64,000 nt of DNA from Bacteroidia bacterium (GTDB taxonomy: Bacteria > Bacteroidota > Bacteroidia > J057). The DNA is taken from contig JAWPMV010000001.1 of NCBI GenBank assembly GCA_033391075.1, positions 3,410,001 to 3,474,000 of the forward strand, given 5' to 3'. The notes under the pieces are model-generated. The model was given only the letters and a program-made list of their open reading frames with translations. It was not told the origin of the DNA and made no database searches. Positions 1-64,000 of this stretch are shown here, one piece after another (the first letter of the stretch is position 1; every line of letters begins with the position of its first letter). The translations under genes and the position numbers were made by a program.

Positions 1-1634
1 TAGCGATTGACAAGGGTTCTGTATAATCTACCATTTTGGGGCTGGACGACTACATTGGCCAATTGTTCCAAACGATCTTTAAGCAATTCAGCATCTACCT
101 CACCTAATTCCGGATAGATAAAAGCCGGCTGGGAAAAGCGACCTGTGGGCTTATCACAGCGGTGGATTTCTAAAACTGTATCCGCAAAGATATTGGCGAA
201 AGCATAGGCCTGATCTAGGCTTACATTATTCACAAAACTATCATGACAGGAGGCACATTTTAGATTAAGTCCCAAAAAGGTTTGAGAGACATTTTGGGCA
301 GCTTGCATTTCTACACTTTGGCTGGAATTGACAACCCCTCTCCATTTAATTCCTCTCAGGAATCCCTGAGAATTTTCATTAGGATTGAGAACTTCTGCTA
401 CCATTTGATCATAGGGCATTTCCTCCAGAAGGGCCTGATACAACCAATCTGTAATCCTTGTCCTTCCTCCTGTAATAAATCCGGTACCCGAATAATCATT
501 CCTCAACAGGTCGTTCCAAAAACTCAACCAGTGCAGCGCATAGGCCTGATCTTCTCCTAATAATTTATCTATCAGTCGAGATCTTTTGTCTGGAGTTTTA
601 TCATTGACAAAGGCTTCGACAGTAGTTTTTTCAGGTAACAAACCCAAAATATCCAGGTAGACCCTACGCACAAATCTCCGGTCATTGATCAATTCCGGCC
701 ACTCGAGATTATTCGTCTGAAAGTATTGTTCCAGGAATTTATCAATCGGCTGCTCAACATGATCAGCGCGGGGCAATTCAGGTCTGCTTAACGCCATTTT
801 CGCTTCCGGGAAAATCTTCAGGCTTTCGTTTGCCCAATGAGCGCCCTGATCAATCCAAAGTTTTAGCAGGCCGATTTCTGCAGTTGAAAGTCTTTTGCCT
901 TTAGGAGGCATAGCTTCTTTATCCTGTTTACTGAGATTTATTCTTCGATACAATTCGCTGGCTTCGGCATTTCCCGCTACAATTACTTTTCCACTTTCTC
1001 CTCCAAGAAAAATCCCATCTCGATCATCCAGTGCCAATTCTCCTTTTTTCTTGGCTGTACTGTGACATTGATAACAGCGGTGTGCAAAAATGGCCCGTAC
1101 TTCCAGGTTCAGTTTGTCCAGCTGTTTCTCACTTAGCGTATCTGTATCCGTATAATTTGCAAACTGCGCCCAACTGGCCTTTGTGGTCTCTTCTCCAGTA
1201 TCTTCCCTAGCTAGACTAAGATAATCCTCTCCATGCGTAATACTGGCTCCCAGATGTCCGGAAATCCCGATAAACAAACAACTGATTCCCAATGCACTGA
1301 TGGGGAGCCAGCCGGGCAATTTTTTCCTCCGTGAATAGATAAGAGCAGTCAGTATAGCAAACCCACTAGCGATAAGGGCTTTTTCTTGATGGTTTTCCAG
1401 GAGTTCTCCCGCATATTCTCCTCCCCAATACAACAATTGACCAAAAGCAGCTGCAAACAAACAAGAGATCGCACCCAAATAGATCAGTTTGCTATAATCC
1501 TGATTTTCTTTCTTGCCTAATTTCCACAACTCAAGCACAAAAGCCGTTATCAGGATTCCCACAGGAAAATGAACCAACATAGGATGTAATCTCCCTAAAA
1601 AACTGAGGAACCAGGAATCGGCAACAACTTCCAT
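1..1634 (-). CDS. PSD1-type cytochrome c / DUF1549 protein, 3' end cut by the window edge
   Basis: About 544 codons are visible; the frame is still open at base 1, so the C-terminal part (normally DUF1553) is missing. The N-terminus carries several hydrophobic segments (around residues 18-36, 48-65, 80-95 and 105-125), a membrane anchor typical of the Bacteroidota versions. A planctomycete-type cytochrome c domain follows, with heme motif CYQCH at residues 187-191 and the downstream methionine in AMPPKG. A DUF1549 domain starts near residue 260 and contains a second CxxCH motif, CASCH, at 460-464. The family occurs beside sulfatase and glycosidase genes in Planctomycetes and some Bacteroidota and is presumed to carry out redox chemistry on polysaccharide-derived substrates, but no reaction is established. 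The start at 1634 is the first ATG in frame and gives MEVVADSWFLSFLGRLHPM. Nothing upstream suggests an operon partner. Confidence 0.85.
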   Translation of the reverse strand, partial: MEVVADSWFLSFLGRLHPMLVHFPVGILITAFVLELWKLGKKENQDYSKLIYLGAISCLFAAAFGQLLYWGGEYAGELLENHQEKALIASGFAILTALIYSRRKKLPGWLPISALGISCLFIGISGHLGASITHGEDYLSLAREDTGEETTKASWAQFANYTDTDTLSEKQLDKLNLEVRAIFAHRCYQCHSTAKKKGELALDDRDGIFLGGESGKVIVAGNAEASELYRRINLSKQDKEAMPPKGKRLSTAEIGLLKLWIDQGAHWANESLKIFPEAKMALSRPELPRADHVEQPIDKFLEQYFQTNNLEWPELINDRRFVRRVYLDILGLLPEKTTVEAFVNDKTPDKRSRLIDKLLGEDQAYALHWLSFWNDLLRNDYSGTGFITGGRTRITDWLYQALLEEMPYDQMVAEVLNPNENSQGFLRGIKWRGVVNSSQSVEMQAAQNVSQTFLGLNLKCASCHDSFVNNVSLDQAYAFANIFADTVLEIHRCDKPTGRFSQPAFIYPELGEVDAELLKDRLEQLANVVVQPQNGRLYRTLVNR

Positions 1635-1858
1635 ATCGGGAAAAAATTAAAAGCTCAATATGGGATATGAGCCCTAAGTAGTAGTATGAATTTTCAGTTG
1701 ATTTAGAAATATCAGCTGAGCAATACTTTAATATAGCAAGCCCTGAGAATAATGTAAAATTTGATGTAAAACGAAATTGTCGGCTCGTTATACAAACAAC
1801 ATACACAGTTACATGCAAAGGATCTACCCGATTTAAGAATTATAGTATCCTAAGAAGC

Positions 1859-2308
1859 ATGATAGAGATTATCCCCGCAAACAAGAAACATATTGCTTCT
1901 ATTGAAGCATTAGCGAAAAGAAGGCCTAAGAAAAATATTTGTAAGGAGTCCCCTATACTTTATTATCTAGCCTGTACCGTTTTGAAAAACTACTCTTTTG
2001 TAGCTATAGAAGCCGGCGAATTGATCGGTTATATTCTATCCTTTCAGGCCACAGCCCAAAACTATGTATGGCTACAAGAGGTTTTTGTCCATCCGGAAAA
2101 GCACGGAAGGAAACTCAGTAGCCAACTGCTGCTGGCACTTGAATCACACCTCAAAGGCATTTGGACAACCCCTGTTAAAAGCATAAAAGTCGCCCTCCAA
2201 ACAGATGACTATGTGGAGAAAGACTTTTATGAGAGTCACCGCTTTAAATTTACGAGAAGCGATGAGGCTCTGGGGAAAGAGATTTATCAGAAAAGGGTGA
2301 TCGCCTAA
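1859..2308 (+). CDS. GNAT family N-acetyltransferase
   Basis: This 149-residue protein has the length and layout of a single-domain GNAT enzyme, which transfers an acetyl group from acetyl-CoA to an amine. The core strand VWLQEVFVHPE (around residues 77-87) and the following HGRKLSSQLL segment match the beta4-alpha3 region that binds the CoA pyrophosphate, although the usual R/Q-x-x-G-x-G/A signature is degenerate (G-R-K-L-S). The C-terminal DDYVEKDFYESHRFK is the typical late motif with a Tyr in the active-site region. The substrate cannot be predicted. The gene is convergent with the DinB-like gene, and their stop codons overlap in the tetranucleotide CTAA. No operon partner is present. Confidence 0.75.
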   Translation: MIEIIPANKKHIASIEALAKRRPKKNICKESPILYYLACTVLKNYSFVAIEAGELIGYILSFQATAQNYVWLQEVFVHPEKHGRKLSSQLLLALESHLKGIWTTPVKSIKVALQTDDYVEKDFYESHRFKFTRSDEALGKEIYQKRVIA

Positions 2309-2928
2309 GGGCGATTTTTCCCCATGAATACACTCACCTTGGGATTCATGGGATTCCCGGTAATTCTCCTAAAAGAAACTAACTGACCTGTATGATAGAT
2401 GGCATCTGCAATTGGTCCATTGATCATATTCCAGTAGGGAAATTCAGAAGTATTATCTCCGTTTTGGAAGATGACATTCAATTCTGAAAGATCTTTCTCA
2501 GGATTGTTTTTCAGAATTTCGCTGGCCTCTGCAAGATTCTTTAAGGTAGCTGCACGCAATGCTTCATAGGTCTCCGGAACGTTCTTCGCAGGTCTGATAT
2601 TTGGCGCATTCTTGCTGGCATTAATGATAGTGCCTGAGAGCCCGTATAGATGAAGCAAAGTCTCCATGGTAGTTCTGGCATCCTCGCTGGGTTTATAAGC
2701 CAAATCCTCTTCTCTAAGGCCTTCTGTCGCCCAATAGTAGCGATAGCCCAAACCATCAATCATCCGTGCAGCAACTGTGCCGGCTGTATAGCTTTCAGGG
2801 GAAAGTCCGATTTCTTCATAGGGTAATTTTTCTTCCATAGCAGTAGGAGAGCTGTTTTGACCTGAAACTGCACTAAGCAGAAAAAGGAAGATAGTGGTAA
2901 AGGCAAGATTACTTTTCATCGAAAACAT
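2305..2928 (-). CDS. secreted DinB-like / DUF1572-type four-helix protein
   Basis: The 207-residue product begins with a clear signal peptide (a hydrophobic stretch ending in AVSGQ). The mature part is helical and has the DinB-fold hallmarks: a His in METLLHLYGL (about residue 92) and the C-terminal block DAIYHTGQLVSFRRITGNP (about residues 176-194), where the His would complete a metal site. DinB-like proteins are putative metal-dependent transferases or hydrolases, often linked to thiol or stress chemistry; export makes this an unusual member with no known substrate. An internal ATG at 2919 (MKSNLAF...) is an equally good start. The gene diverges from the trans-sulfuration enzyme gene across a 67-bp gap that contains a perfect inverted repeat. 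Confidence 0.75.
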   Translation of the reverse strand: MFSMKSNLAFTTIFLFLLSAVSGQNSSPTAMEEKLPYEEIGLSPESYTAGTVAARMIDGLGYRYYWATEGLREEDLAYKPSEDARTTMETLLHLYGLSGTIINASKNAPNIRPAKNVPETYEALRAATLKNLAEASEILKNNPEKDLSELNVIFQNGDNTSEFPYWNMINGPIADAIYHTGQLVSFRRITGNPMNPKVSVFMGKNRP

Positions 2929-2934
2929 GTAATT

Positions 2935-2981
2935 TAAGTCAGGATTCTATGGTAAACGCAAAACTAAGAAACCCTGACTTA
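2935..2981. promoter_or_regulatory. inverted repeat in a divergent promoter region
   Basis: TAAGTCAGG (2935-2943) and CCTGACTTA (2973-2981) are perfect 9-bp reverse complements separated by 29 bp. They fill most of the 67-bp gap between the DinB-like gene (minus) and the trans-sulfuration enzyme gene (plus). The pair could be an operator for a dimeric regulator or the closing stem of a 5' UTR structure. I see no match to a known SAM riboswitch class. Confidence 0.35.
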
Positions 2982-2995
2982 TAAATCTCTTTTTC

Positions 2996-4171
2996 ATGAA
3001 AAAGCTTTCCCCGGCAACTACTTCCCTTCATGCTGATCGACAGCTGGAGCAAAACAAAATGGTGGCTCCTCCCCTCTTTCAGTCTGTAACCCAAACCGCT
3101 GATTCGGCAGAGGACTTTGCCCGTATGGCGTCTCAGCCACTGGATGATGATTTTTATACCCGCTATGGAAATCCAACCAGTAGCCGAATTGCAAAAGTAA
3201 TTGCTGAGCTTGAAGGAGCTGAAGCAGGCATGATGCTGGCATCTGGTATGGGAGCCATTTCCACTGCGATTCTGAGTTTTTTGGAAAAGGGAGATCATGT
3301 AATCGCTCAGAAAAGCCATTATATCGGCACGACGAAACTCATGCAAGAATTTCTGCCTCGATTTGGAGTGGAAGTGAGTATGGTAAAGCAATCGGAAACC
3401 GCTGCTTTCGAAGCAGCCATTCGTCCAAACACAAAACTCATCATGCTGGAAAGCCCGGTAAATCCCACCATGGAATTGACGGATCTGGAAGCTATTGCTG
3501 AGTTGGCGAAAAAAAAGGAAATCTTAACGCTCTGCGACAATACCTTTGCCAGCCCAATTATTCAAAGGCCAATAGAATGGGGCATTGATCTGGTCTTGCA
3601 TAGCGCGACTAAATACCTGGGAGGTCATCATGATCTGTTGGCGGGATGTGTGGTAGGGAGGAAAGATCTTTTGGAAAAAGTATGGAGTCAAAGCATCGTT
3701 TTAGGAGCCAGTGCAGCCCCTATGAATAGTTGGTTGGCCCTTAGAGGAATTCGCACCTTGGATCTTCGGGTAAAAAAACAAAGCGAAAATGCCTTGAGAA
3801 TTGCTAAATTTCTTGAAGAACAAGCAGAAATTTCCAAAGTTTATTATCCGGCACTGGACTCACATCCCCAAAAGGCATTGGTCGGGAAACAAATGCAAGG
3901 CATGGGAGGAGGAGTGATGAGTTTTGTACTGAAAAAAGGCTATGATGCAGGGGTAAAATTTCTGGATAATTTGCAGATCATTTTACATGCAGCCAGTCTG
4001 GGAGGGATAGATAGTCTGGCTATATTGCCGGCGGTAATGTGGGGAGGAAGATTGCCGGAGGAGGTCATCAAGGAACAAGGACTTGAGCCGGGCATGATTC
4101 GCATGGCTATTGGAATTGAAGATGCTGATGACCTTATTGCTGACCTTTCACAAAGCTTACACCAACTGTAA
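2996..4171 (+). CDS. PLP-dependent trans-sulfuration enzyme (cystathionine gamma-synthase / methionine gamma-lyase family)
   Basis: The 391-residue protein has the normal length for the Cys/Met metabolism PLP family (fold type I). Visible motifs are TRYGNPTSS near residue 55 (the Tyr and Arg contact PLP phosphate of the neighbouring subunit), ASGMGAISTAI, the PLP Asp in LCDNTFASP (about residue 180), and the Schiff-base lysine K206 in HSATKYLGGH. C-terminal SLGGIDSLAILPA and RMAIGIEDADDLI fit gamma-synthase or gamma-lyase members. Homology alone does not separate cystathionine gamma-synthase, cystathionine gamma-lyase and methionine gamma-lyase. The gene is cytoplasmic and leads a tightly spaced same-strand run; the next start is 12 bp after its stop. 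Confidence 0.9.
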   Translation: MKKLSPATTSLHADRQLEQNKMVAPPLFQSVTQTADSAEDFARMASQPLDDDFYTRYGNPTSSRIAKVIAELEGAEAGMMLASGMGAISTAILSFLEKGDHVIAQKSHYIGTTKLMQEFLPRFGVEVSMVKQSETAAFEAAIRPNTKLIMLESPVNPTMELTDLEAIAELAKKKEILTLCDNTFASPIIQRPIEWGIDLVLHSATKYLGGHHDLLAGCVVGRKDLLEKVWSQSIVLGASAAPMNSWLALRGIRTLDLRVKKQSENALRIAKFLEEQAEISKVYYPALDSHPQKALVGKQMQGMGGGVMSFVLKKGYDAGVKFLDNLQIILHAASLGGIDSLAILPAVMWGGRLPEEVIKEQGLEPGMIRMAIGIEDADDLIADLSQSLHQL

Positions 4172-4183
4172 ATAAACCTACAC

Positions 4184-5851
4184 ATGAAACGCTACTTCGT
4201 CCTCGCCTTATTTTTATCTTTTCTATGTACGCTAAGTGCTCAACTTGATCCTGAAAAAGAACAAGCCATAGATGAACTATTCTCTAGCTGGGATGCAGGT
4301 AATCATCCGGGTGGAGCTGTCGGGATTATGAAAGAGGGAGAAATCATTTATTCTAAAGGTTTTGGACTTGCCAGCCTCGAATATAAGGTTCCCAATTCCT
4401 ATGGGACTATTTTCAATATAGCCTCTGTATCCAAACAGTTTACCTCTATGGGGATTGTTCGCTTAGAGGAAATGGGCAAATTATCGGTAGATGACGATAT
4501 CCGTAAATACCTGCCAGAATTGCCAGACTTTGGCCATACAATTACGCTCAGACATTGCATGTACCACACCAGCGGTATGAGAAGCCTCCACGCCATGTTG
4601 GGCATGGCAGGTTGGAGAGGAGATGATAGCCGAACAGATGAGGATCTTTTTCGCTTTATGAAACGTCAAAAAGAGCTCAATTTTGCTCCGGGTGAAGACA
4701 ATCTATATTGCAATACCGGCTATATGTTGCTGGCAGTAATCATCGAAAGACTTACCGAAGAACCTTTCTCTGAATGGATGAAAAAGAATGTATTCTTAGC
4801 CCTGGGTATGAACCATACTTATGTAGAAGATGATTACAGCCGGGTAGTTCCCAATAATGCTACTTCCTATTATCGGGGAGGTGAAGAATTTAGTCGTGCA
4901 GTCGAATACTGGGGCTATGTGGGTTCAGGGAATATGCATTCTACAGTAGAAGACTTGTTGTACTGGATGGACAATTTTCGCAATCCCAAAAGAGGCTGGG
5001 AAAAAGCTTTCAGGCGGATGCAGGAAGTTGGTAAACTCAACAATGGAACCAGCATCAATTATGCATTTGGGATAAATATAAATGAAGTATTTGGAAAGAA
5101 ATTTATCGGTCATGGAGGAGCAATTGGGGGATTTCGATCCAATGTCATCTGCTTTCCCCAGGAAAAACTCAATATCGTCGTGCTCGGAAATTTCAGTTCT
5201 TCCGGACCTCAGGGAAAGGTATTCCAAATAGCCGAAATCCTCATGGACGTAGAAGAAGCTGAATCAGAGTCCTCCGAAGTAGCCATAGATGCTATCCAGC
5301 TTTCCTCCAAAAAACTCAAACAATTCGAAGGAGATTACTGGAACCTCAAGGAGAACTACACTCGGAAAATTTATGAAAAAGATGACACCCTTAGGTATTT
5401 CAGATCAGAAGGAAATGAGACCATTCTTATCCCCATCTCCGAAAACAGCTTCCAAATGATGGGCCTTCCTTTTGTAGCCACGGTAAGCTTCAAACCTGGC
5501 AGCAAGAAAAGCATGATCATGAGATTTAGCCAGGCAAATGAAGGAGTGGAAGAAGATTTTGAGCGATATACAAAACCAGAAGTGAATGAAGAATTCCTTC
5601 AGAAATTGAGCGGGGTCTATTACAGCCCGGAACTGGATACCCATTATACCATTAGCACAAATGGAAAAACACTCACTGGCTACCACAATCGGCACGGAGA
5701 ATTTACCTTGAGTGTAAAAAGAGAAAATTATCTTTCCGCCGACCACGGAGCTTTTGGGTCTATCAAAGTTAAACGAGATAAGAAGGGAGAAGTAGCAGGT
5801 TTTTATGTGAGCAATGGACGTGTGAGGAATATGTGGTTTGTAAAAAGATAA
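4184..5851 (+). CDS. secreted serine hydrolase, beta-lactamase / class C PBP family, with C-terminal extension
   Basis: The 555-residue protein starts with a signal peptide that ends in LCTLSAQ. A beta-lactamase-fold domain spans about residues 25-350: the nucleophile motif SxxK is S81-V-S-K84, and the YxN motif is Y175-C-N177. An HGGAIGGFRS block (about residue 309) stands in for the third motif (KTG/HxG). The last roughly 190 residues form a separate beta-rich extension seen in Bacteroidota esterase or peptidase-like members. These enzymes act on peptides or esters in the periplasm; a true beta-lactamase role is unlikely from context. The gene lies 12 bp after the PLP enzyme gene and is followed by a second hydrolase of the same fold. 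Confidence 0.88.
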   Translation: MKRYFVLALFLSFLCTLSAQLDPEKEQAIDELFSSWDAGNHPGGAVGIMKEGEIIYSKGFGLASLEYKVPNSYGTIFNIASVSKQFTSMGIVRLEEMGKLSVDDDIRKYLPELPDFGHTITLRHCMYHTSGMRSLHAMLGMAGWRGDDSRTDEDLFRFMKRQKELNFAPGEDNLYCNTGYMLLAVIIERLTEEPFSEWMKKNVFLALGMNHTYVEDDYSRVVPNNATSYYRGGEEFSRAVEYWGYVGSGNMHSTVEDLLYWMDNFRNPKRGWEKAFRRMQEVGKLNNGTSINYAFGININEVFGKKFIGHGGAIGGFRSNVICFPQEKLNIVVLGNFSSSGPQGKVFQIAEILMDVEEAESESSEVAIDAIQLSSKKLKQFEGDYWNLKENYTRKIYEKDDTLRYFRSEGNETILIPISENSFQMMGLPFVATVSFKPGSKKSMIMRFSQANEGVEEDFERYTKPEVNEEFLQKLSGVYYSPELDTHYTISTNGKTLTGYHNRHGEFTLSVKRENYLSADHGAFGSIKVKRDKKGEVAGFYVSNGRVRNMWFVKR

Positions 5852-5946
5852 ATCGGAATTTGAATGCTAGCCGAATCTTAGTCAAGCAACTATCGAAGAA
5901 CCTCCTGCGTCTTTCAAAGAAATTTCGACAACATAAAAGCAAACGC

Positions 5947-7140
5947 ATGCGAACTATTTACCTGGGTCTTCTGACCTTATTATTTCTCATTAGTCAACAT
6001 CTATCTGCTCAAAACTATCGAGACTCCCTTCGAATTGCCTTAGAGGAGATTGCTGCTCGTGAAATAGTTCCGGGATTTGGGGTTTCTATTGTAAATAAGG
6101 AAGGCATCTTATATGAGGAAGGCTTTGGCTATGCCAAAGTAGAAAACATGGAAGCCTATACTCCACAAACCATTCATAATATCGGTTCTGTTTCAAAAAC
6201 CTTTATCGGTATATCCATTATGAAAGCTGTGGAAATGGGGTTATTAAAGCTGGAAACGCCCATCAATGATCTTTTGCCTTTCAAAATCATTCATCCCCGA
6301 CATCCTGATAAAGCGATTACTCTTTTACATCTGGCCTCACATACTTCCGGAATCAGAGACGGACTGGTCTATGAAAAAGCCTATGTACTTAAGGAGAAAT
6401 TGGACATTCCCCTATCCGAACTCAAAGGAAGAACTCGCAAGGAATTCAAGGCTTACCTCACACATCAAGACATGAGTATGCCTCAGTATTTTCAGAAGGT
6501 TTTGGTCGAAGGAGGAGAATGGTATAAGAAAAAGAATTTCTATAAACATGCTCCGGGCGAAACCTACAAATATTCTAATATCGGAGCGGCACTAGCGGCA
6601 CACATCCTTGAAATCGCGAGCGGAGAAAGTTTCGAAGCCTTTACTCAAAAGCATATTCTCGATCCTCTCAATATGGAAGCATCGGGATGGAGATTTTCCC
6701 AGATCAATATGGACAATCATGCCCATATCTATCTTCCAGATGGATTGAAAGTTCCTAAATATAGTCTGATCACCTTCCCAGACGGTGGATTCTTAAGCAG
6801 CATTCATGACTTATCTCTTTATCTACAGGAAGCCATACGAGGTTACAAAGGAGAAGGCAAACTAATGAATCAGGAAGCTTATGTGGAAATGATGAAAGGA
6901 CATGCTCCGGGAGAAGATGACTATAGCATTTTTTGGGAGTACAGCAATCAAGGCCTGATTGGACATAATGGATCTGATCCCGGCATCTTTACCAATCTAA
7001 AATTTGATCCTGCCCTCGACCAGGGATGGCTCATTTTTACCAATACCAATCTGGACCCAAAGAATGGCAGTCTGGATCAAATCAGAGATGCATGGCGAGT
7101 TCTTAAAAAATATGGCCCCTTACTAGAAAAGCAAAACTAA
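5947..7140 (+). CDS. secreted serine hydrolase, beta-lactamase / class C PBP family
   Basis: I chose the ATG at 5947 because it directly precedes a signal peptide (MRTIYLGLLTLLFLISQ, cleavage near LSAQ). The in-frame ATG at 5833 would overlap the previous gene and add 38 basic residues before the signal. The resulting 397-residue protein has SxxK at S81-V-S-K84 and YxN at Y209-S-N211, with a C-terminal GHNGSDPGIFT as the third motif. It lacks the long C-terminal extension of its upstream neighbour, so the two are divergent paralogues rather than a recent duplication. The next gene starts 1 bp after its stop, which implies co-transcription with the S41 peptidase. Confidence 0.88.
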   Translation: MRTIYLGLLTLLFLISQHLSAQNYRDSLRIALEEIAAREIVPGFGVSIVNKEGILYEEGFGYAKVENMEAYTPQTIHNIGSVSKTFIGISIMKAVEMGLLKLETPINDLLPFKIIHPRHPDKAITLLHLASHTSGIRDGLVYEKAYVLKEKLDIPLSELKGRTRKEFKAYLTHQDMSMPQYFQKVLVEGGEWYKKKNFYKHAPGETYKYSNIGAALAAHILEIASGESFEAFTQKHILDPLNMEASGWRFSQINMDNHAHIYLPDGLKVPKYSLITFPDGGFLSSIHDLSLYLQEAIRGYKGEGKLMNQEAYVEMMKGHAPGEDDYSIFWEYSNQGLIGHNGSDPGIFTNLKFDPALDQGWLIFTNTNLDPKNGSLDQIRDAWRVLKKYGPLLEKQN

Positions 7141-7141
7141 G

Positions 7142-8593
7142 ATGAAACACATTCTACTATTTATCCTCCTTCCCTGCTTATGTATACTGGGACAGGCCCA
7201 GGATGCCACTTTCAGTCCGACACAACTCAAAGAAGACCTGAGCATCCTCAAAAGAAACCTGGAAACGGTACATCCTGCTTTATATGCCTACCATCCAAAA
7301 AAGCGATTGGATAGTGCTTTTACGGCCATTGAAGCAAATCTGAATAGCCCACTTACAGAGGTTCAGTTTTTCAGAAGAATAAGTCCGCTTTTGAAACTGA
7401 TTGCAAATGGACATACCCATTTCTTTTCTTCGGATGCTTATCTTGAAAGAAGAAGAACTTCAGATTTGATTTTCCCACTGGCTGTCTATTGGGAAAAAGA
7501 GCAATTGTATCTCCTGAGAAATGCTTCCCTGAATTCGGATCTGGAAGTTGGCTCTATCATCCAAAAGATCAATGGAAAACCAACAAAAGAAATCTTTGAT
7601 CATCTGGTATCTCAGGAAACTCGTGATGGGTATAATAAAAGCCTGCCCATCCATTCTGTTCAAAGAGCCTTCGGTTCTAAATATGCCCTTCATTATGGCA
7701 ATCCCGATAGCTATGAACTGGATATGCTTCTCCCCAATGGAGAAGAAAAAGTCTTCAAGATTGAAGCCCTTCCTTTAGACAGCATTCAGAAAAAGAGAAA
7801 GGAACGCTACGGAGCTCCTGCCAAGCCCTGGTACCAAAAGGGTGTAGATGCGTATACCCTCGAAATAGAGGGCAATACTGCCATCATGACCTTACGGACT
7901 TTTAGCAAGGGCTGGATAAAGAAGAATGGGCCTTCATACAAGCAATTTTTCAATGAAGCATTTAAACAGATAGATGATGCCAATATTGAACACCTGATCA
8001 TTGACCTCAGAGACAATGGAGGCGGGGATCCCAAACCTACCATCAAACTCATTGCTCATCTATATGATAAGCCTTTCACTTTTTATAAGCGACTAAGCAT
8101 GGTCAGCAGAGGCCTTCCTGACAAGCAGTATTACAAAGAAAAATTGGGATTACTTAAAGTGGCGCTTCCTTTTATCACAAAAAAGGAAGGAGATTTATAC
8201 GTACTCAAAGGAGTAGCCGGCCTCAAAGGCTCCAAGCCAGCTGAGCCCTATTATAGTGGTAAAACCTACTTTCTTACCAATCCTAATTCTTTTTCAGCTA
8301 CAGGAGAGGTGTCTGCCATTTTGAAAAATTACGACAGAGGTTTGTTTATAGGAGAAGAAGCCGGAGGAAATCCCAATCAGAATACCAGTGGAATCATGTT
8401 ACCGCTCGAATTCCCTAATTCAAAAATTTCTGTCCTGATGCCTATGATTTTGTTTGAAATGAATGTGGATTTCAAAAATACAGGCAGAGGAATAATCCCG
8501 GACCATATCATCAGGCCCAGTTTTGAAGATGTGATAGAGGAAAATGATCCGGTTATGGATTTTACCAAAGAGCTGATCAAAAAAGGAAAATAA
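7142..8593 (+). CDS. secreted S41-family (C-terminal processing peptidase-like) protease
   Basis: A 483-residue exported protein with signal peptide ending near LGQAQ. The N-terminal roughly 180 residues are helical and PDZ-like (VGSIIQKINGKPTKEIFDHL matches a PDZ carboxylate-binding region). The S41 core runs from about 220 to 450: strand IIDLRDNGGGDP, the catalytic serine S385 in NSFSATGE, and the following GEEAGGNPNQNTSG. The general base Lys of the CtpA type is not obvious, so it may be a tricorn- or IRBP-like member. It starts 1 bp after the preceding hydrolase gene. Together with two beta-lactamase-fold hydrolases it suggests periplasmic peptide breakdown, but the shared substrate is inference. 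Confidence 0.88.
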   Translation: MKHILLFILLPCLCILGQAQDATFSPTQLKEDLSILKRNLETVHPALYAYHPKKRLDSAFTAIEANLNSPLTEVQFFRRISPLLKLIANGHTHFFSSDAYLERRRTSDLIFPLAVYWEKEQLYLLRNASLNSDLEVGSIIQKINGKPTKEIFDHLVSQETRDGYNKSLPIHSVQRAFGSKYALHYGNPDSYELDMLLPNGEEKVFKIEALPLDSIQKKRKERYGAPAKPWYQKGVDAYTLEIEGNTAIMTLRTFSKGWIKKNGPSYKQFFNEAFKQIDDANIEHLIIDLRDNGGGDPKPTIKLIAHLYDKPFTFYKRLSMVSRGLPDKQYYKEKLGLLKVALPFITKKEGDLYVLKGVAGLKGSKPAEPYYSGKTYFLTNPNSFSATGEVSAILKNYDRGLFIGEEAGGNPNQNTSGIMLPLEFPNSKISVLMPMILFEMNVDFKNTGRGIIPDHIIRPSFEDVIEENDPVMDFTKELIKKGK

Positions 8594-8647
8594 GTTTACC
8601 GACACGGGTATTTTCTTAATTTAGCGCTGCAATAGCTAATTGGGAAT

Positions 8648-9133
8648 ATGCCGTTCGTACTGATCATAATGGGAGTAAGTGGTACAGGAAAAAGTACCAT
8701 TGGAAAAGCTCTTTCTAAAAAACTATCGCTGCCTTATTTCGAGGGAGACGAATTTCATCCTGCCACCAATGTGGAAAAAATGCGTCAGGGGATTCCGCTC
8801 AATGATGATGATCGGGTTCCCTGGCTGTTGGCATTACGGGAGCAGATTGAGCTTCAGCTGGAGAAAGGAAAATCAGCTATACTTGCTTCCTCTGCTTTAA
8901 AAGCCTCCTATCGGGAAATTTTACAGAGAGATGACAAACGGGTAAAGTTTGTCTTTCTTCATGGCTCCTATGAACTTATTCTGGCTCGTATGCAAGAGCG
9001 AGATCATGAATACATGCCTCCAAGTCTTCTTAAGAGTCAATTTGACACCCTGGAAGAGCCAGAATCAGCCATCAAAGTATCCATTGATCAGGAAGTTTCA
9101 GCCATCGTAGAGGAAGTAATTTCGAAAATATAG
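8648..9133 (+). CDS. gntK: gluconokinase
   Basis: The 161-residue protein is a P-loop kinase of the GntK type, which phosphorylates D-gluconate to 6-phosphogluconate with ATP. The Walker A motif GVSGTGKST is at residues 9-17. The gluconate-kinase signature EGDEFHPATNVEKMRQGIPL follows at about 31-50, with NDDDRVPWL directly after it. The late VFLHGSYELILARMQERDHEYMPPSLLKSQ block contains the arginine lid. Length matches the family (160-175 residues). No gluconate transporter, dehydrogenase or Entner-Doudoroff gene is adjacent, so it stands alone at the end of this gene run, 54 bp downstream of the S41 peptidase gene. Confidence 0.92.
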   Translation: MPFVLIIMGVSGTGKSTIGKALSKKLSLPYFEGDEFHPATNVEKMRQGIPLNDDDRVPWLLALREQIELQLEKGKSAILASSALKASYREILQRDDKRVKFVFLHGSYELILARMQERDHEYMPPSLLKSQFDTLEEPESAIKVSIDQEVSAIVEEVISKI

Positions 9134-9152
9134 GGAGGCCTAAAATGAGAGT

Positions 9153-9176
9153 TGGTCCTCTCCGAAGAAAGGACCA
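9153..9176 (+). terminator. weak hairpin after gntK
   Basis: TGGTCCT (9153-9159) pairs perfectly with AGGACCA (9170-9176) around a 10-nt loop, 20 bp after the gntK stop. No T-tract follows on either strand, so intrinsic termination is uncertain. The rest of the gap to 9412 holds nothing I recognise. Confidence 0.3.
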
Positions 9177-9412
9177 CCCTTAGAAACACACACAAAACTA
9201 TTAATCTTTATGTTATTGGCTGTGTTTTTTAACTAACGCTTTTTTGATTGTAAAGGATGTCTGACGAAAGTTTATCCTCTAGCTTACCTTCTAAACGATA
9301 AGTTCCAGACTTGGTTCTCAGGAACTCAAATTTTAACAATTCATTAACTTTTGATTTCCAAGAGAAGCAAAATCCCTAAAAAAATTCTTTTCTTTTTATG
9401 AAAATAAAAAAG

Positions 9413-10216
9413 CTATTCGCTGATATGCTTTTGGCTTCTCATCATACAGAAGACGCCTAAAAGTACAAAAGGGATGCTTAGCCATTGACCCAGGGTAAGA
9501 ATATCCAGGAAATTAGCCTGAAAATCAGCCTGTTCCACTTTGACATATTCTATAACAAATCTGGCTCCAAAGATGAGGACCATAAATAGTCCAAAAAGAA
9601 ATCCCTCTTTTTTCTTTGCATCCGTTTTCCAGTATAAGTACCAACAAACAAAGAAAGTTCCCAGATAAGCCAAAGCTTCATACAATTGGGCAGGGTGTCG
9701 GGGTACATTGTCTCGCAGGGTAAAAATAAATGCCCAGGGCACATCGGTTTCATTTCCGATGATTTCATGATTCATGAGGTTTCCCAAACGGATAAAGCAG
9801 GAAACCAGGGCTACCGGTACAGTCAGACGATCCGCAATCCAGAGAAAGGGTTTTTTACTGACTTTCCTGGACCAGATTATAAGGGCAATAAATACCCCCA
9901 ATGTTCCTCCATGACTGGCAAGGCCTCCTTTCCAGGTCATAAAGATTTCGAGGGGATTTTCGAGATAATAGCCGGGATTGTAAAAAATCACATGCCCCAA
10001 TCTCGCACCTACTACGGTACCTATGATGAGGTGAATCAACAAAGAGTCCAACCAGGCTTCAGGTTTTTTCTCTGAAAGGAATTGTTTCCTAACGATCATA
10101 TAACCGAGGAAAAAACCACCGGCGAAGAATAAGCCATAATACCTCGGAGAAAAACTTCCGATGGTAAAGATTTCTGGGTCAACAGACCAGGTGATGGCTA
10201 GTAGTGATTGGAGCAT
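9413..10216 (-). CDS. lgt: prolipoprotein diacylglyceryl transferase
   Basis: Lgt transfers diacylglycerol from phosphatidylglycerol to the lipobox cysteine of prolipoproteins in the inner membrane, the first step of lipoprotein maturation. I start it at 10216 (MLQSLLAITW), which leaves 267 residues, the normal size; a longer reading frame up to 10315 adds an atypical leader. Seven hydrophobic segments are visible. Signature blocks are SPRYYGLFFAGGFFLGY, the highly conserved GARLGHVIFYNPGYY (about residues 85-99), GGLASHGGTLG with the essential His, and RLGNLMNHEIIGNETD. Several lipoproteins in this window would be its substrates. It diverges from the DUF3299-like gene. Confidence 0.95.
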   Translation of the reverse strand: MLQSLLAITWSVDPEIFTIGSFSPRYYGLFFAGGFFLGYMIVRKQFLSEKKPEAWLDSLLIHLIIGTVVGARLGHVIFYNPGYYLENPLEIFMTWKGGLASHGGTLGVFIALIIWSRKVSKKPFLWIADRLTVPVALVSCFIRLGNLMNHEIIGNETDVPWAFIFTLRDNVPRHPAQLYEALAYLGTFFVCWYLYWKTDAKKKEGFLFGLFMVLIFGARFVIEYVKVEQADFQANFLDILTLGQWLSIPFVLLGVFCMMRSQKHISE

Positions 10217-10350
10217 TTTGTAGTTTATTAGGATTAGCAAATAGCCAACATTTTGTACAAAGAACAAATTTGTTGGTAAATTTGATTTTGCTGTTAGTCT
10301 CAACAAAATGAGCATTATTACAGTATAGCTTAGGAAAAGAATCTAATTCA

Positions 10351-10803
10351 ATGAAAATATTCAAGCTTTACCTTCCTTTACTATTGACAATTGCTATATG
10401 CAGTATTTCTCAATGGCTCTTGGGTCAGGAAAGTATCACCTGGAAAACCCTGGAAAATGTTAGCTATGAAATGAGCTATGATTCCACAGCCGACTATGTG
10501 ATGATGACGCCGGTTTATGGGGAAAGCCTGAATAAACTACAGGGCCAGGAAGTAGAAATCAAAGGGTATATCCTACCTATGGATACAGAAGGTACAGCCT
10601 TTGTCCTCTCAGCTTTTCCTTTTAGCTCCTGCTTCTTTTGCGGAGGTGGGGGAAAGGAAACGGTCGTAGAACTAATGCTGGATGGAGAAAAAAGTTATAC
10701 GGTGGATCAGGTCAAGACTTTCAGGGGAAAGCTCAAATTGAACGATGATCCCTTTGGCTTAAACTATATATTGGAAGAGGCCAAAGAGGTGGATGAGAGT
10801 TGA
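10351..10803 (+). CDS. exported DUF3299-like protein
   Basis: A 150-residue protein with an N-terminal hydrophobic signal (MKIFKLYLPLLLTIAICSISQ). The mature part has a small beta-rich domain with KLQGQEVEIKGYILPMDTEG and the diagnostic SSCFFCGGGGKETVVEL (about residues 91-107). The Cys pair C-F-F-C in a glycine-rich loop recalls DUF3299 proteins, which are periplasmic, of unknown function, and often found near metal or cytochrome assembly genes. The C-terminal FRGKLKLNDDPFGLNYIL is an OB-like strand pair. It may bind a metal ion or a thiol partner, but that is inference. Its stop codon lies inside a perfect hairpin (10791-10816). Confidence 0.75.
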   Translation: MKIFKLYLPLLLTIAICSISQWLLGQESITWKTLENVSYEMSYDSTADYVMMTPVYGESLNKLQGQEVEIKGYILPMDTEGTAFVLSAFPFSSCFFCGGGGKETVVELMLDGEKSYTVDQVKTFRGKLKLNDDPFGLNYILEEAKEVDES

Positions 10804-10816
10804 CTTACTCTCATCC
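10791..10816 (+). terminator. hairpin over the stop codon of the DUF3299-like gene
   Basis: GGATGAGAGT (10791-10800) and ACTCTCATCC (10807-10816) are perfect 10-bp reverse complements with a 6-nt loop that contains the TGA stop. The downstream stretch is AT-rich but without a clean T-run, so it may stabilise the mRNA 3' end or terminate weakly. It also lies just past the 3' end of the convergent OmpA gene. Confidence 0.45.
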
Positions 10817-10865
10817 GTTAATCTATAATAATCGAAGCCATCTATACTTAGGCTTATTACCTATT

Positions 10866-12389
10866 TCATATGTCTATAGCCCCTGAGAGATAAGATTTAA
10901 GTTCTAACATAGAACCTTTCCGCAATTCCAACTCATCAATCTTCATATTCTCGGAAATTCTGAAATCCTTGGTAGCAAAGACCAGCTCTTTTTCTTTCTC
11001 TCCTTTCCCTATGGCTACCAATGTCACCTTTTCTCCTACCGGCAAACTGCTAAATCCCAAATATGACCCAGTGAGATAGGAGGCGCTCATGATTCCGTTT
11101 TGCCTTTTGAATACAAGCTTGAGAAGCATGGGCGTTTCATAATCGCTTTTCACAAAAAGTTCAGTTTTAGGTCGGCGATCAGAAATGAATCTATCGCAGT
11201 TTATCCAACCGAGACGACTCAGGTTTAAGCCATAAAAATAGGGTTTATTCCTCGAGCGCAGATACTCCAGAGAAGGTCTGGGTTTTCGATATATATAGGT
11301 ATTTTCAATGATCACCGGGACATCATTTTGCCAGGATGTATCGATAAGGGTTTCAACAAATTCGCCTACCGGTTTTCTGAAATTCATCTTCTCTGATTCT
11401 TTCATGTTTAGCCATACCGTCTGCTTAACACTATTGTATCGAGAACTATCAGGTAGTTTCCAATTACTGTCTTGCTCCCAATCTCCAAAAAGATTCGGAT
11501 CAGCGGGAGGAGATACACTTGTAGTATAAAGTCCCATTCCTTCTTTTACCTCTGCAGTCGGAATATATAGCTCCACTTTACGACCTTCTTTAAGCTTCAA
11601 CTTTTTATTTCCACTATAGGCCAGAATCTGGAACATACCTCCACTTTCCAACATGCCTTCAGGAGAATGAGAGTCCAGGCCTGTAAAAACCATATCAGAG
11701 CGATCGATACATTCCCTGATCTTTAGCTTTACAGGTGCTTCAATTTCACTTCCATCTTCGGTTTCCAAGACATCATAGGGGACAAAGAGAACCGCCCCCC
11801 CTTTTGTTACGATCCGGGTTTCAATTCCTTTTTTCAGGCCGAAAATTTGTTGTTTGGGGGCCAGTAATTCTACTAATTCTCTCATCGCAATCTCCCTTTC
11901 ATTGTATTCATAAGGAGCAATCTCTCCCAAAAACTCCATTCCAAGGAGTTCTTCCTGCTGAATTTCTGTTCCTTCATTTAACCAGGCAAAACTCCCATCT
12001 CCCCAGACAAAACTCACCCGTCTGTTTTGCTTACGACCCGACTCTTCTCGATTGGACATTAATGGTTGAGTTTCTCCAAAGGTTTTCATCAATATCCTTT
12101 CAGCATCAATCCCTTTTCGAAGCAAATAATCTTTCACAGATCTAGCCCGGCGAAGCGCTAATTCTTCATTGTAGCTCTGGGTACCGACGGCATCTGTATG
12201 ACCTACAAGCTCCACTAAAGCTGTAGATTCGGGATCGTACGTATCAATAAATTTGTTGAGCGTCTTTTTCGCTTCTGTAGAAAGCGTTGAACTGGCAGTT
12301 TTAAAGTAAATGTGATTGAGATTGTTTTGAGCAGAAACGAATAAACTGGTCAAAAGGAGGAATCCGACCATACATAAGATCTTTCTCAT
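10866..12389 (-). CDS. OmpA-family protein with N-terminal OmpA domain and ZU5-like C-terminal region
   Basis: The 507-residue protein has a signal peptide (MRKILCMVGFLLLTSLFVSAQ) followed at once by an OmpA peptidoglycan-binding domain (about residues 25-130): VELVGHTDAVG, YNEELALRRARSVKDYL and GETQPLMSNREESGRKQNRRV. In typical OmpA proteins this domain is C-terminal. The following 370 residues start with ETRIVTKGGAVLFVPYD and EIEAPVKLKIRECIDRSD, which resembles the ZU5/Ig-like block of Bacteroidota surface proteins, then SGGMFQILAYSG. The rest is not recognised. The protein probably sits in the periplasm bound to peptidoglycan. A terminator-like hairpin separates it from the HupE gene upstream. 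Confidence 0.85.
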   Translation of the reverse strand: MRKILCMVGFLLLTSLFVSAQNNLNHIYFKTASSTLSTEAKKTLNKFIDTYDPESTALVELVGHTDAVGTQSYNEELALRRARSVKDYLLRKGIDAERILMKTFGETQPLMSNREESGRKQNRRVSFVWGDGSFAWLNEGTEIQQEELLGMEFLGEIAPYEYNEREIAMRELVELLAPKQQIFGLKKGIETRIVTKGGAVLFVPYDVLETEDGSEIEAPVKLKIRECIDRSDMVFTGLDSHSPEGMLESGGMFQILAYSGNKKLKLKEGRKVELYIPTAEVKEGMGLYTTSVSPPADPNLFGDWEQDSNWKLPDSSRYNSVKQTVWLNMKESEKMNFRKPVGEFVETLIDTSWQNDVPVIIENTYIYRKPRPSLEYLRSRNKPYFYGLNLSRLGWINCDRFISDRRPKTELFVKSDYETPMLLKLVFKRQNGIMSASYLTGSYLGFSSLPVGEKVTLVAIGKGEKEKELVFATKDFRISENMKIDELELRKGSMLELKSYLSGAIDI

Positions 12390-12412
12390 GGTGTTTGTGT
12401 TTTGGATGGAAT

Positions 12413-12466
12413 AAAAAAGGGGCTTAGCCTTAAGATAATGAATTTCTCAACTATCTGTAAAGCCCC
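12413..12466 (-). terminator. rho-independent-like terminator downstream of the HupE/UreJ gene
   Basis: Read on the minus strand, GGGGCTT (12466-12460) pairs with AAGCCCC (12425-12419) and is followed by six T (12418-12413). The stem is perfect but the loop is long (34 nt). It lies in the 110-bp gap before the OmpA gene, so it could also act as an attenuator of that gene. Confidence 0.4.
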
Positions 12467-12499
12467 GAACCTACATTATCCCATTTTGAAACAGATGTG

Positions 12500-13087
12500 C
12501 TACCAGAAAATCCGTTGACTCATCATATAAAGTGCCAGCAATCCAGCGATGATCGACAAACTAAATTTCCAATACTTGAAGGGCAGTTTTAGTTTTTCAA
12601 CCAAAAATCCTCCGAACAGCATAATCCCAATGACAAAGAGAATCTGCCCCAGTTCAATTCCGAGATTGAAGGGAAACAAAATGGGAACTATGCTTTCTTC
12701 CTGTCCTAGCAAAGCCTTGAACTGATTGGAAAAACCCATGCCATGGATAAATCCAAAAATCAGGGCCATTGCATAATTGATTTGTACCTGTCCCCTACTC
12801 AATTCTTCATTTCGGGCCAGTGTAAGGTTGTAAACGGCAGTGAGAAATATGGTGAAAGCAATGAGGAATTCGATGAGTTCACTGGAAATCTGAATGATAT
12901 CCAATGCTGCCGCTGCCAGGGTAACCGAATGGCCGATGGTAAATGCTGTGACCAGGATCAATACACGTTTCCAGTCTTTCAGTCTGTATAAAGCACACAA
13001 CGCCAACAGAAACAACATATGATCATAGCCGGCAATGTCGAGGATGTGCGTAAAACCAAATTCGAGGTAAAAGAGAAATTGATCCAT
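12500..13087 (-). CDS. HupE/UreJ-family membrane protein
   Basis: The 195-residue protein has six hydrophobic segments and the HupE/UreJ_2 signature histidines: HILDIAGYDHMLFLLAL (residues 14-30), TAFTIGHSVTLA (about 48-59) and FGFIHGMGFSNQ. HupE and UreJ proteins are thought to be nickel or cobalt permeases; in Bacteroidota this subfamily is common as a stand-alone gene. No hydrogenase or urease gene is present nearby, so a metal-transport role rests only on family membership. It belongs to a minus-strand run with the lipoprotein gene upstream (99-bp gap). Confidence 0.85.
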   Translation of the reverse strand: MDQFLFYLEFGFTHILDIAGYDHMLFLLALCALYRLKDWKRVLILVTAFTIGHSVTLAAAALDIIQISSELIEFLIAFTIFLTAVYNLTLARNEELSRGQVQINYAMALIFGFIHGMGFSNQFKALLGQEESIVPILFPFNLGIELGQILFVIGIMLFGGFLVEKLKLPFKYWKFSLSIIAGLLALYMMSQRIFW

Positions 13088-13186
13088 GAGAGCTTAGCAG
13101 TTTTATGATCCGGTTTTGATCAGCAATATGAAAAAAATCTCAGAAAATAACTGCAAGGATCTGCCAAGTCAGAACTTTCCTCAAGT

Positions 13187-13630
13187 CTATTCACTTTTTT
13201 CCTCTATAACCTCTCCGAATAAAATGGCACTTTTACGGCTAATGATCATGATCCAACGCTTTGTACCTCTTTCACCAGATCGGAAATACAGATCATCTTC
13301 CAGCAATTTGGCTTGATATTTTTCTGGGATCAATTTGAATTTATCCTCATGAATACTGCCCTGCAAAGGACTAAACTTAAAATGGTCCATATAGCCTTGC
13401 AAGCTTCCATAACTCGAATTCTCTTCAAGGTGTAAGGTATCCAATTCCCATACCGAGAGCTTAAATCCCAATTCTTCATGGGGGATACAAGCACCTCCTT
13501 TTGTTTTTGGCACATCGATTCCTGTCAGGATCTCGTGTTTATCTATATTGAATTGACAGGGATCAGAATCACAGGCAAACATAGCTAAAGCCAGGATAAG
13601 CAAGAGGTGTGTTTGAATTAGATTTTTCAT
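13187..13630 (-). CDS. small lipoprotein of unknown function
   Basis: A 147-residue protein with a lipoprotein signal; the lipobox is A-M-F-A-C with the cysteine at about residue 20, followed by DSDP. The mature part contains three more cysteines (for example DPCQFN, GGACIP) and ends in a charged segment. I recognise no domain. It is in the same orientation as the second lipoprotein gene upstream (135-bp gap) and could be exposed on the cell surface, because it has acidic residues just after the lipobox, as in the Bacteroidota lipoprotein export signal (inference). Confidence 0.65.
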   Translation of the reverse strand: MKNLIQTHLLLILALAMFACDSDPCQFNIDKHEILTGIDVPKTKGGACIPHEELGFKLSVWELDTLHLEENSSYGSLQGYMDHFKFSPLQGSIHEDKFKLIPEKYQAKLLEDDLYFRSGERGTKRWIMIISRKSAILFGEVIEEKSE

Positions 13631-13765
13631 AGATGCGGGTATTTCTTTGAGCAGTCTTAGGTAGATAAAGTTTTTAATAGGTTAAGTCAAAAATGAAATA
13701 GAGGTCAAACATGTAAAATCCTTCCTACTTCTCCATTTTTATTCATTGTCATTCGTTCTCTTCTT

Positions 13766-14170
13766 TTAATCCAAAATATGATCAAGCCGGTTGAAAACAA
13801 GTTCTTTCTGATCATAAACCTCATATTCAACTCCCACAAGTTCGGCTCCTCTATAACTTACCCCCTGGGCAGCAAGCAGTCCTTCTATTCCTTCCCCTTC
13901 TCCTACCCTCATTTTTGCCAGGGCACAGATATCTTCATTTTGTACATAAAGCCATAAATATTCGGTATTTGCCTCTTTTTCATAGGCTTTCAACCAATAA
14001 CGTAATTCCTGACCTTGCATTATATCAATCAATTCTTCCTGATAGGCGACATCCCCTGGTTCATATTGATTGAATACAGGATTGGTATTCTCGCATGTAG
14101 GGCGATCACAAGAAGTCAGGCAATAAGTTAAACATGCAGCAAGGAGGAAGTTGAAAATATGTTTGGTCAT
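13766..14170 (-). CDS. small lipoprotein of unknown function
   Basis: A 134-residue protein with a lipobox L-T-S-C (cysteine at about residue 21) after a hydrophobic stretch. The mature part begins DRPTCENTNPVFNQYEPGD and has a second Cys soon after the lipidated one. A stretch around EYLWLYVQNEDICALAKMRV suggests a small alpha/beta fold. No known family is recognised. It lies 17 bp downstream of the HTH gene, so it may be part of that transcript. Confidence 0.6.
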   Translation of the reverse strand: MTKHIFNFLLAACLTYCLTSCDRPTCENTNPVFNQYEPGDVAYQEELIDIMQGQELRYWLKAYEKEANTEYLWLYVQNEDICALAKMRVGEGEGIEGLLAAQGVSYRGAELVGVEYEVYDQKELVFNRLDHILD

Positions 14171-14187
14171 GATTGTAAATTATACGC

Positions 14188-14415
14188 TTAGTTTTTCTTT
14201 CCTTTTTTAAGTTTCTCTTCCCAGTCATTCATCAACTGGTCAAATTTTTCATCGATGTGCTGATTGAACCACATATCGATAAGCGAGCGGCGGAATCTCC
14301 ATTCCTTTCCCAGTTTGGCGGCAGGGATTTTTCCCTGTTGCGCCCAACTGTAAATGGTTTGTGGTTTTAGTTTGAGGTATTTGGCCACCTCCTCTATGTT
14401 CATGATCTCATCCAT
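14188..14415 (-). CDS. excisionase-family helix-turn-helix DNA-binding protein
   Basis: A 75-residue protein built almost entirely of a MerR/excisionase-type winged helix: MNIEEVAKYLKLKPQTIYSWAQQGKIPAAKLGKEWRF is the classic HTH_17 pattern in which helix 2 and the wing (GKEWRFRRSLIDMW) contact DNA. The C-terminus (DQLMNDWEEKLKKGKK) is a charged helix. Such small proteins act as excision factors or as local repressors. There is no integrase here, so a regulator role is more likely. The start is 3 bp after the stop of the membrane-protein gene, which implies translational coupling. The likely target is the repeat-rich divergent promoter region at 15255-15330. Confidence 0.85.
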   Translation of the reverse strand: MDEIMNIEEVAKYLKLKPQTIYSWAQQGKIPAAKLGKEWRFRRSLIDMWFNQHIDEKFDQLMNDWEEKLKKGKKN

Positions 14416-14418
14416 ATA

Positions 14419-15234
14419 TCAGGAATCATTCGAATTTAGGCTATCATCTTGTGCTGTAGGAACTTCTTCAGGTTTCATTTCCAGGGCAGGCTTGGGGTGT
14501 TCTTCGGCTTTGGCTTCTCCATTTTCATCTCCTTCATTGTTTTCTCCTGAAATTCCCATCAAATGTCCTATAGAAGAAAACACCGTGGTATAAAAGTTCC
14601 CCTGGGTGTTGGCGCGGAACAACTCAAATGGCATGTCCTTGCTTCCCACAAAAGGTCGTAGGTTCCAGGAAAGCTGCATTCCTACAAAGGCAAAAATAAC
14701 GATCCAATACCGGAAAATTACCACGCCGATTTTTGGATAAACCTCCGTTTTCTCAAAGGCATATGTCAGTCCATCCAGGACAAATTTCATCCCAAAAGAA
14801 CCGGAGAAGATAAATATCCCCACATGCAAGAGCTGGATAAAATTGTAATTCTCAGCTCCCATTTGAAAAAAGACTACGATCGGAGCAAAGGCTAGCATGA
14901 TGGTGGTCATTACCACAAAACCGCTCAATAAAATGATCAACAGAGGCTTGAGCTTAATCTTAGAGCCCAGAATCATTTGAACGATATAAAAAGAAGGAAA
15001 ACAGATTGCAACAGTAAGTAAAATGAGCAGGAAGAGCTTAACACCCGTTACCAAAGACTGCATCCAGCTATTATAACTCCCCATAATAAGGCCATAAAAA
15101 AAAGTAAAAAGGCCCATGAGAGTCAGCTGACTACCAATAAGTTTGGTAGGGACCGTATCATCCAGAATTTTCTGAAAGAAACTTTCCCGGTCTTTAAGCA
15201 CTTCGAAAGCTTGTGTGATAAGGGGAAATTGCAT
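14419..15234 (-). CDS. five- or six-helix membrane protein paired with the HTH gene
   Basis: A 271-residue protein with about five to six transmembrane segments between residues 35 and 215 (GLFTFFYGLIMGS, LFLLILLTVAICFPSFY, LLIILLSGFVVMTTIML, LLHVGIFIFSGSFGMKF, YWIVIFAFVGMQL) and an acidic, low-complexity tail (ENNEGDENGEAKAEEHPK...). Its layout resembles Yip1-like or DUF families found in Bacteroidota and Planctomycetes next to a small excisionase-type HTH gene, as here. The biochemical role is unknown. The coupling to the HTH gene (3-bp gap) suggests a sensing or regulatory pair. Confidence 0.7.
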   Translation of the reverse strand: MQFPLITQAFEVLKDRESFFQKILDDTVPTKLIGSQLTLMGLFTFFYGLIMGSYNSWMQSLVTGVKLFLLILLTVAICFPSFYIVQMILGSKIKLKPLLIILLSGFVVMTTIMLAFAPIVVFFQMGAENYNFIQLLHVGIFIFSGSFGMKFVLDGLTYAFEKTEVYPKIGVVIFRYWIVIFAFVGMQLSWNLRPFVGSKDMPFELFRANTQGNFYTTVFSSIGHLMGISGENNEGDENGEAKAEEHPKPALEMKPEEVPTAQDDSLNSNDS

Positions 15235-15254
15235 GGTTTATTATGATGTATTGT

Positions 15255-15330
15255 GTTACTTACACTCAAATATCTGGTTTTATCTGGTATTTACAAACTT
15301 TTGTTACTGTTTTTTATTGTTTGATACTGT
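15255..15330. promoter_or_regulatory. divergent promoter region with helically phased direct repeats
   Basis: In the 107-bp gap between the membrane-protein gene (minus) and cutC (plus), TATCTGGT occurs at 15271-15278 and again at 15281-15288, exactly 10 bp apart. TACTGT occurs at 15305-15310 and 15325-15330, exactly 20 bp apart; GTTACT occurs at 15255-15260 and 15303-15308. Repeats on one face of the helix are what a small multimerising HTH protein would bind; the adjacent 75-residue HTH protein is the obvious candidate. Confidence 0.4.
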
Positions 15331-15341
15331 TTTATACGATT

Positions 15342-16109
15342 ATGTTTCCAAAATTCTCTTTCGAAGTATGTATAGATTCGGTTGAATCTGCCCTGGCTGC
15401 AGAGTCAGGAGGAGCTCATAGGGTTGAGTTATGTGATAACCTGGTTGAGGGAGGCACTACCCCCAGCTATGGTATGATCAAACAGACAAAAAAACATTGC
15501 TCATTGCCAGTCATGGTGATGATTCGCCCGAGAGGGGGAGACTTTTTCTATAATGAATATGAAGTGGAAGTCATGAAAGAAGATATCCTCATGGCTAAAG
15601 AAGCTGGTGCAGATGGGCTGGTGATGGGTTTGTTGAATGTAGAAGGAGGCATTCAAAAAGATCAATCTGCCGCATTGCGGGAATTGGCCGGAGATCTCCC
15701 CTGTACTTTTCATAGAGCCTTTGACATGAGCAAAGACTCTGCTGCCGCCCTTGAGGACATTATCGAATGTGGATTTAATATGATTCTCACTTCAGGTCAG
15801 GAGGAAAGTGTGGTAATTGGCAGGGAGAACATTGAGCATCTGCATGATCTCGCAAAAGGGAGAATCCATTTAATGGCAGGAGCAGGAATCAGAGCAGAGA
15901 ATGTCGGAGAACTTATTTTGCATACAGGCGTACATCATATTCATGCGAGTGCAAGCCACTCCATCTCCTCTCCAATGAAATACCGAAATCCCAACCTAAG
16001 CATGGGAGTCCAGGTTTACGATGAGTATAAAAGAACCGTCGTAAGCCGTGAAATGGTATCCCATATTTTGCAAGCAGCAAATAAGGCCTGGAAGTCGGGA
16101 AATTTCTAA
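15342..16109 (+). CDS. cutC: CutC family protein (copper homeostasis)
   Basis: I start it at 15342 (MFPKFSFEVCIDSVESAL), which matches the normal CutC N-terminus; the open frame extends upstream to 15243 but that part is hydrophobic and overlaps the promoter repeats. The 255-residue TIM-barrel protein shows the family blocks GAHRVELCDNLVEGGTTPSYG, VMIRPRGGDFFYNEYE, GADGLVMGLLN, CTFHRAFDM and GAGIRAENV. CutC was linked to copper tolerance in E. coli, but a direct metal role is disputed. It has no copper-related neighbours here. Confidence 0.92.
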   Translation: MFPKFSFEVCIDSVESALAAESGGAHRVELCDNLVEGGTTPSYGMIKQTKKHCSLPVMVMIRPRGGDFFYNEYEVEVMKEDILMAKEAGADGLVMGLLNVEGGIQKDQSAALRELAGDLPCTFHRAFDMSKDSAAALEDIIECGFNMILTSGQEESVVIGRENIEHLHDLAKGRIHLMAGAGIRAENVGELILHTGVHHIHASASHSISSPMKYRNPNLSMGVQVYDEYKRTVVSREMVSHILQAANKAWKSGNF

Positions 16110-16170
16110 CATTATATTGTAAATTGCGCCCCAAAATCGAATATTCGGCGCGAATTAATTATTTGATCAA

Positions 16171-17853
16171 ATGAGTACAACTGAGGCGAGTTCTCTCAAT
16201 TTTATCGAGAGCATCATTGAAGAAGAACTAAAGAGTGGGAAAAACACAGAAGTCTATACCCGCTTTCCTCCCGAGCCCAATGGTTATCTGCACATCGGGC
16301 ACGCAAAGTCAATCTGTCTGAATTTTGGCCTTGCACAAAAATATGGAGGAAAGACCAATCTGAGATTTGATGATACAAATCCGGTGGCAGAGGATGTAGA
16401 ATATGTAGAATCTATCATGGAAGATGTAAAATGGCTGGGCTTCGACTGGGAAGAACTGCGTTATGCTTCCGACTATTTTGATCAACTCTATGATTTCGCT
16501 GTTCAACTCATCAAGGAAGGCAAAGCCTATGTGGATGATTCCAGTGTTGAGGATATGAGGCGCATGAGAGGCGTGCCGACCAAAGCTGGAGAAGAAAGTC
16601 CCTTTAGAAATAGAAGTGTTAAAGAAAATCTTGACCTCTTCGAAGGAATGAAGGCAGGAGAATATGAAGAAGGAAGTCGTGTGCTAAGGGCCAAAATTGA
16701 TATGGCTTCTCCCAATATGCACATGCGCGATCCCATCTTGTATCGCATCCTGCATAAAGAACATCACCGAACCGGAAATACATGGAAAATCTATCCTATG
16801 TACGACTGGGCACATGGACAAAGTGATGCCATTGAAGGAATCACCTATTCTGTTTGTACCCTCGAATTTGAAGTACACAGACCTTTGTATAATTGGTTTC
16901 TGGACAATCTGCCATCTTTCGATCCCAGACCAAGACAAATCGAATTTGCGCGGCTGAACCTGAGCTATACGGTCATGAGTAAAAGAAAGCTCAAGGAATT
17001 GGTGGAAACGGGCCTTGTAAATGGCTGGGATGATCCCCGCATGCCTACGATCTCAGGATTCAGAAGAAGAGGATATACACCTGCCAGTATCCGCAAGTTC
17101 GCAGAGCGCGTAGGGATAGCACGTAGGGAAAATGTAATTGACCTGGCTCTATTGGAATTTTCCATTCGTGAGGACTTGAATAAAACAGCTCCTCGTGTAA
17201 TGGGAGTTTTAAACCCTCTCAAAGTGGTCATTACCAATTATCCCGAAGGACAAGTAGAAGATTTGGAGGTAGAAAATAATCCCGAAGATCCAGAAGGAGG
17301 TAGCCGAAAAGTTCCCTTTTCCAGAGAGATTTATATCGAAAGGGATGATTTTCTCGAAAATCCCCCTTCGCCTAAAAAATGGTACCGCTTAGGACCTGAG
17401 AGAATGGTACGACTGAAAGGAGCATATGTGATTCGCTGTGATGATTTTGTCAAAGATGAAGCCTCCGGTGAAATCACTGAGTTGCATTGTACCTATTTCC
17501 CGGAGTCGAAAAGTGGTTCAGACACTAGTGGATTGAAAGTTAAAGGAACCATCCACTTCGTTTCTGCTGAGCACGCCAAAGAGGTCGAAGTGAGGCTCTA
17601 CGACAGATTATTTAATGATCCTGATCCTGCCGGCCACAAAGACAAAGATTTCAAAGAATTCATCAATCCGGATTCCCTGAAAATTACAAAAGCTTTGGTC
17701 GAACCGAGTTTGGCTTCTGCCAAGCCCATGGATCGCGTACAATTTATGCGGAAAGGCTATTTCTGTGTGGATCCGGACTCAACTGAGGATCATTTGATCT
17801 TCAATCAAACCGTAACCCTCAGAGATAACTGGAAGAAAAAGCAAAACAAATAG
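16171..17853 (+). CDS. glnS: glutaminyl-tRNA synthetase
   Basis: GlnRS attaches glutamine to tRNA-Gln. The 560-residue protein has the class I signatures [16 protein letters not shown] (about residues 31-46, HIGH motif) and VMSKRK at 268-273 (the KMSKS equivalent). The block RFDDTNP (about 68-74) and the [21 protein letters not shown] segment are specific to GlnRS/GluRS, and the long two-domain beta-barrel anticodon-binding region (about 340-560) identifies GlnRS rather than bacterial GluRS. The N-terminal start at 16171 gives [20 protein letters not shown]. Presence of GlnRS is usual for many Bacteroidota. The hydrolase gene follows after 3 bp. Confidence 0.96.
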
Positions 17854-17856
17854 AGT

Positions 17857-18501
17857 TTGAAGCTCTATTTCATCAGTGGACTAGGTGCTGACCATCGGGT
17901 ATTTGCACGGATGGAATTTGAAGGCTATGAGTGCATTCATTTAGATTGGATCGAGCCAAAGAAACAGGAATCTCTTCCGTCCTATGCCCTCAGGCTTAGT
18001 CAACATATAGATACAAAAGATCATGCCCTCATTGGAGTTTCCTTTGGGGGCATGTTGGTATCTGAGATTCATCGGCAAAAAGGGAGCAAAGCTTCTTTTC
18101 TTATTTCCAGCACTCCTCGATCGGCCATCCTGCCTCCAATCCCTTCTACTCTCTCGCGTATTTTTCTGCGGAAAGTATTTCTTCAAATAGGAAATCCCTT
18201 TTTCAAACTTATGTCTCCCTTCCTATTTGGAGTAAAAATAAAAGAAGATAAAAAGCTCTTACGAAAGATTATCTCGGAAACGGATCTGGACTTTCTTCGC
18301 TGGGCATTAAGGGCCATCTTGGGATGGAAGACTGATGAACCCGCTCAGGTTTTCATCCAAATTCATGGAGATTCAGACAAATTGGTGCCTCCAAAAAAGC
18401 AGCAAATAGAGCATCTCCTCGAAGGAGGCCACTTCATCGTCTGGGAAAAAGCACAGGAGATCGAAGAAATTATAAAAAGTCATCTCCAAGAGATATCTTG
18501 A
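17857..18501 (+). CDS. alpha/beta hydrolase, TTG start
   Basis: A 214-residue alpha/beta hydrolase. The nucleophile elbow is G-V-S-F-G-G (Ser at about residue 64), the acid is in IHGDSDKLVPP, and the His is in LEGGHFIVWE near the C-terminus. The lid is short. The only start that keeps the N-terminal strand KLYFISGLGADHRVF is a TTG 3 bp after the glnS stop, so translation is probably coupled to glnS. The substrate is not predictable; it is likely a cytoplasmic esterase because no signal peptide is present. Confidence 0.8.
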   Translation: MKLYFISGLGADHRVFARMEFEGYECIHLDWIEPKKQESLPSYALRLSQHIDTKDHALIGVSFGGMLVSEIHRQKGSKASFLISSTPRSAILPPIPSTLSRIFLRKVFLQIGNPFFKLMSPFLFGVKIKEDKKLLRKIISETDLDFLRWALRAILGWKTDEPAQVFIQIHGDSDKLVPPKKQQIEHLLEGGHFIVWEKAQEIEEIIKSHLQEIS

Positions 18502-18695
18502 TTCTATCCAATGCGAACAAAATAGGAGGTGTTGAAGATGAAGGCTGAAAAGCTCAAGAATACTTTAAAAAAATTAAACATTGGTAAAGGAGAATTGGGG
18601 GAAAGGAATTGAGGAATAGCGGGCTTTTCTCCTTTCGATTTTTTGCCATTTTTCTAGGATTGACAGAAGAAAACATCATACGATTAATAAAACCT

Positions 18696-19871
18696 ATGGC
18701 TACTACAAAAAACTCAAACCGCAGGAAATTTCTCCAAAACAGCATAAAAGTCGGAGCAAGTCTCTCCTTACTTTCCTCTACCCACCTCCTCACAGCTCAA
18801 AGCCCTTTTCATAAAGTAGAAAAGAAAGCGCCTAAGTCTCTAAAAATCCTATTATTGGGAGGGACTTCATTTTTGGGCCCACATCAAATCGCCTATGCCC
18901 TCGAAAGGGGACATGAAATCAGTACTTTCACCCGAGGCAAAACCAAGCCTAAAATCTACGCAGAACTTTTCGACAAAGTTGAATCTTTGGTGGGAGATAG
19001 AGAAAATAATCTCGAAGCCCTCAAAGGCAGAAAATGGGATGTGGTGATAGATAATTCCGGGCGAAGGGTGAAGTGGACGGAAGATACAGCTGAGTTGTTA
19101 AAGGACAATGCTGATCTCTATATGTACACCTCTTCTTTAAGTGTCTTCTATCCATTTACAGGTACAGATTTCAGTGAAAATAGGAAAGTATTGCTGGAAG
19201 TTCCGGAAGATATACTGACAGATGAAAACCGTCGAACCTATGAATACGGTTTGATGAAAGCCAATTCGGAAGAAGCTGCCAAAAGGATTTTTGGTAAGGA
19301 TAGAGCTTGTGTCATTCGACCGACCTTTATCGTTGGTTCGGGTGATCCTACGGATAGATTCAACCATTGGGCAGCTCGTCTTCCTTTAGGTGGAGAAGTC
19401 CTGATTCCCGGTAAACTGCAAGATAAAGTCCAATATATAGATGTTCGCGATTTAGCAGCATGGATGATCAGATTGGCCGAGGATAAAACTGCAGGTACCT
19501 TCAATGCTTCAGGTCCGGGTTTTGCTCAAACGATGCCTGCTTTTGTTTATGGAGCTCATGCAAGCTTTAACATACCCGCCACATTTACACAAGTAGATGA
19601 TTATGACTTCTTACAAGAACAGGGCGTTTACGCCATCACCCCCTGGATCATTCCGGTAGGAGATTTTGAAGGAATGGGCGTTTGTGAGAATAAAAAAGCC
19701 ATCGAACATGGACTTACTTTTCGCTCACTTTCCGATACCATGCAGATGACCATTGAGTGGTGGAATTCTGATGCCGTTTCAGAAGAAAGAAGGCAAAGAG
19801 TTGTATCGGGAGCGAATTCTATGATCGCACGAGAGGCAAGCATTCTTAAGGCCTGGAAAGAACGCTCCTGA
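18696..19871 (+). CDS. Tat-exported NAD-dependent epimerase/dehydratase
   Basis: The ATG at 18696 gives a 391-residue protein whose N-terminus is a Tat signal: N-R-R-K-F-L-Q followed by a hydrophobic segment ending near LLTAQ. The mature enzyme is an extended SDR: the nucleotide-binding loop is LLGGTSFLGPH (about residues 51-61), followed by RGHEISTFTRG and DNSGR. The catalytic Y-x-x-x-K is degenerate: EYGLMKANSE supplies the Tyr and Lys. Tat export implies that it folds with NAD(P) bound before leaving the cytoplasm, as known for some Bacteroidota oxidoreductases. Substrate unknown; probably a sugar or isoflavone-reductase-like compound. An upstream in-frame ATG at 18609 would bury the Tat signal. 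Confidence 0.85.
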   Translation: MATTKNSNRRKFLQNSIKVGASLSLLSSTHLLTAQSPFHKVEKKAPKSLKILLLGGTSFLGPHQIAYALERGHEISTFTRGKTKPKIYAELFDKVESLVGDRENNLEALKGRKWDVVIDNSGRRVKWTEDTAELLKDNADLYMYTSSLSVFYPFTGTDFSENRKVLLEVPEDILTDENRRTYEYGLMKANSEEAAKRIFGKDRACVIRPTFIVGSGDPTDRFNHWAARLPLGGEVLIPGKLQDKVQYIDVRDLAAWMIRLAEDKTAGTFNASGPGFAQTMPAFVYGAHASFNIPATFTQVDDYDFLQEQGVYAITPWIIPVGDFEGMGVCENKKAIEHGLTFRSLSDTMQMTIEWWNSDAVSEERRQRVVSGANSMIAREASILKAWKERS

Positions 19872-20001
19872 CAAGCAAAAAAATCAGCAGAAAGGATTAG
19901 CTAAAATCGCAAGCCTTTTCGGAGAAAGCATTACCTTTGTTTCGATAAGGGCAATTGCTTTGTTCCCCTGTCACTTGAATAATTCTTTTATCAAAACATA
20001 C

Positions 20002-20307
20002 ATGATCGTTTACTCAGTTACCATTACACTCGCCCAGAAAGACGGCCATGATTGGGAAAGGTATATGATGGACAAACATATGGATGATGTAGTCAATACC
20101 GGATGTTTTGCCTTTGCCAACCTGCGTAAAGTTCTGAATGAAGGAGAAGAAGAGGTCAGTTATGTCGGAGAATATTTCGCTCCGAATCAGGCTTCTCTGG
20201 ATATTTATTATCGGGATTATGCTGATGAAATGAGGAAGGACGCCAATTCCCGTTTTGCAGGTAAAATCAAAGCCAGCAGAAAGGTTTATGAGTTAATTGA
20301 GAAATAG
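20002..20307 (+). CDS. DUF4286 family protein
   Basis: A 101-residue protein starting at 20002 (MIVYSVTITLAQKDGHDWERYM), which matches the compact DUF4286 layout: an N-terminal strand, a W-x-x-Y-M segment, KHMDDVVNTGCFAFANLRKVL, then SYVGEYFAPNQASLDIYYRDYADEMR. It looks like a ferredoxin-like dimeric alpha/beta-barrel protein. The function is unknown. It lies 7 bp upstream of the Dabb lipoprotein gene, which has a similar fold; the two are probably co-transcribed. Confidence 0.85.
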   Translation: MIVYSVTITLAQKDGHDWERYMMDKHMDDVVNTGCFAFANLRKVLNEGEEEVSYVGEYFAPNQASLDIYYRDYADEMRKDANSRFAGKIKASRKVYELIEK

Positions 20308-20314
20308 TAAGATC

Positions 20315-20788
20315 ATGAAACATTTTATAAGCATACTCATTATTGGGTCTCTATTCGCATGTACCGATAAGGTGGCTGAAATAGAAAATGAGAAAATTGC
20401 CGAAGCTCTTAAAGAGGAAATTTTACAGCTTGAATCAGAATTACTCAAGCGGGATCTTGAGAAAGACGTTTTTCCTGCCAGTGAACTTGTTCATATCGTT
20501 TATTTCAAAATGAAAGAAGGACTATCTGAAGAGCAGACAAAGGAAGCTATTTCTACCCTCGAATCACTCAGAAAAATTAAAGAGGTAAAAAGTCTTGAAG
20601 TAGGAGATTTGGGAAATACAGGAGACGCCAGAGCCGGAAGCATAGAGGGTTTGGTGTTACAAATGTCTTTTAAGTCGCTTGATGATCTGGAAGCTTATCA
20701 GAAAAATGAATTCCACCTCGAACAAAGAGCCAAACTCAAGGATTTTTTTGGGGGACCTCCGGTGGTTTACGATTACTTTATTAAATAG
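20315..20788 (+). CDS. lipoprotein with stress-responsive alpha/beta barrel (Dabb) domain
   Basis: A 157-residue protein starting at 20315. Its lipobox is S-L-F-A-C (cysteine about residue 16), followed by a helical, coiled-coil-like linker (EIENEKIAEALKEEILQLES) up to about residue 55. The Dabb domain comes next: LVHIVYFKMKEGLSEEQTKEA, KSLEVGDLGNTGDARAGS, and FKSLDDLEAYQKNEFHLEQ. Dabb domains are dimeric ferredoxin-like folds with varied roles. A lipid-anchored version suggests a periplasmic or surface role, but the ligand is unknown. An ATG at 20297 overlaps the preceding gene and does not give a better signal. Confidence 0.85.
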   Translation: MKHFISILIIGSLFACTDKVAEIENEKIAEALKEEILQLESELLKRDLEKDVFPASELVHIVYFKMKEGLSEEQTKEAISTLESLRKIKEVKSLEVGDLGNTGDARAGSIEGLVLQMSFKSLDDLEAYQKNEFHLEQRAKLKDFFGGPPVVYDYFIK

Positions 20789-20840
20789 GGTCCTTGCTTT
20801 TCTTTTTCCTTAGATGAGATCCTTCATTGATAATTCAGGA

Positions 20841-21162
20841 TGTTGGTGTTTTTGGGTGTTAGGGTGTTAGCGTTAGTAGAAACCTTAAATTATTACAACA
20901 CACTCCTCAGGCGCGATGGCCCTGCAGAGCCCATCGGGAGCCGGGGCGGCGAGTGTGGCTGGCTTTGGGCTCTGCGATTTTTGACTCCATCTTATAAAAC
21001 GTGTTGGTGTTTTTGTGTGTTAGGGTGTTAACGTTAGTAGGAACCTTAAATCCATACCCCCCAGAGCGATGGCCCTGCAGAGCCCATCGGGAGCCGGGGC
21101 GGCGAGTGTGGCTGGCTTTGGGCTCTGCGATTTTTGACTCCATCTTTTTCTAAAAAAGATGG
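20841..21162 (+). repeat. two tandem GC-rich repeat units with internal inverted repeats
   Basis: Two copies lie in the 532-bp gene-free gap 20789-21320. A roughly 50-bp left part starts at 20841 and 21002 (TGTTGGTGTTTTT..., several differences). An 81-bp core is identical in both copies, at 20913-20993 and 21066-21146. Each core contains GCAGAGCCCA and its perfect complement TGGGCTCTGC (20924-20933/20966-20975 and 21077-21086/21119-21128) around a 32-nt very GC-rich loop, far above the local base composition. A hairpin CCATCTTTTT/AAAAAGATGG (21140-21162) closes the second copy. The unit resembles a REP/BIME-type interspersed element or a non-autonomous transposable element. Bases 21163-21320 hold no recognisable feature except presumably the promoter of the next gene. 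Confidence 0.8.
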
Positions 21163-21320
21163 AAACCAACCCATAAAAAAAGAATCCAATTATATATCAC
21201 TCAAAAAAAGAAAAACAGAAATACTCAGTTAGTTAGGACTAAAAATTGCACTTGCAACTAAGTTCAACATTGATGAGCTTGCATTTCAATTTATAAACAA
21301 AACCTATCTCAAATTTCTAT

Positions 21321-22370
21321 ATGAAGAAGGCACATCTGGTAAGCGGGGGATGCGGATTTGTGGGGAGAAATATGGTGAAAAGGCTCTATAATACTACTCA
21401 GGATATCATTGTATTTGTTGACGACCTCTCTGTCGGAACAGCTCCAGAAAGCTGGCAAGATTTGCCGGTGAGCAAACAGATAAAAAATGCTCAGGTTTTG
21501 GGCGATGAGGGCCGCCTGGTTTTCATCCAGTCAGACATCAGAGATGTAATCAGAAATATCTACGAAGATCACACATATTTTCAGGAAAATTATGGATTAG
21601 ACATCCCCAAATTTCAGGATGTCTTTCACTTTGCCGCAATTGTAGGAGGCAGAGCAAAGATCGATGGAGATCCCATGATGGTCGCCCTCGATCTGTCTAT
21701 AGATGCAGAGTTTTTCCATTGGGCTTGTAAATACAAACCCGAGCGGGTGATGTATCCAAGCAGTAGCGCAGCATATCCCATCAGTTTACAAACGGATACA
21801 GCAGCCATAGCCCTTTCAGAATCAGATATCGATTTCAATAATATGGGCCAGCCGGATATGACTTACGGTTGGAGCAAATTGACCGGGGAATATTTGGCGA
21901 AACTGGCTGCCAGCCATTATGGTATTTCAGTTACCTGTATCAGGCCATTCTCCGGATATGGAGAAGATCAGGATCTCTCCTACCCTATACCGGCTATCGC
22001 CGCACGTGCTGCCGCTAAGGAAGATCCTTTTGAAGTATGGGGAACCGGACATCAGGGCCGGGATTTTGTTCACATTGATGACGTACTGGACTGTATCCTC
22101 CTGGCCATGGATCATATTCAGGACGGAACTGCCATCAACATCGGTATGGGAAGATTAACCTCTTTCCGCGAAATCATCGGACTCTTTACAAAATTTGCCG
22201 GCTACGATCCCCCCATCAAGCAGTTGCTGGATAAGCCTGTAGGCGTACACTCCCGCTACTGCAATATGGATTTTGTCAAAGAGAAATTGGGATGGGAAGC
22301 CAAAATCACCCTGGAAGAAGGTATGCGTCGAGTCTATGATGCAGCTGTGAAGCGATTGGAAAAAGCATGA
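21321..22370 (+). CDS. NAD-dependent sugar epimerase/dehydratase
   Basis: A 349-residue extended SDR. The NAD-binding loop is GGCGFVG (about residues 9-15). The catalytic triad region shows YPSSSAAYP (Ser) and YGWSKLTGE (Tyr-x-x-x-Lys, about residues 182-186). RPFSGYGEDQD and DFVHIDDVLDCI are typical of UDP-glucose 4-epimerase or GDP-fucose synthase-type members. It acts on a nucleotide sugar in the cytoplasm. The stop overlaps the start of the glycosyltransferase gene by 4 bp (ATGA), so the pair is translationally coupled and probably builds a surface glycan or glycolipid. The exact substrate is not predictable. Confidence 0.88.
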   Translation: MKKAHLVSGGCGFVGRNMVKRLYNTTQDIIVFVDDLSVGTAPESWQDLPVSKQIKNAQVLGDEGRLVFIQSDIRDVIRNIYEDHTYFQENYGLDIPKFQDVFHFAAIVGGRAKIDGDPMMVALDLSIDAEFFHWACKYKPERVMYPSSSAAYPISLQTDTAAIALSESDIDFNNMGQPDMTYGWSKLTGEYLAKLAASHYGISVTCIRPFSGYGEDQDLSYPIPAIAARAAAKEDPFEVWGTGHQGRDFVHIDDVLDCILLAMDHIQDGTAINIGMGRLTSFREIIGLFTKFAGYDPPIKQLLDKPVGVHSRYCNMDFVKEKLGWEAKITLEEGMRRVYDAAVKRLEKA

Positions 22371-23650
22371 GTTCGGAGAAAAAGCGTATCGTCTGTTTTG
22401 GTCCGGGTCCCAAATTCAAAGGAGGGATCGCAAACTACAATACCTCATTGGCCATAGCACTTGATAAAGAGCCCAATACAGAGGTGCATATCGTTTCCTG
22501 GACCCAACAATATCCAGCCATCATTCCCCGAGAATTTGTAGATAAATCCAGCAAAACTGATTTACTCGAGGGAACAGATGTACAGGTCAAGTACATCACC
22601 AATTACAATAATCCCTTTAGCTGGGGTGCTACAGTCAGGTATATCAAAAGCCTAAAACCGGAAATTGTCGTATTCCAGTGGGCAATTGCTATTCAGGGGC
22701 TCCCTTTAGGCCGAATCATTTCCCGTTTGAGTAAAATCAAGGATATAGAAGTGATCGTAGACCTTCATTTTGTCATTCAAAAAGAGAACAGCAATATCGA
22801 TCGCATCTTTACAAAGATGGGAATCGGGAATGCCAATGGATATATCGTCCATGCCCTGAAAACCTATAGAGAACTTCAAACGCTTTTTCCAAAGAAGAAC
22901 TTCTACCTCAGTGAAGAGGGAACACGGACGGAAACATCGGGTGAAAGAACAGTCATAAAACTTTATCATCCCATTTATGATATGTTTAAACCTGATCCAG
23001 GCTTTGATGTAGCAGCATTTAAGCAGGAACATGGATTGGCAAAGCATGTTTTCCTCTTCTTTGGTTTCATCCGAAAATACAAAGGCCTCCACAATGCCAT
23101 ACAAGCATTTAAAAAAGTGGCTGATCAAAGAGAGGATGTTTCCTTGCTAATCTGTGGGGAATCTTTTTGGAATACCCTGGATAAATCCAAACTTTCCACC
23201 CGCATCAAAAGTGCACTCTTTGGCTTGGCGAAAGGTTTATTCCTCAAAAAGGCAGATGATGAAGGAGAATACCGCCCCCTGGAGCTACTCAAGGAGCTGA
23301 AGCTGGAAGATCGCACGGCTGTCTTCAATGAATTTATCGCCAATGAAGAAGTCCATAAATACTTTCAGTCCAGTGATTGTGTAGTGCTGTATTACCTGAC
23401 AGCTACTCCCTCGGGCATCGAATCCTTGAGTTACAATTTCAGCCTGCCCATACTTGCAACCAAGGTTGGCCACTTCCCCGAAACCATACAAGACGGATTC
23501 AATGGCTACCTGGCAGAAGATCAGGACATCGATTCTATGGCCGAGCAAATGCTACGATTTATTGAGCATCCACTAGCCGGCGAAAATGTAAAAACCGCTA
23601 CCGAAAAATTGAGCTGGGCCAATTATGCAAAAGCCATTCTCAATACTTAA
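22367..23650 (+). CDS. glycosyltransferase family 4-like
   Basis: A 427-residue GT-B fold enzyme without a signal peptide. The N-terminus has the GPGPKFKGGIANYN acceptor-site loop (about residues 12-25), and the C-terminal domain has FLFFGFIRKYKGLHNAIQAF (strand and loop contacting the donor), LLICGES and the donor-site segment ATPSGIESLSYNFSLPILAT. Family 4 enzymes transfer a sugar from a nucleotide donor with retention. The translational coupling with the epimerase suggests that the epimerase supplies its donor sugar. It is convergent with the gene ending at 23666. Confidence 0.85.
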   Translation: MSSEKKRIVCFGPGPKFKGGIANYNTSLAIALDKEPNTEVHIVSWTQQYPAIIPREFVDKSSKTDLLEGTDVQVKYITNYNNPFSWGATVRYIKSLKPEIVVFQWAIAIQGLPLGRIISRLSKIKDIEVIVDLHFVIQKENSNIDRIFTKMGIGNANGYIVHALKTYRELQTLFPKKNFYLSEEGTRTETSGERTVIKLYHPIYDMFKPDPGFDVAAFKQEHGLAKHVFLFFGFIRKYKGLHNAIQAFKKVADQREDVSLLICGESFWNTLDKSKLSTRIKSALFGLAKGLFLKKADDEGEYRPLELLKELKLEDRTAVFNEFIANEEVHKYFQSSDCVVLYYLTATPSGIESLSYNFSLPILATKVGHFPETIQDGFNGYLAEDQDIDSMAEQMLRFIEHPLAGENVKTATEKLSWANYAKAILNT

Positions 23651-23665
23651 GGCAATCTCTATTCA

Positions 23666-25243
23666 TTAAAATGATTCGATCCTCTTTCCAACACTCAAAG
23701 TCAGGGGATTGGATTTGTTCAACCAAAATCCAAAATCACTTTCGCTAAACTCACTCCCCGGACTTGAAGCCGGAGAAGTTGTAGTTCTCACAAAACTTGC
23801 GACATCCGTCTGCAATTGTATATTCCAATTGGGAAGTTCAAGGGATAAACCCGTTGTCAGAGAAACGCCAAAGGAATTTATATTATCCTTGATATCCTGC
23901 CCACTAAAACTTGAGACCTGATTTCCAAAACTAATCGGGAAACTCAATCCACTGATCAGCCTCAGATTTGGGATAATCGGAGAAAGAAGCAAGGCTTGTG
24001 GAACAATTTGAAGCTGGGATTGGCTAAAAGAAGATCCATCTGCTGAATTTCCCTGGTAGCCATACTTCACTTGCATGCCTAGGGCTGGCTGAGCTCCACA
24101 AGGCCCCAAAGGGGTATTAGGATAATATTGTGCACTAGCTCCCACACAAAAAAGGTTGTCTCCTTCACTTCTACCTAGCCCAATAATACCGGCAGGTAAA
24201 AAGGCATAATCTCCTCCCGGGACATAATTGATGGGTTCAGAATAATCAGATCCATAACTGATGTCCTCATCCTCCTCTTCTTCGCAGCAATTAAGGATGA
24301 TATCATATTCTACATAGTCCGATACGAATTTCCCATTTTCCACATGTCCATAATTCTTAATCACAATCTCATAATCCAGAATTTGTCCCTGGCATCTTTG
24401 GCTTTTGGGATAAGGTTTATCAGCTACCCCTTTCACTACCAATCTTTGCTGAATACTCCCCTCTCCTTTTCCTGTGTCCTCTACCGGATTTTCATCTTCA
24501 GGAGTTGTGCCAAATCTTACCATAGCCTGAGAAAGCAAGGTATGCTCAACATCTTTAACCATAGATAATAAATCATCGAGGCTTGACATACCCGGATCAA
24601 AACTCCATCCATGCCACTTGGCATCATCCGGCAATTGTGCATTTTCTTTGCTGAGGGCGTACATATCCATCAATTGCTTCAGCTTGGTTTTTACTTTATC
24701 CCCTTCAGCACTATCTTCCATATCTATATTATTCTTCTCTCCAAGCTTATCAATTGCATCATTCAGGCTTGCTTCCGGATCATCGCTTTTCAATGCTTCC
24801 AGAATCAATTCTTCCACCACTTCCGATGTCAGAAAGCGCTTAAATGTTGTGAAGGGAAGTAAAAACGGATCGATCAAATCCAACATCATATCTAATGAAG
24901 TCAGGGCAGCATCATTCATCATTTTGCGATTGATTCCCTGGTTTTGGATCAATGTCAATAGATTGACCAGGCACACCTGGTTCCAATTCCCTTCAATATT
25001 GATTCGGTCATGATTTTCGATGGCTTCTCTTGAACTGGTTTGTAAGCGAGCATGCAGATCAGCTATGTCTTGTGCAATTGCAGATAGACCTTCTTTGTGT
25101 TGAGCATCCAGTTCCAGGCTCTGTTGAGAAATGACCCATTGAAATTCATAGGAGGAAAGCAGTTCTGAGATTTGGGGGCAGTTGTTATTTGCAGATAAAG
25201 CAAGAGAAGAGGCAAGGAGAAGCAGTGTGTGTATAAATTTCAC
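23666..25243 (-). CDS. exported protein with helical N-half and probable beta-barrel C-half, unknown
   Basis: A 525-residue protein with a signal peptide (MKFIHTLLLLASSLALSA). Residues 20-230 are mainly helical and acidic. A middle part (about 265-335) contains IQQRLVVKGVADKPYPKSQRCQG, a Cys pair and the very acidic CCEEEEDEDISYG. From about 345 to the end, alternating hydrophobic/polar strands (YAFLPAGIIGLG, NLFCVGASAQYYP, ALGMQVKYGY, LRLISGLSFPISFG, FGVSLTTGLSLEL) and a terminal Phe suggest a small outer-membrane beta-barrel. I recognise no family. It could be an outer-membrane protein with a periplasmic helical domain; confidence in the gene is high, in the function low. Confidence 0.7.
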   Translation of the reverse strand: MKFIHTLLLLASSLALSANNNCPQISELLSSYEFQWVISQQSLELDAQHKEGLSAIAQDIADLHARLQTSSREAIENHDRINIEGNWNQVCLVNLLTLIQNQGINRKMMNDAALTSLDMMLDLIDPFLLPFTTFKRFLTSEVVEELILEALKSDDPEASLNDAIDKLGEKNNIDMEDSAEGDKVKTKLKQLMDMYALSKENAQLPDDAKWHGWSFDPGMSSLDDLLSMVKDVEHTLLSQAMVRFGTTPEDENPVEDTGKGEGSIQQRLVVKGVADKPYPKSQRCQGQILDYEIVIKNYGHVENGKFVSDYVEYDIILNCCEEEEDEDISYGSDYSEPINYVPGGDYAFLPAGIIGLGRSEGDNLFCVGASAQYYPNTPLGPCGAQPALGMQVKYGYQGNSADGSSFSQSQLQIVPQALLLSPIIPNLRLISGLSFPISFGNQVSSFSGQDIKDNINSFGVSLTTGLSLELPNWNIQLQTDVASFVRTTTSPASSPGSEFSESDFGFWLNKSNPLTLSVGKRIESF

Positions 25244-25311
25244 GTTCTTGGGGCTAATACATAAATAACTTAATTGTCCCTCTGAGAGGGGAATACATGG
25301 CTATTTACAAT

Positions 25312-25330
25312 TTACAATTTTCAATTGTAA
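25312..25330. repeat. short perfect inverted repeat upstream of ogt
   Basis: TTACAATT (25312-25319) and AATTGTAA (25323-25330) are perfect arms with a 3-bp spacer in the divergent gap between the exported-protein gene and ogt. A second small inverted repeat, CCCTCT/AGAGGG, lies at 25278-25290. Either could be an operator; neither is assigned. Confidence 0.3.
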
Positions 25331-25408
25331 GCCCCAAGCACTGAAAATAGCGAAATGGTCATACAGATTTTGCGCTTATTTCGTAACTTAGGGCAAGAAT
25401 TACGAGAG

Positions 25409-25900
25409 ATGGAAGCTGTTGCCAAGACATATTACGACTCTCCCATCGGAACAGTAGAAATTTCTGCTTCCGATGCTGGTATAACCGGGCTTTGCTTTAC
25501 CGATTACCCTACCTATGAAATCAATCCTACGCATCCCATACTTTTGGAGTGTATCGAACAACTGGATGAGTATTTTGAAGGAAAAAGGACGCATTTCACT
25601 GTCTTTCTCGATATTGAGGGCACAGAATTTCAACGTAAAGTCTGGCGAGAATTGATGGAGATTCCAATTGGACAGACTCGTTCCTACCTGACAGTCGCCA
25701 AACGCATCAATTCTCCGGATGCCGTACGGGCAGTCGGAAGTGCCTGTGGAAAGAATAGCCATTGGTTACTGGTACCATGTCATCGAGTAATCGGAAGCAA
25801 CGGAAAACTCACAGGATATGCCGGTGGATTGAAAAGAAAACGCTGGCTCTTACAGCATGAGTGGGCCGTTTTACATGGAAAACAGACGGAGCTTTTTTAG
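25409..25900 (+). CDS. ogt: methylated-DNA-[protein]-cysteine S-methyltransferase
   Basis: The enzyme repairs O6-methylguanine by transferring the alkyl group to its own cysteine. The active-site signature is PCHRVIGSNGKLTGYAGGL near residue 127, with the acceptor Cys in P-C-H-R. The helix-turn-helix arginine-finger region is RINSPDAVRAVGSACGKN. I prefer the ATG at 25409 (MEAVAKTYYDSPIGTVEIS, 163 residues) to the one at 25355, which adds 18 residues with no family match. The length fits the Ogt/MGMT core without the Ada N-terminus. The 3' end is followed by a perfect 11-bp stem. Confidence 0.92.
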   Translation: MEAVAKTYYDSPIGTVEISASDAGITGLCFTDYPTYEINPTHPILLECIEQLDEYFEGKRTHFTVFLDIEGTEFQRKVWRELMEIPIGQTRSYLTVAKRINSPDAVRAVGSACGKNSHWLLVPCHRVIGSNGKLTGYAGGLKRKRWLLQHEWAVLHGKQTELF

Positions 25901-25901
25901 G

Positions 25902-25965
25902 AGTGTTTTAGTTTCTTTGTGTTATATAGGAATGATTAACAGTTGCAGGATAATACTAAAACACT
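25902..25965 (+). terminator. long-armed stem-loop between ogt and mtnA
   Basis: AGTGTTTTAGT (25902-25912) and ACTAAAACACT (25955-25965) are perfect 11-bp reverse complements with a 42-nt loop, starting 2 bp after the ogt stop. TTTCCC follows. It may be a terminator of ogt or part of the mtnA leader. The loop contains no recognisable riboswitch core. Confidence 0.35.
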
Positions 25966-26056
25966 TTCCCACATTCCTTTTTAAGCTTCCCAAATCTCAG
26001 TAAATTTAAGGCCTGCAAGCCTCATTCGACTCAAAACCAATTTCAAAATCGTCTAA

Positions 26057-27181
26057 ATGCTCGTCAACGGAAACGCACAGCGCACGATCTGGCTCAAAAA
26101 AAACGACCCCCTTACCATTCAAATCATTGATCAACGACAACTTCCTCACCAGTTTGAGATAGTGGATCTTAAAACGGTGGATGAGGTAGCTCATGCCATC
26201 AAAGATATGTGGATCAGAGGTGCTCCCTTGATAGGAGGGACTGCCGCTTTAGGTATGTATCTCGCTTGTGTGGAAATGCAGGACAAAGAAGATCCGGAGA
26301 GTTATTATAAACTTTGTTTGGACAAACTTTGGAACACTCGCCCCACAGCTGTAAACCTCCACTGGGCAATCGAGCGTTTGGATAGAGTAATACAAACTTC
26401 TGCTAATCCTGAATCAAAAATTGAAGCTGCCAGAAATGAGGCTTTAATGATTCTGGAAGAGGATGTGGAAATATGCAGACAAATAGGAGAAAATGGCTTA
26501 GGGCTGATTGAAGAAATTGCTGCACAAAAACCCGGGGAGACGATCAATATTCTGACCCATTGCAATGCGGGTTGGATGGCAACCATAGACTGGGGTACTG
26601 CAACAGCACCTATATATATGGCTCATGATAAGGGCATTCCAGTTCATGTATGGGTAGACGAAACCAGACCTCGAAATCAAGGAGCCAGAATTACAGCCTG
26701 GGAACTGAAACAGCATGGAGTTCCTCATACCGTCATTGTTGATAATGCAGGAGGCCACCTCATGCAGCATGGACAAGTTGACCTCTGTATTGTCGGCACA
26801 GATCGAACCACCTATACCGGAGATGTAGCCAATAAAATCGGCACCTATCTCAAAGCCCTTGCTGCCTGGGACAATGCTATTCCTTTCTATGTAGCCTTGC
26901 CTTCTACTACTATTGACTGGACAATGAGAGATGGAATCAAAGAGATCCCAATAGAAACACGTAATGGCAAAGAAGTAAGCCATATCAGAGGCTGGAATAA
27001 AGAAAGTGAAGTCATAGAAGAAGTTCGGCTTACGCCAGATGGAAGTCCAGCAATCAATTATGGCTTTGATGTTACTCCGGCAAAATACGTCACTGCCTTG
27101 ATCACAGAAAGAGGGGTTTGTAAAGCTAATGAAGAAGGTATTTCCAGTCTTTTTCCAGAAAAAGTTCAGCAAACGACTTAA
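26057..27181 (+). CDS. mtnA: S-methyl-5-thioribose-1-phosphate isomerase
   Basis: MtnA converts 5-methylthioribose-1-phosphate to 5-methylthioribulose-1-phosphate in the methionine salvage pathway. The 374-residue protein shows IRGAPLIGGTAALGM (about residues 53-67), RPTAVNLHWAIERL, the catalytic Cys in LTHCNAGWMATIDWGTA (about 164-180), and TRPRNQGARITAWEL. The catalytic Asp is in CIVGTDRTTYTGDVANKIGT (about 252-271). These blocks separate MtnA from eIF2B subunits. No other methionine salvage gene lies nearby; the trans-sulfuration enzyme at 2996 is the only other sulfur gene. A good terminator follows. Confidence 0.95.
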   Translation: MLVNGNAQRTIWLKKNDPLTIQIIDQRQLPHQFEIVDLKTVDEVAHAIKDMWIRGAPLIGGTAALGMYLACVEMQDKEDPESYYKLCLDKLWNTRPTAVNLHWAIERLDRVIQTSANPESKIEAARNEALMILEEDVEICRQIGENGLGLIEEIAAQKPGETINILTHCNAGWMATIDWGTATAPIYMAHDKGIPVHVWVDETRPRNQGARITAWELKQHGVPHTVIVDNAGGHLMQHGQVDLCIVGTDRTTYTGDVANKIGTYLKALAAWDNAIPFYVALPSTTIDWTMRDGIKEIPIETRNGKEVSHIRGWNKESEVIEEVRLTPDGSPAINYGFDVTPAKYVTALITERGVCKANEEGISSLFPEKVQQTT

Positions 27182-27205
27182 GAAAATATAACATATATAT
27201 ATGCG

Positions 27206-27235
27206 GGGGCAGATCTTAATCTGCCCCTTATTTAT
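27206..27235 (+). terminator. rho-independent terminator of mtnA
   Basis: GGGGCAGAT (27206-27214), loop CTTA, and ATCTGCCCC (27219-27227) form a perfect 9-bp GC-rich stem followed by TTATTTAT, 24 bp after the mtnA stop. Confidence 0.75.
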
Positions 27236-27304
27236 GGATACAATCCTGCATCACGCTTATTCATTTTCACTAGCTTAAAAATGTAAAAATCCGTATATTC
27301 TAGT

Positions 27305-28012
27305 ATGAAGCAATTGAGTACGGATTGGTTCATGGAAGGAACCCTCGATTTTGAGTATAAGAAATACGTTCTTTTGGCATATCTCCAGCAAGTCAGCAGA
27401 GAGTTTGCCGAATATCGCTTATACCCCTCATTTGGAGAACTCATTTTTCACAGACGAAATCTTGCCTCTTTTCAGGAAGAGAAAAGAAAACTATCTGAAA
27501 AATTTCCCGGAAAGATCAGTGAAGATGAGTTGAAAAAACTAAAACTTCAGATTGAGCCCTCAATTAGGGAGCATCCCAATATGCAGGAGATCGAACATAT
27601 CGTCTCCTATTCCATTCCTGAAATAGAAGGTAAACTCCGACAGGGAAAAGAAATCTATGAACTCATAGACGAGGAATTGAAAATCGAGCCCATCGGAATT
27701 ATCCCCCTTTACAAAAAGGAAGGCTATATTTTTCTGCAGATTCAGCCAGAGAAGTTTGTGCAGGCTTTCGAGTATCAAATTGTTTTCTTCGAAAACATAG
27801 AAGCCAATTATCATGGAATTTCCATGAATCCTCTGACGACTTTTGAGCTCAGTATTGTCAATACCTATGAGCATATGAAACGGGAATTGATCAAGGTCCA
27901 TCAGAAGTTTCCCAATCCAGCTACCTATTTATTGTACACAGAAAAAGCCTTTCCTGAAAAAGAAGCATTATTGCCAGTTGCGAAACGGAAAATGTTGGCC
28001 TACTTGAAGTAA
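27305..28012 (+). CDS. conserved Bacteroidota protein of unknown function
   Basis: A 235-residue cytoplasmic protein without signal peptide or membrane segment. It begins MKQLSTDWFMEGTLDFEYKK and includes a long helix with charged heptads (EEKRKLSEKFPGKISEDELKKLKLQ), then IEHIVSYSIPEIEGKLRQGKEIYELIDEEL, and an alpha/beta C-terminal part (IGIIPLYKKEGYIFLQI). The pattern of conserved-looking aromatic residues recalls a family widespread in Bacteroidota, but I cannot name it or assign a function. It is convergent with the GT39-type gene (13-bp gap). Confidence 0.65.
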   Translation: MKQLSTDWFMEGTLDFEYKKYVLLAYLQQVSREFAEYRLYPSFGELIFHRRNLASFQEEKRKLSEKFPGKISEDELKKLKLQIEPSIREHPNMQEIEHIVSYSIPEIEGKLRQGKEIYELIDEELKIEPIGIIPLYKKEGYIFLQIQPEKFVQAFEYQIVFFENIEANYHGISMNPLTTFELSIVNTYEHMKRELIKVHQKFPNPATYLLYTEKAFPEKEALLPVAKRKMLAYLK

Positions 28013-28025
28013 GGAGAGAGTTTTC

Positions 28026-29519
28026 TCAATATTTCCTGTAGCCATCTTCCTCCTTTTTAAATACCTGGAATCCATTTTCCTGGAGGAATTTTATTTGATC
28101 TGCCTTCAATTCGTACTCATAGGCATATACCTCATAATAGTACATCGCTTCCAGGTGATGCGGTTCCGAAGAGAGTATAATTTTCTCTTCCGGAATTTCA
28201 AGAGAGTTCACAAAATCTGCCATTTCCTTTTGCCATTGGGGTCTTTCCCAACGATGCTTGAACGGCTTAAGCCTTTCAAGAGAATAGCGTATTGGCAAAA
28301 CCAATAAGAGAATCGCCAGTAATTGAAGTAGCCATTTTTTTCTTTGAAATCGATGGGCGTAGAGGGAAAAGAAACGAAAGAAAAATGCAAGTAAGATGAA
28401 AAAGGCTGGAGCAGAAACCAGGATATAGGTATGCCGTTTCATATCAGCTATACTAAGCAGAATGAGGGGAATCCATATCCAAAGTAGAATTATCTGTTGA
28501 GAACTTCTTTTCTTCCAGCGGAGATTTCGGATAGATAAGTAGATCAGGGGCAGGTAAATCAATTCACCAAAAATGATCCTGATTTCGTCCAGGTAGTAAA
28601 ATATAGATCCTTGATGACCTCCTTCTGCTTCATAAATCGGGAACAAGACATTAGACAGCATCCAGCTCGTTTCTTCCGGAAAGTTTAGGAGTAAATAAGA
28701 CATCCAGGGCCCTATTAGAAGCAAGAAGATCCCTGTAATTTTAAAGAGACTCTTCACAAGCATCTTGAAATCTCTTTTTTGAGCCAACAATAGACCGGAA
28801 AATACAAAGAGGATCATCAATGCACTGATCCATTTGGAAAGAAAGGCAGCGGCCATACAAAAAGCCAGAAGGTATAAGTATTTCTCTCGTGTATATTTCA
28901 GGTAAAATACTGCTGCAATTATCCCTCCCTGTAAAGAGAGTTGGTGGAAAAGTTCTACATGATCCGAAGATATTATCCCAGCGCTAAGTTCCAGGAATAG
29001 TCCATGAATCGCGTGCAAATAAGCGGCTATCAGGCCAACTTTTATCCCAAATAATTCTTTCCCGACTATAAAACTGAGGTATACGCTCAAAAGAGCGAGG
29101 AGAATCGAAGGTATTCGCAAGGCAAATTCGCCATCTCCAAAAATGGCAATGCTTCCCGCCATTAACCATAAGGGTAAGGTTTGCTTGCTAATCCAGAGCT
29201 CTGTTCTTCCCCAATCTTTGAAATCTGCTTCCAGGGGAGGATCATCATATAGACTAGGGATCAAAGGATGCTGAACCAGATGCTTTGCGACCAATGCATG
29301 GTACCTTTCATCCCATTTGTGGATAAGTGGCTCTAAAGAGAGAAATACCCGCAGTGACAAAGCCAATCCCAGGATAAGCCAGAGAGCTTTTCGATAATCC
29401 TCCTGTTTGTAGCAATATAAAATGCCTACTGATGCCAGTAGAAAGAGGGAAAGGATTAGTATTCCGGGAAGGTATTCCATAAAAAATGGGGCAAGGAAAT
29501 CCCTGCCCCAATATATCAT
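28026..29519 (-). CDS. glycosyltransferase family 39-like membrane protein (PMT/ArnT type)
   Basis: A 497-residue protein with about eleven or twelve transmembrane segments. After the first helices, the loop LEPLIHKWDERYHALVAKHL (about residues 61-80) carries the Asp-Glu pair typical of the GT-C active site. The following EADFKDWGRTELWISKQTLPLW and the EFALRIPSILLALLSVYLSF segment are characteristic of ArnT/PMT-like members. Such enzymes transfer a sugar from a polyprenyl-phosphate donor to a lipid or protein on the periplasmic side. The C-terminal domain (HRWERPQWQKEMADFVN) is soluble. It lies just downstream of gyrB (15-bp gap), so the two may share a transcript. Confidence 0.82.
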   Translation of the reverse strand: MIYWGRDFLAPFFMEYLPGILILSLFLLASVGILYCYKQEDYRKALWLILGLALSLRVFLSLEPLIHKWDERYHALVAKHLVQHPLIPSLYDDPPLEADFKDWGRTELWISKQTLPLWLMAGSIAIFGDGEFALRIPSILLALLSVYLSFIVGKELFGIKVGLIAAYLHAIHGLFLELSAGIISSDHVELFHQLSLQGGIIAAVFYLKYTREKYLYLLAFCMAAAFLSKWISALMILFVFSGLLLAQKRDFKMLVKSLFKITGIFLLLIGPWMSYLLLNFPEETSWMLSNVLFPIYEAEGGHQGSIFYYLDEIRIIFGELIYLPLIYLSIRNLRWKKRSSQQIILLWIWIPLILLSIADMKRHTYILVSAPAFFILLAFFFRFFSLYAHRFQRKKWLLQLLAILLLVLPIRYSLERLKPFKHRWERPQWQKEMADFVNSLEIPEEKIILSSEPHHLEAMYYYEVYAYEYELKADQIKFLQENGFQVFKKEEDGYRKY

Positions 29520-29534
29520 GATATCTTGAAATCG

Positions 29535-31517
29535 CTAGACGTCGATATTGGCGTATTTAGCATTTCTTTCGATAAACTCTCTTCTTGGAGGTACTTCATC
29601 GCCCATCAGGGTTGAGAAGAGGCGATCCGCTTCTACAGCACTTTCGATACTAACTCTCTGTAGTGTCCTTCTTGCAGGATCCATAGTAGTATCCCAAAGC
29701 TGATCAGGGTTCATCTCCCCCAGTCCTTTGTATCTCTGTATATTCACTTTACTGTCATCTCCTGATGCCCGCTCCTGTATGATCTGCTTACGATCTTCTT
29801 CAGACCAGGCATACCAACCTTTTTTACCCATTTTCACCTGATATAAAGGAGGCTGAGCAATATAGACATGCCCCGCTTCGATAAGAGGTCTGAGGTTACG
29901 GAAAAATAGAGTAAGGATCAGTGTACGAATATGGCTACCATCAATATCTGCATCCGTCATGATGATGACTTTGTGGTAACGAAGCTTTTCTATATTCAAT
30001 TCTTCATCCTGTCCCAGGCCGGTAACCCCTAAAGCCATCACAATGTTTTTGATCTCTTCATTCTCGTAGATACGAGAAGGACGAGCTTTTTCTACATTGA
30101 GAATCTTTCCCCTCAAAGGCAGGATAGCCTGAAACTTACGATCGCGAGCCTGTTTAGCACTCCCGCCCGCAGAATCACCCTCCACCAGATATACTTCGCA
30201 TTCCTCAGGCTTGCGGCTGGAGCAGTTCGCCAATTTACCCGGTAGACCTCCACCGATAGTCATGGACTTCTTCTGAACCGCCTCACGGGCTTTTTTAGCC
30301 GCATTCCGGGCTTCTGCTGCCATGATCACCTTGTCGATGATCATCTTTGCTGTCTTGGGATTTTCTTCCAGATAATCATTGAGGCTGCGCCCTACAATGG
30401 ACTCCACAATACCAGATACTTCTGAGTTACCCAATTTGGTTTTGGTCTGCCCCTCAAATTGAGGCTCCTGAACCTTTACAGAGATTACACAAGTGAGACC
30501 TTCACGAAAGTCATCCCCTGTGATATTGAACTTGATTTTCTTGAGAAAATCCATGCGTTCAGCATAGTTTTTCAACGTTCTGGTCAGGGCTTTTTTGAAT
30601 CCGGAAACATGTGTCCCCCCTTCATGTGTGTTGATATTGTTCACATAGGAGTGAATGTTTTCCTTGAAGGAGCGATTGTATTGAATAGCAATCTCCACTG
30701 GAGTTGTTTGCTCTTTGTCGATACCCTGAATGTACACAGGATCCTGGTGCATAGGTTCACGAGAAGAATCGAGAAACTTAACAAACTCCTTTAAACCACC
30801 TTCAGAATAATATGTCTCAGCCAGGTGGGTTTTGCCTTCATTCTCTTCCTTTCTTTTATCTATTTCAGAAAGAGGCTCACGCAAATCCGTAAGGGTGATC
30901 CTTACTCCACGGTTTAGATACGCCAACTCTCTCAAGCGAGATGCCAGGGTATCAAACTTATATTCCTTTACAGTAAAAATACTATCGTCTGGCCAGAAGC
31001 GTGTCTCCGTACCTCTTTTGTCTGTATCTCCAATTTGCTCAACGGGTCCCAAAGCTTTTCCACAGGCATATTCCTGATGGTACTTCTTGCCATCCCGAAA
31101 AACAAAAACCACACATTTGGTTGAAAGGGCATTTACACAAGATACCCCTACCCCATGCAATCCACCGGAAACTTTGTAGTTGTCCTTGTTAAATTTACCT
31201 CCAGCTCCCAATCGCGTCATCACCAACTCCAATGCAGATAATTTCTCTTTTTCATGTATCCCCACAGGAATTCCACGACCATCATCTGTAACCTCAATTG
31301 AATTGTCTTCATGGATGATTACATCGATGTGCGAAGCATGCCCTGCCATGGCCTCATCAATGGAATTATCCACCACCTCATACACCAAATGATGGAGTCC
31401 TCTTTCCCCAACATCACCAATATACATGGCAGGCCTTTTCCTTACGTGCTCTATCCCCTCAAGGACCTGAATATTACTTGCGGAATAATCCTGGGACTGA
31501 TTCTCTATATCACTCAT
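29535..31517 (-). CDS. gyrB: DNA gyrase subunit B
   Basis: GyrB supplies the ATPase and Toprim activity of DNA gyrase. I start it at 31517 (MSDIENQSQDYSASNIQVLEG), giving 660 residues, normal for the Bacteroidota form. Landmarks are VRKRPAMYIGDVGERGLHHLVYE, VVDNSIDEAMAGH (ATP-binding Glu/Asn), VTDDGRGIPVG, and GGLHGVGVSCVNALS. The Toprim signature EGDSAGGSAKQARDR and the metal-binding DAD in IIMTDADIDGSHIRTLIL follow, then QRYKGLGEMNPDQLWDTTM and RREFIERNAKYANIDV at the end. ParE is unlikely because of the C-terminal sequence. The longer frame to 31574 adds an unconserved basic leader. Bases 31518-31837 hold the promoter regions of gyrB and the HxlR gene. Confidence 0.96.
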   Translation of the reverse strand: MSDIENQSQDYSASNIQVLEGIEHVRKRPAMYIGDVGERGLHHLVYEVVDNSIDEAMAGHASHIDVIIHEDNSIEVTDDGRGIPVGIHEKEKLSALELVMTRLGAGGKFNKDNYKVSGGLHGVGVSCVNALSTKCVVFVFRDGKKYHQEYACGKALGPVEQIGDTDKRGTETRFWPDDSIFTVKEYKFDTLASRLRELAYLNRGVRITLTDLREPLSEIDKRKEENEGKTHLAETYYSEGGLKEFVKFLDSSREPMHQDPVYIQGIDKEQTTPVEIAIQYNRSFKENIHSYVNNINTHEGGTHVSGFKKALTRTLKNYAERMDFLKKIKFNITGDDFREGLTCVISVKVQEPQFEGQTKTKLGNSEVSGIVESIVGRSLNDYLEENPKTAKMIIDKVIMAAEARNAAKKAREAVQKKSMTIGGGLPGKLANCSSRKPEECEVYLVEGDSAGGSAKQARDRKFQAILPLRGKILNVEKARPSRIYENEEIKNIVMALGVTGLGQDEELNIEKLRYHKVIIMTDADIDGSHIRTLILTLFFRNLRPLIEAGHVYIAQPPLYQVKMGKKGWYAWSEEDRKQIIQERASGDDSKVNIQRYKGLGEMNPDQLWDTTMDPARRTLQRVSIESAVEADRLFSTLMGDEVPPRREFIERNAKYANIDV

Positions 31518-31779
31518 TTTCAATAATTTATACGAGATTCGTTTTTTCCTTTTTCTTCCTTGCAAGATAAGCAAAAAAGGGCAAAGATCATATTAATCCA
31601 GCCAGTTTCGAAGACTTATTTTTGGATAAAAAAACGATTGATTTTCAAGCAGATACCTCCATTTTTTACCACCTTTAAAATGGCCTGTTTCCAGCCTCCC
31701 TCAGGGCTCGATTTTGGAAGATTTTAGGAAGCTGAAAATTAATTGTTTTAATTTAACTGCTATCACAGAGGATCCATAC

Positions 31780-31799
31780 TAGTCATAAAAATATGACTA
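31780..31799. promoter_or_regulatory. 20-bp perfect palindrome upstream of the HxlR gene
   Basis: TAGTCATA (31780-31787) and TATGACTA (31792-31799) are perfect 8-bp arms around AAAA, centred about 49 bp before the HxlR start at 31838. Dimeric winged-helix regulators of this type bind such sites, so auto-regulation is likely. It is not adjacent to any other target gene except gyrB, 260 bp away. Confidence 0.5.
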
Positions 31800-31837
31800 T
31801 TACTGATTATCAATACTTTATATATATTTTCTAAAAA

Positions 31838-32170
31838 ATGGCCCTTCCTACTTCAATAGCAGAACAAGATTGCCCGGTTACTTACTGCATGAGCAAAATC
31901 GGTGGCAAGTGGAAACCTATTATTCTTTTCCTCATTTCTAAAGGGGCCAATAGGTTTGGAATTCTGCACCGAGGGATAGCAGGTATCAGCAAACAGATGC
32001 TTACCCAACAACTCAGGCAACTGGAAAAAGACGGGATTTTGGATCGGGAAATTTTTGCAGAAATCCCTCCCAGGGTGGAATACAGTTTGACAGAATACGG
32101 CAATTCTATTCTTCCAGTTATAGCTGCGATGAGGCTCTGGGGAGAAGAACATATGCCAGAAAAAAGCTAA
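31838..32170 (+). CDS. HxlR-family winged-helix transcriptional regulator
   Basis: A 110-residue protein consisting of one HxlR domain: CPVTYCMSKIGGKWKPIILFLI (residues 12-33), FGILHRGIAGISKQMLTQQLRQLEKDGI (the recognition helix region) and PPRVEYSLTEYGNSILPVI. HxlR proteins act as dimers; some respond to aldehydes, quinones or disulfide stress through the first conserved Cys, and the Cys at residue 12 is present. A perfect palindrome in its promoter suggests auto-regulation. The usual divergent target, an oxidoreductase gene, is missing here. Its stop overlaps the stop of the convergent methyltransferase gene (CTAA). Confidence 0.9.
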   Translation: MALPTSIAEQDCPVTYCMSKIGGKWKPIILFLISKGANRFGILHRGIAGISKQMLTQQLRQLEKDGILDREIFAEIPPRVEYSLTEYGNSILPVIAAMRLWGEEHMPEKS

Positions 32171-33234
32171 ACAAGTTTTTGCCAGAGGTAGAGTTTGACT
32201 ACACTTCCAAAAAGACTTAATTCATAGGTCTCTATTTCCTGGAATGTTTCTTCACTGCTCAACAAGCTCCTCATGCTCTCTTCCTGATCTGTTAGAATGA
32301 CAAGAATCCCCTTTGCAGTAAGCAATCTTTTCCACTCCTGGTACATTTCCCGGTAGAAGCTTCCCAACTCAATATGAGAGGCTACTTGGCGGCCCCAGGG
32401 AGGATTACTGACGATTCGATCGACACTCCCATCTCCATATGGCAAGTTCCGTAAATCCCCTTGCTGAAATTTACTCTTACTCTCTGCTACTTCGGAATTC
32501 GCTTTCGCATATACTACCGCCTCTTCCTGAATATCGACTCCCTCATACCTAGCTTCAGGAAATGCCTTTGAAGCTTCTATCAAAATTGTGCCTACCCCGC
32601 AGCAGGGATCCAGAACCAGATTGTCCGGCTTGATCCTTGCCAGGTAAGCCATTATATAAGCCAGAGGTGCTTTGGTAGAACCCGGTCTGCTATGAAGCTT
32701 ATATTCTCTTCTATGCAAAGGCTTTTCCCCTAAACGTATGCCCAGTTCCAATTGATTTCCTTCCAAAGAAATGCGAAAATCCAGTTCTCCTCCTTCACTC
32801 CCTTTTTCATTAGGGAAATACACGCCTTTCAATTTGCTCTGAAAAAGAGGCAAAAGTTTGTCTTGTAACTCGAAGCGGGAAAAATTCTTTTTCCCCTGCA
32901 ATCCAATGGTCAGACTATAGCTGGGAGCAGGAGAAAGTAGCCTGCAGGTCCGGACTATTTCTATCTGCTCCGGAAGATTTTCCAGGAGGAGTTGAAGTCG
33001 ATCAGGAATTTCTGCAAGCATGGCCCGCGTATGATTCATTCCAGAGAGGCTTCCTAAATGAATAAAAACATCGTCCAGACTTCGGAGGCTAATAAGTTTT
33101 GCTGCAGGACCCTTATACTCAAAAAACAAGGTACGAATGCCTTTGCCCTTTACCTCCAATCCCTCAATAGCTGCAAGTTCAGCTTCACAAATATCTTCCA
33201 GTCCACGTAAACAGCGGGCAAAATAGGCAGGCAT
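32167..33234 (-). CDS. THUMP-domain RNA N2-guanine methyltransferase (Trm14/RlmL-like)
   Basis: A 355-residue protein. The N-terminal half (about 1-150: CLRGLEDICEAELAAIEGL and LRSLDDVFIHLGSLSG) is a THUMP-containing RNA-binding domain. The C-terminal half is a class I SAM methyltransferase with motif I DPCCGVGTILIEA (about 203-215) and the catalytic NPPWG (about 278-282), the motif of N2-guanine or N6-adenine RNA methyltransferases. Size and motif order match tRNA m2G6 methyltransferase (Trm14) and the N-terminal unit of RlmL. The substrate (tRNA or 23S rRNA) cannot be settled. It lies 8 bp downstream of the VanY-type peptidase gene on the same strand. Confidence 0.85.
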   Translation of the reverse strand: MPAYFARCLRGLEDICEAELAAIEGLEVKGKGIRTLFFEYKGPAAKLISLRSLDDVFIHLGSLSGMNHTRAMLAEIPDRLQLLLENLPEQIEIVRTCRLLSPAPSYSLTIGLQGKKNFSRFELQDKLLPLFQSKLKGVYFPNEKGSEGGELDFRISLEGNQLELGIRLGEKPLHRREYKLHSRPGSTKAPLAYIMAYLARIKPDNLVLDPCCGVGTILIEASKAFPEARYEGVDIQEEAVVYAKANSEVAESKSKFQQGDLRNLPYGDGSVDRIVSNPPWGRQVASHIELGSFYREMYQEWKRLLTAKGILVILTDQEESMRSLLSSEETFQEIETYELSLFGSVVKLYLWQKLV

Positions 33235-33242
33235 AAAAAAGC

Positions 33243-34076
33243 TTATTTACATTCAGGAGCGATGCCTTCAACATAGCGCTCGATTACTTTCAATTCTTCT
33301 GCTACTTCTGCCCCCTTAAATCCCTGAATATCGGTCGGAACTATTTGGGCGCTATAGGCTTTGAGTAGCTTTCTGGCGAGGGGCAGATAGGACCAATGCC
33401 ATTTTTCTTCTTCATAGCCAAAGGGGCGCTTGCCTTCTCCTTTTTCCGTATAGGGCTGCCCAAATCCATATTCAGCAGCATGCGCCTTTAACCATTCATA
33501 TTCTTTCAATCCTTTTCCAGAAGCGAAATAGCTATTCTCAAATGCATTGAGGTCCATATCTGTTCCCCAATGATGCCGAGAAGTGCCGGGCATAGAACTG
33601 AAGAGTAAAATTTCAGTCGCTCTATCAGTAGGATCAGGTTTTGATTTTGAGAGGTCCTTACCTCCTACTTTACGAGCACCTGTCCATTTTGCCTCCCAGA
33701 TTTGCTTCTGACGAAAGAAATTACGGGTTGCAGATCTGATTGTAAGCTTTACGCCCTCTTCTTTTGCTGCTGCATGCATTTCCTTAAAAGCCGCCAGGGT
33801 TTCTTTGTGTAGATAAGCTCCCAAACCTGAACCAGCACCATGGGTAGCAGTGATCTTTTCAAAGTCTTCATGTTTTGCGGGATCAAAGCGGCCCAATAAA
33901 TACGTATTGGCAATGGTATCTTTCGCCATAATGACTTCTGCTATCGTGTCTATTTCAGTTCCTGATTCCAGGGACTTTGCTTCATCCATAGCCTGAGATT
34001 TACTCATAGAGGAATTGCAGGCTTGTAGAAGAAGGCCAGCTGTAAGGAGGAGAAATATACTTCTGAAAATGATCAT
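33243..34076 (-). CDS. VanY-family D-alanyl-D-alanine carboxypeptidase lipoprotein
   Basis: A 277-residue lipoprotein (lipobox L-L-Q-A-C at about residue 20). The M15B zinc-peptidase motifs are SRHHWGTDMDL (about residues 170-180, His and Asp ligands) and EKWHWSY (about 228-234, catalytic Glu and the third His ligand). A linker precedes the catalytic part, and the C-terminus has one extra Cys near the end (APEC). These enzymes trim the terminal D-Ala of peptidoglycan stem peptides in the periplasm. It is upstream of the RNA methyltransferase gene on the same strand; no vancomycin-resistance genes are near, so a cell-wall maintenance role is most likely. Confidence 0.9.
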   Translation of the reverse strand: MIIFRSIFLLLTAGLLLQACNSSMSKSQAMDEAKSLESGTEIDTIAEVIMAKDTIANTYLLGRFDPAKHEDFEKITATHGAGSGLGAYLHKETLAAFKEMHAAAKEEGVKLTIRSATRNFFRQKQIWEAKWTGARKVGGKDLSKSKPDPTDRATEILLFSSMPGTSRHHWGTDMDLNAFENSYFASGKGLKEYEWLKAHAAEYGFGQPYTEKGEGKRPFGYEEEKWHWSYLPLARKLLKAYSAQIVPTDIQGFKGAEVAEELKVIERYVEGIAPECK

Positions 34077-34121
34077 GCGACAAATTAAGGAATTATAGAA
34101 GGCTCCTACAAACCACGCAGT

Positions 34122-34880
34122 TTAACCCTTGCTCATTTCCCAGGCTATGATAGAAGCTGCTATGCTGGCATTCAGAGATTCGCCTCCTCCATATCTGGGA
34201 ATGGAAACCTTATGGGAAACAGCTTTTCGAAGCTCCTCTCCTATTCCATTAGCTTCATTTCCAATCAAAATAAGGCTATCATCTTTGAAATTGGCTTTAC
34301 CCAATTCTGGTCCCTCCATATCCGCCAGCCACAACCTTGCCTTCATCTCATCCGGCATATCTTCCAGTTTTCCGACTGGCAGGATATTCATCCTGAACAC
34401 TGCTCCCATACTGCTTCTAAGGCTTTTTAGGTTCAAAGGATCTACACAACCCGGTCCCAGAAGGATGTTCCGAATATTCAGCCAGTCGAGGCTTCGCATA
34501 ATGGTTCCCAAATTTCCAGGATCCTGAATAGCATCCAAAACAAAGCCTCTTTCCTGAGGAATTTCTGTCCACTCTTTTTGCTTACAAAAGTCCGGAGAAG
34601 GAAAATGAACAATCCCTATGATTCCTTCAGATTGCTGATGCCCACTCAACTGATTGAAGGCATCGCGATCGGCCCAGGACAGCACATCTCCTTCATAATT
34701 TTCCTCTCCCCAATCCGTTATATCTTCTCTTAATACGAGGCTTTCCAATTTCCAGCCGCTGGCAATTGCCTCCTGAACCAACTTTTTTCCCTCAATCAGG
34801 AACATTTGATGACGATACCTGTACTTTTTAGTATGTAGGGAAGTAAAAAGTTTTATTTTCGCTTTGGAAATGACTTGCAT
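34122..34880 (-). CDS. SpoU/TrmH-family RNA 2'-O-methyltransferase
   Basis: I start it at 34880 (MQVISKAKIKLFTSLHTKKY), giving 252 residues. The N-terminal substrate-binding domain (KYRYRHQMFLIEGKKLVQEAI) precedes the knotted SPOUT domain with its three motifs: RGFVLDAIQDPGNLGTIMRS (about 132-151), LILIGNEANGIGEEL and IPRYGGGESLNASIAASI. It methylates ribose 2'-OH in rRNA or tRNA; the RlmB-like layout suggests 23S rRNA but this is not certain. The ATG lies inside the start region of the divergent BamA-like gene, so the 5' ends overlap by 11 bp. An upstream extension of the frame runs deep into that gene and is not used. Confidence 0.9.
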   Translation of the reverse strand: MQVISKAKIKLFTSLHTKKYRYRHQMFLIEGKKLVQEAIASGWKLESLVLREDITDWGEENYEGDVLSWADRDAFNQLSGHQQSEGIIGIVHFPSPDFCKQKEWTEIPQERGFVLDAIQDPGNLGTIMRSLDWLNIRNILLGPGCVDPLNLKSLRSSMGAVFRMNILPVGKLEDMPDEMKARLWLADMEGPELGKANFKDDSLILIGNEANGIGEELRKAVSHKVSIPRYGGGESLNASIAASIIAWEMSKG

Positions 34881-37395
34881 AAGGACAAAAGTAAGAAAAT
34901 CCCTTGCTCTCATGACACTTTTGTGTCTGTCCTTTGCATTTATTGCCTGTAATCCAACCAAGCATCTTGCACCCGGCCAGCTTTTGATACAAAATACCCC
35001 CAAAGTAAAAAGTGAAAAAAAGCTTCCGGAATCTGTACTCAATGAGGCAGTAAAAACAGAAGCAAATCGCAGGATGCTTTACCCCAGAACTTATCTCCAT
35101 CTATACAATCTGGGTCTGAGTTTACACAAAGACTCCTCCTGGTTGAAAAGAGGCATGTTAAAATCTTCTCGCATCACCAAGTCATATAATAATACGGTCA
35201 ATTGGTTGGTAAAAGAAATTGGGGAGCCTCCAGCTCTCTTGGATCAAGCCCATATAGATGCTGACATTGTTTCTCTCCGGGAATTATGCTTTGCGAATGG
35301 ATACTTCTATCCCTCTGTTTATGCAGAATTAGATACTCTGAAGGGAATTTTTGATAGAGGACAAGTAGCGATCAAATATCAGGTGAAAGAGGGTACAGCC
35401 TATAAGATTCGAAAGCTAAATTATATTTTACCTCCAAGCGCCGATTCCAGCATTTTTAAATACATAGATGCCGAAAATTCTTTACTGAAGCCTGAGGAAA
35501 ATTATCGTCAAATATCTTTTGCAGGGGAAATGGCGCGATTGACGAATAATCTGAGAGACAATGGGTATTTCAGTTTCAGCCAAAACCTCATCAGCTTTGA
35601 AGTTGACAGCTTGAATATTCGCGAAAATGAGCTTGATAGTGTCGGTCAGGTTCTTGAAAATAAATACCTCGATATCTCCGTCATTTTTGAACGGATTCCT
35701 TCCCGATACCAAATCAGAGAGATCAACCTCAATATCAAATCTCTTAACAATGGGGTCAGTGTAAATGCAGAAGATTTTGTGGATATGCGAGGCGAATTCC
35801 TGACGGAAGCTTTTAGAGAAAAGTGGAAAATTGACCAGGATATCCTCCATGATACCATTCCTCTGAATTTCAATATTGACAAAGAACACATTCATGTTAT
35901 CAATTATAATTTTCTGGCCCGAAGGATACATTTAAAAGAAGAAGCTCCCTTTAGTCAAACAGAAGCCAGAAAAACCCAAAAGCGCCTGGGTGAATTGGGG
36001 ATGTTTCAATATGCCATTATCAATTATGAATTGATTGATTCCATACAAGCACTGGATGTCAATATAGATCTACAGCTTGCTACACGCTACCAAATGAAAT
36101 TTGGGGTGGAATCTTTTTCTCAAAATATATTCACTTCCAATATCCCTGGCATTGGTGGGAATTTCACCATTCGAAACCGAAACACCTTTCATAAATCTGA
36201 ATTTCTGGATTGGTCTGTACAGGCACGTATTGGCTGGTACGCTTCTGAAGAAGGGGCCTCTCAGTTCCAGCGGGTTTTCTATGAAGTTGGTACAGAGTTG
36301 AATCTCAATTTCCCTCGTTTCCTTTTACCTTTCGGCAATAAGAAAAGAGACCTGAGTTTACTGAGTCCCATAAGTACCATGTCATCCAGTTTGAAACGGG
36401 TAGACAGACGCGAATTCGCCCGTACACAAGCGGGTTTCCAATTGACCTACCGTTGGAACCACAAACCTTTTCAGGACAGAGCTGTAAGCAGGTTGCGTCC
36501 CATTGTTCTGGAAGTTATAGATATAGATACACAGGACGAATTCCAAAAGTTGGTGGTAGATGAATTGGCACCTGCGATTCGTAGAGACTTTGAAAATCGA
36601 ATCAGTTCAAGACTAGAATACAGTTTTACCTATCAGAATTATCAATCGACCAGGCTTTTTCCAACTTTTTGGACGCAGTTCAATGTGCAATGGGGAGGAA
36701 ATTTGCCCTTCTTTCTTGATGGACTGACTTCTTTGGCTATTTCAGATACCAGCACAAGGGACAATTTACTTTTTGGAAAATTATTTTATGGACAATTTGG
36801 AAAAGCATCGATAGAAACCAAATTCACTATACCAGTTACCCGACAATCAGATCTTGTCCTTAGGGGATTTATCGGAGGAGCATTACCCTACAATGAAACT
36901 TCAACTGTGCCCAGAGAATCAAGGTTTTTTAGCGGAGGCACCAATTCTATGCGTGGTTGGCGCTCAAATACACTTGGTCCGGGAACTACTTCTTTAAAAG
37001 AAATTCTGGATCTGGACTCAGAAGACCAACTTCAGGGAATAAGTCTGATTGCTCCGGGGGGAGAATGGATATTCGAATTGAATGCGGAGTATCGATTCAA
37101 GGCGGGTGGAATATTGGAACTGGCACTCTTCACTGATGCCGGTAATGTCTGGTTTCACCGTCCTAAAAATGGCGAACCTCCTCTGGGTGAAAAGTCTCTA
37201 CTGACCAAAGAAAACCTAAAATTAGGTTGGGATGCTGGAATTGGTTTTCGCTTTGATTTCTCTTTCCTCATCCTCCGTATGGATATCGCTCAACAATTGT
37301 ATGCTCCGGATCTGGACAATGGCTGGATCCTCGGCAACTCAAATTCCCGAGATCGGAGACCTCAATTGAATTTGGGGATAAATTATCCTTTTTAA
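34870..37395 (+). CDS. BamA/TamA-like outer-membrane assembly lipoprotein
   Basis: An 841-residue protein. The N-terminus from the ATG at 34870 is a lipoprotein signal (KVRKSLALMTLLCLSF, lipobox A-F-I-A-C) with NPTKHLAPGQ after it, the pattern of the Bacteroidota BamA/TamA paralogue. POTRA-like repeats lie between about 150 and 400, and the C-terminal D15/Omp85 beta-barrel runs from about 410 to 841. It shows FFSGGTNSMRGWRSNTLGPG, the R-G-W version of the conserved L6 loop motif, at about residue 690. Members insert or export outer-membrane components; the lipid anchor is a peculiarity of this phylum. The start overlaps the divergent methyltransferase gene. No BamA accessory genes are adjacent. 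Confidence 0.9.
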   Translation: MTCIRTKVRKSLALMTLLCLSFAFIACNPTKHLAPGQLLIQNTPKVKSEKKLPESVLNEAVKTEANRRMLYPRTYLHLYNLGLSLHKDSSWLKRGMLKSSRITKSYNNTVNWLVKEIGEPPALLDQAHIDADIVSLRELCFANGYFYPSVYAELDTLKGIFDRGQVAIKYQVKEGTAYKIRKLNYILPPSADSSIFKYIDAENSLLKPEENYRQISFAGEMARLTNNLRDNGYFSFSQNLISFEVDSLNIRENELDSVGQVLENKYLDISVIFERIPSRYQIREINLNIKSLNNGVSVNAEDFVDMRGEFLTEAFREKWKIDQDILHDTIPLNFNIDKEHIHVINYNFLARRIHLKEEAPFSQTEARKTQKRLGELGMFQYAIINYELIDSIQALDVNIDLQLATRYQMKFGVESFSQNIFTSNIPGIGGNFTIRNRNTFHKSEFLDWSVQARIGWYASEEGASQFQRVFYEVGTELNLNFPRFLLPFGNKKRDLSLLSPISTMSSSLKRVDRREFARTQAGFQLTYRWNHKPFQDRAVSRLRPIVLEVIDIDTQDEFQKLVVDELAPAIRRDFENRISSRLEYSFTYQNYQSTRLFPTFWTQFNVQWGGNLPFFLDGLTSLAISDTSTRDNLLFGKLFYGQFGKASIETKFTIPVTRQSDLVLRGFIGGALPYNETSTVPRESRFFSGGTNSMRGWRSNTLGPGTTSLKEILDLDSEDQLQGISLIAPGGEWIFELNAEYRFKAGGILELALFTDAGNVWFHRPKNGEPPLGEKSLLTKENLKLGWDAGIGFRFDFSFLILRMDIAQQLYAPDLDNGWILGNSNSRDRRPQLNLGINYPF

Positions 37396-37474
37396 GGTGT
37401 TGAAGTTTGGAAGTGGTATAGGGCGCTAGTTTGAAATAAACTATAAGACCCAAGCACTATAACTCTTCCCCTTT

Positions 37475-38437
37475 TTACTTCCTAAGGCCAATCTCCCTAA
37501 GTCTCTCTTCCAGATATTCTCCTGCAGTCATGTCCGTATACGCTTTGGGATGAGCATCGTCTATACAGTTTTCCAGACAAGTAAGATCCATATCAGAGCG
37601 GGGATGCAGGAAGAATGGAACAGAATAACGAGGCAAATGCAGCCTTTCTCGAGGGGGATTCACCACTCTATGGGTAGTTGAAGCCAGTTTATTGTTGGTG
37701 AGTCGCTGAAGCATATCGCCGACATTGATCACAATCTCATTGGGTTTGGGGCTGGCAGCGATCCACTCACCCTCTGCATTTTTCACCTGCAAGCCTTCAG
37801 CACTGGCACCAATCAAAAGGGTAATGAGATTTATATCTTCATGCTCGGCAGCTCTTACCGCGCCATCCGGGACTTCGTCAGGATTGGGAATCCCATAATA
37901 ATGGATAGGACGCAGGATGCTATTTCCATTATGAATTTTGCTGTCGAAATAATCCACGGGCAGGTCGAGGTATTCTGCAATGGCTCTGAGCAGGCTCCTT
38001 CCGGAGCTTTCAAGGCTTTGATAAAGCTTAACTCCATATTCTCCAAAATCAGGCACCTCATCCGGGAATACATTATCGGGATAACTCTCCTGTATCGGAT
38101 CATTATCCTCCACGATCTGACCAATATGGTAGAACTCCTTTAAGTCTCCCACATTACGTCCTTTGGCATGCTCTTTTCCTTTAGAGGTATAGCCTCTTTG
38201 GCCGGCAATGCCTTCAATTTCGTATTTAAATTTGGTATCCGAATCGAGTGAGAAAAAATCAATGAAGCTGTTATAGGACTTTTCTATTACTTCATCAGCA
38301 ACCCCATGATTGGCAACGATGGCGAAACCGATTCCGGAAAATGAGTCTCCTAAGGCTTTTACAAAAGCTGATTTTTGTTCAGCTGTACCCTTGACATAAT
38401 GATTTAGATCAACGGTAGGTATATGGTTCATGCTCAT
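37475..38437 (-). CDS. isopenicillin N synthase-family 2OG-Fe(II) oxygenase
   Basis: A 320-residue protein with the N-terminal DIOX_N domain (IPTVDLNHYVKGTAEQK, GFAIVANHGV) and the C-terminal 2OG-Fe(II) oxygenase domain. The iron ligands are His and Asp in AAEHEDINLITLL (about residues 198-210) and His in TTHRVVNPP (about 255-263). The 2-oxoglutarate or substrate arginine is in LHLPRYSVPFFLHP (R-Y-S). The substrate is unknown: members act on amino acids, phenolics or hormones. A second Met at residue 3 is an alternative start. It is on the same strand as, but 74 bp downstream of, the F420-type reductase gene. Confidence 0.88.
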   Translation of the reverse strand: MSMNHIPTVDLNHYVKGTAEQKSAFVKALGDSFSGIGFAIVANHGVADEVIEKSYNSFIDFFSLDSDTKFKYEIEGIAGQRGYTSKGKEHAKGRNVGDLKEFYHIGQIVEDNDPIQESYPDNVFPDEVPDFGEYGVKLYQSLESSGRSLLRAIAEYLDLPVDYFDSKIHNGNSILRPIHYYGIPNPDEVPDGAVRAAEHEDINLITLLIGASAEGLQVKNAEGEWIAASPKPNEIVINVGDMLQRLTNNKLASTTHRVVNPPRERLHLPRYSVPFFLHPRSDMDLTCLENCIDDAHPKAYTDMTAGEYLEERLREIGLRK

Positions 38438-38511
38438 AGCGATATTTTCTTTCTGTTATAAGAACGGAAAGTTAGGAAAAATCGCACAAATTTGAGTTGA
38501 AATTTATAAGC

Positions 38512-39147
38512 TTATTCTCTGGTAAGCAGCTTTATAGCCACCTCATCACCCATTCCCTGGCTAAAGGCCATCCGCATCATGAGTACGGCCAGAGGTTCTA
38601 ACAGACGGGCACTGTGTAGAGGACCACAATCTCTGGGTTCAAATCCTGTGGCTGCAATGATTTTGTGGAGAGAGGCTTTTGCCTTTTCATCATCCCCACA
38701 ATAGAACATTGTTCCATCATTTGCTCCAAAATAAGGTCCATTTTCGATCTGCTTGGCCATAGCCGTATTATAAGCCTTGATTACCCTGGCTTCTGGCAAC
38801 ATCTTTGCGATTTGCTCAGCAGCAGAAGTTGTATGACCGATGGCCAGTTCTGGATATTCACCAAAGATGACGGGATTAGTACAGTCAACTACAATCTTTC
38901 CTCTAAAAGAATCTGTATTCCTAAGTACTTCTTCAATAGCTTTGTATGGAACTGCCAGAAAAACGATTTCTCCATAATGAACAGCATTGGCAATGCTGCC
39001 TCCGGTAGCAAAATGATCCATCTCACCAGCAATAGCTCTTGCTGAATCCAAATTACGACCGCCCACCATAACATTATACCCTTTATGAGTGAGCGCTGTA
39101 CATAAGGCTTTGCTTATGTTTCCAGTTCCAATGATACCTAGTTTCAT
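38512..39147 (-). CDS. NAD(P)-binding reductase (F420:NADP oxidoreductase-like)
   Basis: A 211-residue Rossmann protein. The N-terminus LGIIGTGNISKALCTAL (GxGxxS/A) binds the dinucleotide, and the strand-2 basic residue region is VMVGGRN. EIVFLAVPYKAIEEVL and KIVVDCTNPV (about residues 88-97) match the NADPH-dependent F420 reductase/prephenate dehydrogenase-like family (F420_oxidored). The family includes reductases that do not use F420; Bacteroidota normally lack this cofactor, so a metal or small-molecule reductase is more likely. It is followed upstream by another NAD(P)-binding protein gene in the same orientation. Confidence 0.85.
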   Translation of the reverse strand: MKLGIIGTGNISKALCTALTHKGYNVMVGGRNLDSARAIAGEMDHFATGGSIANAVHYGEIVFLAVPYKAIEEVLRNTDSFRGKIVVDCTNPVIFGEYPELAIGHTTSAAEQIAKMLPEARVIKAYNTAMAKQIENGPYFGANDGTMFYCGDDEKAKASLHKIIAATGFEPRDCGPLHSARLLEPLAVLMMRMAFSQGMGDEVAIKLLTRE

Positions 39148-39241
39148 GTCAAAAATGGAGATTTAGTAGTTTCGTTTTCAATCGATCTGCCGCAAGATAA
39201 GGAAATTATACTGTAATTATGAAATACACAAAAACAGGAAA

Positions 39242-39877
39242 TTAAGCCGGATGAGCGATGCCTACTCTTCTTGCACAAAACTTGTTTTCAGACATTTCCA
39301 GCGTAATAAAATCAGCCACATTCTGGATAGAAATCTGGTTCTGAGATTTTTTAGGATAATAGTCTGCCTGGGTCAGATATTCACCTGTTCTTTCTCCATT
39401 ATTCATAAAAGAAGGAGAAACAATGGTCCAGTCCAGATCTGAATCCTTAAGAATATCATATACCCTTTTATGATCAAGCGAAATATTCTGAAGATTCGGC
39501 GGGAAGCTCAGGCTTTCCATGATGAGGTATTGCTCATCTTCCTGTAAGATGCCTGCACCAGTAATAGTGAGCAATCGATTTACTCCTTTGCTTTTCATCG
39601 CCTGGACAATATTATCCATACCTTTTGAAAGTAAGGTAATGGGACCGGAAAACTGGCGAATTCCAATTACAGATAGTACCGCATCATGTCCGTCCACAGC
39701 TGATTCAACCAGGGAAGGATATAATACATCTCCATGTACTTTCTTTAAAGAAGGATGGTCGATTTTGAGGGCTTGTATATTGCGGGCAAATGCCGTTACC
39801 TCATGCCCTAGATCCAAAGAATATTCGACCAACAATTTACCTACTCGGCCTGTAGATCCTATAACAAGGACTTTCAT
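39242..39877 (-). CDS. NAD(P)H-binding SDR-like protein (NmrA/atypical SDR type)
   Basis: A 211-residue atypical short-chain dehydrogenase. The nucleotide-binding loop is VIGSTGRVGKLLVEY (about residues 4-18), with HEVTAFARN (strand 2 basic residue favours NADPH). AVLSVIGIRQFSGP and LLTITGAGI follow, and the expected catalytic Tyr-x-x-x-Lys is missing; HKRVYDILKDSDLDWTIVSPS replaces it. This is the layout of NmrA-like or flavin-reductase-like sensors (SDR a5). The function is uncertain: redox sensor or flavin reductase. Confidence 0.85.
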   Translation of the reverse strand: MKVLVIGSTGRVGKLLVEYSLDLGHEVTAFARNIQALKIDHPSLKKVHGDVLYPSLVESAVDGHDAVLSVIGIRQFSGPITLLSKGMDNIVQAMKSKGVNRLLTITGAGILQEDEQYLIMESLSFPPNLQNISLDHKRVYDILKDSDLDWTIVSPSFMNNGERTGEYLTQADYYPKKSQNQISIQNVADFITLEMSENKFCARRVGIAHPA

Positions 39878-39958
39878 ATGAGGATGTTTATGTAGCTTTT
39901 CTTGTCAAGCTATTTTTAACTAATCCCGCAAAAATAAATAAAAAAGTCTAATTACAAA

Positions 39959-41059
39959 TCAAATTTCGATTCGCTTAAGGATTGGATCGATATTTATATG
40001 TTCTTCAAAAAGTTGAACAGCCTTTTTTACCTTCCAGGGAGTACGTGTATTGATCTTAACTTCGATGCGGCTAATCTTGATTACGACTTCATAGGTGTCG
40101 ATTTTTACCCGTATCACCGGAATCTTGTGTTTCTCAAAATATTCGATTTGTTCAGAGCTGTAATCCCCTTCACCTGTGATAATTATTCCTGAGAGAGGAG
40201 AATCGTCTGTTTCCATCAAACGTGTGGCTTTAGAAAGGCGTTTAAGGGCCTCATCAAGTCGGTGAATGCTAGCCACCAGCAATTGATTGTTGAAGCTTCT
40301 CAATTGGGTAAGATCAATCAGGGAGCCTGCAATGATATCTTTAACCCGATTATCCAGTTGATCATCATTGTACTCAACTTTTCCATTTACTGCTTTGCAA
40401 ATGGTGCCCATGAGGGGCAAGCCTAATTCTTCCTCATAAGGCATAATGCCAAGCAGAGGAATATTTCTTTGGTCCAAAACCTTTCCAACATAATGTCTGA
40501 CCTTTTCCGTTTTTTCGGGCAAGGCCTTATTTATGATCACGCCAAAAATGGGAATTTCTTTTTGAACAAATACAGAAAGATTGAGATCGAGCAGATCTAT
40601 GGTGTTTCCGATTCCGGCTTCTACGACCATGATCACGCCTGCTTCCAGCATTTTAGCTGCTTTGGCATTTGACATTCCCACGACACTGCCTACTCCCGGA
40701 TGACCAGTTCCTTCATACACTACTACATCGTGATTCGAACACAAAATTTTAGAGGCTTTTAGCAGGCGAGTTTCAAAATTGAATTGGCTAGGATCATCTA
40801 TATATGCGGTAGTCGCACCTTTACCCAAAATAACCGGACTATGGATCTCAGGCACCAGATCAAAATTCATAGTGTCTGCAAAAAGGAAGGCATCTTTATC
40901 TGCGCGACTGGGACCGACATCTATAAATTTCTGTCCAACAGGTTTGCAATACCCAACATTTAAGCCTCTGCTTTTTAAGGCAGATACCAAACCGAGGGTG
41001 GAAGTAGTCTTTCCGACATGCTGGCTGGTAGCGGCTACGTAAATGGGTAGAGTGGGCAT
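39959..41059 (-). CDS. BioD-like P-loop ATPase with DRTGG domain
   Basis: A 366-residue protein. The N-terminal part is a dethiobiotin-synthetase-like P-loop domain: ATSQHVGKTTSTLGLVSAL (about residues 9-27), GYCKPVGQKF, and EGTGHPGVGSVVGMSNAKAAKML. A DRTGG-type domain (residues about 225-340) follows. This organisation matches the N-terminal half of bacterial phosphotransacetylase (Pta, COG0857), which binds nucleotides, but the C-terminal phosphotransacetylase domain is absent. It could therefore be a stand-alone regulatory ATPase. No biotin genes are adjacent. The minus-strand glycosyltransferase gene lies 94 bp upstream. Confidence 0.85.
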   Translation of the reverse strand: MPTLPIYVAATSQHVGKTTSTLGLVSALKSRGLNVGYCKPVGQKFIDVGPSRADKDAFLFADTMNFDLVPEIHSPVILGKGATTAYIDDPSQFNFETRLLKASKILCSNHDVVVYEGTGHPGVGSVVGMSNAKAAKMLEAGVIMVVEAGIGNTIDLLDLNLSVFVQKEIPIFGVIINKALPEKTEKVRHYVGKVLDQRNIPLLGIMPYEEELGLPLMGTICKAVNGKVEYNDDQLDNRVKDIIAGSLIDLTQLRSFNNQLLVASIHRLDEALKRLSKATRLMETDDSPLSGIIITGEGDYSSEQIEYFEKHKIPVIRVKIDTYEVVIKISRIEVKINTRTPWKVKKAVQLFEEHINIDPILKRIEI

Positions 41060-41153
41060 AATCTAAGGTTTGAAGTTTTAGACTCTAAGCTACTAATTAT
41101 TTTCAAATGCCCGGAGCCAGATTCGGAAAGGATTGCAGGAAGTTTGCAGCTGT

Positions 41154-42416
41154 TTATAAGAGTTTTTTGTATAGACTGATAACTTTCTCAGCGATCTTTT
41201 CCCAACTCAACTCAGCTATAGCTGTTTGATTGGCATCCAATACTGATTGGTGGTATTCAGGATTATCTAGCAGTTCCAGGACCTGTTCGGCCATTAGGCC
41301 TGAGTCACCTGCCTGAAACTTGGGGGTTTCCAGGAAAATTTCAGAAATCCCGGATTGAAAAGGCACAATACAGGGAACTCCCATTTGAGTTGCTTCCAAA
41401 GCTACCAGGCCAAAGGGCTCAGAATCAGAAGGCATAACAAAAACATCTGTCATAGCCATTAGATCCAGGACCTGTGGTCGATCCATGAAGCCAGTAAAAT
41501 GAAACTTGTCGCCGATGAGTGCTGAGGAGACCTGGTCCATAACTTTCGCCATCAGACTTCCTTTTCCGGCCATCACGAATCTCACGCTATCTTTTCTGGC
41601 CAGAATTTCCATAGCCATTTGAAAGAAATACTCAGGGCCTTTTTGACTTTCCAGCCTCCCAACAAAACTTACGAGTTTATCCTTGAAAGGCTTCTCTCTC
41701 CGGTAAGCTTTTATTTTTTCGATCGCATTGTGTACGACCCGAATCTTCCGTTTTTTAATGCCATATTCCTGACGTGCAATTTCTGCTGTATAATGACTTA
41801 CTGTGAAAACCATATCAGCATCCTGCATGGCTTTTTGCTCCAGTTGAAAGACCCAGTTTTTACTCTCTGGTCCTCCTCTATCATATTCCAGAGAATGGAT
41901 ATGCAATACCAGGGGTTTGCCTGTTTGTTTATGAATTTCCAGGGCCGCTGGAAAAGTCATCCAGTCATGTGCATGGATTATATCAAATTCCAGGTCTTCC
42001 GCCAATCGAATACAAATCTCGCTATAGTCGATGATTTTACGAGGAAGATTTCTCCCATAAAGTTCGCGAAGTTCGAAGAAGCGGGCCGGCATTTTTTCCT
42101 CCTCTTCCAATACCATCACTTCCTGCTCAAAAGACTGATACCCAGATAAAGGAATATTTACATAGGAAAGCCGCAGATCCTGTAATTTTTCAACATATCG
42201 GCTATCCTCCGGATCCCAGAGTTCTTCCAGATCGATCTGATCCAATCCAATGATTTTGATTTTCTGTTCATCGGAATCAGCCTGGGAATTTGGGAGAATG
42301 AGTTGAACACTTGTCAACTCACTAAGTGCTTCAGCCAGCCCCATAGACGCGAGTCCCAGACCTCCATTTATCAATGGAGGATATTCCCAGCCGAGCATGA
42401 GTACAGATGGATTCAT
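41154..42416 (-). CDS. glycosyltransferase family 4-like, coupled to the GT3 glycogen synthase
   Basis: A 420-residue GT-B enzyme. I start it at 42416 (MNPSVLMLGWEYPPLINGG): this ATG overlaps the stop of the GT3 gene by 4 bp (ATGA), and the sequence is the typical GT4/GT5 N-terminus with the G-G-L-G acceptor loop. The donor site shows KDKLVSFVGRLESQKGPEYF, FTGFMDRPQVLDLMAMTD and DSEPFGLVALEATQMGVPCIV (E-x7-E). Substrate is not certain; the coupling to a GT3 suggests a role in glucan synthesis or chain initiation. Confidence 0.88.
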   Translation of the reverse strand: MNPSVLMLGWEYPPLINGGLGLASMGLAEALSELTSVQLILPNSQADSDEQKIKIIGLDQIDLEELWDPEDSRYVEKLQDLRLSYVNIPLSGYQSFEQEVMVLEEEEKMPARFFELRELYGRNLPRKIIDYSEICIRLAEDLEFDIIHAHDWMTFPAALEIHKQTGKPLVLHIHSLEYDRGGPESKNWVFQLEQKAMQDADMVFTVSHYTAEIARQEYGIKKRKIRVVHNAIEKIKAYRREKPFKDKLVSFVGRLESQKGPEYFFQMAMEILARKDSVRFVMAGKGSLMAKVMDQVSSALIGDKFHFTGFMDRPQVLDLMAMTDVFVMPSDSEPFGLVALEATQMGVPCIVPFQSGISEIFLETPKFQAGDSGLMAEQVLELLDNPEYHQSVLDANQTAIAELSWEKIAEKVISLYKKLL

Positions 42417-44275
42417 GAAGTTGCTTGCAGTGCCTGATCGTAGGCTTCTTCGTAGTAGGCTGTTAGATTTTTCCAATCAAACATTTCGGAGGCTTGCTCC
42501 AGTTTATATCTCTGCGAAATCCGATCTGTCCTTTGCATTTGTACAAAAGAAAAGAGCTGATCTGCTAATTGATTGGCAGCTTCGTCAAAACTTTTCCCTC
42601 TTCTATTGACCACATACATCCCTTCTCCTTCCGGATTTTTTACCTTATTCATCAGGTAGTCTCCAAAGCCTGCCAAATCACTGGTTACTGCCGGAACTCC
42701 CGCAGCCATACATTCTAAAGGTGTATATCCCCAGGGTTCATAATAACTCGGGAATATTCCCAAATGACATCCCTTTACAAAATCATCATAATCAATGCCC
42801 AGAGTAGGACTTAAAGAGGAAATGAAATCTGGATGATAGACCACCTTTACCTTATCATCCTTGTGATTGAGAAGATTGGAGGTGCGGAGGAAATTCAGGA
42901 TATCATCTTTAGCATCATCATGAAGATTATGCGTAACAATCTTGGGTAAAGCATCCGTTTTCCAGCTCTGCAAATTACGACGCAGTTTTAATTTCAACTG
43001 GTCATCTATGAAAGCATTTACATCCGGGAAACGTTGATCTTCGGAAGAATATGCCTGAGCAAACAATCGTTCGCCAATCTGCTTCTGGATCAATTCGGTG
43101 GTATGCCGAATTTTCTCCATCGTGGCTTTGGATTGCAGGATTTCAGGATTGATGCTGCTGAAGGGACGTTTGGTAATGAAAAACATAACCACAGTGCGGT
43201 CGATATTGGCTGTTTTCATTCGCCAATTCAAACGCGCCAGGGCTTCCAGCGTCAGGTCATACCCTTTATTTTTGTATTCATACCTACCAGAGGTAAAGAA
43301 GTAGATGGTTTTATTCAGGTCAAAATAGTAGCTCTGAAAGAAATGGCCCATCACAAATTGATGGATTTCATCTTTATACTTCTGGTGGATATTTTGAAGT
43401 TCATGTTTGATAGCCCGTTTTCGAATGTTCAATCCATTCGGCAAGAGCACTTCTGGTTTTCTTCCAATCAAGGACTCACATTCCCGGGCGGTTACATCAC
43501 TTACAGTAGAGAAAATATGAGCACCATGCGCTGCGGCTCTTTCAATCTTTACCCTCGTTTCTATATTGAAGTGTTTGCCTTCATCCTGCCAATTGTAAAA
43601 TGGGAGGTTATCATAAAAATTCCCATCATTCATCGCCAGATATCGACCCAACATAGTAGCATGCGTCGTAAAAATGGTCGTAACGGGCAAATTATCTCTT
43701 CTGATCTCTGGAATAGCTGTGGCAGCCATCCACTCATGTATATGAGCCAGTATGCGGTGATCTCCGCTTACATCTTCCTGTACCAACTTGCTAAAAAACA
43801 CCTTGACCATCCAACCAAAGGTCACGATTTGATTTACAAGATCATCATCCCCTGGCAAGCTGATATCATGATGCTCCCACAGGAGGTATTTGATCTCTGC
43901 CAGGCGATCATAAACAGAATATGGATTAAACAGAACCACATTGGGACGGCCATCTATCAGCCATTGTCCATAATGAACTTCCAGACCATCTTCCCGCATT
44001 TTAGCTACCGCACGTCCAAAGGGATCATCCGGAAGCTCCATGGCTTCGAAAATGGCGGATACATTTGGATGAACATAGGGTCCTAACAACAAATATCTGT
44101 CGCCCCAATTGTTGAGCATCGAGGGCGCTTTTGAACGAATAACCGTGTAAATACCACCTACCTGATTAGCAACTTCCCAGGCTGCCTCAACAAGTAATGC
44201 ATTGGATTTAGGTTGGTAAACCTTTGGCGTATTCTTAGGATCCAGAAAATCCGGTTGGGGATTGTTGGTAGTCAT
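42413..44275 (-). CDS. GT3 (eukaryotic-type) glycogen synthase
   Basis: A 620-residue glycogen synthase of family GT3, the form known from fungi and animals and from some Bacteroidota, not the usual bacterial GT5 GlgA. The N-terminal region has LVEAAWEVANQVGGIYTVIRSKA (lysine/glycine loop for the nucleotide sugar) at about residues 28-50. FTTHATMLGRYLA and VSDVTARECE follow, then TSGRYEYKNKGYDLTLEAL and the GT-B donor motif EPWGYTPLECMAAGVPAV (about residues 536-553). It uses UDP-glucose to extend alpha-1,4-glucan; it lacks the long regulatory N- and C-tails of the animal enzyme. It forms a translationally coupled pair with the GT4 gene. Confidence 0.92.
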   Translation of the reverse strand: MTTNNPQPDFLDPKNTPKVYQPKSNALLVEAAWEVANQVGGIYTVIRSKAPSMLNNWGDRYLLLGPYVHPNVSAIFEAMELPDDPFGRAVAKMREDGLEVHYGQWLIDGRPNVVLFNPYSVYDRLAEIKYLLWEHHDISLPGDDDLVNQIVTFGWMVKVFFSKLVQEDVSGDHRILAHIHEWMAATAIPEIRRDNLPVTTIFTTHATMLGRYLAMNDGNFYDNLPFYNWQDEGKHFNIETRVKIERAAAHGAHIFSTVSDVTARECESLIGRKPEVLLPNGLNIRKRAIKHELQNIHQKYKDEIHQFVMGHFFQSYYFDLNKTIYFFTSGRYEYKNKGYDLTLEALARLNWRMKTANIDRTVVMFFITKRPFSSINPEILQSKATMEKIRHTTELIQKQIGERLFAQAYSSEDQRFPDVNAFIDDQLKLKLRRNLQSWKTDALPKIVTHNLHDDAKDDILNFLRTSNLLNHKDDKVKVVYHPDFISSLSPTLGIDYDDFVKGCHLGIFPSYYEPWGYTPLECMAAGVPAVTSDLAGFGDYLMNKVKNPEGEGMYVVNRRGKSFDEAANQLADQLFSFVQMQRTDRISQRYKLEQASEMFDWKNLTAYYEEAYDQALQATS

Positions 44276-44368
44276 AGCTAATATGGGAGTTTAAGCTGCA
44301 AGCGTATTGTTAGATGCAAAGTAAGAAAAATCACTTGGATAAAGGGAATTTTTCCAATCTATGTTAGA

Positions 44369-47300
44369 TTAATTTATAAGTTCTGATTTTTTGTCAACCT
44401 CCCAAATCAGAACAGGCCCCTTTAATCCATTTACCTTAAGAGAAGAATCATATTGAAGGAAACGTTCATACCGATCATCTCCTTCCAGCGCTCTGCCTAC
44501 CAAACGGTTTTTCAAACTGGAAATCAACCAGATTTCTATGGTATTGAATCCCGGACTGATTTGCTCACTAATATCCAGGCGAAAAGGAGGGATGATACAA
44601 TCCCCGACCCATTCGGTATTTACTTTGACCTCCACCGCTCCATGAAGTTCTCCCAAATCCAGGATATACTGTTTATTGGCGAGGGTATCTCCTAATTGGA
44701 AAGAGGTTCGATAAAGTGCTTCTTCCGAGCAATATCTCAATCGCTCATTGCCCGCCCAATCAAAAAGAGTGGTATCGGAAAATTCCATTTGGGTTTTATT
44801 CCGGTTCTCATCTGCCAGCATAAAATCCCAGCGCTCAATATTTCGAGTACTAAGCGAGAGTTCTCCCAAAAGCGGGGCATCCAGTCTATTGAAACCAACT
44901 AATAAGGAGTCCTCTACTATTTCTTCTTTAGAAGAAAGGACAAAGGCGGTGCTTTGTGCATTCAGGAAAATGCGATGAATTCCCTGATTTCCAGCTTCCA
45001 TTTTATGAATGCTCCCTCGCCAGGGATTGAAAATGTAGTTATGCTCATTTTCCAACTCAATCCTGAGTTCATAAAACCTATCTTTTGTAGCTTTATTTTT
45101 CAGAAAGATCATTTCGAAATTGCGGCTCTTTCTTTGAGTAGCTCGCAGGTTTTCGTAGGGTCGGGCGAAAGCAATCTTCTGATCAACAGGAAATCCAGAA
45201 AAATAATTTTGTATATCCTCTTTGCTATCCAGGCGAATGGCCTTAGGTAGCTGAATGAGGAGTCGATCCAATTCAGCTATGTGCTGATCATAATTCATAT
45301 ATCCCTTGATATCCTGAGGAGGATTATCCAGGAGGAGAATTCGAGCTCCGGAAGCGGAAAGTTTCTGGACATTGCGCAAACTCTCTATTTCAATCTCGGG
45401 CACATCAATCAGAATCAGCCTTTCATAATCATTCGTTCCAATCCGAATTTTTTTCCGATTGATTCTCGCCTTTTGCAAGGATTCATCATTTACCCATACC
45501 CAGTCCAATCCCAATTCATCCAGGGCTGTGATCAATCCTTTAACGTTTTCCAGCCATTTTGCTTCCTCATTATCTCCTTTAGCTAATCCGGGAGCTTGTA
45601 AATTGGGATATTCACTGCCTTCTTCAGCAGGAAATCCCAGGAAGGGATAATAAATCAATATGGGAGCATTGGTTTTGCCCTGTCTCAATAAATATTGACA
45701 ACGTCTGACATAATCATTGAGCTGTTTTTGAAATTTCCAGAAGCTATTATCAGCACCCAGATGCTCTGAATTATGTTCTAAGGGATAATAGGTAGAAGAA
45801 TAAGGCATCCAGGCCTCTTTTCCATATTTTGCATCGATCCGCTCATAGGGTGCTCCCTGAAAAACCAGGTGGTTGACCCCATTCAAAAAGAGATCATCAG
45901 CTGTATTTTTTATAGAGGAAGGACTAGTCGAGAAAGTTGCTCCCTGTGCATCCAGACAAAGAGAACTCACCCAGGGTCGCTCATATAATTCTGCTCCACT
46001 ACTCACCATTTTGGTATAAAGAAGCCCATGGCCACTGTATCTCTGCCCTGCTTCTGGTAAACTGCTGTGTCCGGCAGCCTTTAGAATATCCAGGTCAAAA
46101 CCATGAGGGACCATACGTGAAATCAATCCTCTTTCCTCCGCCCAGACCCTGCTGGAATCCAGATAATTTTGAATAAAGAAATCGGAAAGGCTCTTGTCAT
46201 AGTCTTTGCGAATTCGTTCATCTGCATTACCCAAAATAAATTCAGGCCCTCGTTTAGCAGCCTGAAGATCCATCAGGTGATTGTCCTTCCCAGGATAAAA
46301 AAGGATGGGGAGATTTGGGGCTAATTCATATCCATTTTTTTCCTTAAAATAATCCTGAATCTCATCAGTGTACAGCCTTTCCGCTAAATACTCAAAAGGT
46401 GCCTGAGAGAATCCCCGCATCCCATTTGCATAAAAAGCAGGCAAGCCAGTTCTTTGGCCCAGGAGGAAATTATAGTTAGCCAGGACTTTGGAAGATTTGA
46501 AAGGATTCAGGACATAGCCTTTCTGATCCATGGCCAATTCCCAGGGGCTTTGTGCCACAGGCATTTTATATACTGCAATGATTTTCCAATAGCCTCCAGG
46601 AGCTTCCCAAATAATTTCATCTCCCTGTACAAAGTCACTAATATTCAGGATAGAATCAGGATCCAGGGCCACAAAGTCATCAAGATAGACTGCATATTCA
46701 CTTCTTTCTTCCTGGATGGTTTTGGAAGCAAATACCTCTAGCAGCTCCAGATTGTTTTCTCTAAAAGTAGCCCACTGATCATTTTCTTCCTCAAAAAACA
46801 ACTCTTCCCAGGCCATCCATTGATAAAAATAGGGCAATTCAGGCCTGGGCAGTTTAAGAGAGATTACCTTATTTCCCAATACGGTTGCCTCTCCAAAAAT
46901 CAGGCTTTCCAGGCCTTCTTCCAGTCCTACATGCGGCCCTCCTACTGGAGAGATAGCTGAAATACTCAGGTCTACACTCATCCCCAATTGTTTGGCTTTT
47001 TCCAAACTGACTCCCAGGAGATCGAAATAGGCCTCTGAATTGAATTTATAAACCTGGGCCCAATGTTCCATATCCGGATCAAGGCCAACGGCCAGCGGTT
47101 GTATATCAACTCCCCCAAATCCTTTTTCATGGAAGCTTTCCAATTCCTGCACCAATTGTATAGAATCTACCCATGCACCCGGCCACCACCAGCGAAGAAT
47201 AGGCCCGTTTTCCTGGGGAGGGTCGAAAAAAAGCTCCGCGTCAAAATTATTTCGAAATTTCAGGGGATTATTATTTACCCAGCTACTATCCGGACTAAAA

Positions 47301-47473
47301 GTTTCAGCATCGAACATGGAAAGCGGTAGCCGCTCCTGATAGGCTTTTCCTCGTAATTCGGTCCCTGTGGCGTGAGTCTTCCAGCGTGAGATACCTGTAA
47401 AAAGCAGGATCAAAGCTATTGCAAGAAGCATGTAGGGCAGTAGAAATAGATACTTTCTTATGTTCCTCTGCAT
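44369..47473 (-). CDS. GH106-like glycosyl hydrolase (putative alpha-L-rhamnosidase)
   Basis: I start it at 47473 (MQRNIRKYLFLLPYMLL), which gives a 1034-residue protein with an N-terminal signal anchor. The region ILRWWWPGAWVD (about 80-91) and FHEKGFGGVDIQPLAVGLD are diagnostic of family 106 glycosidases, most of which are alpha-L-rhamnosidases with a (beta/alpha)8 catalytic core and C-terminal galactose-binding-like modules (here LYRTSFQLGDTLANKQYILDLGELHGAVEVKVN, described only by its edges ALYRTSF and EVKVNTEWVG). Location would be the periplasm or inner-membrane surface. There is no SusC/SusD pair nearby, so it is not part of a classic polysaccharide utilisation locus. The exact substrate is not proven. 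Confidence 0.85.
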   Translation of the reverse strand: MQRNIRKYLFLLPYMLLAIALILLFTGISRWKTHATGTELRGKAYQERLPLSMFDAETFSPDSSWVNNNPLKFRNNFDAELFFDPPQENGPILRWWWPGAWVDSIQLVQELESFHEKGFGGVDIQPLAVGLDPDMEHWAQVYKFNSEAYFDLLGVSLEKAKQLGMSVDLSISAISPVGGPHVGLEEGLESLIFGEATVLGNKVISLKLPRPELPYFYQWMAWEELFFEEENDQWATFRENNLELLEVFASKTIQEERSEYAVYLDDFVALDPDSILNISDFVQGDEIIWEAPGGYWKIIAVYKMPVAQSPWELAMDQKGYVLNPFKSSKVLANYNFLLGQRTGLPAFYANGMRGFSQAPFEYLAERLYTDEIQDYFKEKNGYELAPNLPILFYPGKDNHLMDLQAAKRGPEFILGNADERIRKDYDKSLSDFFIQNYLDSSRVWAEERGLISRMVPHGFDLDILKAAGHSSLPEAGQRYSGHGLLYTKMVSSGAELYERPWVSSLCLDAQGATFSTSPSSIKNTADDLFLNGVNHLVFQGAPYERIDAKYGKEAWMPYSSTYYPLEHNSEHLGADNSFWKFQKQLNDYVRRCQYLLRQGKTNAPILIYYPFLGFPAEEGSEYPNLQAPGLAKGDNEEAKWLENVKGLITALDELGLDWVWVNDESLQKARINRKKIRIGTNDYERLILIDVPEIEIESLRNVQKLSASGARILLLDNPPQDIKGYMNYDQHIAELDRLLIQLPKAIRLDSKEDIQNYFSGFPVDQKIAFARPYENLRATQRKSRNFEMIFLKNKATKDRFYELRIELENEHNYIFNPWRGSIHKMEAGNQGIHRIFLNAQSTAFVLSSKEEIVEDSLLVGFNRLDAPLLGELSLSTRNIERWDFMLADENRNKTQMEFSDTTLFDWAGNERLRYCSEEALYRTSFQLGDTLANKQYILDLGELHGAVEVKVNTEWVGDCIIPPFRLDISEQISPGFNTIEIWLISSLKNRLVGRALEGDDRYERFLQYDSSLKVNGLKGPVLIWEVDKKSELIN

Positions 47474-47600
47474 ACGCAAGGTTTGGCACAAATTACAAAA
47501 AGCCGAAAGATAATCCAGTCAGAAAAGAATTAATTCCCATAACATTAAACTTCCCTCTTTTTTTCAGCAAATTCATGAGTGGAAAAATAGAATTCTTTCT

Positions 47601-47612
47601 AATTTGCAAATT
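47601..47612. promoter_or_regulatory. 12-bp palindrome before pepT
   Basis: AATTTGCAAATT is a perfect palindrome ending 11 bp before the pepT ATG (47624). It may be an operator or chance in an AT-rich leader. Confidence 0.25.
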
Positions 47613-47623
47613 GATTCTAGACT

Positions 47624-48874
47624 ATGAGTGCATTAAAAATAAATTCCTCAGTTACAGAGCGTTTCCTCCGTTACGTTCAGATTGACACCCAATCAGATCC
47701 ACATTCAAAAACCGTTCCCTCTACAGCCAAACAAAAAGATCTTGCCCGGCTTTTGGTAGAAGAATTGAAAAGTATGGGGATAGCGGATGCGGAATTGGAC
47801 CCAAATGGATATGTATATGCGACCATACCTGCCAATGGTAAAGCTGACACTCCTGTAATTTGTTATTGCTCTCATATGGATACTTCTCCAGATTGTAGTG
47901 GCAAAGATGTCAAGCCAATTATTCACAAGAATTACAATGGGCAGGATTTGGTCTTGCCGGATGATCATAGCATCATAATCAAAAAAGAAGACCATCCGGA
48001 TTTGGCCAAACAGATTGGGAATGACATTATCACAGCCAGTGGTACGACATTGCTGGGAGCCGATAATAAATCAGGGGTTGCAGCCATCATGGATATGGCT
48101 CAGTACTTTATGGATTCGCCTGAGCATAAGCATGGAAAAATCCGCATTTTGTTTACGCCTGATGAAGAAATTGGGAGAGGCACTAATGAAGTTGATTTAG
48201 AGAGACTGGGAGCCGATTTTGGGTATACGGTAGATGGTGAAAGTTTGGGTTCTATGGAAGATGAAACCTTTTCAGCAGATGGGGTTGTCATTGAAATAGA
48301 AGGAGTAAGTGCCCATACGGGGTATGCAAAAGGGAAAATGGTAAATGCCCTCAAGGTGGCTGCAGACTTTTTAGCAGCTTTACCCAAAGATCACCTTTCG
48401 CCTGAAACTACAGAAGGCAGGGCTGGTTTTTTTCACCCATTACATATAGAAGGAATAGCCGAAAAAGTAAAAATAGAATTCCTGATACGGGACTTTAGGA
48501 CGGAGGCTTTGATAGAGAAAGAAAACTACCTGAAAAAAATCCTCGACAAGACCCTGGAAATGTATCCCAACTCAAAAGCGAGCTTTCAGGTTCATGAGCA
48601 ATACCGAAATATGAAAGAAGTCCTGGACCAACACCCCCAGGTAGTAGCTTTTGCAGAAGAGGCCATAAAACGTGCAGGCCTCAAGCTAAAGAAAGGAAGC
48701 ATCCGCGGAGGAACCGATGGATCTCGTCTTTCATTTATGGGCCTCCCCTGCCCCAATATTTTTGCAGGAGAACATGCCTTTCATTCTAAAGAAGAATGGG
48801 TTTCTGTACAGGATATGCAAAAATCTGTAGAAACCTTGATCCATTTGGCCAGCATCTGGGAAGAGAAAGCCTAA
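47624..48874 (+). CDS. pepT: peptidase T (tripeptide aminopeptidase)
   Basis: PepT removes the N-terminal residue from tripeptides in the cytoplasm and uses two zinc ions. The 416-residue protein has the M20 ligands in order: His in ICYCSHMDTSPDCSGKDV (about residues 81-98), Asp in LLGADNKSGVAA, the catalytic Glu pair in FTPDEEIGRGTNEVDL, Asp in YTVDGESLGSMEDETF, and the last His in FAGEHAFHSKEEWV. The dimerisation domain between them includes GVSAHTGYAKGKMVNALK. Length and motifs are those of genuine PepT rather than other M20 members. A 12-bp palindrome is just upstream. Confidence 0.95.
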   Translation: MSALKINSSVTERFLRYVQIDTQSDPHSKTVPSTAKQKDLARLLVEELKSMGIADAELDPNGYVYATIPANGKADTPVICYCSHMDTSPDCSGKDVKPIIHKNYNGQDLVLPDDHSIIIKKEDHPDLAKQIGNDIITASGTTLLGADNKSGVAAIMDMAQYFMDSPEHKHGKIRILFTPDEEIGRGTNEVDLERLGADFGYTVDGESLGSMEDETFSADGVVIEIEGVSAHTGYAKGKMVNALKVAADFLAALPKDHLSPETTEGRAGFFHPLHIEGIAEKVKIEFLIRDFRTEALIEKENYLKKILDKTLEMYPNSKASFQVHEQYRNMKEVLDQHPQVVAFAEEAIKRAGLKLKKGSIRGGTDGSRLSFMGLPCPNIFAGEHAFHSKEEWVSVQDMQKSVETLIHLASIWEEKA

Positions 48875-49074
48875 ACATTTTTTAAATAGAGATTGTTTTT
48901 TACTGTATCTTTTTGCTTTTTTATTTCGTTTAATAAAGCACACGGAACTATTTTCCTTGGCAAATATTTTGAAAACACAAATTTAGTTTCATTTCCTCCC
49001 GTTTATCATTCGTTCTTTCCTTAAAACTTAGAAACACAATTTTACCCCTACTGTTAAACTAGATCTTGCTCATT

Positions 49075-49890
49075 ATGAATGCACAACTAGGGACTTATGC
49101 CCTGGACTCTATGTCGAGTCCTGAACAGGAAATGGTACGCCTCAAGAAACAAGCAGAGTTGCTCCCGAAAATTGAATTAAGGGCTTTGGTAGAGCATGGC
49201 TTGAAGAAAAATATGCAGGTATTAGACGCTGCATGCGGACCAGGTCTGACCGCTTGTATGATAGATGATTATCTGCATACAGGCTCTGTTACAGGAATCG
49301 ATCTCAACCCAACCTTATTAAAAGAAGCCGAAAAACTCGCCTGGAAAAAGAGGAAACGGATCCGATTTGAATCGGCCAATGTTTACTTTTTACCTTACGA
49401 GAATCAATTTGATTACATCTATTGCAGGTTTCTTTTTCAACACCTGGAGTCGCCTGAAAAGGCGCTACAATCTCTTTGGAAAGCCCTCAAGCCCGGTGGT
49501 ATCCTTCACATTCTTGATGTCAATGATGATTGGCTCTTCCTTGAGCCTGAAGTTCCTGCCTTTACTCAATTGAGTAGTCTGGCAGCTCAGCATCAGTCAA
49601 GAAAAGGAGGAAACCGATATATCGGAAAGGAATTGAGGAATATCATGGTCAAAGAGGGATTTGGGGACTTATTCACCAGTGTCATATCCGTTAGTTCTGA
49701 TATGGTAGGAATGGAAACCTTCCTCAATATTACGACCAGTTTTAAAGCAGAAATTATTGATCCCGAAGCTGACCAGCCACATCCTCAGCAACTACTGAAG
49801 GAAATAAAAGAGGAGGTCGCCAAACGCGACACCTATGGCATGGTAGGTGTGTTCAATGTTTCAGCCAGAAAATCCTTGACCAGGAAATAG
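49075..49890 (+). CDS. class I SAM-dependent methyltransferase
   Basis: A 271-residue methyltransferase. The ATG at 49075 is preferred to a TTG 9 bp upstream. Motif I is VLDAACGPGLTACMID (about residues 53-68), followed by VTGIDLNPTLLKEAEKLA (acidic residue of motif II) and the post-motif FDYIYCRFLFQHLESPEKAL, then WKALKPGGILHILDVNDDW. This is the UbiE/Methyltransf_11-type small-molecule methyltransferase layout. The C-terminal 80 residues are extra and may bind the substrate. The FeeM-like gene begins 91-121 bp downstream on the same strand, so a joint role in a small secondary metabolite is possible. Confidence 0.85.
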   Translation: MNAQLGTYALDSMSSPEQEMVRLKKQAELLPKIELRALVEHGLKKNMQVLDAACGPGLTACMIDDYLHTGSVTGIDLNPTLLKEAEKLAWKKRKRIRFESANVYFLPYENQFDYIYCRFLFQHLESPEKALQSLWKALKPGGILHILDVNDDWLFLEPEVPAFTQLSSLAAQHQSRKGGNRYIGKELRNIMVKEGFGDLFTSVISVSSDMVGMETFLNITTSFKAEIIDPEADQPHPQQLLKEIKEEVAKRDTYGMVGVFNVSARKSLTRK

Positions 49891-49981
49891 TAGAAAAAGG
49901 TAGCAGAAGACGCTCAAACGTATTTTCCCAATAAAGATCTATCACTTCAAGGAAATGAGTGTTGGAAAAGGACTGTATTGA

Positions 49982-50626
49982 ATGAAGTCGAAGATCATAA
50001 CTCGTTCAAAGATGTCGTCTATAATTTCAGTTCGACTTGCGAAAACACAATCGGAAATGGAGGTCGTGTACCAATTGACTCACGACACATTCGTAGAAAA
50101 AAGGCTTTGTGACGAACAGGAAGACCAAAGTCTGAAAAATAATCAGGAGCTCGACCAACATCCGGGTACCCAGGTATTTATTGCCCTGATCGACGGAGAG
50201 ATTCGAGGAACCATTTCTTTAAGCCTCCACGATAAAATGGAAGAGGTTTATAATTATTCCTTTGTCTCTCAATTACTGGCCAGGAGTTATGACTCGGGTA
50301 GGCCCGCCTATTCAGGTTGGAGATTGGCTACAAAGGGGAGCCGGATTGAAAGGTATCTGCTGGCGGTCCGTTTGATCATGCATGGATATAAGGCCATTAT
50401 TTCCGGAGGAAGTCATCAAGCCTATTTCAGTTTTCTCCCTTCTCAATTGAAGGTGTACAAAAAATTCTTTCCCGAAGGTCAAATCCTGGGACAGATTCGA
50501 AAACAAACACGCTTCATTGATGGCCAATTGGTATTGATGAAACACAGGGTTTCACAGTCGGGCTACAAACATTTAGAAAGTCTTTATTCCTCTTTAGCAA
50601 AAAAATACCGCTTTAAAGCCCGCTAG
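49982..50626 (+). CDS. N-acyl amino acid synthase FeeM-like acyltransferase (GNAT/autoinducer-synthase fold)
   Basis: A 214-residue protein of the GNAT superfamily branch that includes FeeM and LuxI-like synthases. The N-terminal ISVRLAKTQSEMEVVYQLTHDTF (about 15-37) and FVEKRLCDEQEDQSLKNNQE recall the substrate-side loop of these enzymes, with TQVFIALIDGEIRGTISLSLHD as the beta4-beta5 core. FeeM makes N-acyl tyrosines from acyl-ACP. The GNAT CoA loop is weak, which fits use of acyl-ACP. A start at 50012 (MSSIISVRLAK) is equally possible. It follows the SAM methyltransferase gene. The bases from 50627 to 50853 hold only a structured, possibly switch-like stretch. Confidence 0.7.
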   Translation: MKSKIITRSKMSSIISVRLAKTQSEMEVVYQLTHDTFVEKRLCDEQEDQSLKNNQELDQHPGTQVFIALIDGEIRGTISLSLHDKMEEVYNYSFVSQLLARSYDSGRPAYSGWRLATKGSRIERYLLAVRLIMHGYKAIISGGSHQAYFSFLPSQLKVYKKFFPEGQILGQIRKQTRFIDGQLVLMKHRVSQSGYKHLESLYSSLAKKYRFKAR

Positions 50627-50647
50627 GCTGAGGCTAAAGATGATCCT

Positions 50648-50702
50648 CCTGTCCCCTTTTTCCGGGGAGCCACCTCTCCTAATGATTGCTTGGGGGAACA
50701 GG
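50648..50702 (+). other. candidate mutually exclusive hairpins upstream of the DUF6992-like gene
   Basis: CCTGT-CCCC (50648-50656) can pair with GGGG-A-ACAGG (50693-50702) to make a long-range stem with one bulge. The same CCCC can instead pair within TCCCC/GGGGA (50652-50656 with 50664-50668). Such an either/or fold can be an attenuator or riboswitch, but no known class is recognised and the element may be accidental. Confidence 0.25.
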
Positions 50703-50853
50703 CTATTGATACCCATTGCAAAAAGAGAAACTAATGTTGCAGGAAGGCTTAGAGGAAAAGCAGACCCAACTCATAAGAAAAAAGGCAGGAGGTTTGTTCC
50801 GGGCTGAAAACAATTGCATATACCAGAGGTTTCACTAATGAAATCTTTATGCT

Positions 50854-51462
50854 ATGTCTAATAATTCCCTTAAAGCATTTCTAGCTATCTGTGGCTTTAT
50901 GCTCCTCTTTAGTTTAGGGCAAGCTCAAAACCCTGAACTCAGTGAGTTTAACCAAAAGAGATTAACGACAAGTAACCGGGCCATGTATGTGCTGGGCGGA
51001 TGGGCTGTTGGGAATATCGCACTAGGAGGTATACAAAGGTCTCGGCTAAGTGGTGAGCAGAAGTATTTCCATGAAATGAATCTCTTTTGGAACCTGGTCA
51101 ACCTGGGAATCGCAGGAGCTGCCCTTTATGGAAATGCTCAACTGGATCCTTCCTCATTAAGTCTATTTGAAAGCTTGCATGAGCAAGATAAATTAGAAAA
51201 AATTCTCTGGTTCAATGTCGCCTTGAATGGGAGTTATATCCTGGGAGGTGCATGGTTAAAAGAGCGATCCAAAAGCGCCACAAATAGACCTGAACGCCTC
51301 AAAGGATATGGAAATTCTCTTATGCTGCAAGGAGGCTTTTTGCTTGTGTATGATCTGGTTCATGTCCTTATCCAACAGTCCCAAAGCTCGGATAAAATTG
51401 AAGCTTTCCTCAGCCAGGTTCAGTTTAGCGGCACGGGAATATCTTTAAGATTTATTTTTTAG
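50854..51462 (+). CDS. exported membrane protein of unknown function (DUF6992-like)
   Basis: A 202-residue protein with a signal peptide (MSNNSLKAFLAICGFMLLFSLGQA, cleavage near GQAQ) and three to four later hydrophobic segments: AMYVLGGWAVGNIALGG, LFWNLVNLGIAGAALYG, LWFNVALNGSYILGGAWL and LMLQGGFLLVYDLVHVLI. The pattern (helix 1 ending in GG, N-R-A-M after the signal) matches a Bacteroidota family of small membrane proteins (DUF6992). Function unknown. It precedes the Kelch-protein gene by 28 bp and may be co-transcribed. Confidence 0.7.
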   Translation: MSNNSLKAFLAICGFMLLFSLGQAQNPELSEFNQKRLTTSNRAMYVLGGWAVGNIALGGIQRSRLSGEQKYFHEMNLFWNLVNLGIAGAALYGNAQLDPSSLSLFESLHEQDKLEKILWFNVALNGSYILGGAWLKERSKSATNRPERLKGYGNSLMLQGGFLLVYDLVHVLIQQSQSSDKIEAFLSQVQFSGTGISLRFIF

Positions 51463-51490
51463 TTTTAGCCTGCAAGCTAACGCTTTAAAT

Positions 51491-52753
51491 ATGAAATACT
51501 ATCTACACTTTTTCCTATTTCTTTTCCTCCTTTCCCATCTAAACTTTTCATATGCGCAGTCTGGGGTATGGGAAGAAGAAATTGCCCTTAGCGGTTCTCC
51601 GAATCCCCGGCATGAAGCGGGATTTGTTGAAGTAAATGCCAAGTTTTATCTCCTAGGCGGCAGAGGAATAAAAGCTGTCAACATCTACGATCCCGTCACA
51701 AAAAGCTGGACGAATGGACAAGCACCTCCCATAGAATTGCACCATTTTCAACCGATTGCCTATCAGGGAAAAATTTATGGCATCGGAGCTATGACCGGAG
51801 GCTATCCTACAGAAACGGCTATCCCCAATATTATCATATATGATCCTGTAGCAGATCAGTGGTCAACAGGGCCAAAGATTCCTGCAGCTCGAAGAAGAGG
51901 TGGCGCAGGTCTGGTCTTGCATAATGACAAGTTTTATCTGGTCTGCGGCATCATCAATGGGCACACAGACGGACATGTAAACTGGATGGATGTTTATGAT
52001 CCTGCCACCGATAGCTGGCAAGTACTCTCAGATGCTCCACGCGCCAGAGATCATTTTCAGGCGTCGGTGATTGATGGGAAAATTTATGCGCTGGGGGGAA
52101 GACGCTCCACCGCCAGCGGAAATGTTTTTGCAAATACCATCGCTGAAGTAGATGTCTATGATATTGCCAGCAATTCCTGGACTACCCTCAACCAATCTTT
52201 GCCTACACTACGCGCAGGTTCGTACAATGCTGTTTTAGATAAAGAAATCCTCATACTTGGTGGGGAATCGCCTGATCAAAATCCGGCCCATTCAGAAGTT
52301 CAGGCACTCGATACTCGTACGGGCAATTGGCGGTCGATTGCAAACATGCTACAAGGGCGACACGGAACAGGTGCAGTTTGGTTTCAGGATACCCTTTTTA
52401 CTGCTTCGGGCAGTGGAAATAGAGGGGGCGGGCCTGAATTAGCCACACAGGAAAAATTATACTTTGAACAGCATTCAACTTCTCTTTTTCCTCCAACCAT
52501 CGTAAATCCATTTAAGGTTAAACCCAATCCAAGCCGGGATAAAGGTATTTATATAGTATATGACGGCCCTTTAAGGAATCTGGATGTGAGTCTTTATAGC
52601 TTATCGGGGAAACTGATTGTACAAAAAACAGGCGTGAATGATTTTCCCCTGGAATGGGATATCAGCGATTCATCTCTTCCTCCGGGATTATTTGTATTAA
52701 AAATTGGCAAAGGACCCAGAAGTTTTTCGCAGAAAATATTTCTAGAGAAATAA
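51491..52753 (+). CDS. secreted Kelch-repeat protein with T9SS sorting domain
   Basis: A 420-residue protein. A signal peptide (MKYYLHFFLFLFLLSHL, cleavage near SYAQ) is followed by about six Kelch motifs (for example YLLGGRGIKAVNIYDPVTKSW, KFYLVCGIIN, KIYALGGRRST, EILILGGESP) that form a beta-propeller (residues about 35-320). The C-terminal 80 residues end in the type A T9SS sorting signature: VKPNPSRDKGIYIVYDG, then LYSLSGKLI and LPPGLFVLKI. The protein is therefore exported by the gliding/T9SS machinery and anchored or released at the surface. The binding partner of the propeller is unknown. Confidence 0.9.
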   Translation: MKYYLHFFLFLFLLSHLNFSYAQSGVWEEEIALSGSPNPRHEAGFVEVNAKFYLLGGRGIKAVNIYDPVTKSWTNGQAPPIELHHFQPIAYQGKIYGIGAMTGGYPTETAIPNIIIYDPVADQWSTGPKIPAARRRGGAGLVLHNDKFYLVCGIINGHTDGHVNWMDVYDPATDSWQVLSDAPRARDHFQASVIDGKIYALGGRRSTASGNVFANTIAEVDVYDIASNSWTTLNQSLPTLRAGSYNAVLDKEILILGGESPDQNPAHSEVQALDTRTGNWRSIANMLQGRHGTGAVWFQDTLFTASGSGNRGGGPELATQEKLYFEQHSTSLFPPTIVNPFKVKPNPSRDKGIYIVYDGPLRNLDVSLYSLSGKLIVQKTGVNDFPLEWDISDSSLPPGLFVLKIGKGPRSFSQKIFLEK

Positions 52754-52754
52754 A

Positions 52755-55295
52755 CTAGAAGCTGATACTTACAGCTCCATTGCTTCCGATAATACCCGGA
52801 TCATAAATCTTGAAGCCGTATTTATCTCCGCGTGTATTGCCGGCTAATCGTACATTAAAATCAAGCCTTAGAGGTATAACTTTCAGGATTCTCTTTTCGA
52901 TTCCCGCATTGAGTTCCAGATAGGCTTCTCTTCCTTCCTGTGCAAGGAGGTGTAATCCTACATATTCACTCAATTTCCATTTTCTTATGCCGGGAATTTT
53001 GTTGAAAATAAATCCTCCAAATGCATGCTCAAGGTGGGCTTCCAGGTAAGGGCGGCTTGATGAAAATTCATAGTAGGGCATTAGAAAAAACTCATCAAAA
53101 CTTCCTTTCTGGACATATATTTCATTTCCCTGGTAGTGAAATAGATCAGGTAAAAAAACTCGATCATCTCTGAGGTATTTTCCGACACTCGCTCGTAAGG
53201 AAGTATTGCCAAATATTCCCAGATTTAGCTGCTGGGAAAGGGATAATTGAATTCTTTCAAAATCGGTATAGAAATCTTCTCTTGCCCAGGAGCGTGTATA
53301 AACAAATTCCACTAAAGGCCAGCCGGAACCCATATTTACTTTATCGTCCGGAAGACTCATATACTTATTGAAGGGCTTGAAACTCAGCTTAGCCTCTGTA
53401 ATCAAAGCTTGATGAGAAGGAATCTGCAAATTGGGATCATATTCTCTATCCTTGAAGAATATAGAATAGTTGCTACTGTTTTGCAGGCTGCTTCTGTTTT
53501 CGTAGCGCCCATTTAAAGAGATAGTAAATCCATTGAACAATTCTCGATCGTAATAAGCTTCCAGAAATTCCTTTCTATATAACCTTACATAACTTCTTTT
53601 GAAGAAGGTAGCAAAGATGCTCCCCAAATTCATATTGATCTGATCCGGTCTACTAAATTGCTGGACAAAATTTCCTCCCATGATCCCAAAGCGCTCTGAT
53701 CGTTTTTTGTTTCCTTCTACATCCAATGCAAGTCTAAATCCCAAGACCTTATTTCCAAAGCCATAGCGAAGCCGATATCCTAATATGGTTTTTTGATTAT
53801 TTTCTCGTTCCCAAATTCTGTCTATCCCCTGCCCTATATAAGCACCTTCAATAGCATTGAAACCGGAGGTATTGCCAAGTCCACTAAATCTCCAGGCAGT
53901 CTTTTTCCGAAAATTCCTGATCGTCCCTCCAGATATCAAGGTCAGCATATTGAATTTTTGGGCGCGAGAAAGAGAGTCCAGGTATTCGGGTGAAGTTCTA
54001 ACTTGCTCAACACTATCCTTAAATTGATAGTCCAGGCTTTCCATTTCGGACAGAGGCATAGGCCGAATACTGTCCCACCAGATTTTGTCTTTATATAAGG
54101 CCGTATCGGCAAAACTGATTTTTTCCAGATTAAACTTTTTCTTTTCTCCACTTTCCCCTACCCTATACTCACTCAATAAAGAAGTAAAGGTGCCGACTAT
54201 CGGGAATTTGAGTATTTGAAAATTAAAACTGAAGGCCATATGCGTGCGTGTACTCAGAGGAAGCCATGCATTTTCTATTCTTCGATATTCCTGTCTGATT
54301 CGAAGGGTATCAACCACCTGTATAGCTTGTTCTTTGGAAACAAACATATCCAGTTTCTGGACCGCATAGGAACTGTCCGCGATATAGATCAATCCCTGAA
54401 AAACAGGATCATGCATACGCTTCGGAATGATGAGAATTTTGTATGCAATTTGTCCCTCAGCCTTGATCTGTCCCAGCAATTTGAATTTATAGTAAAAAAA
54501 AGCATTATCTGAAATGGGGGAAATAATCCCTCTTTCGGCTATCCCTCCTTTAAATGCACGGTTTTCATAGACATCGAATCGATTAAAGGTATTTCCCAGC
54601 GGACTGAATTGCTCTGAGGCGCCACTTATTCGGGTACTTTCAATTTCCTCCCTTACCTTGTTCGGGGCCTTTATATACATGTGGGAAATATTCTCTGAGA
54701 GGAATAGAATATTGGAGGGCAATTCATCCTGCAAACTAAAAGAGTCCACCTCTGCGTTTCCTTTGCTCTGATTCTCAATAAAGCTCTTCATCATACTATC
54801 CAGATCAAAACCTTCCGGAAATCCAATTTGAGCTTTGGTATAAGCTTCATAATCATAGGTAGGAAATGGAACCGCATTCTGCTTTTTATTATCAATGGCC
54901 TGCTGGATAATTGCATAGGCAGGATCTCTCCCATCAGAACTGATAATTACCTGATCCAATACAACCACTTCTTCTTTCATCTGAAAATTTCTCTCAGTGT
55001 TTGAAGTAAGCATGATTTCTTCCTCTATACTCTCATAACCCAAATGTGATATTTTGATCTTATGATTTCCAGCAGGAAGGATTAGACTAAATCGACCTTT
55101 TTGACTGAGGGTCCCATAGCGTGTTTCATCTACAGAAATACTGGCATAATCAAGTTTTTTACCTGTTATTTTATCTGAAATGATTCCTGAAAAACGGTAG
55201 GTATTTTGCGCCTGAGAAGGGAGGTAGATTGATAGAATAAGGATCAGGCAGAAAAAATGATGAAAGAATTTACCAGATTTTGTAGCTACAGTCAT
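52755..55295 (-). CDS. DUF5686/CarboxypepD-reg outer-membrane protein
   Basis: I start it at 55295 (MTVATKSGKFFHHFFCLI), giving 846 residues with a signal peptide ending near SQAQ; upstream codons in the same frame give no plausible N-terminus. A carboxypeptidase regulatory-like (beta-sandwich) domain occupies about residues 38-110 (GIISDKITGKKLDYASISVDE, GNHKIKISHLGYESI). The rest is the DUF5686 region typical of Bacteroidota outer-membrane proteins, ending in repeated aromatic beta strands and a final F residue (GAVSISF), consistent with a TonB-receptor-like barrel without an identifiable plug. No SusD partner is adjacent. The function is unknown. Confidence 0.85.
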   Translation of the reverse strand: MTVATKSGKFFHHFFCLILILSIYLPSQAQNTYRFSGIISDKITGKKLDYASISVDETRYGTLSQKGRFSLILPAGNHKIKISHLGYESIEEEIMLTSNTERNFQMKEEVVVLDQVIISSDGRDPAYAIIQQAIDNKKQNAVPFPTYDYEAYTKAQIGFPEGFDLDSMMKSFIENQSKGNAEVDSFSLQDELPSNILFLSENISHMYIKAPNKVREEIESTRISGASEQFSPLGNTFNRFDVYENRAFKGGIAERGIISPISDNAFFYYKFKLLGQIKAEGQIAYKILIIPKRMHDPVFQGLIYIADSSYAVQKLDMFVSKEQAIQVVDTLRIRQEYRRIENAWLPLSTRTHMAFSFNFQILKFPIVGTFTSLLSEYRVGESGEKKKFNLEKISFADTALYKDKIWWDSIRPMPLSEMESLDYQFKDSVEQVRTSPEYLDSLSRAQKFNMLTLISGGTIRNFRKKTAWRFSGLGNTSGFNAIEGAYIGQGIDRIWERENNQKTILGYRLRYGFGNKVLGFRLALDVEGNKKRSERFGIMGGNFVQQFSRPDQINMNLGSIFATFFKRSYVRLYRKEFLEAYYDRELFNGFTISLNGRYENRSSLQNSSNYSIFFKDREYDPNLQIPSHQALITEAKLSFKPFNKYMSLPDDKVNMGSGWPLVEFVYTRSWAREDFYTDFERIQLSLSQQLNLGIFGNTSLRASVGKYLRDDRVFLPDLFHYQGNEIYVQKGSFDEFFLMPYYEFSSSRPYLEAHLEHAFGGFIFNKIPGIRKWKLSEYVGLHLLAQEGREAYLELNAGIEKRILKVIPLRLDFNVRLAGNTRGDKYGFKIYDPGIIGSNGAVSISF

Positions 55296-55551
55296 GAATG
55301 CTTGAGTGTGTAGATTTCCAAAACTTCCTTTTTTCGCCCTCAATACCAATAATTTAGGAGTAGTGTTTAAAATGTGCGTACGCAAGTTAAATATTTTGTA
55401 GTAAGACGAATAGATAAATTGAAATGGTTGCATTTCCCCTCCTTCGTAATTTTGAAAACATGAAATAAAGCTTCCAGAAAGCAATCTGACAACTGACACC
55501 TTTATTTTGCAGATTCGATCAAAGAGGAAGAAATAGATTAACTACTCATTT

Positions 55552-55559
55552 TATTTTTG
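55552..55559 (+). promoter_or_regulatory. candidate -7 box of the histidine kinase gene
   Basis: TATTTTTG matches the Bacteroidota -7 consensus TAnnTTTG and lies 33 bp before the ATG at 55593. There is no TTTG at the expected -33 position, so support is partial. Confidence 0.3.
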
Positions 55560-55592
55560 TGCTGAATCTATCTAAGCCTAGCAAGAATTATC

Positions 55593-58190
55593 ATGAATGA
55601 ACTTTTTTCACGATTTAGGGAAAAGTGTAATAAGGACCTTCTGATCCTGGCTATACTGAGCGGGACTTTTGCGCTACTTATTTTTTGTATGGATCCTGGC
55701 TCAGTTAAAAAGTTAGCGCTAAGCTTTCCCTGGATCATCAATTTGATTCTGAGTATATCCCACTATTATCGACCAATTCCTGATAAGCATATACGCTCAA
55801 TTAACGTATATACCTGGATTTGCTTTGTCATTTCCATCAGTTTTTACCCGGAGCCATATTTATCAATCATCTGGTCTATTTTTGTCAGCCTCTCTCTCTT
55901 TCTGATAGATTCAAAGAAACTAAGGAAAATAACTGCTATTCTCTTTCTTCCTTTAGCTCTCTACAATTTATTGTATTTCGTTTTTTATGATCCAAGTCAA
56001 CATATTATTGGTAAAGGCCCTCGTGAGATAATTACCTTATTATATGGCATAGCTCTCCTCTCCTATTTTTCCTGGAAGTTTTTCAAAGAGGTTTTTCACA
56101 TCCTTCAGGAAAGAGAGGCGCAATTCAAATTATTCAGAAGCATCCTTGACAATATCCCCGCCGATATTGTAGCTATGAATAAAGACAAGCAACATTTATT
56201 TGTAAACAAAACTGCAGTAAAAAGTCCGGAAGTTCGGGAATTCATGCTGGGAAAAACGGTATTTGAATATTGTGAAGAACGGAATAAGCCTATTGAATTA
56301 GCAATTGAACGAGACGCATCTTTGAATCATGTGCTGGAGAGTGGAGAAGATATTGAATGGGAAGAAGATTTTAATACCCCTCGCGGAGAGATCTCTTATA
56401 TAAGGAGGATTAGTCCGGTAAAAGATGAAAAAGAGGATATTGAGTTATTGATCGCTTATGGTTTCGAAATTACAGAGCGGAAGAAAGCGGAAGCCAGGCT
56501 TAAAAAAAGTGAAGAGGTTCAATCAGCTATCAATTACTTTGCGAAATCTCTCTTTGGACAAAATACAGAGGAAGACATAGTTTGGGATATAGCTGAAAAC
56601 TGTATCCATTATCTGGGTTTTGAAGATTGCGTCATTTACCTCCTGGATGAAAAGAAAGAATTCCTCTTACAAAAAGCGGCTTATGGGGCTAAAGGAAAAG
56701 CTGGTAGACAAATTCTCAATGAAATGAAAATCCCTTTGGGAAAGGGAATTGTTGGCTCTGTAGCTCAAAAGGGGAAAGCCGAAATCGTTGTTGATACTTC
56801 TGAAGATAAAAGATATATCCTGGATGATGAATTAAGGTTGTCTGAAATAGCTGTTCCCATTATTGGACCAGAGGGAGTCTTGGGAGTTATCGATTCAGAA
56901 CATTCTTCCCGGGGATTTTATAGCCAGGGGCATTTGGAAATTCTGGAAGTGATCGCTTCCCTTTGTGCAAATAAACTCATAAAAGCTCGAGCAGACAGAT
57001 TATTGCTGGAATCTAAGGAGAAAGCAGTAGAAGCCACCCGTGCAAAGTCTACCTTCCTCTCTACGATGAGTCATGAGATTAGAACCCCTATGAATGCAGT
57101 AATAGGGATTTCTCATTTGCTCCTGGAAGATCAACCCAAAGCGAGTCAAATTCCAAGCCTTAAGGCCCTGGAGTTTTCCTCCCGCCACCTACTTTCCCTT
57201 ATCAATGATATTCTCGATTACTCTAAAATCGAGGCAGGAAAGCTCAGTTTTGAAAAGGAGTCATTTGATCTCAATGATTTGATGAGCAATGTTCACAAAA
57301 CTTTTTCATTTAAAGCAAAAGATAAAGGAATAGAGTTAAGCAATAGTACTCCCTTAGTAGCAAATTATAAAATCAAGGGAGATTGGGTGCGTTTGAATCA
57401 GATTCTTTCCAATCTGGTAGGCAATGCATTAAAGTTTACGGACCAGGGTAAAGTTGATTTCGGCTTTGAAATAGAAAAAGCGACTGGAAATCAAACAGCA
57501 TTAATCTTTTATGTTGCCGATACGGGTATTGGAATTCCTGCAGATAAGCTTGAAAACATCTTTGAACAATTTACCCAGGCATCCAGCCAAACTACCCGAG
57601 AATACGGAGGTACAGGTTTAGGTCTTGCTATTTGTAAAAAGCTAGTTGAATTACAAGGGGGAGAAATTGGGGTAGAAAGCGAGTCGGGAAAAGGAACCCG
57701 TTTTTGGTTTCGTTTATCATTTGAACAGGGAGGAAAACTGGATCAGCTAAAAAGAGGTCCTGGTGTTTTCAGTTGGAGTAAAGGTTCTCTCAAAGGTATG
57801 AAAGTACTACTGGTTGAAGACAATCGAGTGAATGTGATGGTTGGGAAAAAATATCTAAAGAAATGGGACATTGAAGCTGATGTTGCTGAAAATGGACAAA
57901 TTGCCCTGGAAATGGTTTCAACAAACAGTTATGATTTAATCCTGATGGATCTCAATATGCCAGTCATGGATGGATTAACAGCAACTGAATATATTCGCAA
58001 AAAGGAAGGTAATTATTTTAATCAACTGCCAATCATCGCGCTTACAGCGGATGTTTCAGAGAATGTAAAAGAGAAAATCCTACAATCTGGTATGAATGAT
58101 TACCTTACCAAACCCTTTGATCCAGAAGATTTATTTAAATCTCTTAGCGCCTATTACCCAGGAATTATAGACAATAGAATCTCGATATAA
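55593..58190 (+). CDS. hybrid histidine kinase/response regulator (7TM-like N-terminus, PAS, GAF)
   Basis: An 865-residue sensor. Residues 1-180 form six or so hydrophobic segments, probably a membrane sensor. A PAS domain follows (about 190-300: FRSILDNIPADIVAMNKDKQ to AYGFEITERKKAE), then a GAF domain (about 325-465: ENCIHYLGFEDCVIYLL, PLGKGIVGSVAQKGKAEIVVD). The HisKA helix bears the phospho-acceptor His494 in STMSHEIRTPMNAV. The HATPase domain has the N box VGNALKFTDQG, G1 DTGIGIPADKL and G2 GGTGLGLAICKKLVE. The receiver domain has the acceptor Asp786 in LILMDLNMPVMDG. There is no output domain, so a separate regulator or phosphorelay is needed. The gene ends at a strong hairpin. Confidence 0.93.
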   Translation: MNELFSRFREKCNKDLLILAILSGTFALLIFCMDPGSVKKLALSFPWIINLILSISHYYRPIPDKHIRSINVYTWICFVISISFYPEPYLSIIWSIFVSLSLFLIDSKKLRKITAILFLPLALYNLLYFVFYDPSQHIIGKGPREIITLLYGIALLSYFSWKFFKEVFHILQEREAQFKLFRSILDNIPADIVAMNKDKQHLFVNKTAVKSPEVREFMLGKTVFEYCEERNKPIELAIERDASLNHVLESGEDIEWEEDFNTPRGEISYIRRISPVKDEKEDIELLIAYGFEITERKKAEARLKKSEEVQSAINYFAKSLFGQNTEEDIVWDIAENCIHYLGFEDCVIYLLDEKKEFLLQKAAYGAKGKAGRQILNEMKIPLGKGIVGSVAQKGKAEIVVDTSEDKRYILDDELRLSEIAVPIIGPEGVLGVIDSEHSSRGFYSQGHLEILEVIASLCANKLIKARADRLLLESKEKAVEATRAKSTFLSTMSHEIRTPMNAVIGISHLLLEDQPKASQIPSLKALEFSSRHLLSLINDILDYSKIEAGKLSFEKESFDLNDLMSNVHKTFSFKAKDKGIELSNSTPLVANYKIKGDWVRLNQILSNLVGNALKFTDQGKVDFGFEIEKATGNQTALIFYVADTGIGIPADKLENIFEQFTQASSQTTREYGGTGLGLAICKKLVELQGGEIGVESESGKGTRFWFRLSFEQGGKLDQLKRGPGVFSWSKGSLKGMKVLLVEDNRVNVMVGKKYLKKWDIEADVAENGQIALEMVSTNSYDLILMDLNMPVMDGLTATEYIRKKEGNYFNQLPIIALTADVSENVKEKILQSGMNDYLTKPFDPEDLFKSLSAYYPGIIDNRISI

Positions 58191-58191
58191 T

Positions 58192-58228
58192 AAAAACCCA
58201 CTTCAGCTCTGTACCGAAGTGGGTTTTT
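58192..58228. terminator. bidirectional rho-independent terminator
   Basis: AAAAACCCACTTC (58192-58204) and GAAGTGGGTTTTT (58216-58228) are perfect 13-bp reverse complements with an 11-nt loop; the outer A/T runs give a T-tract on both strands. It ends the kinase gene and the convergent Spy-like gene. Confidence 0.85.
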
Positions 58229-58250
58229 ATCTTTATCAGATACGGTCCAA

Positions 58251-58667
58251 CTAAGGGGTATCTGTATCTTTCTTTCTTTTCCTTCTGGGAGGTCTTTCTC
58301 CATCTTTTCTTCCATCCCTTCTTTTTTCTCGCATCTCCTTTCTATAAGCTTCGTATTTGTCCCACTGTTCAAGGGTCAGAATTCCTTTAATTTGCTCATC
58401 AGCACTTGCCTGAAGCTTCATCATTTCTTCACGCATGGCTTCTCTATCTCCATCTGCCGATTCAAATACTTCCCTTCTTTTGCTACGCATGTCTTCCTGA
58501 ATTGCTTTCATTTCTTCTATCTGATCCTCACTTAAGCTAAGCTTTACTTTGAGGGAGTCTATGTTTTGCTCCATTCCCCTACGCCCACGTCCGCCCGGAC
58601 CTTGAGCCCACATATCTGTTCCCAGAGAAATCAATACGCCTAATAGCAGGTATTTTAAAAGTTTCAT
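58251..58667 (-). CDS. Spy/CpxP-like periplasmic protein
   Basis: A 138-residue exported protein (signal peptide MKLLKYLLLGVLISLGTDMWAQ). The mature part is highly charged and helical, with two LTxxQ-type stretches: KLSLSEDQIEEMKAIQEDM (residues about 42-60) and GILTLEQWDKYEAYR, the repeated motif of the CpxP/Spy chaperone fold. A Gly/Arg-rich segment (GPGGRGRRG) follows the signal and a very basic tail (KRRDGRKDGERPPRRKRKKD) ends the protein. These cradle-shaped dimers are periplasmic chaperones or metal-stress sensors. It is convergent with the kinase gene and shares its terminator. Confidence 0.85.
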   Translation of the reverse strand: MKLLKYLLLGVLISLGTDMWAQGPGGRGRRGMEQNIDSLKVKLSLSEDQIEEMKAIQEDMRSKRREVFESADGDREAMREEMMKLQASADEQIKGILTLEQWDKYEAYRKEMREKRRDGRKDGERPPRRKRKKDTDTP

Positions 58668-58804
58668 AATAATTAATTAAATGCTGTGGATGTTGTCTTT
58701 TCTTACAGAATGCCAAAGGTCTTACATCTGCCTTTGAACTTAATTTTCAATTCTTAGACAAATAAAGTATTGCTAATATTCCCTTCTGGCACAATTTCTG
58801 CAAA

Positions 58805-58981
58805 ATGAACAAACGAAGAGATTACACTCCTACAAATCTCCTGGAAGGATCGGTCATTACCCCTGACCACTTTAGTAGAAAAATCCTCCAATATATTACA
58901 CATTACATAGCTAAGCCGACTGAAACAATCCCGAGGAATGAAGAATTTTTTCTTACCCTTTTAAAATTGTTTTTTTATTAA
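58805..58981 (+). CDS. possible 58-residue protein in the region before the repeat array
   Basis: An ATG at 58805 opens a 58-codon frame: MNKRRDYTPTNLLEGSV at the start, ENFF-like RNEEFFLTLLKLFFY at the end. Codon use is not random-looking, with early basic residues. It has no recognised motif and no detectable promoter, so it is a weak prediction. The surrounding stretch (58668-59035) is otherwise empty. Confidence 0.25.
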   Translation: MNKRRDYTPTNLLEGSVITPDHFSRKILQYITHYIAKPTETIPRNEEFFLTLLKLFFY

Positions 58982-59035
58982 TTTTTATAAAAAATAGAAT
59001 AAATGTTTCATTTTTAAGCAAAATCTTACTTTTAA

Positions 59036-59066
59036 CTTGAAGCATTAAATAATATTATTACATTTG
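59036..59066 (+). promoter_or_regulatory. Bacteroidota-type promoter before the hairpin array
   Basis: CTTG (59036-59039) lies exactly 19 bp before TACATTTG (59059-59066), the Bacteroidota sigma-ABfr layout TTTG-N19-TAnnTTTG with one mismatch in the -33 box. Transcription would start near 59073, 8 bp before the ATG of the 19-codon ORF. Confidence 0.6.
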
Positions 59067-59080
59067 TAACGTAGTTAAAA

Positions 59081-59140
59081 ATGAAAGAAATCAAATCGCA
59101 CAAACGAAATAACCGTTCTTTCAAGAAAAACTACAGTTGA
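59081..59140 (+). CDS. possible 19-residue leader peptide (MKEIKSHKRNNRSFKKNYS)
   Basis: The 19-codon ORF starts just after the predicted transcription start and ends before the repeat array. The peptide is strongly basic (7 Lys/Arg of 19). Nothing else in the window resembles it. It may be a leader peptide of the array transcript or a chance ORF; the position right after a good promoter is the only support. Confidence 0.3.
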   Translation: MKEIKSHKRNNRSFKKNYS

Positions 59141-59212
59141 TCCAAAGAGTAAGCGAGACAGTCCAAAAACTCCCTATACTTGTAACATCAACAGCAAGAT
59201 ATTTGACATTCT

Positions 59213-60200
59213 GATTTACTCTCCCGGCTAAGTCTGACTCACTCAATGAGTATGGGCTGCTTAGTTTTTAGAGCAAGGGCTGAGGTTGATTCATGCAAAG
59301 CATTCGAGTCCCTCGGTTTTTAGAGCAAGGGCTGAGGTTGATTCATGCAAAGCATTCGAGTCCCTCGGTTTTTAGAGCAAGGGCTGAGGTTGATTCACAC
59401 AAAGTGTTCGAGTCCCTCGGTTTTTAGAGCAAGGGCTGAGGTTGATTCATGCAAAGCATTTGAGTCCCTCGGTTTTTAGAGCAAGGGCTGAGGTTGATTC
59501 ATGCAAAGCATTTGAGTCCCTCGGTTTTTAGAGCAAGGGCTGAGGTTGATTCATGCAAAGCATTTGAGTCCCTCGGTTTTTAGAGCAAGGGCTGAGGTTG
59601 ATTCATGCAAAGCATTCGAGTCCCTCGGTTTTTAGAGCAAGGGCTGAGGTCGATTCATGCAAAGCATTTGAGTCCCTCGGTTTTTAGAGCAAGGGCTGAG
59701 GTTGATTCATGCAAAGCATTCGAGTCCCTCGGTTTTTAGAGCAAGGGCTGAGGTTGATTCATGCAAAGCATTTGAGTCCCTCGGTTTTTAGAGCAAGGGC
59801 TGAGGTTGATTCATGCAAAGCATTTGAGTCCCTCGGTTTTTAGAGCAAGGGCTGAGGTCGATTCATGCAAAGCATTTGAGTCCCTCGGTTTTTAGAGCAA
59901 GGGCTGAGGTTGATTCATGCAAAGCATTCGAGTCCCTCGGTTTTTAGAGCAAGGGCTGAGGTTGATTCATGCAAAGCATTCGAGTCCCTCGGTTTTTAGA
60001 GCAAGGGCTGAGGTTGATTCACACAAAGTGTTCGAGTCCCTCGGTTTTTAGAGCAAGGGCTGAGGTCGATTCATGCAAAGCATTCGAGTCCCTCGGTTTT
60101 TAGAGCAAGGGCTGAGGTTGATTCATGCAAAGCATTTGAGTCCCTCGGTTTTTAGAGCAAGGGCTGAGGTTGATTCATGCAAAGCATTTGAGTCCCTCGG
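59213..60200 (+). repeat. tandem array of one diverged and 18 near-identical 52-bp hairpin units, each followed by TTTTTA
   Basis: Units 1-18 occupy 59265-60200 without gaps (18 x 52 bp); unit 0 (59213-59264) is a diverged copy that aligns without indels. Each unit is a 15-nt linker (TTTTTAGAGCAAGGG in units 1-18) followed by a 37-nt hairpin: outer stem CTGAGG/CCTCGG, left bulge TT or TC, middle stem GATTC/GAGTC, inner stem ATGC/GCAT with an AAA loop, right bulge TC or TT. Units 3 and 15 have inner stem ACAC/GTGT, a double compensatory change. In unit 0 the stems are CTAAGT/GCTTAG and ACTC/GAGT with the same geometry. The T-tract directly after each hairpin makes each unit look like an intrinsic terminator in + orientation. 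The period is not a multiple of three and no spacers exist. Confidence 0.95.
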
Positions 60201-60206
60201 TTTTTT

Positions 60207-60238
60207 AAAGCCATCTGTGAAAGCAGGTGGCTTTTTTT
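60207..60238 (+). terminator. strong terminator closing the hairpin array
   Basis: AAAGCCATCTG (60207-60217) and CAGGTGGCTTT (60224-60234) form an 11-bp stem with one G-T wobble, loop TGAAAG, followed by a run of T to 60238. It is unrelated in sequence to the array hairpins and insulates the array from the GTPase gene. Confidence 0.85.
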
Positions 60239-60318
60239 ATTTCTGCTCGTGACCAAATTCCTCCCTAGCCATCATTAGAATACTATCTTTCAGACTTTTG
60301 CAGTAGATTGCAATACAC

Positions 60319-62046
60319 ATGCATAACAATATTTTTGATACGGACCTCCAACCTTTTAAGCTAAAATTGGGGGAAATCGTGAAAAATCTTCACGATATGG
60401 CGAGTGAAACTCGTAATGAGGGTCTTAGCCAAACTCTCAGTGAACTCCGGACAAGTATTGGAGAACCTTTTTTGTTTGTAATTGTGGGTGAGGTAAAAGC
60501 GGGCAAAAGCAGCTTTATAAATGCTTTGTTAAATGTGGGTAAAGAGGTAGTAAAAGTTGCTCCGGATCCCTGCACAGATACGATACAACAATTGATCTAT
60601 GGAGATCAAGCAACTGAGCTGGAAATAAACCCCTATTTAAAAAAGATCATACAGCCCGTGGATATCCTTCGCAAGATATCCATAGTCGATACACCAGGTA
60701 CAAATACCATTTCTGAACATCATCAGGAAATAACCGAAAGATTTGTTCCTCGCAGCGATCTAATAGTTTTTGTTTTCGAAGCTAAAAACCCCTATCGCCA
60801 ATCTGCCTGGGATTTTTTTGATTTCATTCATAAAGACTGGCAAAAGAAAATCATCTTTGTTCTACAGCAGGCAGATCTCATGAACGAGGCTGATCTTACC
60901 ATCAATATCGAAGGAGTCCGAAAGCACGCAATAAAAAAAGGCATAAGTGATCCGAAAGTCTTTGCCCTTTCCGCAAAGCAGGAATTAGAGGGAGATCATG
61001 CTTCCAGTGGTTTTGACAAACTCAATGATTATATACGGGATAATATCACCAATCTCAATGCATATAAACTGAAATTACAAAGTACCGTTTCCACCTCTCG
61101 TAACCTCCACGCTAAACTGGAGCTAACTTTGAGAGCCATGGAAGGCCAGTTAAAGGCCGATCGTGATTTCAGGGCTGACATTCATCATACCCTTCAGGAT
61201 CAAGAGGAAAGATCTCAAAGACAGGTTGATGCCTTGATTAGAAATATGCTGGAGGATTATGACCGTATAACTCTTGAAAGTCAAAAGGAACTTAGCGACG
61301 GCATGGGTGTTCTGGCCCTAACCCGAAAGAGTTTTATGTCCGTCTTCAATAAATCTGATTCCCCTCAGCTTTGGCTGAAAAGCCTTACAAAAAATCTGGA
61401 ACAAGACCTTAGCAAAAGCTTTAATGAAAGGCTAAATGAAGGCGTAGAAGAAATTGCAGACAGTATCCGCCAAATGGCCAAGATCATCGATCTGAAAATC
61501 CAAAATTCTCAAACAGTCCTCAGACCCAAACAAGACATATTTGGGGATATTTCTGAAAGACGGAGACTGGTATTGCGGGAATTACGGGAAGGTTTTTCTG
61601 ATTTTATCAATCAAACAGAAAGCTTTGTGGGTAAAGAGGTTTTTCCGGAAGCGTCTAATTTATCTCCCAATATAGCTGCAGGAAGCGGCATGGCCGTAAT
61701 TGGTGCTGTTTTGGCAACCGTTACATCAGGCGTAGCTTTCGATATTACCGGTGGGATTATCACTGCAGCAGGATTGATGTTTGCAGGAGGAACCATCTTA
61801 TTGAAAAGAGGAAAAATAATTGGGGGCTTTAAAAAAGAGATTGACAAAGGGAGAAAACAACTTTCCACCAACCTTGACCATAAATTAAAGGCTTACATTT
61901 CTCATATTCGCAAAAAGATAGACAGCAATTTCTCAGAGTTTGATAAATTGTTGGATGAAGAAGGCAGGCATGTCGAAAAATTAGCTGTACAACATACCTT
62001 CACGCGCCAAAGTCTGGACAAACTTGAAGAGGAACTAAAACAATAG
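60319..62046 (+). CDS. dynamin-family GTPase with C-terminal membrane segments
   Basis: A 575-residue bacterial dynamin-like protein. G1 is GEVKAGKS (residues 57-64), G2 is the Thr in DPCTDTIQQ, G3 is DTPG (124-127) and G4 is Q-Q-A-D (183-186), the dynamin-type variant of TKxD. A helical stalk follows (about 250-440), rich in charged heptads. Around residues 450-500, GSGMAVIGAVLATVTSGVAF and GGIITAAGLMFAGGTILL are hydrophobic and would act as a membrane-inserting paddle. A final coiled coil ends the protein. Dynamins remodel membranes; several bacterial ones protect against phage or membrane damage. The AlbA_2 gene lies 60 bp downstream on the same strand. It is 80 bp after the array terminator and may have its own promoter. 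Confidence 0.9.
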   Translation: MHNNIFDTDLQPFKLKLGEIVKNLHDMASETRNEGLSQTLSELRTSIGEPFLFVIVGEVKAGKSSFINALLNVGKEVVKVAPDPCTDTIQQLIYGDQATELEINPYLKKIIQPVDILRKISIVDTPGTNTISEHHQEITERFVPRSDLIVFVFEAKNPYRQSAWDFFDFIHKDWQKKIIFVLQQADLMNEADLTINIEGVRKHAIKKGISDPKVFALSAKQELEGDHASSGFDKLNDYIRDNITNLNAYKLKLQSTVSTSRNLHAKLELTLRAMEGQLKADRDFRADIHHTLQDQEERSQRQVDALIRNMLEDYDRITLESQKELSDGMGVLALTRKSFMSVFNKSDSPQLWLKSLTKNLEQDLSKSFNERLNEGVEEIADSIRQMAKIIDLKIQNSQTVLRPKQDIFGDISERRRLVLRELREGFSDFINQTESFVGKEVFPEASNLSPNIAAGSGMAVIGAVLATVTSGVAFDITGGIITAAGLMFAGGTILLKRGKIIGGFKKEIDKGRKQLSTNLDHKLKAYISHIRKKIDSNFSEFDKLLDEEGRHVEKLAVQHTFTRQSLDKLEEELKQ

Positions 62047-62106
62047 GATCTCCCTTTACGTTCAACCATAGCCTCAGTACTTAATCCCTAAAACATTTCC
62101 TCCTGC

Positions 62107-62763
62107 ATGGAACTGGCCGAACTCAGGAAGCTCGTAAGACAAGGAGAAGGCTTTCAACTGGAATTTAAACGCAAAGCCAAATACCCGGAAAAAATCGCCC
62201 GGGAATTTGTCGCATTTGCAAATTCTGAAGGAGGTATTCTATTGTTAGGGGTAGATGATGATGGCAGTATATATGGGAGCAAAAGCCCCGGAGAGGACCA
62301 GTTTATCCTTGAAGATTTCCTCCAAAAATACCTTGTCCCAAAAATTGATTACAAAATCCGTAGAATTCCCATTACTGCCCAAAGAGAAGTAATTCTATTT
62401 CAGGTAAAATCAAGTTATAGAAAACCTCATTTTATTCGCTACCCAGACAGGCAAAGTGAAAAACAGGCCTATGTACGGGTAAAAGATATGAGTGTAAAGG
62501 CGAGTAAAGAAATGGTGAAAGTGCTAAGGCATAATAAAGACAAGCAAGGAGTATCTCTCCGAATTGGAGAAGCAGAAAAGCGAATCCTGGCTTATCTGGA
62601 GGAACATGCAGGCATAAATCTCCAAACTACTTCTGAATTATTAAAAAGTAATCTCCAGCAAGCTTCAAGCAAACTCGTGATCCTTACACGGGCAGGAATC
62701 CTCTCTATTAAAGCCAGTGAAAAAGGCGATGTGTTTTCCTTAAACAAAAAAGCCTTCGAATAA
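62107..62763 (+). CDS. AlbA_2 (Schlafen-type) DNA-binding domain protein with C-terminal winged helix
   Basis: A 218-residue protein. The AlbA_2 domain is at about residues 10-130: GEGFQLEFKRKAKYPEKIAREFVAFANSEGGIL is given here by its parts FQLEFKRK, AREFVAFANSEGG and LLGVDDDGSIYG, the diagnostic pattern, followed by PKIDYKIRRIPITAQREVILFQVK. The C-terminal 60 residues (EKRILAYLEEHAGINLQTTSEL...) look like a winged helix. AlbA_2 proteins include transcriptional regulators and tRNA-acting Schlafen nucleases; the catalytic residues of the nuclease type are not all evident. It is probably co-transcribed with the dynamin gene and may regulate it or act with it. Confidence 0.85.
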   Translation: MELAELRKLVRQGEGFQLEFKRKAKYPEKIAREFVAFANSEGGILLLGVDDDGSIYGSKSPGEDQFILEDFLQKYLVPKIDYKIRRIPITAQREVILFQVKSSYRKPHFIRYPDRQSEKQAYVRVKDMSVKASKEMVKVLRHNKDKQGVSLRIGEAEKRILAYLEEHAGINLQTTSELLKSNLQQASSKLVILTRAGILSIKASEKGDVFSLNKKAFE

Positions 62764-62782
62764 CCGTACATTCCAATAATAA

Positions 62783-62805
62783 AAATACCAAACTCACTGG
62801 TATTT
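62783..62805 (+). terminator. weak AT-rich hairpin after the AlbA_2 gene
   Basis: AAATACCA (62783-62790) pairs with TGGTATTT (62798-62805) around a 7-nt loop, 19 bp after the stop. It lacks GC content and a long T-run, so termination is uncertain. The bases from 62806 to 63019 hold no recognised feature. Confidence 0.35.
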
Positions 62806-63019
62806 ATACAATTCAATTCCAATCTTACCGTTATGATGTAAGGTTAGGGTATTTCTATTAATAATTTTAATTAGATTTGCTCTCTACTGATTGAATAAGT
62901 CAAGGTCATTTTTTAAGAAGAAACACTAACAGGGACCAATAACAGCCATTTTACTCGTTCCGGACTAGGAAAGATTTGTAATATAATGCTTTCCTCAAGG
63001 CTATATTTATTTGTAAGAT

Positions 63020-64000
63020 ATGACAAGAAATTTACGACTCATTCTAATCTTTAGCTTCAACTTTTTCATGCTTGGGCAACTCTATGCCCAGCAACCTGAA
63101 CAAGATTGTATCAATGCTATCCCCGTTTGTCAGAATGTATACGTCCAAACCAACTCCTATGTAGGAGAAGGCTTAGATCCTAATGAAATCGACGCCAATA
63201 TCTCTTGTCTTGGTAGTGGGGAAGAAAATGACGTCTGGTACATATTTACCGTACAGACAGCAGGGATGGTGAGTTTTACAGTAAATCCCATCAACTTTTT
63301 TGATGATTATGATTGGGCAGTTTATGACCTTACCAATAATAGCTGTGCAGATATAGCCACAAATGCAGGCCTTGAGATCAGCTGTAATTATTCTGCCACC
63401 TCAGGTCCTACCGGACCAAATCTTCCCGGAGGAGCTCCCAGTAATGGCGCGGGAGGCCCCAATAGAAATGGACTTATTCCGGTGGTTGCTGGTCAAACCC
63501 TCGTAGTCAACGTAAGTAATTTTTCCAATACCAGTTCAGGCTATACCCTGGATTTTTCGGCTTCTACAGCCTCTATTTTTGATAATATTCCTCCAACTAT
63601 GGATAGCATTTCTGCCGATTGTGGGGGGGGAGTTGAAGTTTCTTTCTCAGAAAATATAGTTTGTTCTACGGTTCAACCTACAGACTTTACTGTAACCGGT
63701 CCTGGTGGGCCTTTTACAGTAACAGCAGTAGGAGGAAACAATTGTGTTGCTGGCGGAACGTTCGATACGGATTTTGTATTGACAGTTAGTCCTTTGATGG
63801 TCCAAAGCGGAACCTATTATATCTCTTTAGCTGGAGACGTAGAAGATAACTGTGGAAATATCGGTATTTACGAAACAGATAGCATAGCGATCGTAATTCC
63901 CAATATCGCAGCAAGTGCTACTCAGGATACTATTTGCCAGGGGCAAAGTACTACCCTTTCTACTCCTTCTCAGCCAGGTTTCACCTATGTATGGTCAGGC
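63020..64000 (+). CDS. secreted T9SS-type adhesin-like protein, 3' end beyond the window
   Basis: A 327-codon fragment with an N-terminal signal peptide (MTRNLRLILIFSFNFFMLG, cleavage near LYAQ). The mature part starts with DCINAIPVCQNVYVQ and GSGEENDVWYIFTVQTAG, the pattern of a Bacteroidota N-terminal surface domain. After about residue 190 it carries Ig-like modules (for example SADCGGGVEVSFSENIVCS, a typical SBS_bact/Big-type strand pair) and then ISLAGDVEDNCGN and CQGQSTTLST, the start of a PKD/gliding-motility-type repeat. Such proteins are usually thousands of residues long and end in a T9SS type B (CHU_C) domain. That end is not in the window. Confidence 0.85.
   Translation, partial: MTRNLRLILIFSFNFFMLGQLYAQQPEQDCINAIPVCQNVYVQTNSYVGEGLDPNEIDANISCLGSGEENDVWYIFTVQTAGMVSFTVNPINFFDDYDWAVYDLTNNSCADIATNAGLEISCNYSATSGPTGPNLPGGAPSNGAGGPNRNGLIPVVAGQTLVVNVSNFSNTSSGYTLDFSASTASIFDNIPPTMDSISADCGGGVEVSFSENIVCSTVQPTDFTVTGPGGPFTVTAVGGNNCVAGGTFDTDFVLTVSPLMVQSGTYYISLAGDVEDNCGNIGIYETDSIAIVIPNIAASATQDTICQGQSTTLSTPSQPGFTYVWSG

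Follow-up and report, generated by a model that had tools for sequence, protein, structure and literature searches.

A tandem array of hairpin units related to a multicopy family of predicted small RNAs with LytTR-type promoter sites in one Bacteroidota order

The window, as we call the whole stretch of 64,000 nucleotides that was analysed, carries on its + strand 18 contiguous 52-bp units arranged head-to-tail at 59271-60206, the first of which begins with GAGCAAGG at 59271. TRF placed the repeat at 59264-60205 (period 52, 18.1 copies, 96% matches, no indels), and this result together with the count of units confirmed the array of 18 units at a fixed 52-bp period that an earlier note on this DNA had described. 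The features of the locus are listed below.

59113-59118 (+): half-site CCGTTC, LytTR-type, 62 bp before the -7 box, on the same distance ladder as in stand-alone copies
59134-59139 (+): CAGTTG, a second half-site placed 21 bp behind the first one and 41 bp ahead of the -7 box, assigned by eye in the same register
59175-59182 (+): Bacteroidota-type -7 box TATACTTG, with a transcription start inferred at about 59189 from the sequence and from the parallels in stand-alone copies
59189-59270 (+): leader of the supposed array transcript, closing in a divergent hairpin (59228-59264) and T5, assigned from sequence and folding
59271-60206 (+): 18 tandem units, each of GAGCAAGGG, a bulged hairpin and T5 (T6 in the last), supported by TRF, by counting and by 18 separate covariance-model matches
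60207-60238 (+): canonical intrinsic terminator behind the array, with a 12-bp hairpin at 60207-60234, assigned from folding and sequence
60319-62046 (+): dynamin-like GTPase of 575 aa, the downstream neighbour of the array (Pfam Dynamin_N, 1.3e-18), its membership of a system being only putative

The hairpin of the unit is 37 nt long with a two-base bulge, and T5 closes the 17 internal units and T6 the last one; the unit sequences thus bear out the bulged, terminator-shaped hairpin followed by T5 that had been reported for every unit. A single unit folded at -18.5 kcal/mol (z -2.55), with 6 of 200 shuffles equally good. Five sequence variants occur among the 17 internal units, and in two of the 18 units the two sides of the apical stem have changed in a corresponding way (ATGC/GCAT to ACAC/GTGT). 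When two units were folded together the global optimum paired neighbours and not single hairpins (-40.1 vs -37.0 kcal/mol); the linkers are short and A/T-rich, and they are unpaired if folding is kept local. At the level of DNA the array consists of 18 repeated hairpins, which may be carried on a single RNA. The "+1" of the earlier note corresponds to a divergent hairpin at the end of the leader (59228-59264): it folded no better than shuffles (80 of 200 equally good) and was absent from the family-model matches at E up to 0.1. The leader word TATTTGACAT also precedes the arrays of two related genomes, G003 and G004.

The GTPase at 60319-62046 is similar to LeoBC/LeoA (LeoBC-like in PADLOC) and is followed by a Schlafen AlbA_2 protein at 62107-62763; a weak pAgo match of this Schlafen-type neighbour in PADLOC (2.9e-4) was given no weight. 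Elsewhere in the window a second tandem repeat, with a 153-bp unit, 1.9 copies and 90% matches, lies at 20841-21146. A tRNA search of the window found none, and a tRNA-like element was rejected on this ground.

The distribution of the unit was determined with a covariance model (R1) built from an alignment of 51 units (A1). In the source genome R1 found 27 copies, namely the 18 array units and nine stand-alone copies (C1:4213332, 4213785, 6369889, 6743661, 7891382, 7900206, 7904340, 7904597 and 7904969). With the source genome included, R1 matched 13 of 13 genomes of the family and 19 of 22 genomes of the order, the order genomes G013, G019 and G020 giving no match. A lack of homologues outside this genome was the first part of what the earlier note had named as refuting its reading; the matches across the order contradict it, and the array is no orphan satellite. 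Under stricter filters, which retained only 14 of the 27 copies of the source genome, two of 395 genomes drawn from the phylum matched, the source genome itself and a marginal one (32.1 bits). BLAST with a unit dimer matched 10 of 100 genomes, the source genome included and all within one family, and a fixed-pattern scan of one genome per species in 84,980 species returned 43 stretches, all from Bacteroidetes/Bacteroidia MAG contigs except for one Okeania contig. Phages, plasmids and viral contigs gave no match, one of these searches being for exact matches to a single pattern, and a phage, plasmid or viral origin was rejected for lack of matches in those collections.

Both the scan and A1 relied on a fixed pattern, so that conservation of its letters in A1 is partly built in. 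GAGCAAGGG was present in 25 of the 27 model-found copies of the source genome, where the copies at C1:6369889 and C1:6743661 read GAAGCTAGGG, and in 62 of 66 stand-alone sites. Pairing in A1 reached 97.4% of cells, 120 cells had changed on both sides and the covariation score was 0.467; for each of these three measures none of 500 shuffles was as high. Slid registers of A1 were at most 56.2% paired, and the paired changes include G-U. The remaining two of the five covariation measures were unremarkable, with 149 of 500 shuffles as high for two-sided-change pairs and 29 of 500 for further pair types. Judged from the alignment, both variable stems covary.

Rfam gave no match in the window at the gathering score. 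With E up to 5, 11 matches were obtained for L141, L009, L028 and L070, two of which overlap an RNA copy far below the cut-offs and are not FopS; a known RNA family was rejected because there was no credible Rfam match. Among the papers listed by searches of the openly licensed PMC literature, none was seen to report the family. By sequence comparison, this is an RNA family without an Rfam match that is present in most genomes of one Bacteroidota order.

The 66 stand-alone sites were hand-picked from 117 matches after array-internal units and duplicate loci had been dropped, and the family and order model searches listed further copies outside this set. In single copies GAGCAAGGG comes with a T tract and with the bulged stem, GGTYGAYTC ... 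GAGTCC. Seven predicted stand-alone RNAs that were folded measure 61-85 nt. They were divided by their 5' parts.

Class A: a small hairpin (CAGGA...TCCTG) and GGAATTACAA
Class B: GAAAGGGCGATAATCCTGGATTACAA
Class C: ACAGGTTAAAGTAAAGAAT
Minimal kind: a few A-rich bases ahead of GAGCAAGGG, then the hairpin and the T tract
Kind F: a divergent 5' part

One unit of the array corresponds to the minimal stand-alone RNA of other genomes, and the array multiplies nothing but the module that the classes have in common. In the 5' hairpin of class A 84.2% of cells were paired and three had a double change; its score was above 500 of 500 shuffles, two other measures were not, and its covariation is not leaned on here. 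Two divergent copies (L143:4890-4949 and L144:4662-4721) carry AGGCATTACGCCAGATACAGAAGCTAGGG before the hairpin and form a separate 5' class of the source genome. The nearest downstream ORF, as called mechanically, lies on the same strand in 35 of the 66 stand-alone copies, within 300 bases for 27 of them, and on the opposite strand in 26, five copies having no ORF in the available DNA. With their -7 box, module and T tract, the stand-alone copies look like small RNAs.

Arrays were also found in five relatives, the first units of those of G005 and G006 being taken from the locus and model-search results.

G003: 40 units of 56 bp
G004: 3 units of 53 bp
G005: 4 units of 52 bp
G006: 7 units of 56 bp
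G008: 58-bp units, divided between contigs

A coding repeat was rejected, as neither 52 nor 56 bp is divisible by three. A further array lies on L052 (NZ_RCBY01000327.1), a 6.4-kb contig deposited under the cyanobacterium Okeania hirsuta. This contig is collinear with the window at 82% identity over 4.8 kb and is therefore probably a contaminant, or a bacterial companion, derived from a related species. Its array has 19 units, one of them of double length in the script's count, compared to 18 in the source genome. Identity between the two is about 94% in the array and 93.5% in the 250 bases before it, against 79.1% in the adjacent gene for the GTPase and 83.0% in the stretch 250-700 bases before the array (gaps being uncounted in the pre-array and gene figures). 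A hairpin followed by a T run was also seen by eye behind the arrays of G004, G006 and L052.

The gene order TPR-array-dynamin occurs in G005 and G006, TPR-array in G003, and array-dynamin in the source genome and L052. Class A copies lie beyond the TPR gene in G003 and beyond TPR and VWA genes in G005 and G006, and next to a TPR homologue of the source genome, at C1:4.21 Mb, there are two stand-alone copies. The GTPases at the array loci are 57-62% identical, whereas the TPR proteins are only 29-32% identical, which makes the TPR part of the synteny weaker. The arrays of G004 and G008 are located elsewhere, that of G008 preceding a different LytS-type kinase, which shares 38.6% identity with the L009 kinase. 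Arrays of 3-40 units are thus recurrent and, in four genera, apparently occupy a common locus; from these comparisons the array seems to have been kept there while its unit and its period diverged between genera. Two further tandem repeats (L017:4058-4780 and L017:10805-11499), of about 155 and 160 bp in 4-5 copies, are found close to the 40-unit array of G003.

The sequence TAnnNTTG, which we take to be the Bacteroidota-type -7 box, lies 12-46 bp before 46 of the 66 stand-alone copies, and 16 have no recognisable -7 box. For the array itself, a promoter near 59073, as proposed in the earlier note, was not borne out; the likely one is formed by TATACTTG at 59175-59182 with the half-sites at 59113 and 59134. 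Upstream of the 66 stand-alone copies the coding strand carries the motif CCRTTC 61 times, where 5.7 were expected and none of 500 Markov draws gave more than 15; the other strand carries it twice, with 3.3 expected. Of these copies 38 have at least one such motif and 28 have none. Within a slightly wider motif set, the spacing between sites peaks at 21 bp (18 pairs) and also at 42 bp, and 38 of the 50 sites ahead of stand-alone -7 boxes lie exactly 41 (15 sites), 62 (14), 83 (6) or 104 bp (3) before the box. The array of G006 also has a site at 62 bp. The CAGTTG at 59134 departs from CCRTTC and is kept in L052. According to PMC4847170, most LytTR regulators recognize two repeats of 9-11 nt placed 11-13 nt apart, that is, one per 20-24 bp. 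In part of the copies a repeat spacing of this kind was found upstream of the promoter, as a 21-bp periodicity at fixed distances from the -7 box. Half-sites 21 bp apart are as expected for a LytTR regulator, the binding of which is predicted from these sites.

Downstream of each of the seven class B copies there is a gene resembling the L009 kinase, a kinase that is itself followed by a LytTR response regulator (Pfam assignments made on one kinase/regulator pair). At E 1e-60 this regulator is matched exactly once in 21 of the 22 genomes of the order, and its identity is 63-91% in the 11 other genomes of the family that have a match. In at least 10 of the 21 genomes, from nine genera (G000-G004, G006, G007, G009, G010 and G021), same-strand RNA copies are located no more than about 3.5 kb ahead of the regulator gene, as judged by coordinates; G013, G019 and G020 have the regulator without a match to the RNA model. 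From this arrangement we infer promoter control by that particular LytTR regulator. A leader peptide encoded by a 19-codon ORF from 59081 was rejected, this ORF lying upstream of the likely start and its start codon not being kept in L052.

A stack of terminators in which the first units alone would be transcribed had appeared puzzling, and the puzzle is eased, if not solved, by the short T tracts inside the arrays. Tracts of at least six T were found in 2 of 70 internal array units compared to 58 of 66 stand-alone copies, a count made without L052 (sequencing-like indels; last unit T5) and without one truncated unit of G008. Since units of the same array are not independent observations, it is fairer to count arrays: in five of six, the tract of the last unit exceeds those of the internal units. 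The exception is G003, where the last of the 40 units ends in T5, and L052, were it counted, would be a second one. The internal tracts being short, polymerase probably reads through to the final terminator. The internal hairpins would then be weak terminators, and the transcript would be ended by the hairpin behind the array, located in the source genome and recognized by eye in G004 and G006.

Several candidate partners of the RNA were considered. CsrA was not found in the source genome, nor in 15 other order genomes among those listed, and it was present in 1 of 395 Bacteroidia genomes; a CsrA decoy was rejected because the source genome has no detectable CsrA. Triplets of the ARN type are the motif recognized by Hfq, and ARN-like triplets in AAGAGCAAG prompted the idea of an Hfq decoy, which was rejected since none of the 60 Bacteroidia relatives searched, the source genome included, had Hfq over the cut-off (G014 had one match below it). 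The scarcity of CsrA and Hfq in these searches bears on global post-transcriptional control in Bacteroidia. All 13 of the 13 family genomes encode RRM proteins, and these also occur in genomes without a detected RNA copy and are missing from the RNA-bearing G014 and from the incomplete G018; as their presence does not track the RNA, an RbpB-type RRM protein was rejected as partner. RRM matches number five in G000 and one to four in 12 family relatives, and two RRM-protein genes lie close together at G000:C1:7337972-7338974. Ten words of 6-9 letters complementary to parts of GAGCAAGGG showed no clear enrichment around 329 ORF starts, a small sample drawn from the retrieved loci; antisense pairing at start codons via GAGCAAGGG was rejected on this result, which is a mild lean away from simple antisense pairing.

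The best explanation that we can offer, held tentatively and with about as much doubt as belief, is that the array encodes a LytTR-induced polymeric RNA acting as a multivalent decoy for the partner of the stand-alone RNAs. A LytS-type histidine kinase and a LytTR regulator, encoded in one operon, would sense a signal; the regulator would bind half-sites at a 21-bp spacing, located 41-104 bp ahead of the -7 box, and would switch on the stand-alone RNAs and the array together. RNA polymerase would pass the 17 weak internal T5 terminators and stop at the strong hairpin at 60207-60234, yielding a transcript of about 1.05 kb that contains 18 modules of almost the same sequence. Each module could bind the partner of the module shared by the stand-alone RNAs, most likely an RNA-binding protein, so that one transcript might titrate up to 18 partners. 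Multiplication of the shared module only, under control like that of the single RNAs, is what a multivalent decoy would need. The sequence-based parts of this explanation are the family, its covariation, the promoter layout, the gene neighbourhood and the T-tract difference; its inferred parts are transcription, read-through, control by that regulator and titration.

The main rival to the decoy is processing of the array transcript, a precursor from which cleavage at every UUUUUA linker would release as many as 18 monomers acting on targets, with the array serving as a dose amplifier. A unit matches the minimal stand-alone RNA, made up of a short 5' lead followed by GAGCAAGGG, the hairpin and the T tract, so that exact cleavage in the linkers would regenerate that RNA, and processing fits nearly as well as the decoy. 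It also agrees with the short, A/T-rich linkers, unpaired under local folding, and with the precedent of FopS, multicopy Bacteroides small RNAs that combine a terminator with a 5' seed in single-stranded form (PMC11697453). On the other hand, complementary words are not clearly enriched near the 329 ORF starts and nine separate genes of the source genome already serve dosage, and we regard processing as rather unlikely, though a serious contender. That the array is a plain satellite, a stand-alone RNA gene duplicated by slippage, homogenised by recombination and without function of its own, we consider improbable. The units are indeed near-identical within a genome, differ in period (52, 53, 56 and 58 bp) and sequence between genera, as in concerted evolution, and range in copy number from 3 to 40. 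However, arrays stand at a common locus in four genera and contain paired changes, and between the source genome and L052 (18 vs 19 units) the array and the 250 bases before it have diverged far less than the next gene.

Class B copies carry a terminator of their own and are placed between a LytTR-type promoter and the kinase gene; this position, and the same-strand ORFs downstream of about half of the stand-alone copies, would suit a regulated terminator or attenuator before the kinase-regulator operon, the array then titrating an (anti)termination factor. Only a slim chance is given to this explanation, since behind the 26 copies that face an opposite-strand ORF there would be nothing for an attenuator to control. 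Tandem palindromic units would also be found in an element working as DNA, either as single-strand hairpins for a recombinase or as a spaceless CRISPR/TIGR-like guide array. Against such an element, to which we give next to no credence, stand the strand-specific promoter and terminators, the G-U among the pair changes, the lack of variable spacers, the lack of matches in phages, plasmids and viral contigs, and the Pfam scan of 10 proteins, which names no nuclease or recombinase. The earlier note's reading was thus partly supported: its option of a reservoir of structured RNA or a sponge gained support as one possibility, as did its view that CRISPR-like arrays do not fit, and its idea of single-strand DNA recombination gained nothing.

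Only through other genomes does it become visible that the unit forms the core of a multicopy family of stand-alone, predicted small RNAs with a link to a LytTR two-component system. The multivalent decoy can be extended to a Gac/Rsm-like global switch working without CsrA or Hfq, in which LytS/LytTR would control hairpin-RNA copies throughout the order and one family would polymerise the RNA, up to 40 units with weakened terminators, to titrate an RNA-binding protein; this wider proposal is possible, and we are inclined to doubt it. An order-wide multicopy RNA apparently tied to a single-copy LytTR regulator is of interest since its taggable polymeric form offers a direct route to the partner. 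Through its short internal T tracts, the array also suggests a route from a terminator-ended small RNA to a long multivalent RNA.

Among known systems the closest in the proposed logic are the decoy RNAs CsrB and RsmY, which are induced by the two-component system GacS/GacA and titrate a regulator protein by means of many repeated hairpins. The likeness lies in a two-component system inducing a many-hairpin titrating RNA, as we propose here; the differences are that no CsrA was found, that LytTR takes the place of GacA, and that the units are near-identical, head-to-tail and terminator-tailed and exist as single-unit RNAs too. The type III toxin-antitoxin RNAs ToxI, CptI and TenpI consist of tandem short repeats before a terminator and a gene. 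The array resembles them in having short tandem RNA repeats followed by a terminator and a gene, but the gene downstream encodes a dynamin-like GTPase and no ToxN/AbiQ-type toxin, and single units are present elsewhere in the genome. TIGR arrays (TIGR-Tas, PMC12045711) and CRISPR share the feature of tandem repeats in one array, whereas here there are no variable spacers and no effector gene among the neighbours scanned. Integron attC sites differ in that the 52-bp units of the array are directly consecutive, without cassette genes between them.

FopS of Bacteroides thetaiotaomicron comprises 14 paralogous RNAs of about 65-70 nt, in which a single-stranded 5' seed is joined to a terminator and to which RbpB, an RRM protein, binds; its model is stated to be deposited in Rfam (PMC11697453). 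The array family gave no credible Rfam match and belongs to another lineage, and on these grounds it is provisionally set apart from FopS. It further differs in its LytTR-type promoter sites, in the covarying bulged stem of its terminator and in its tandem arrays, which the available text of PMC11697453 does not mention for FopS. On the other hand, both are multicopy Bacteroidota small RNAs, here predicted, of similar size and at scattered loci, and the likeness in architecture, a single-stranded 5' part followed by an intrinsic-terminator hairpin, makes FopS the closest known system in kind.
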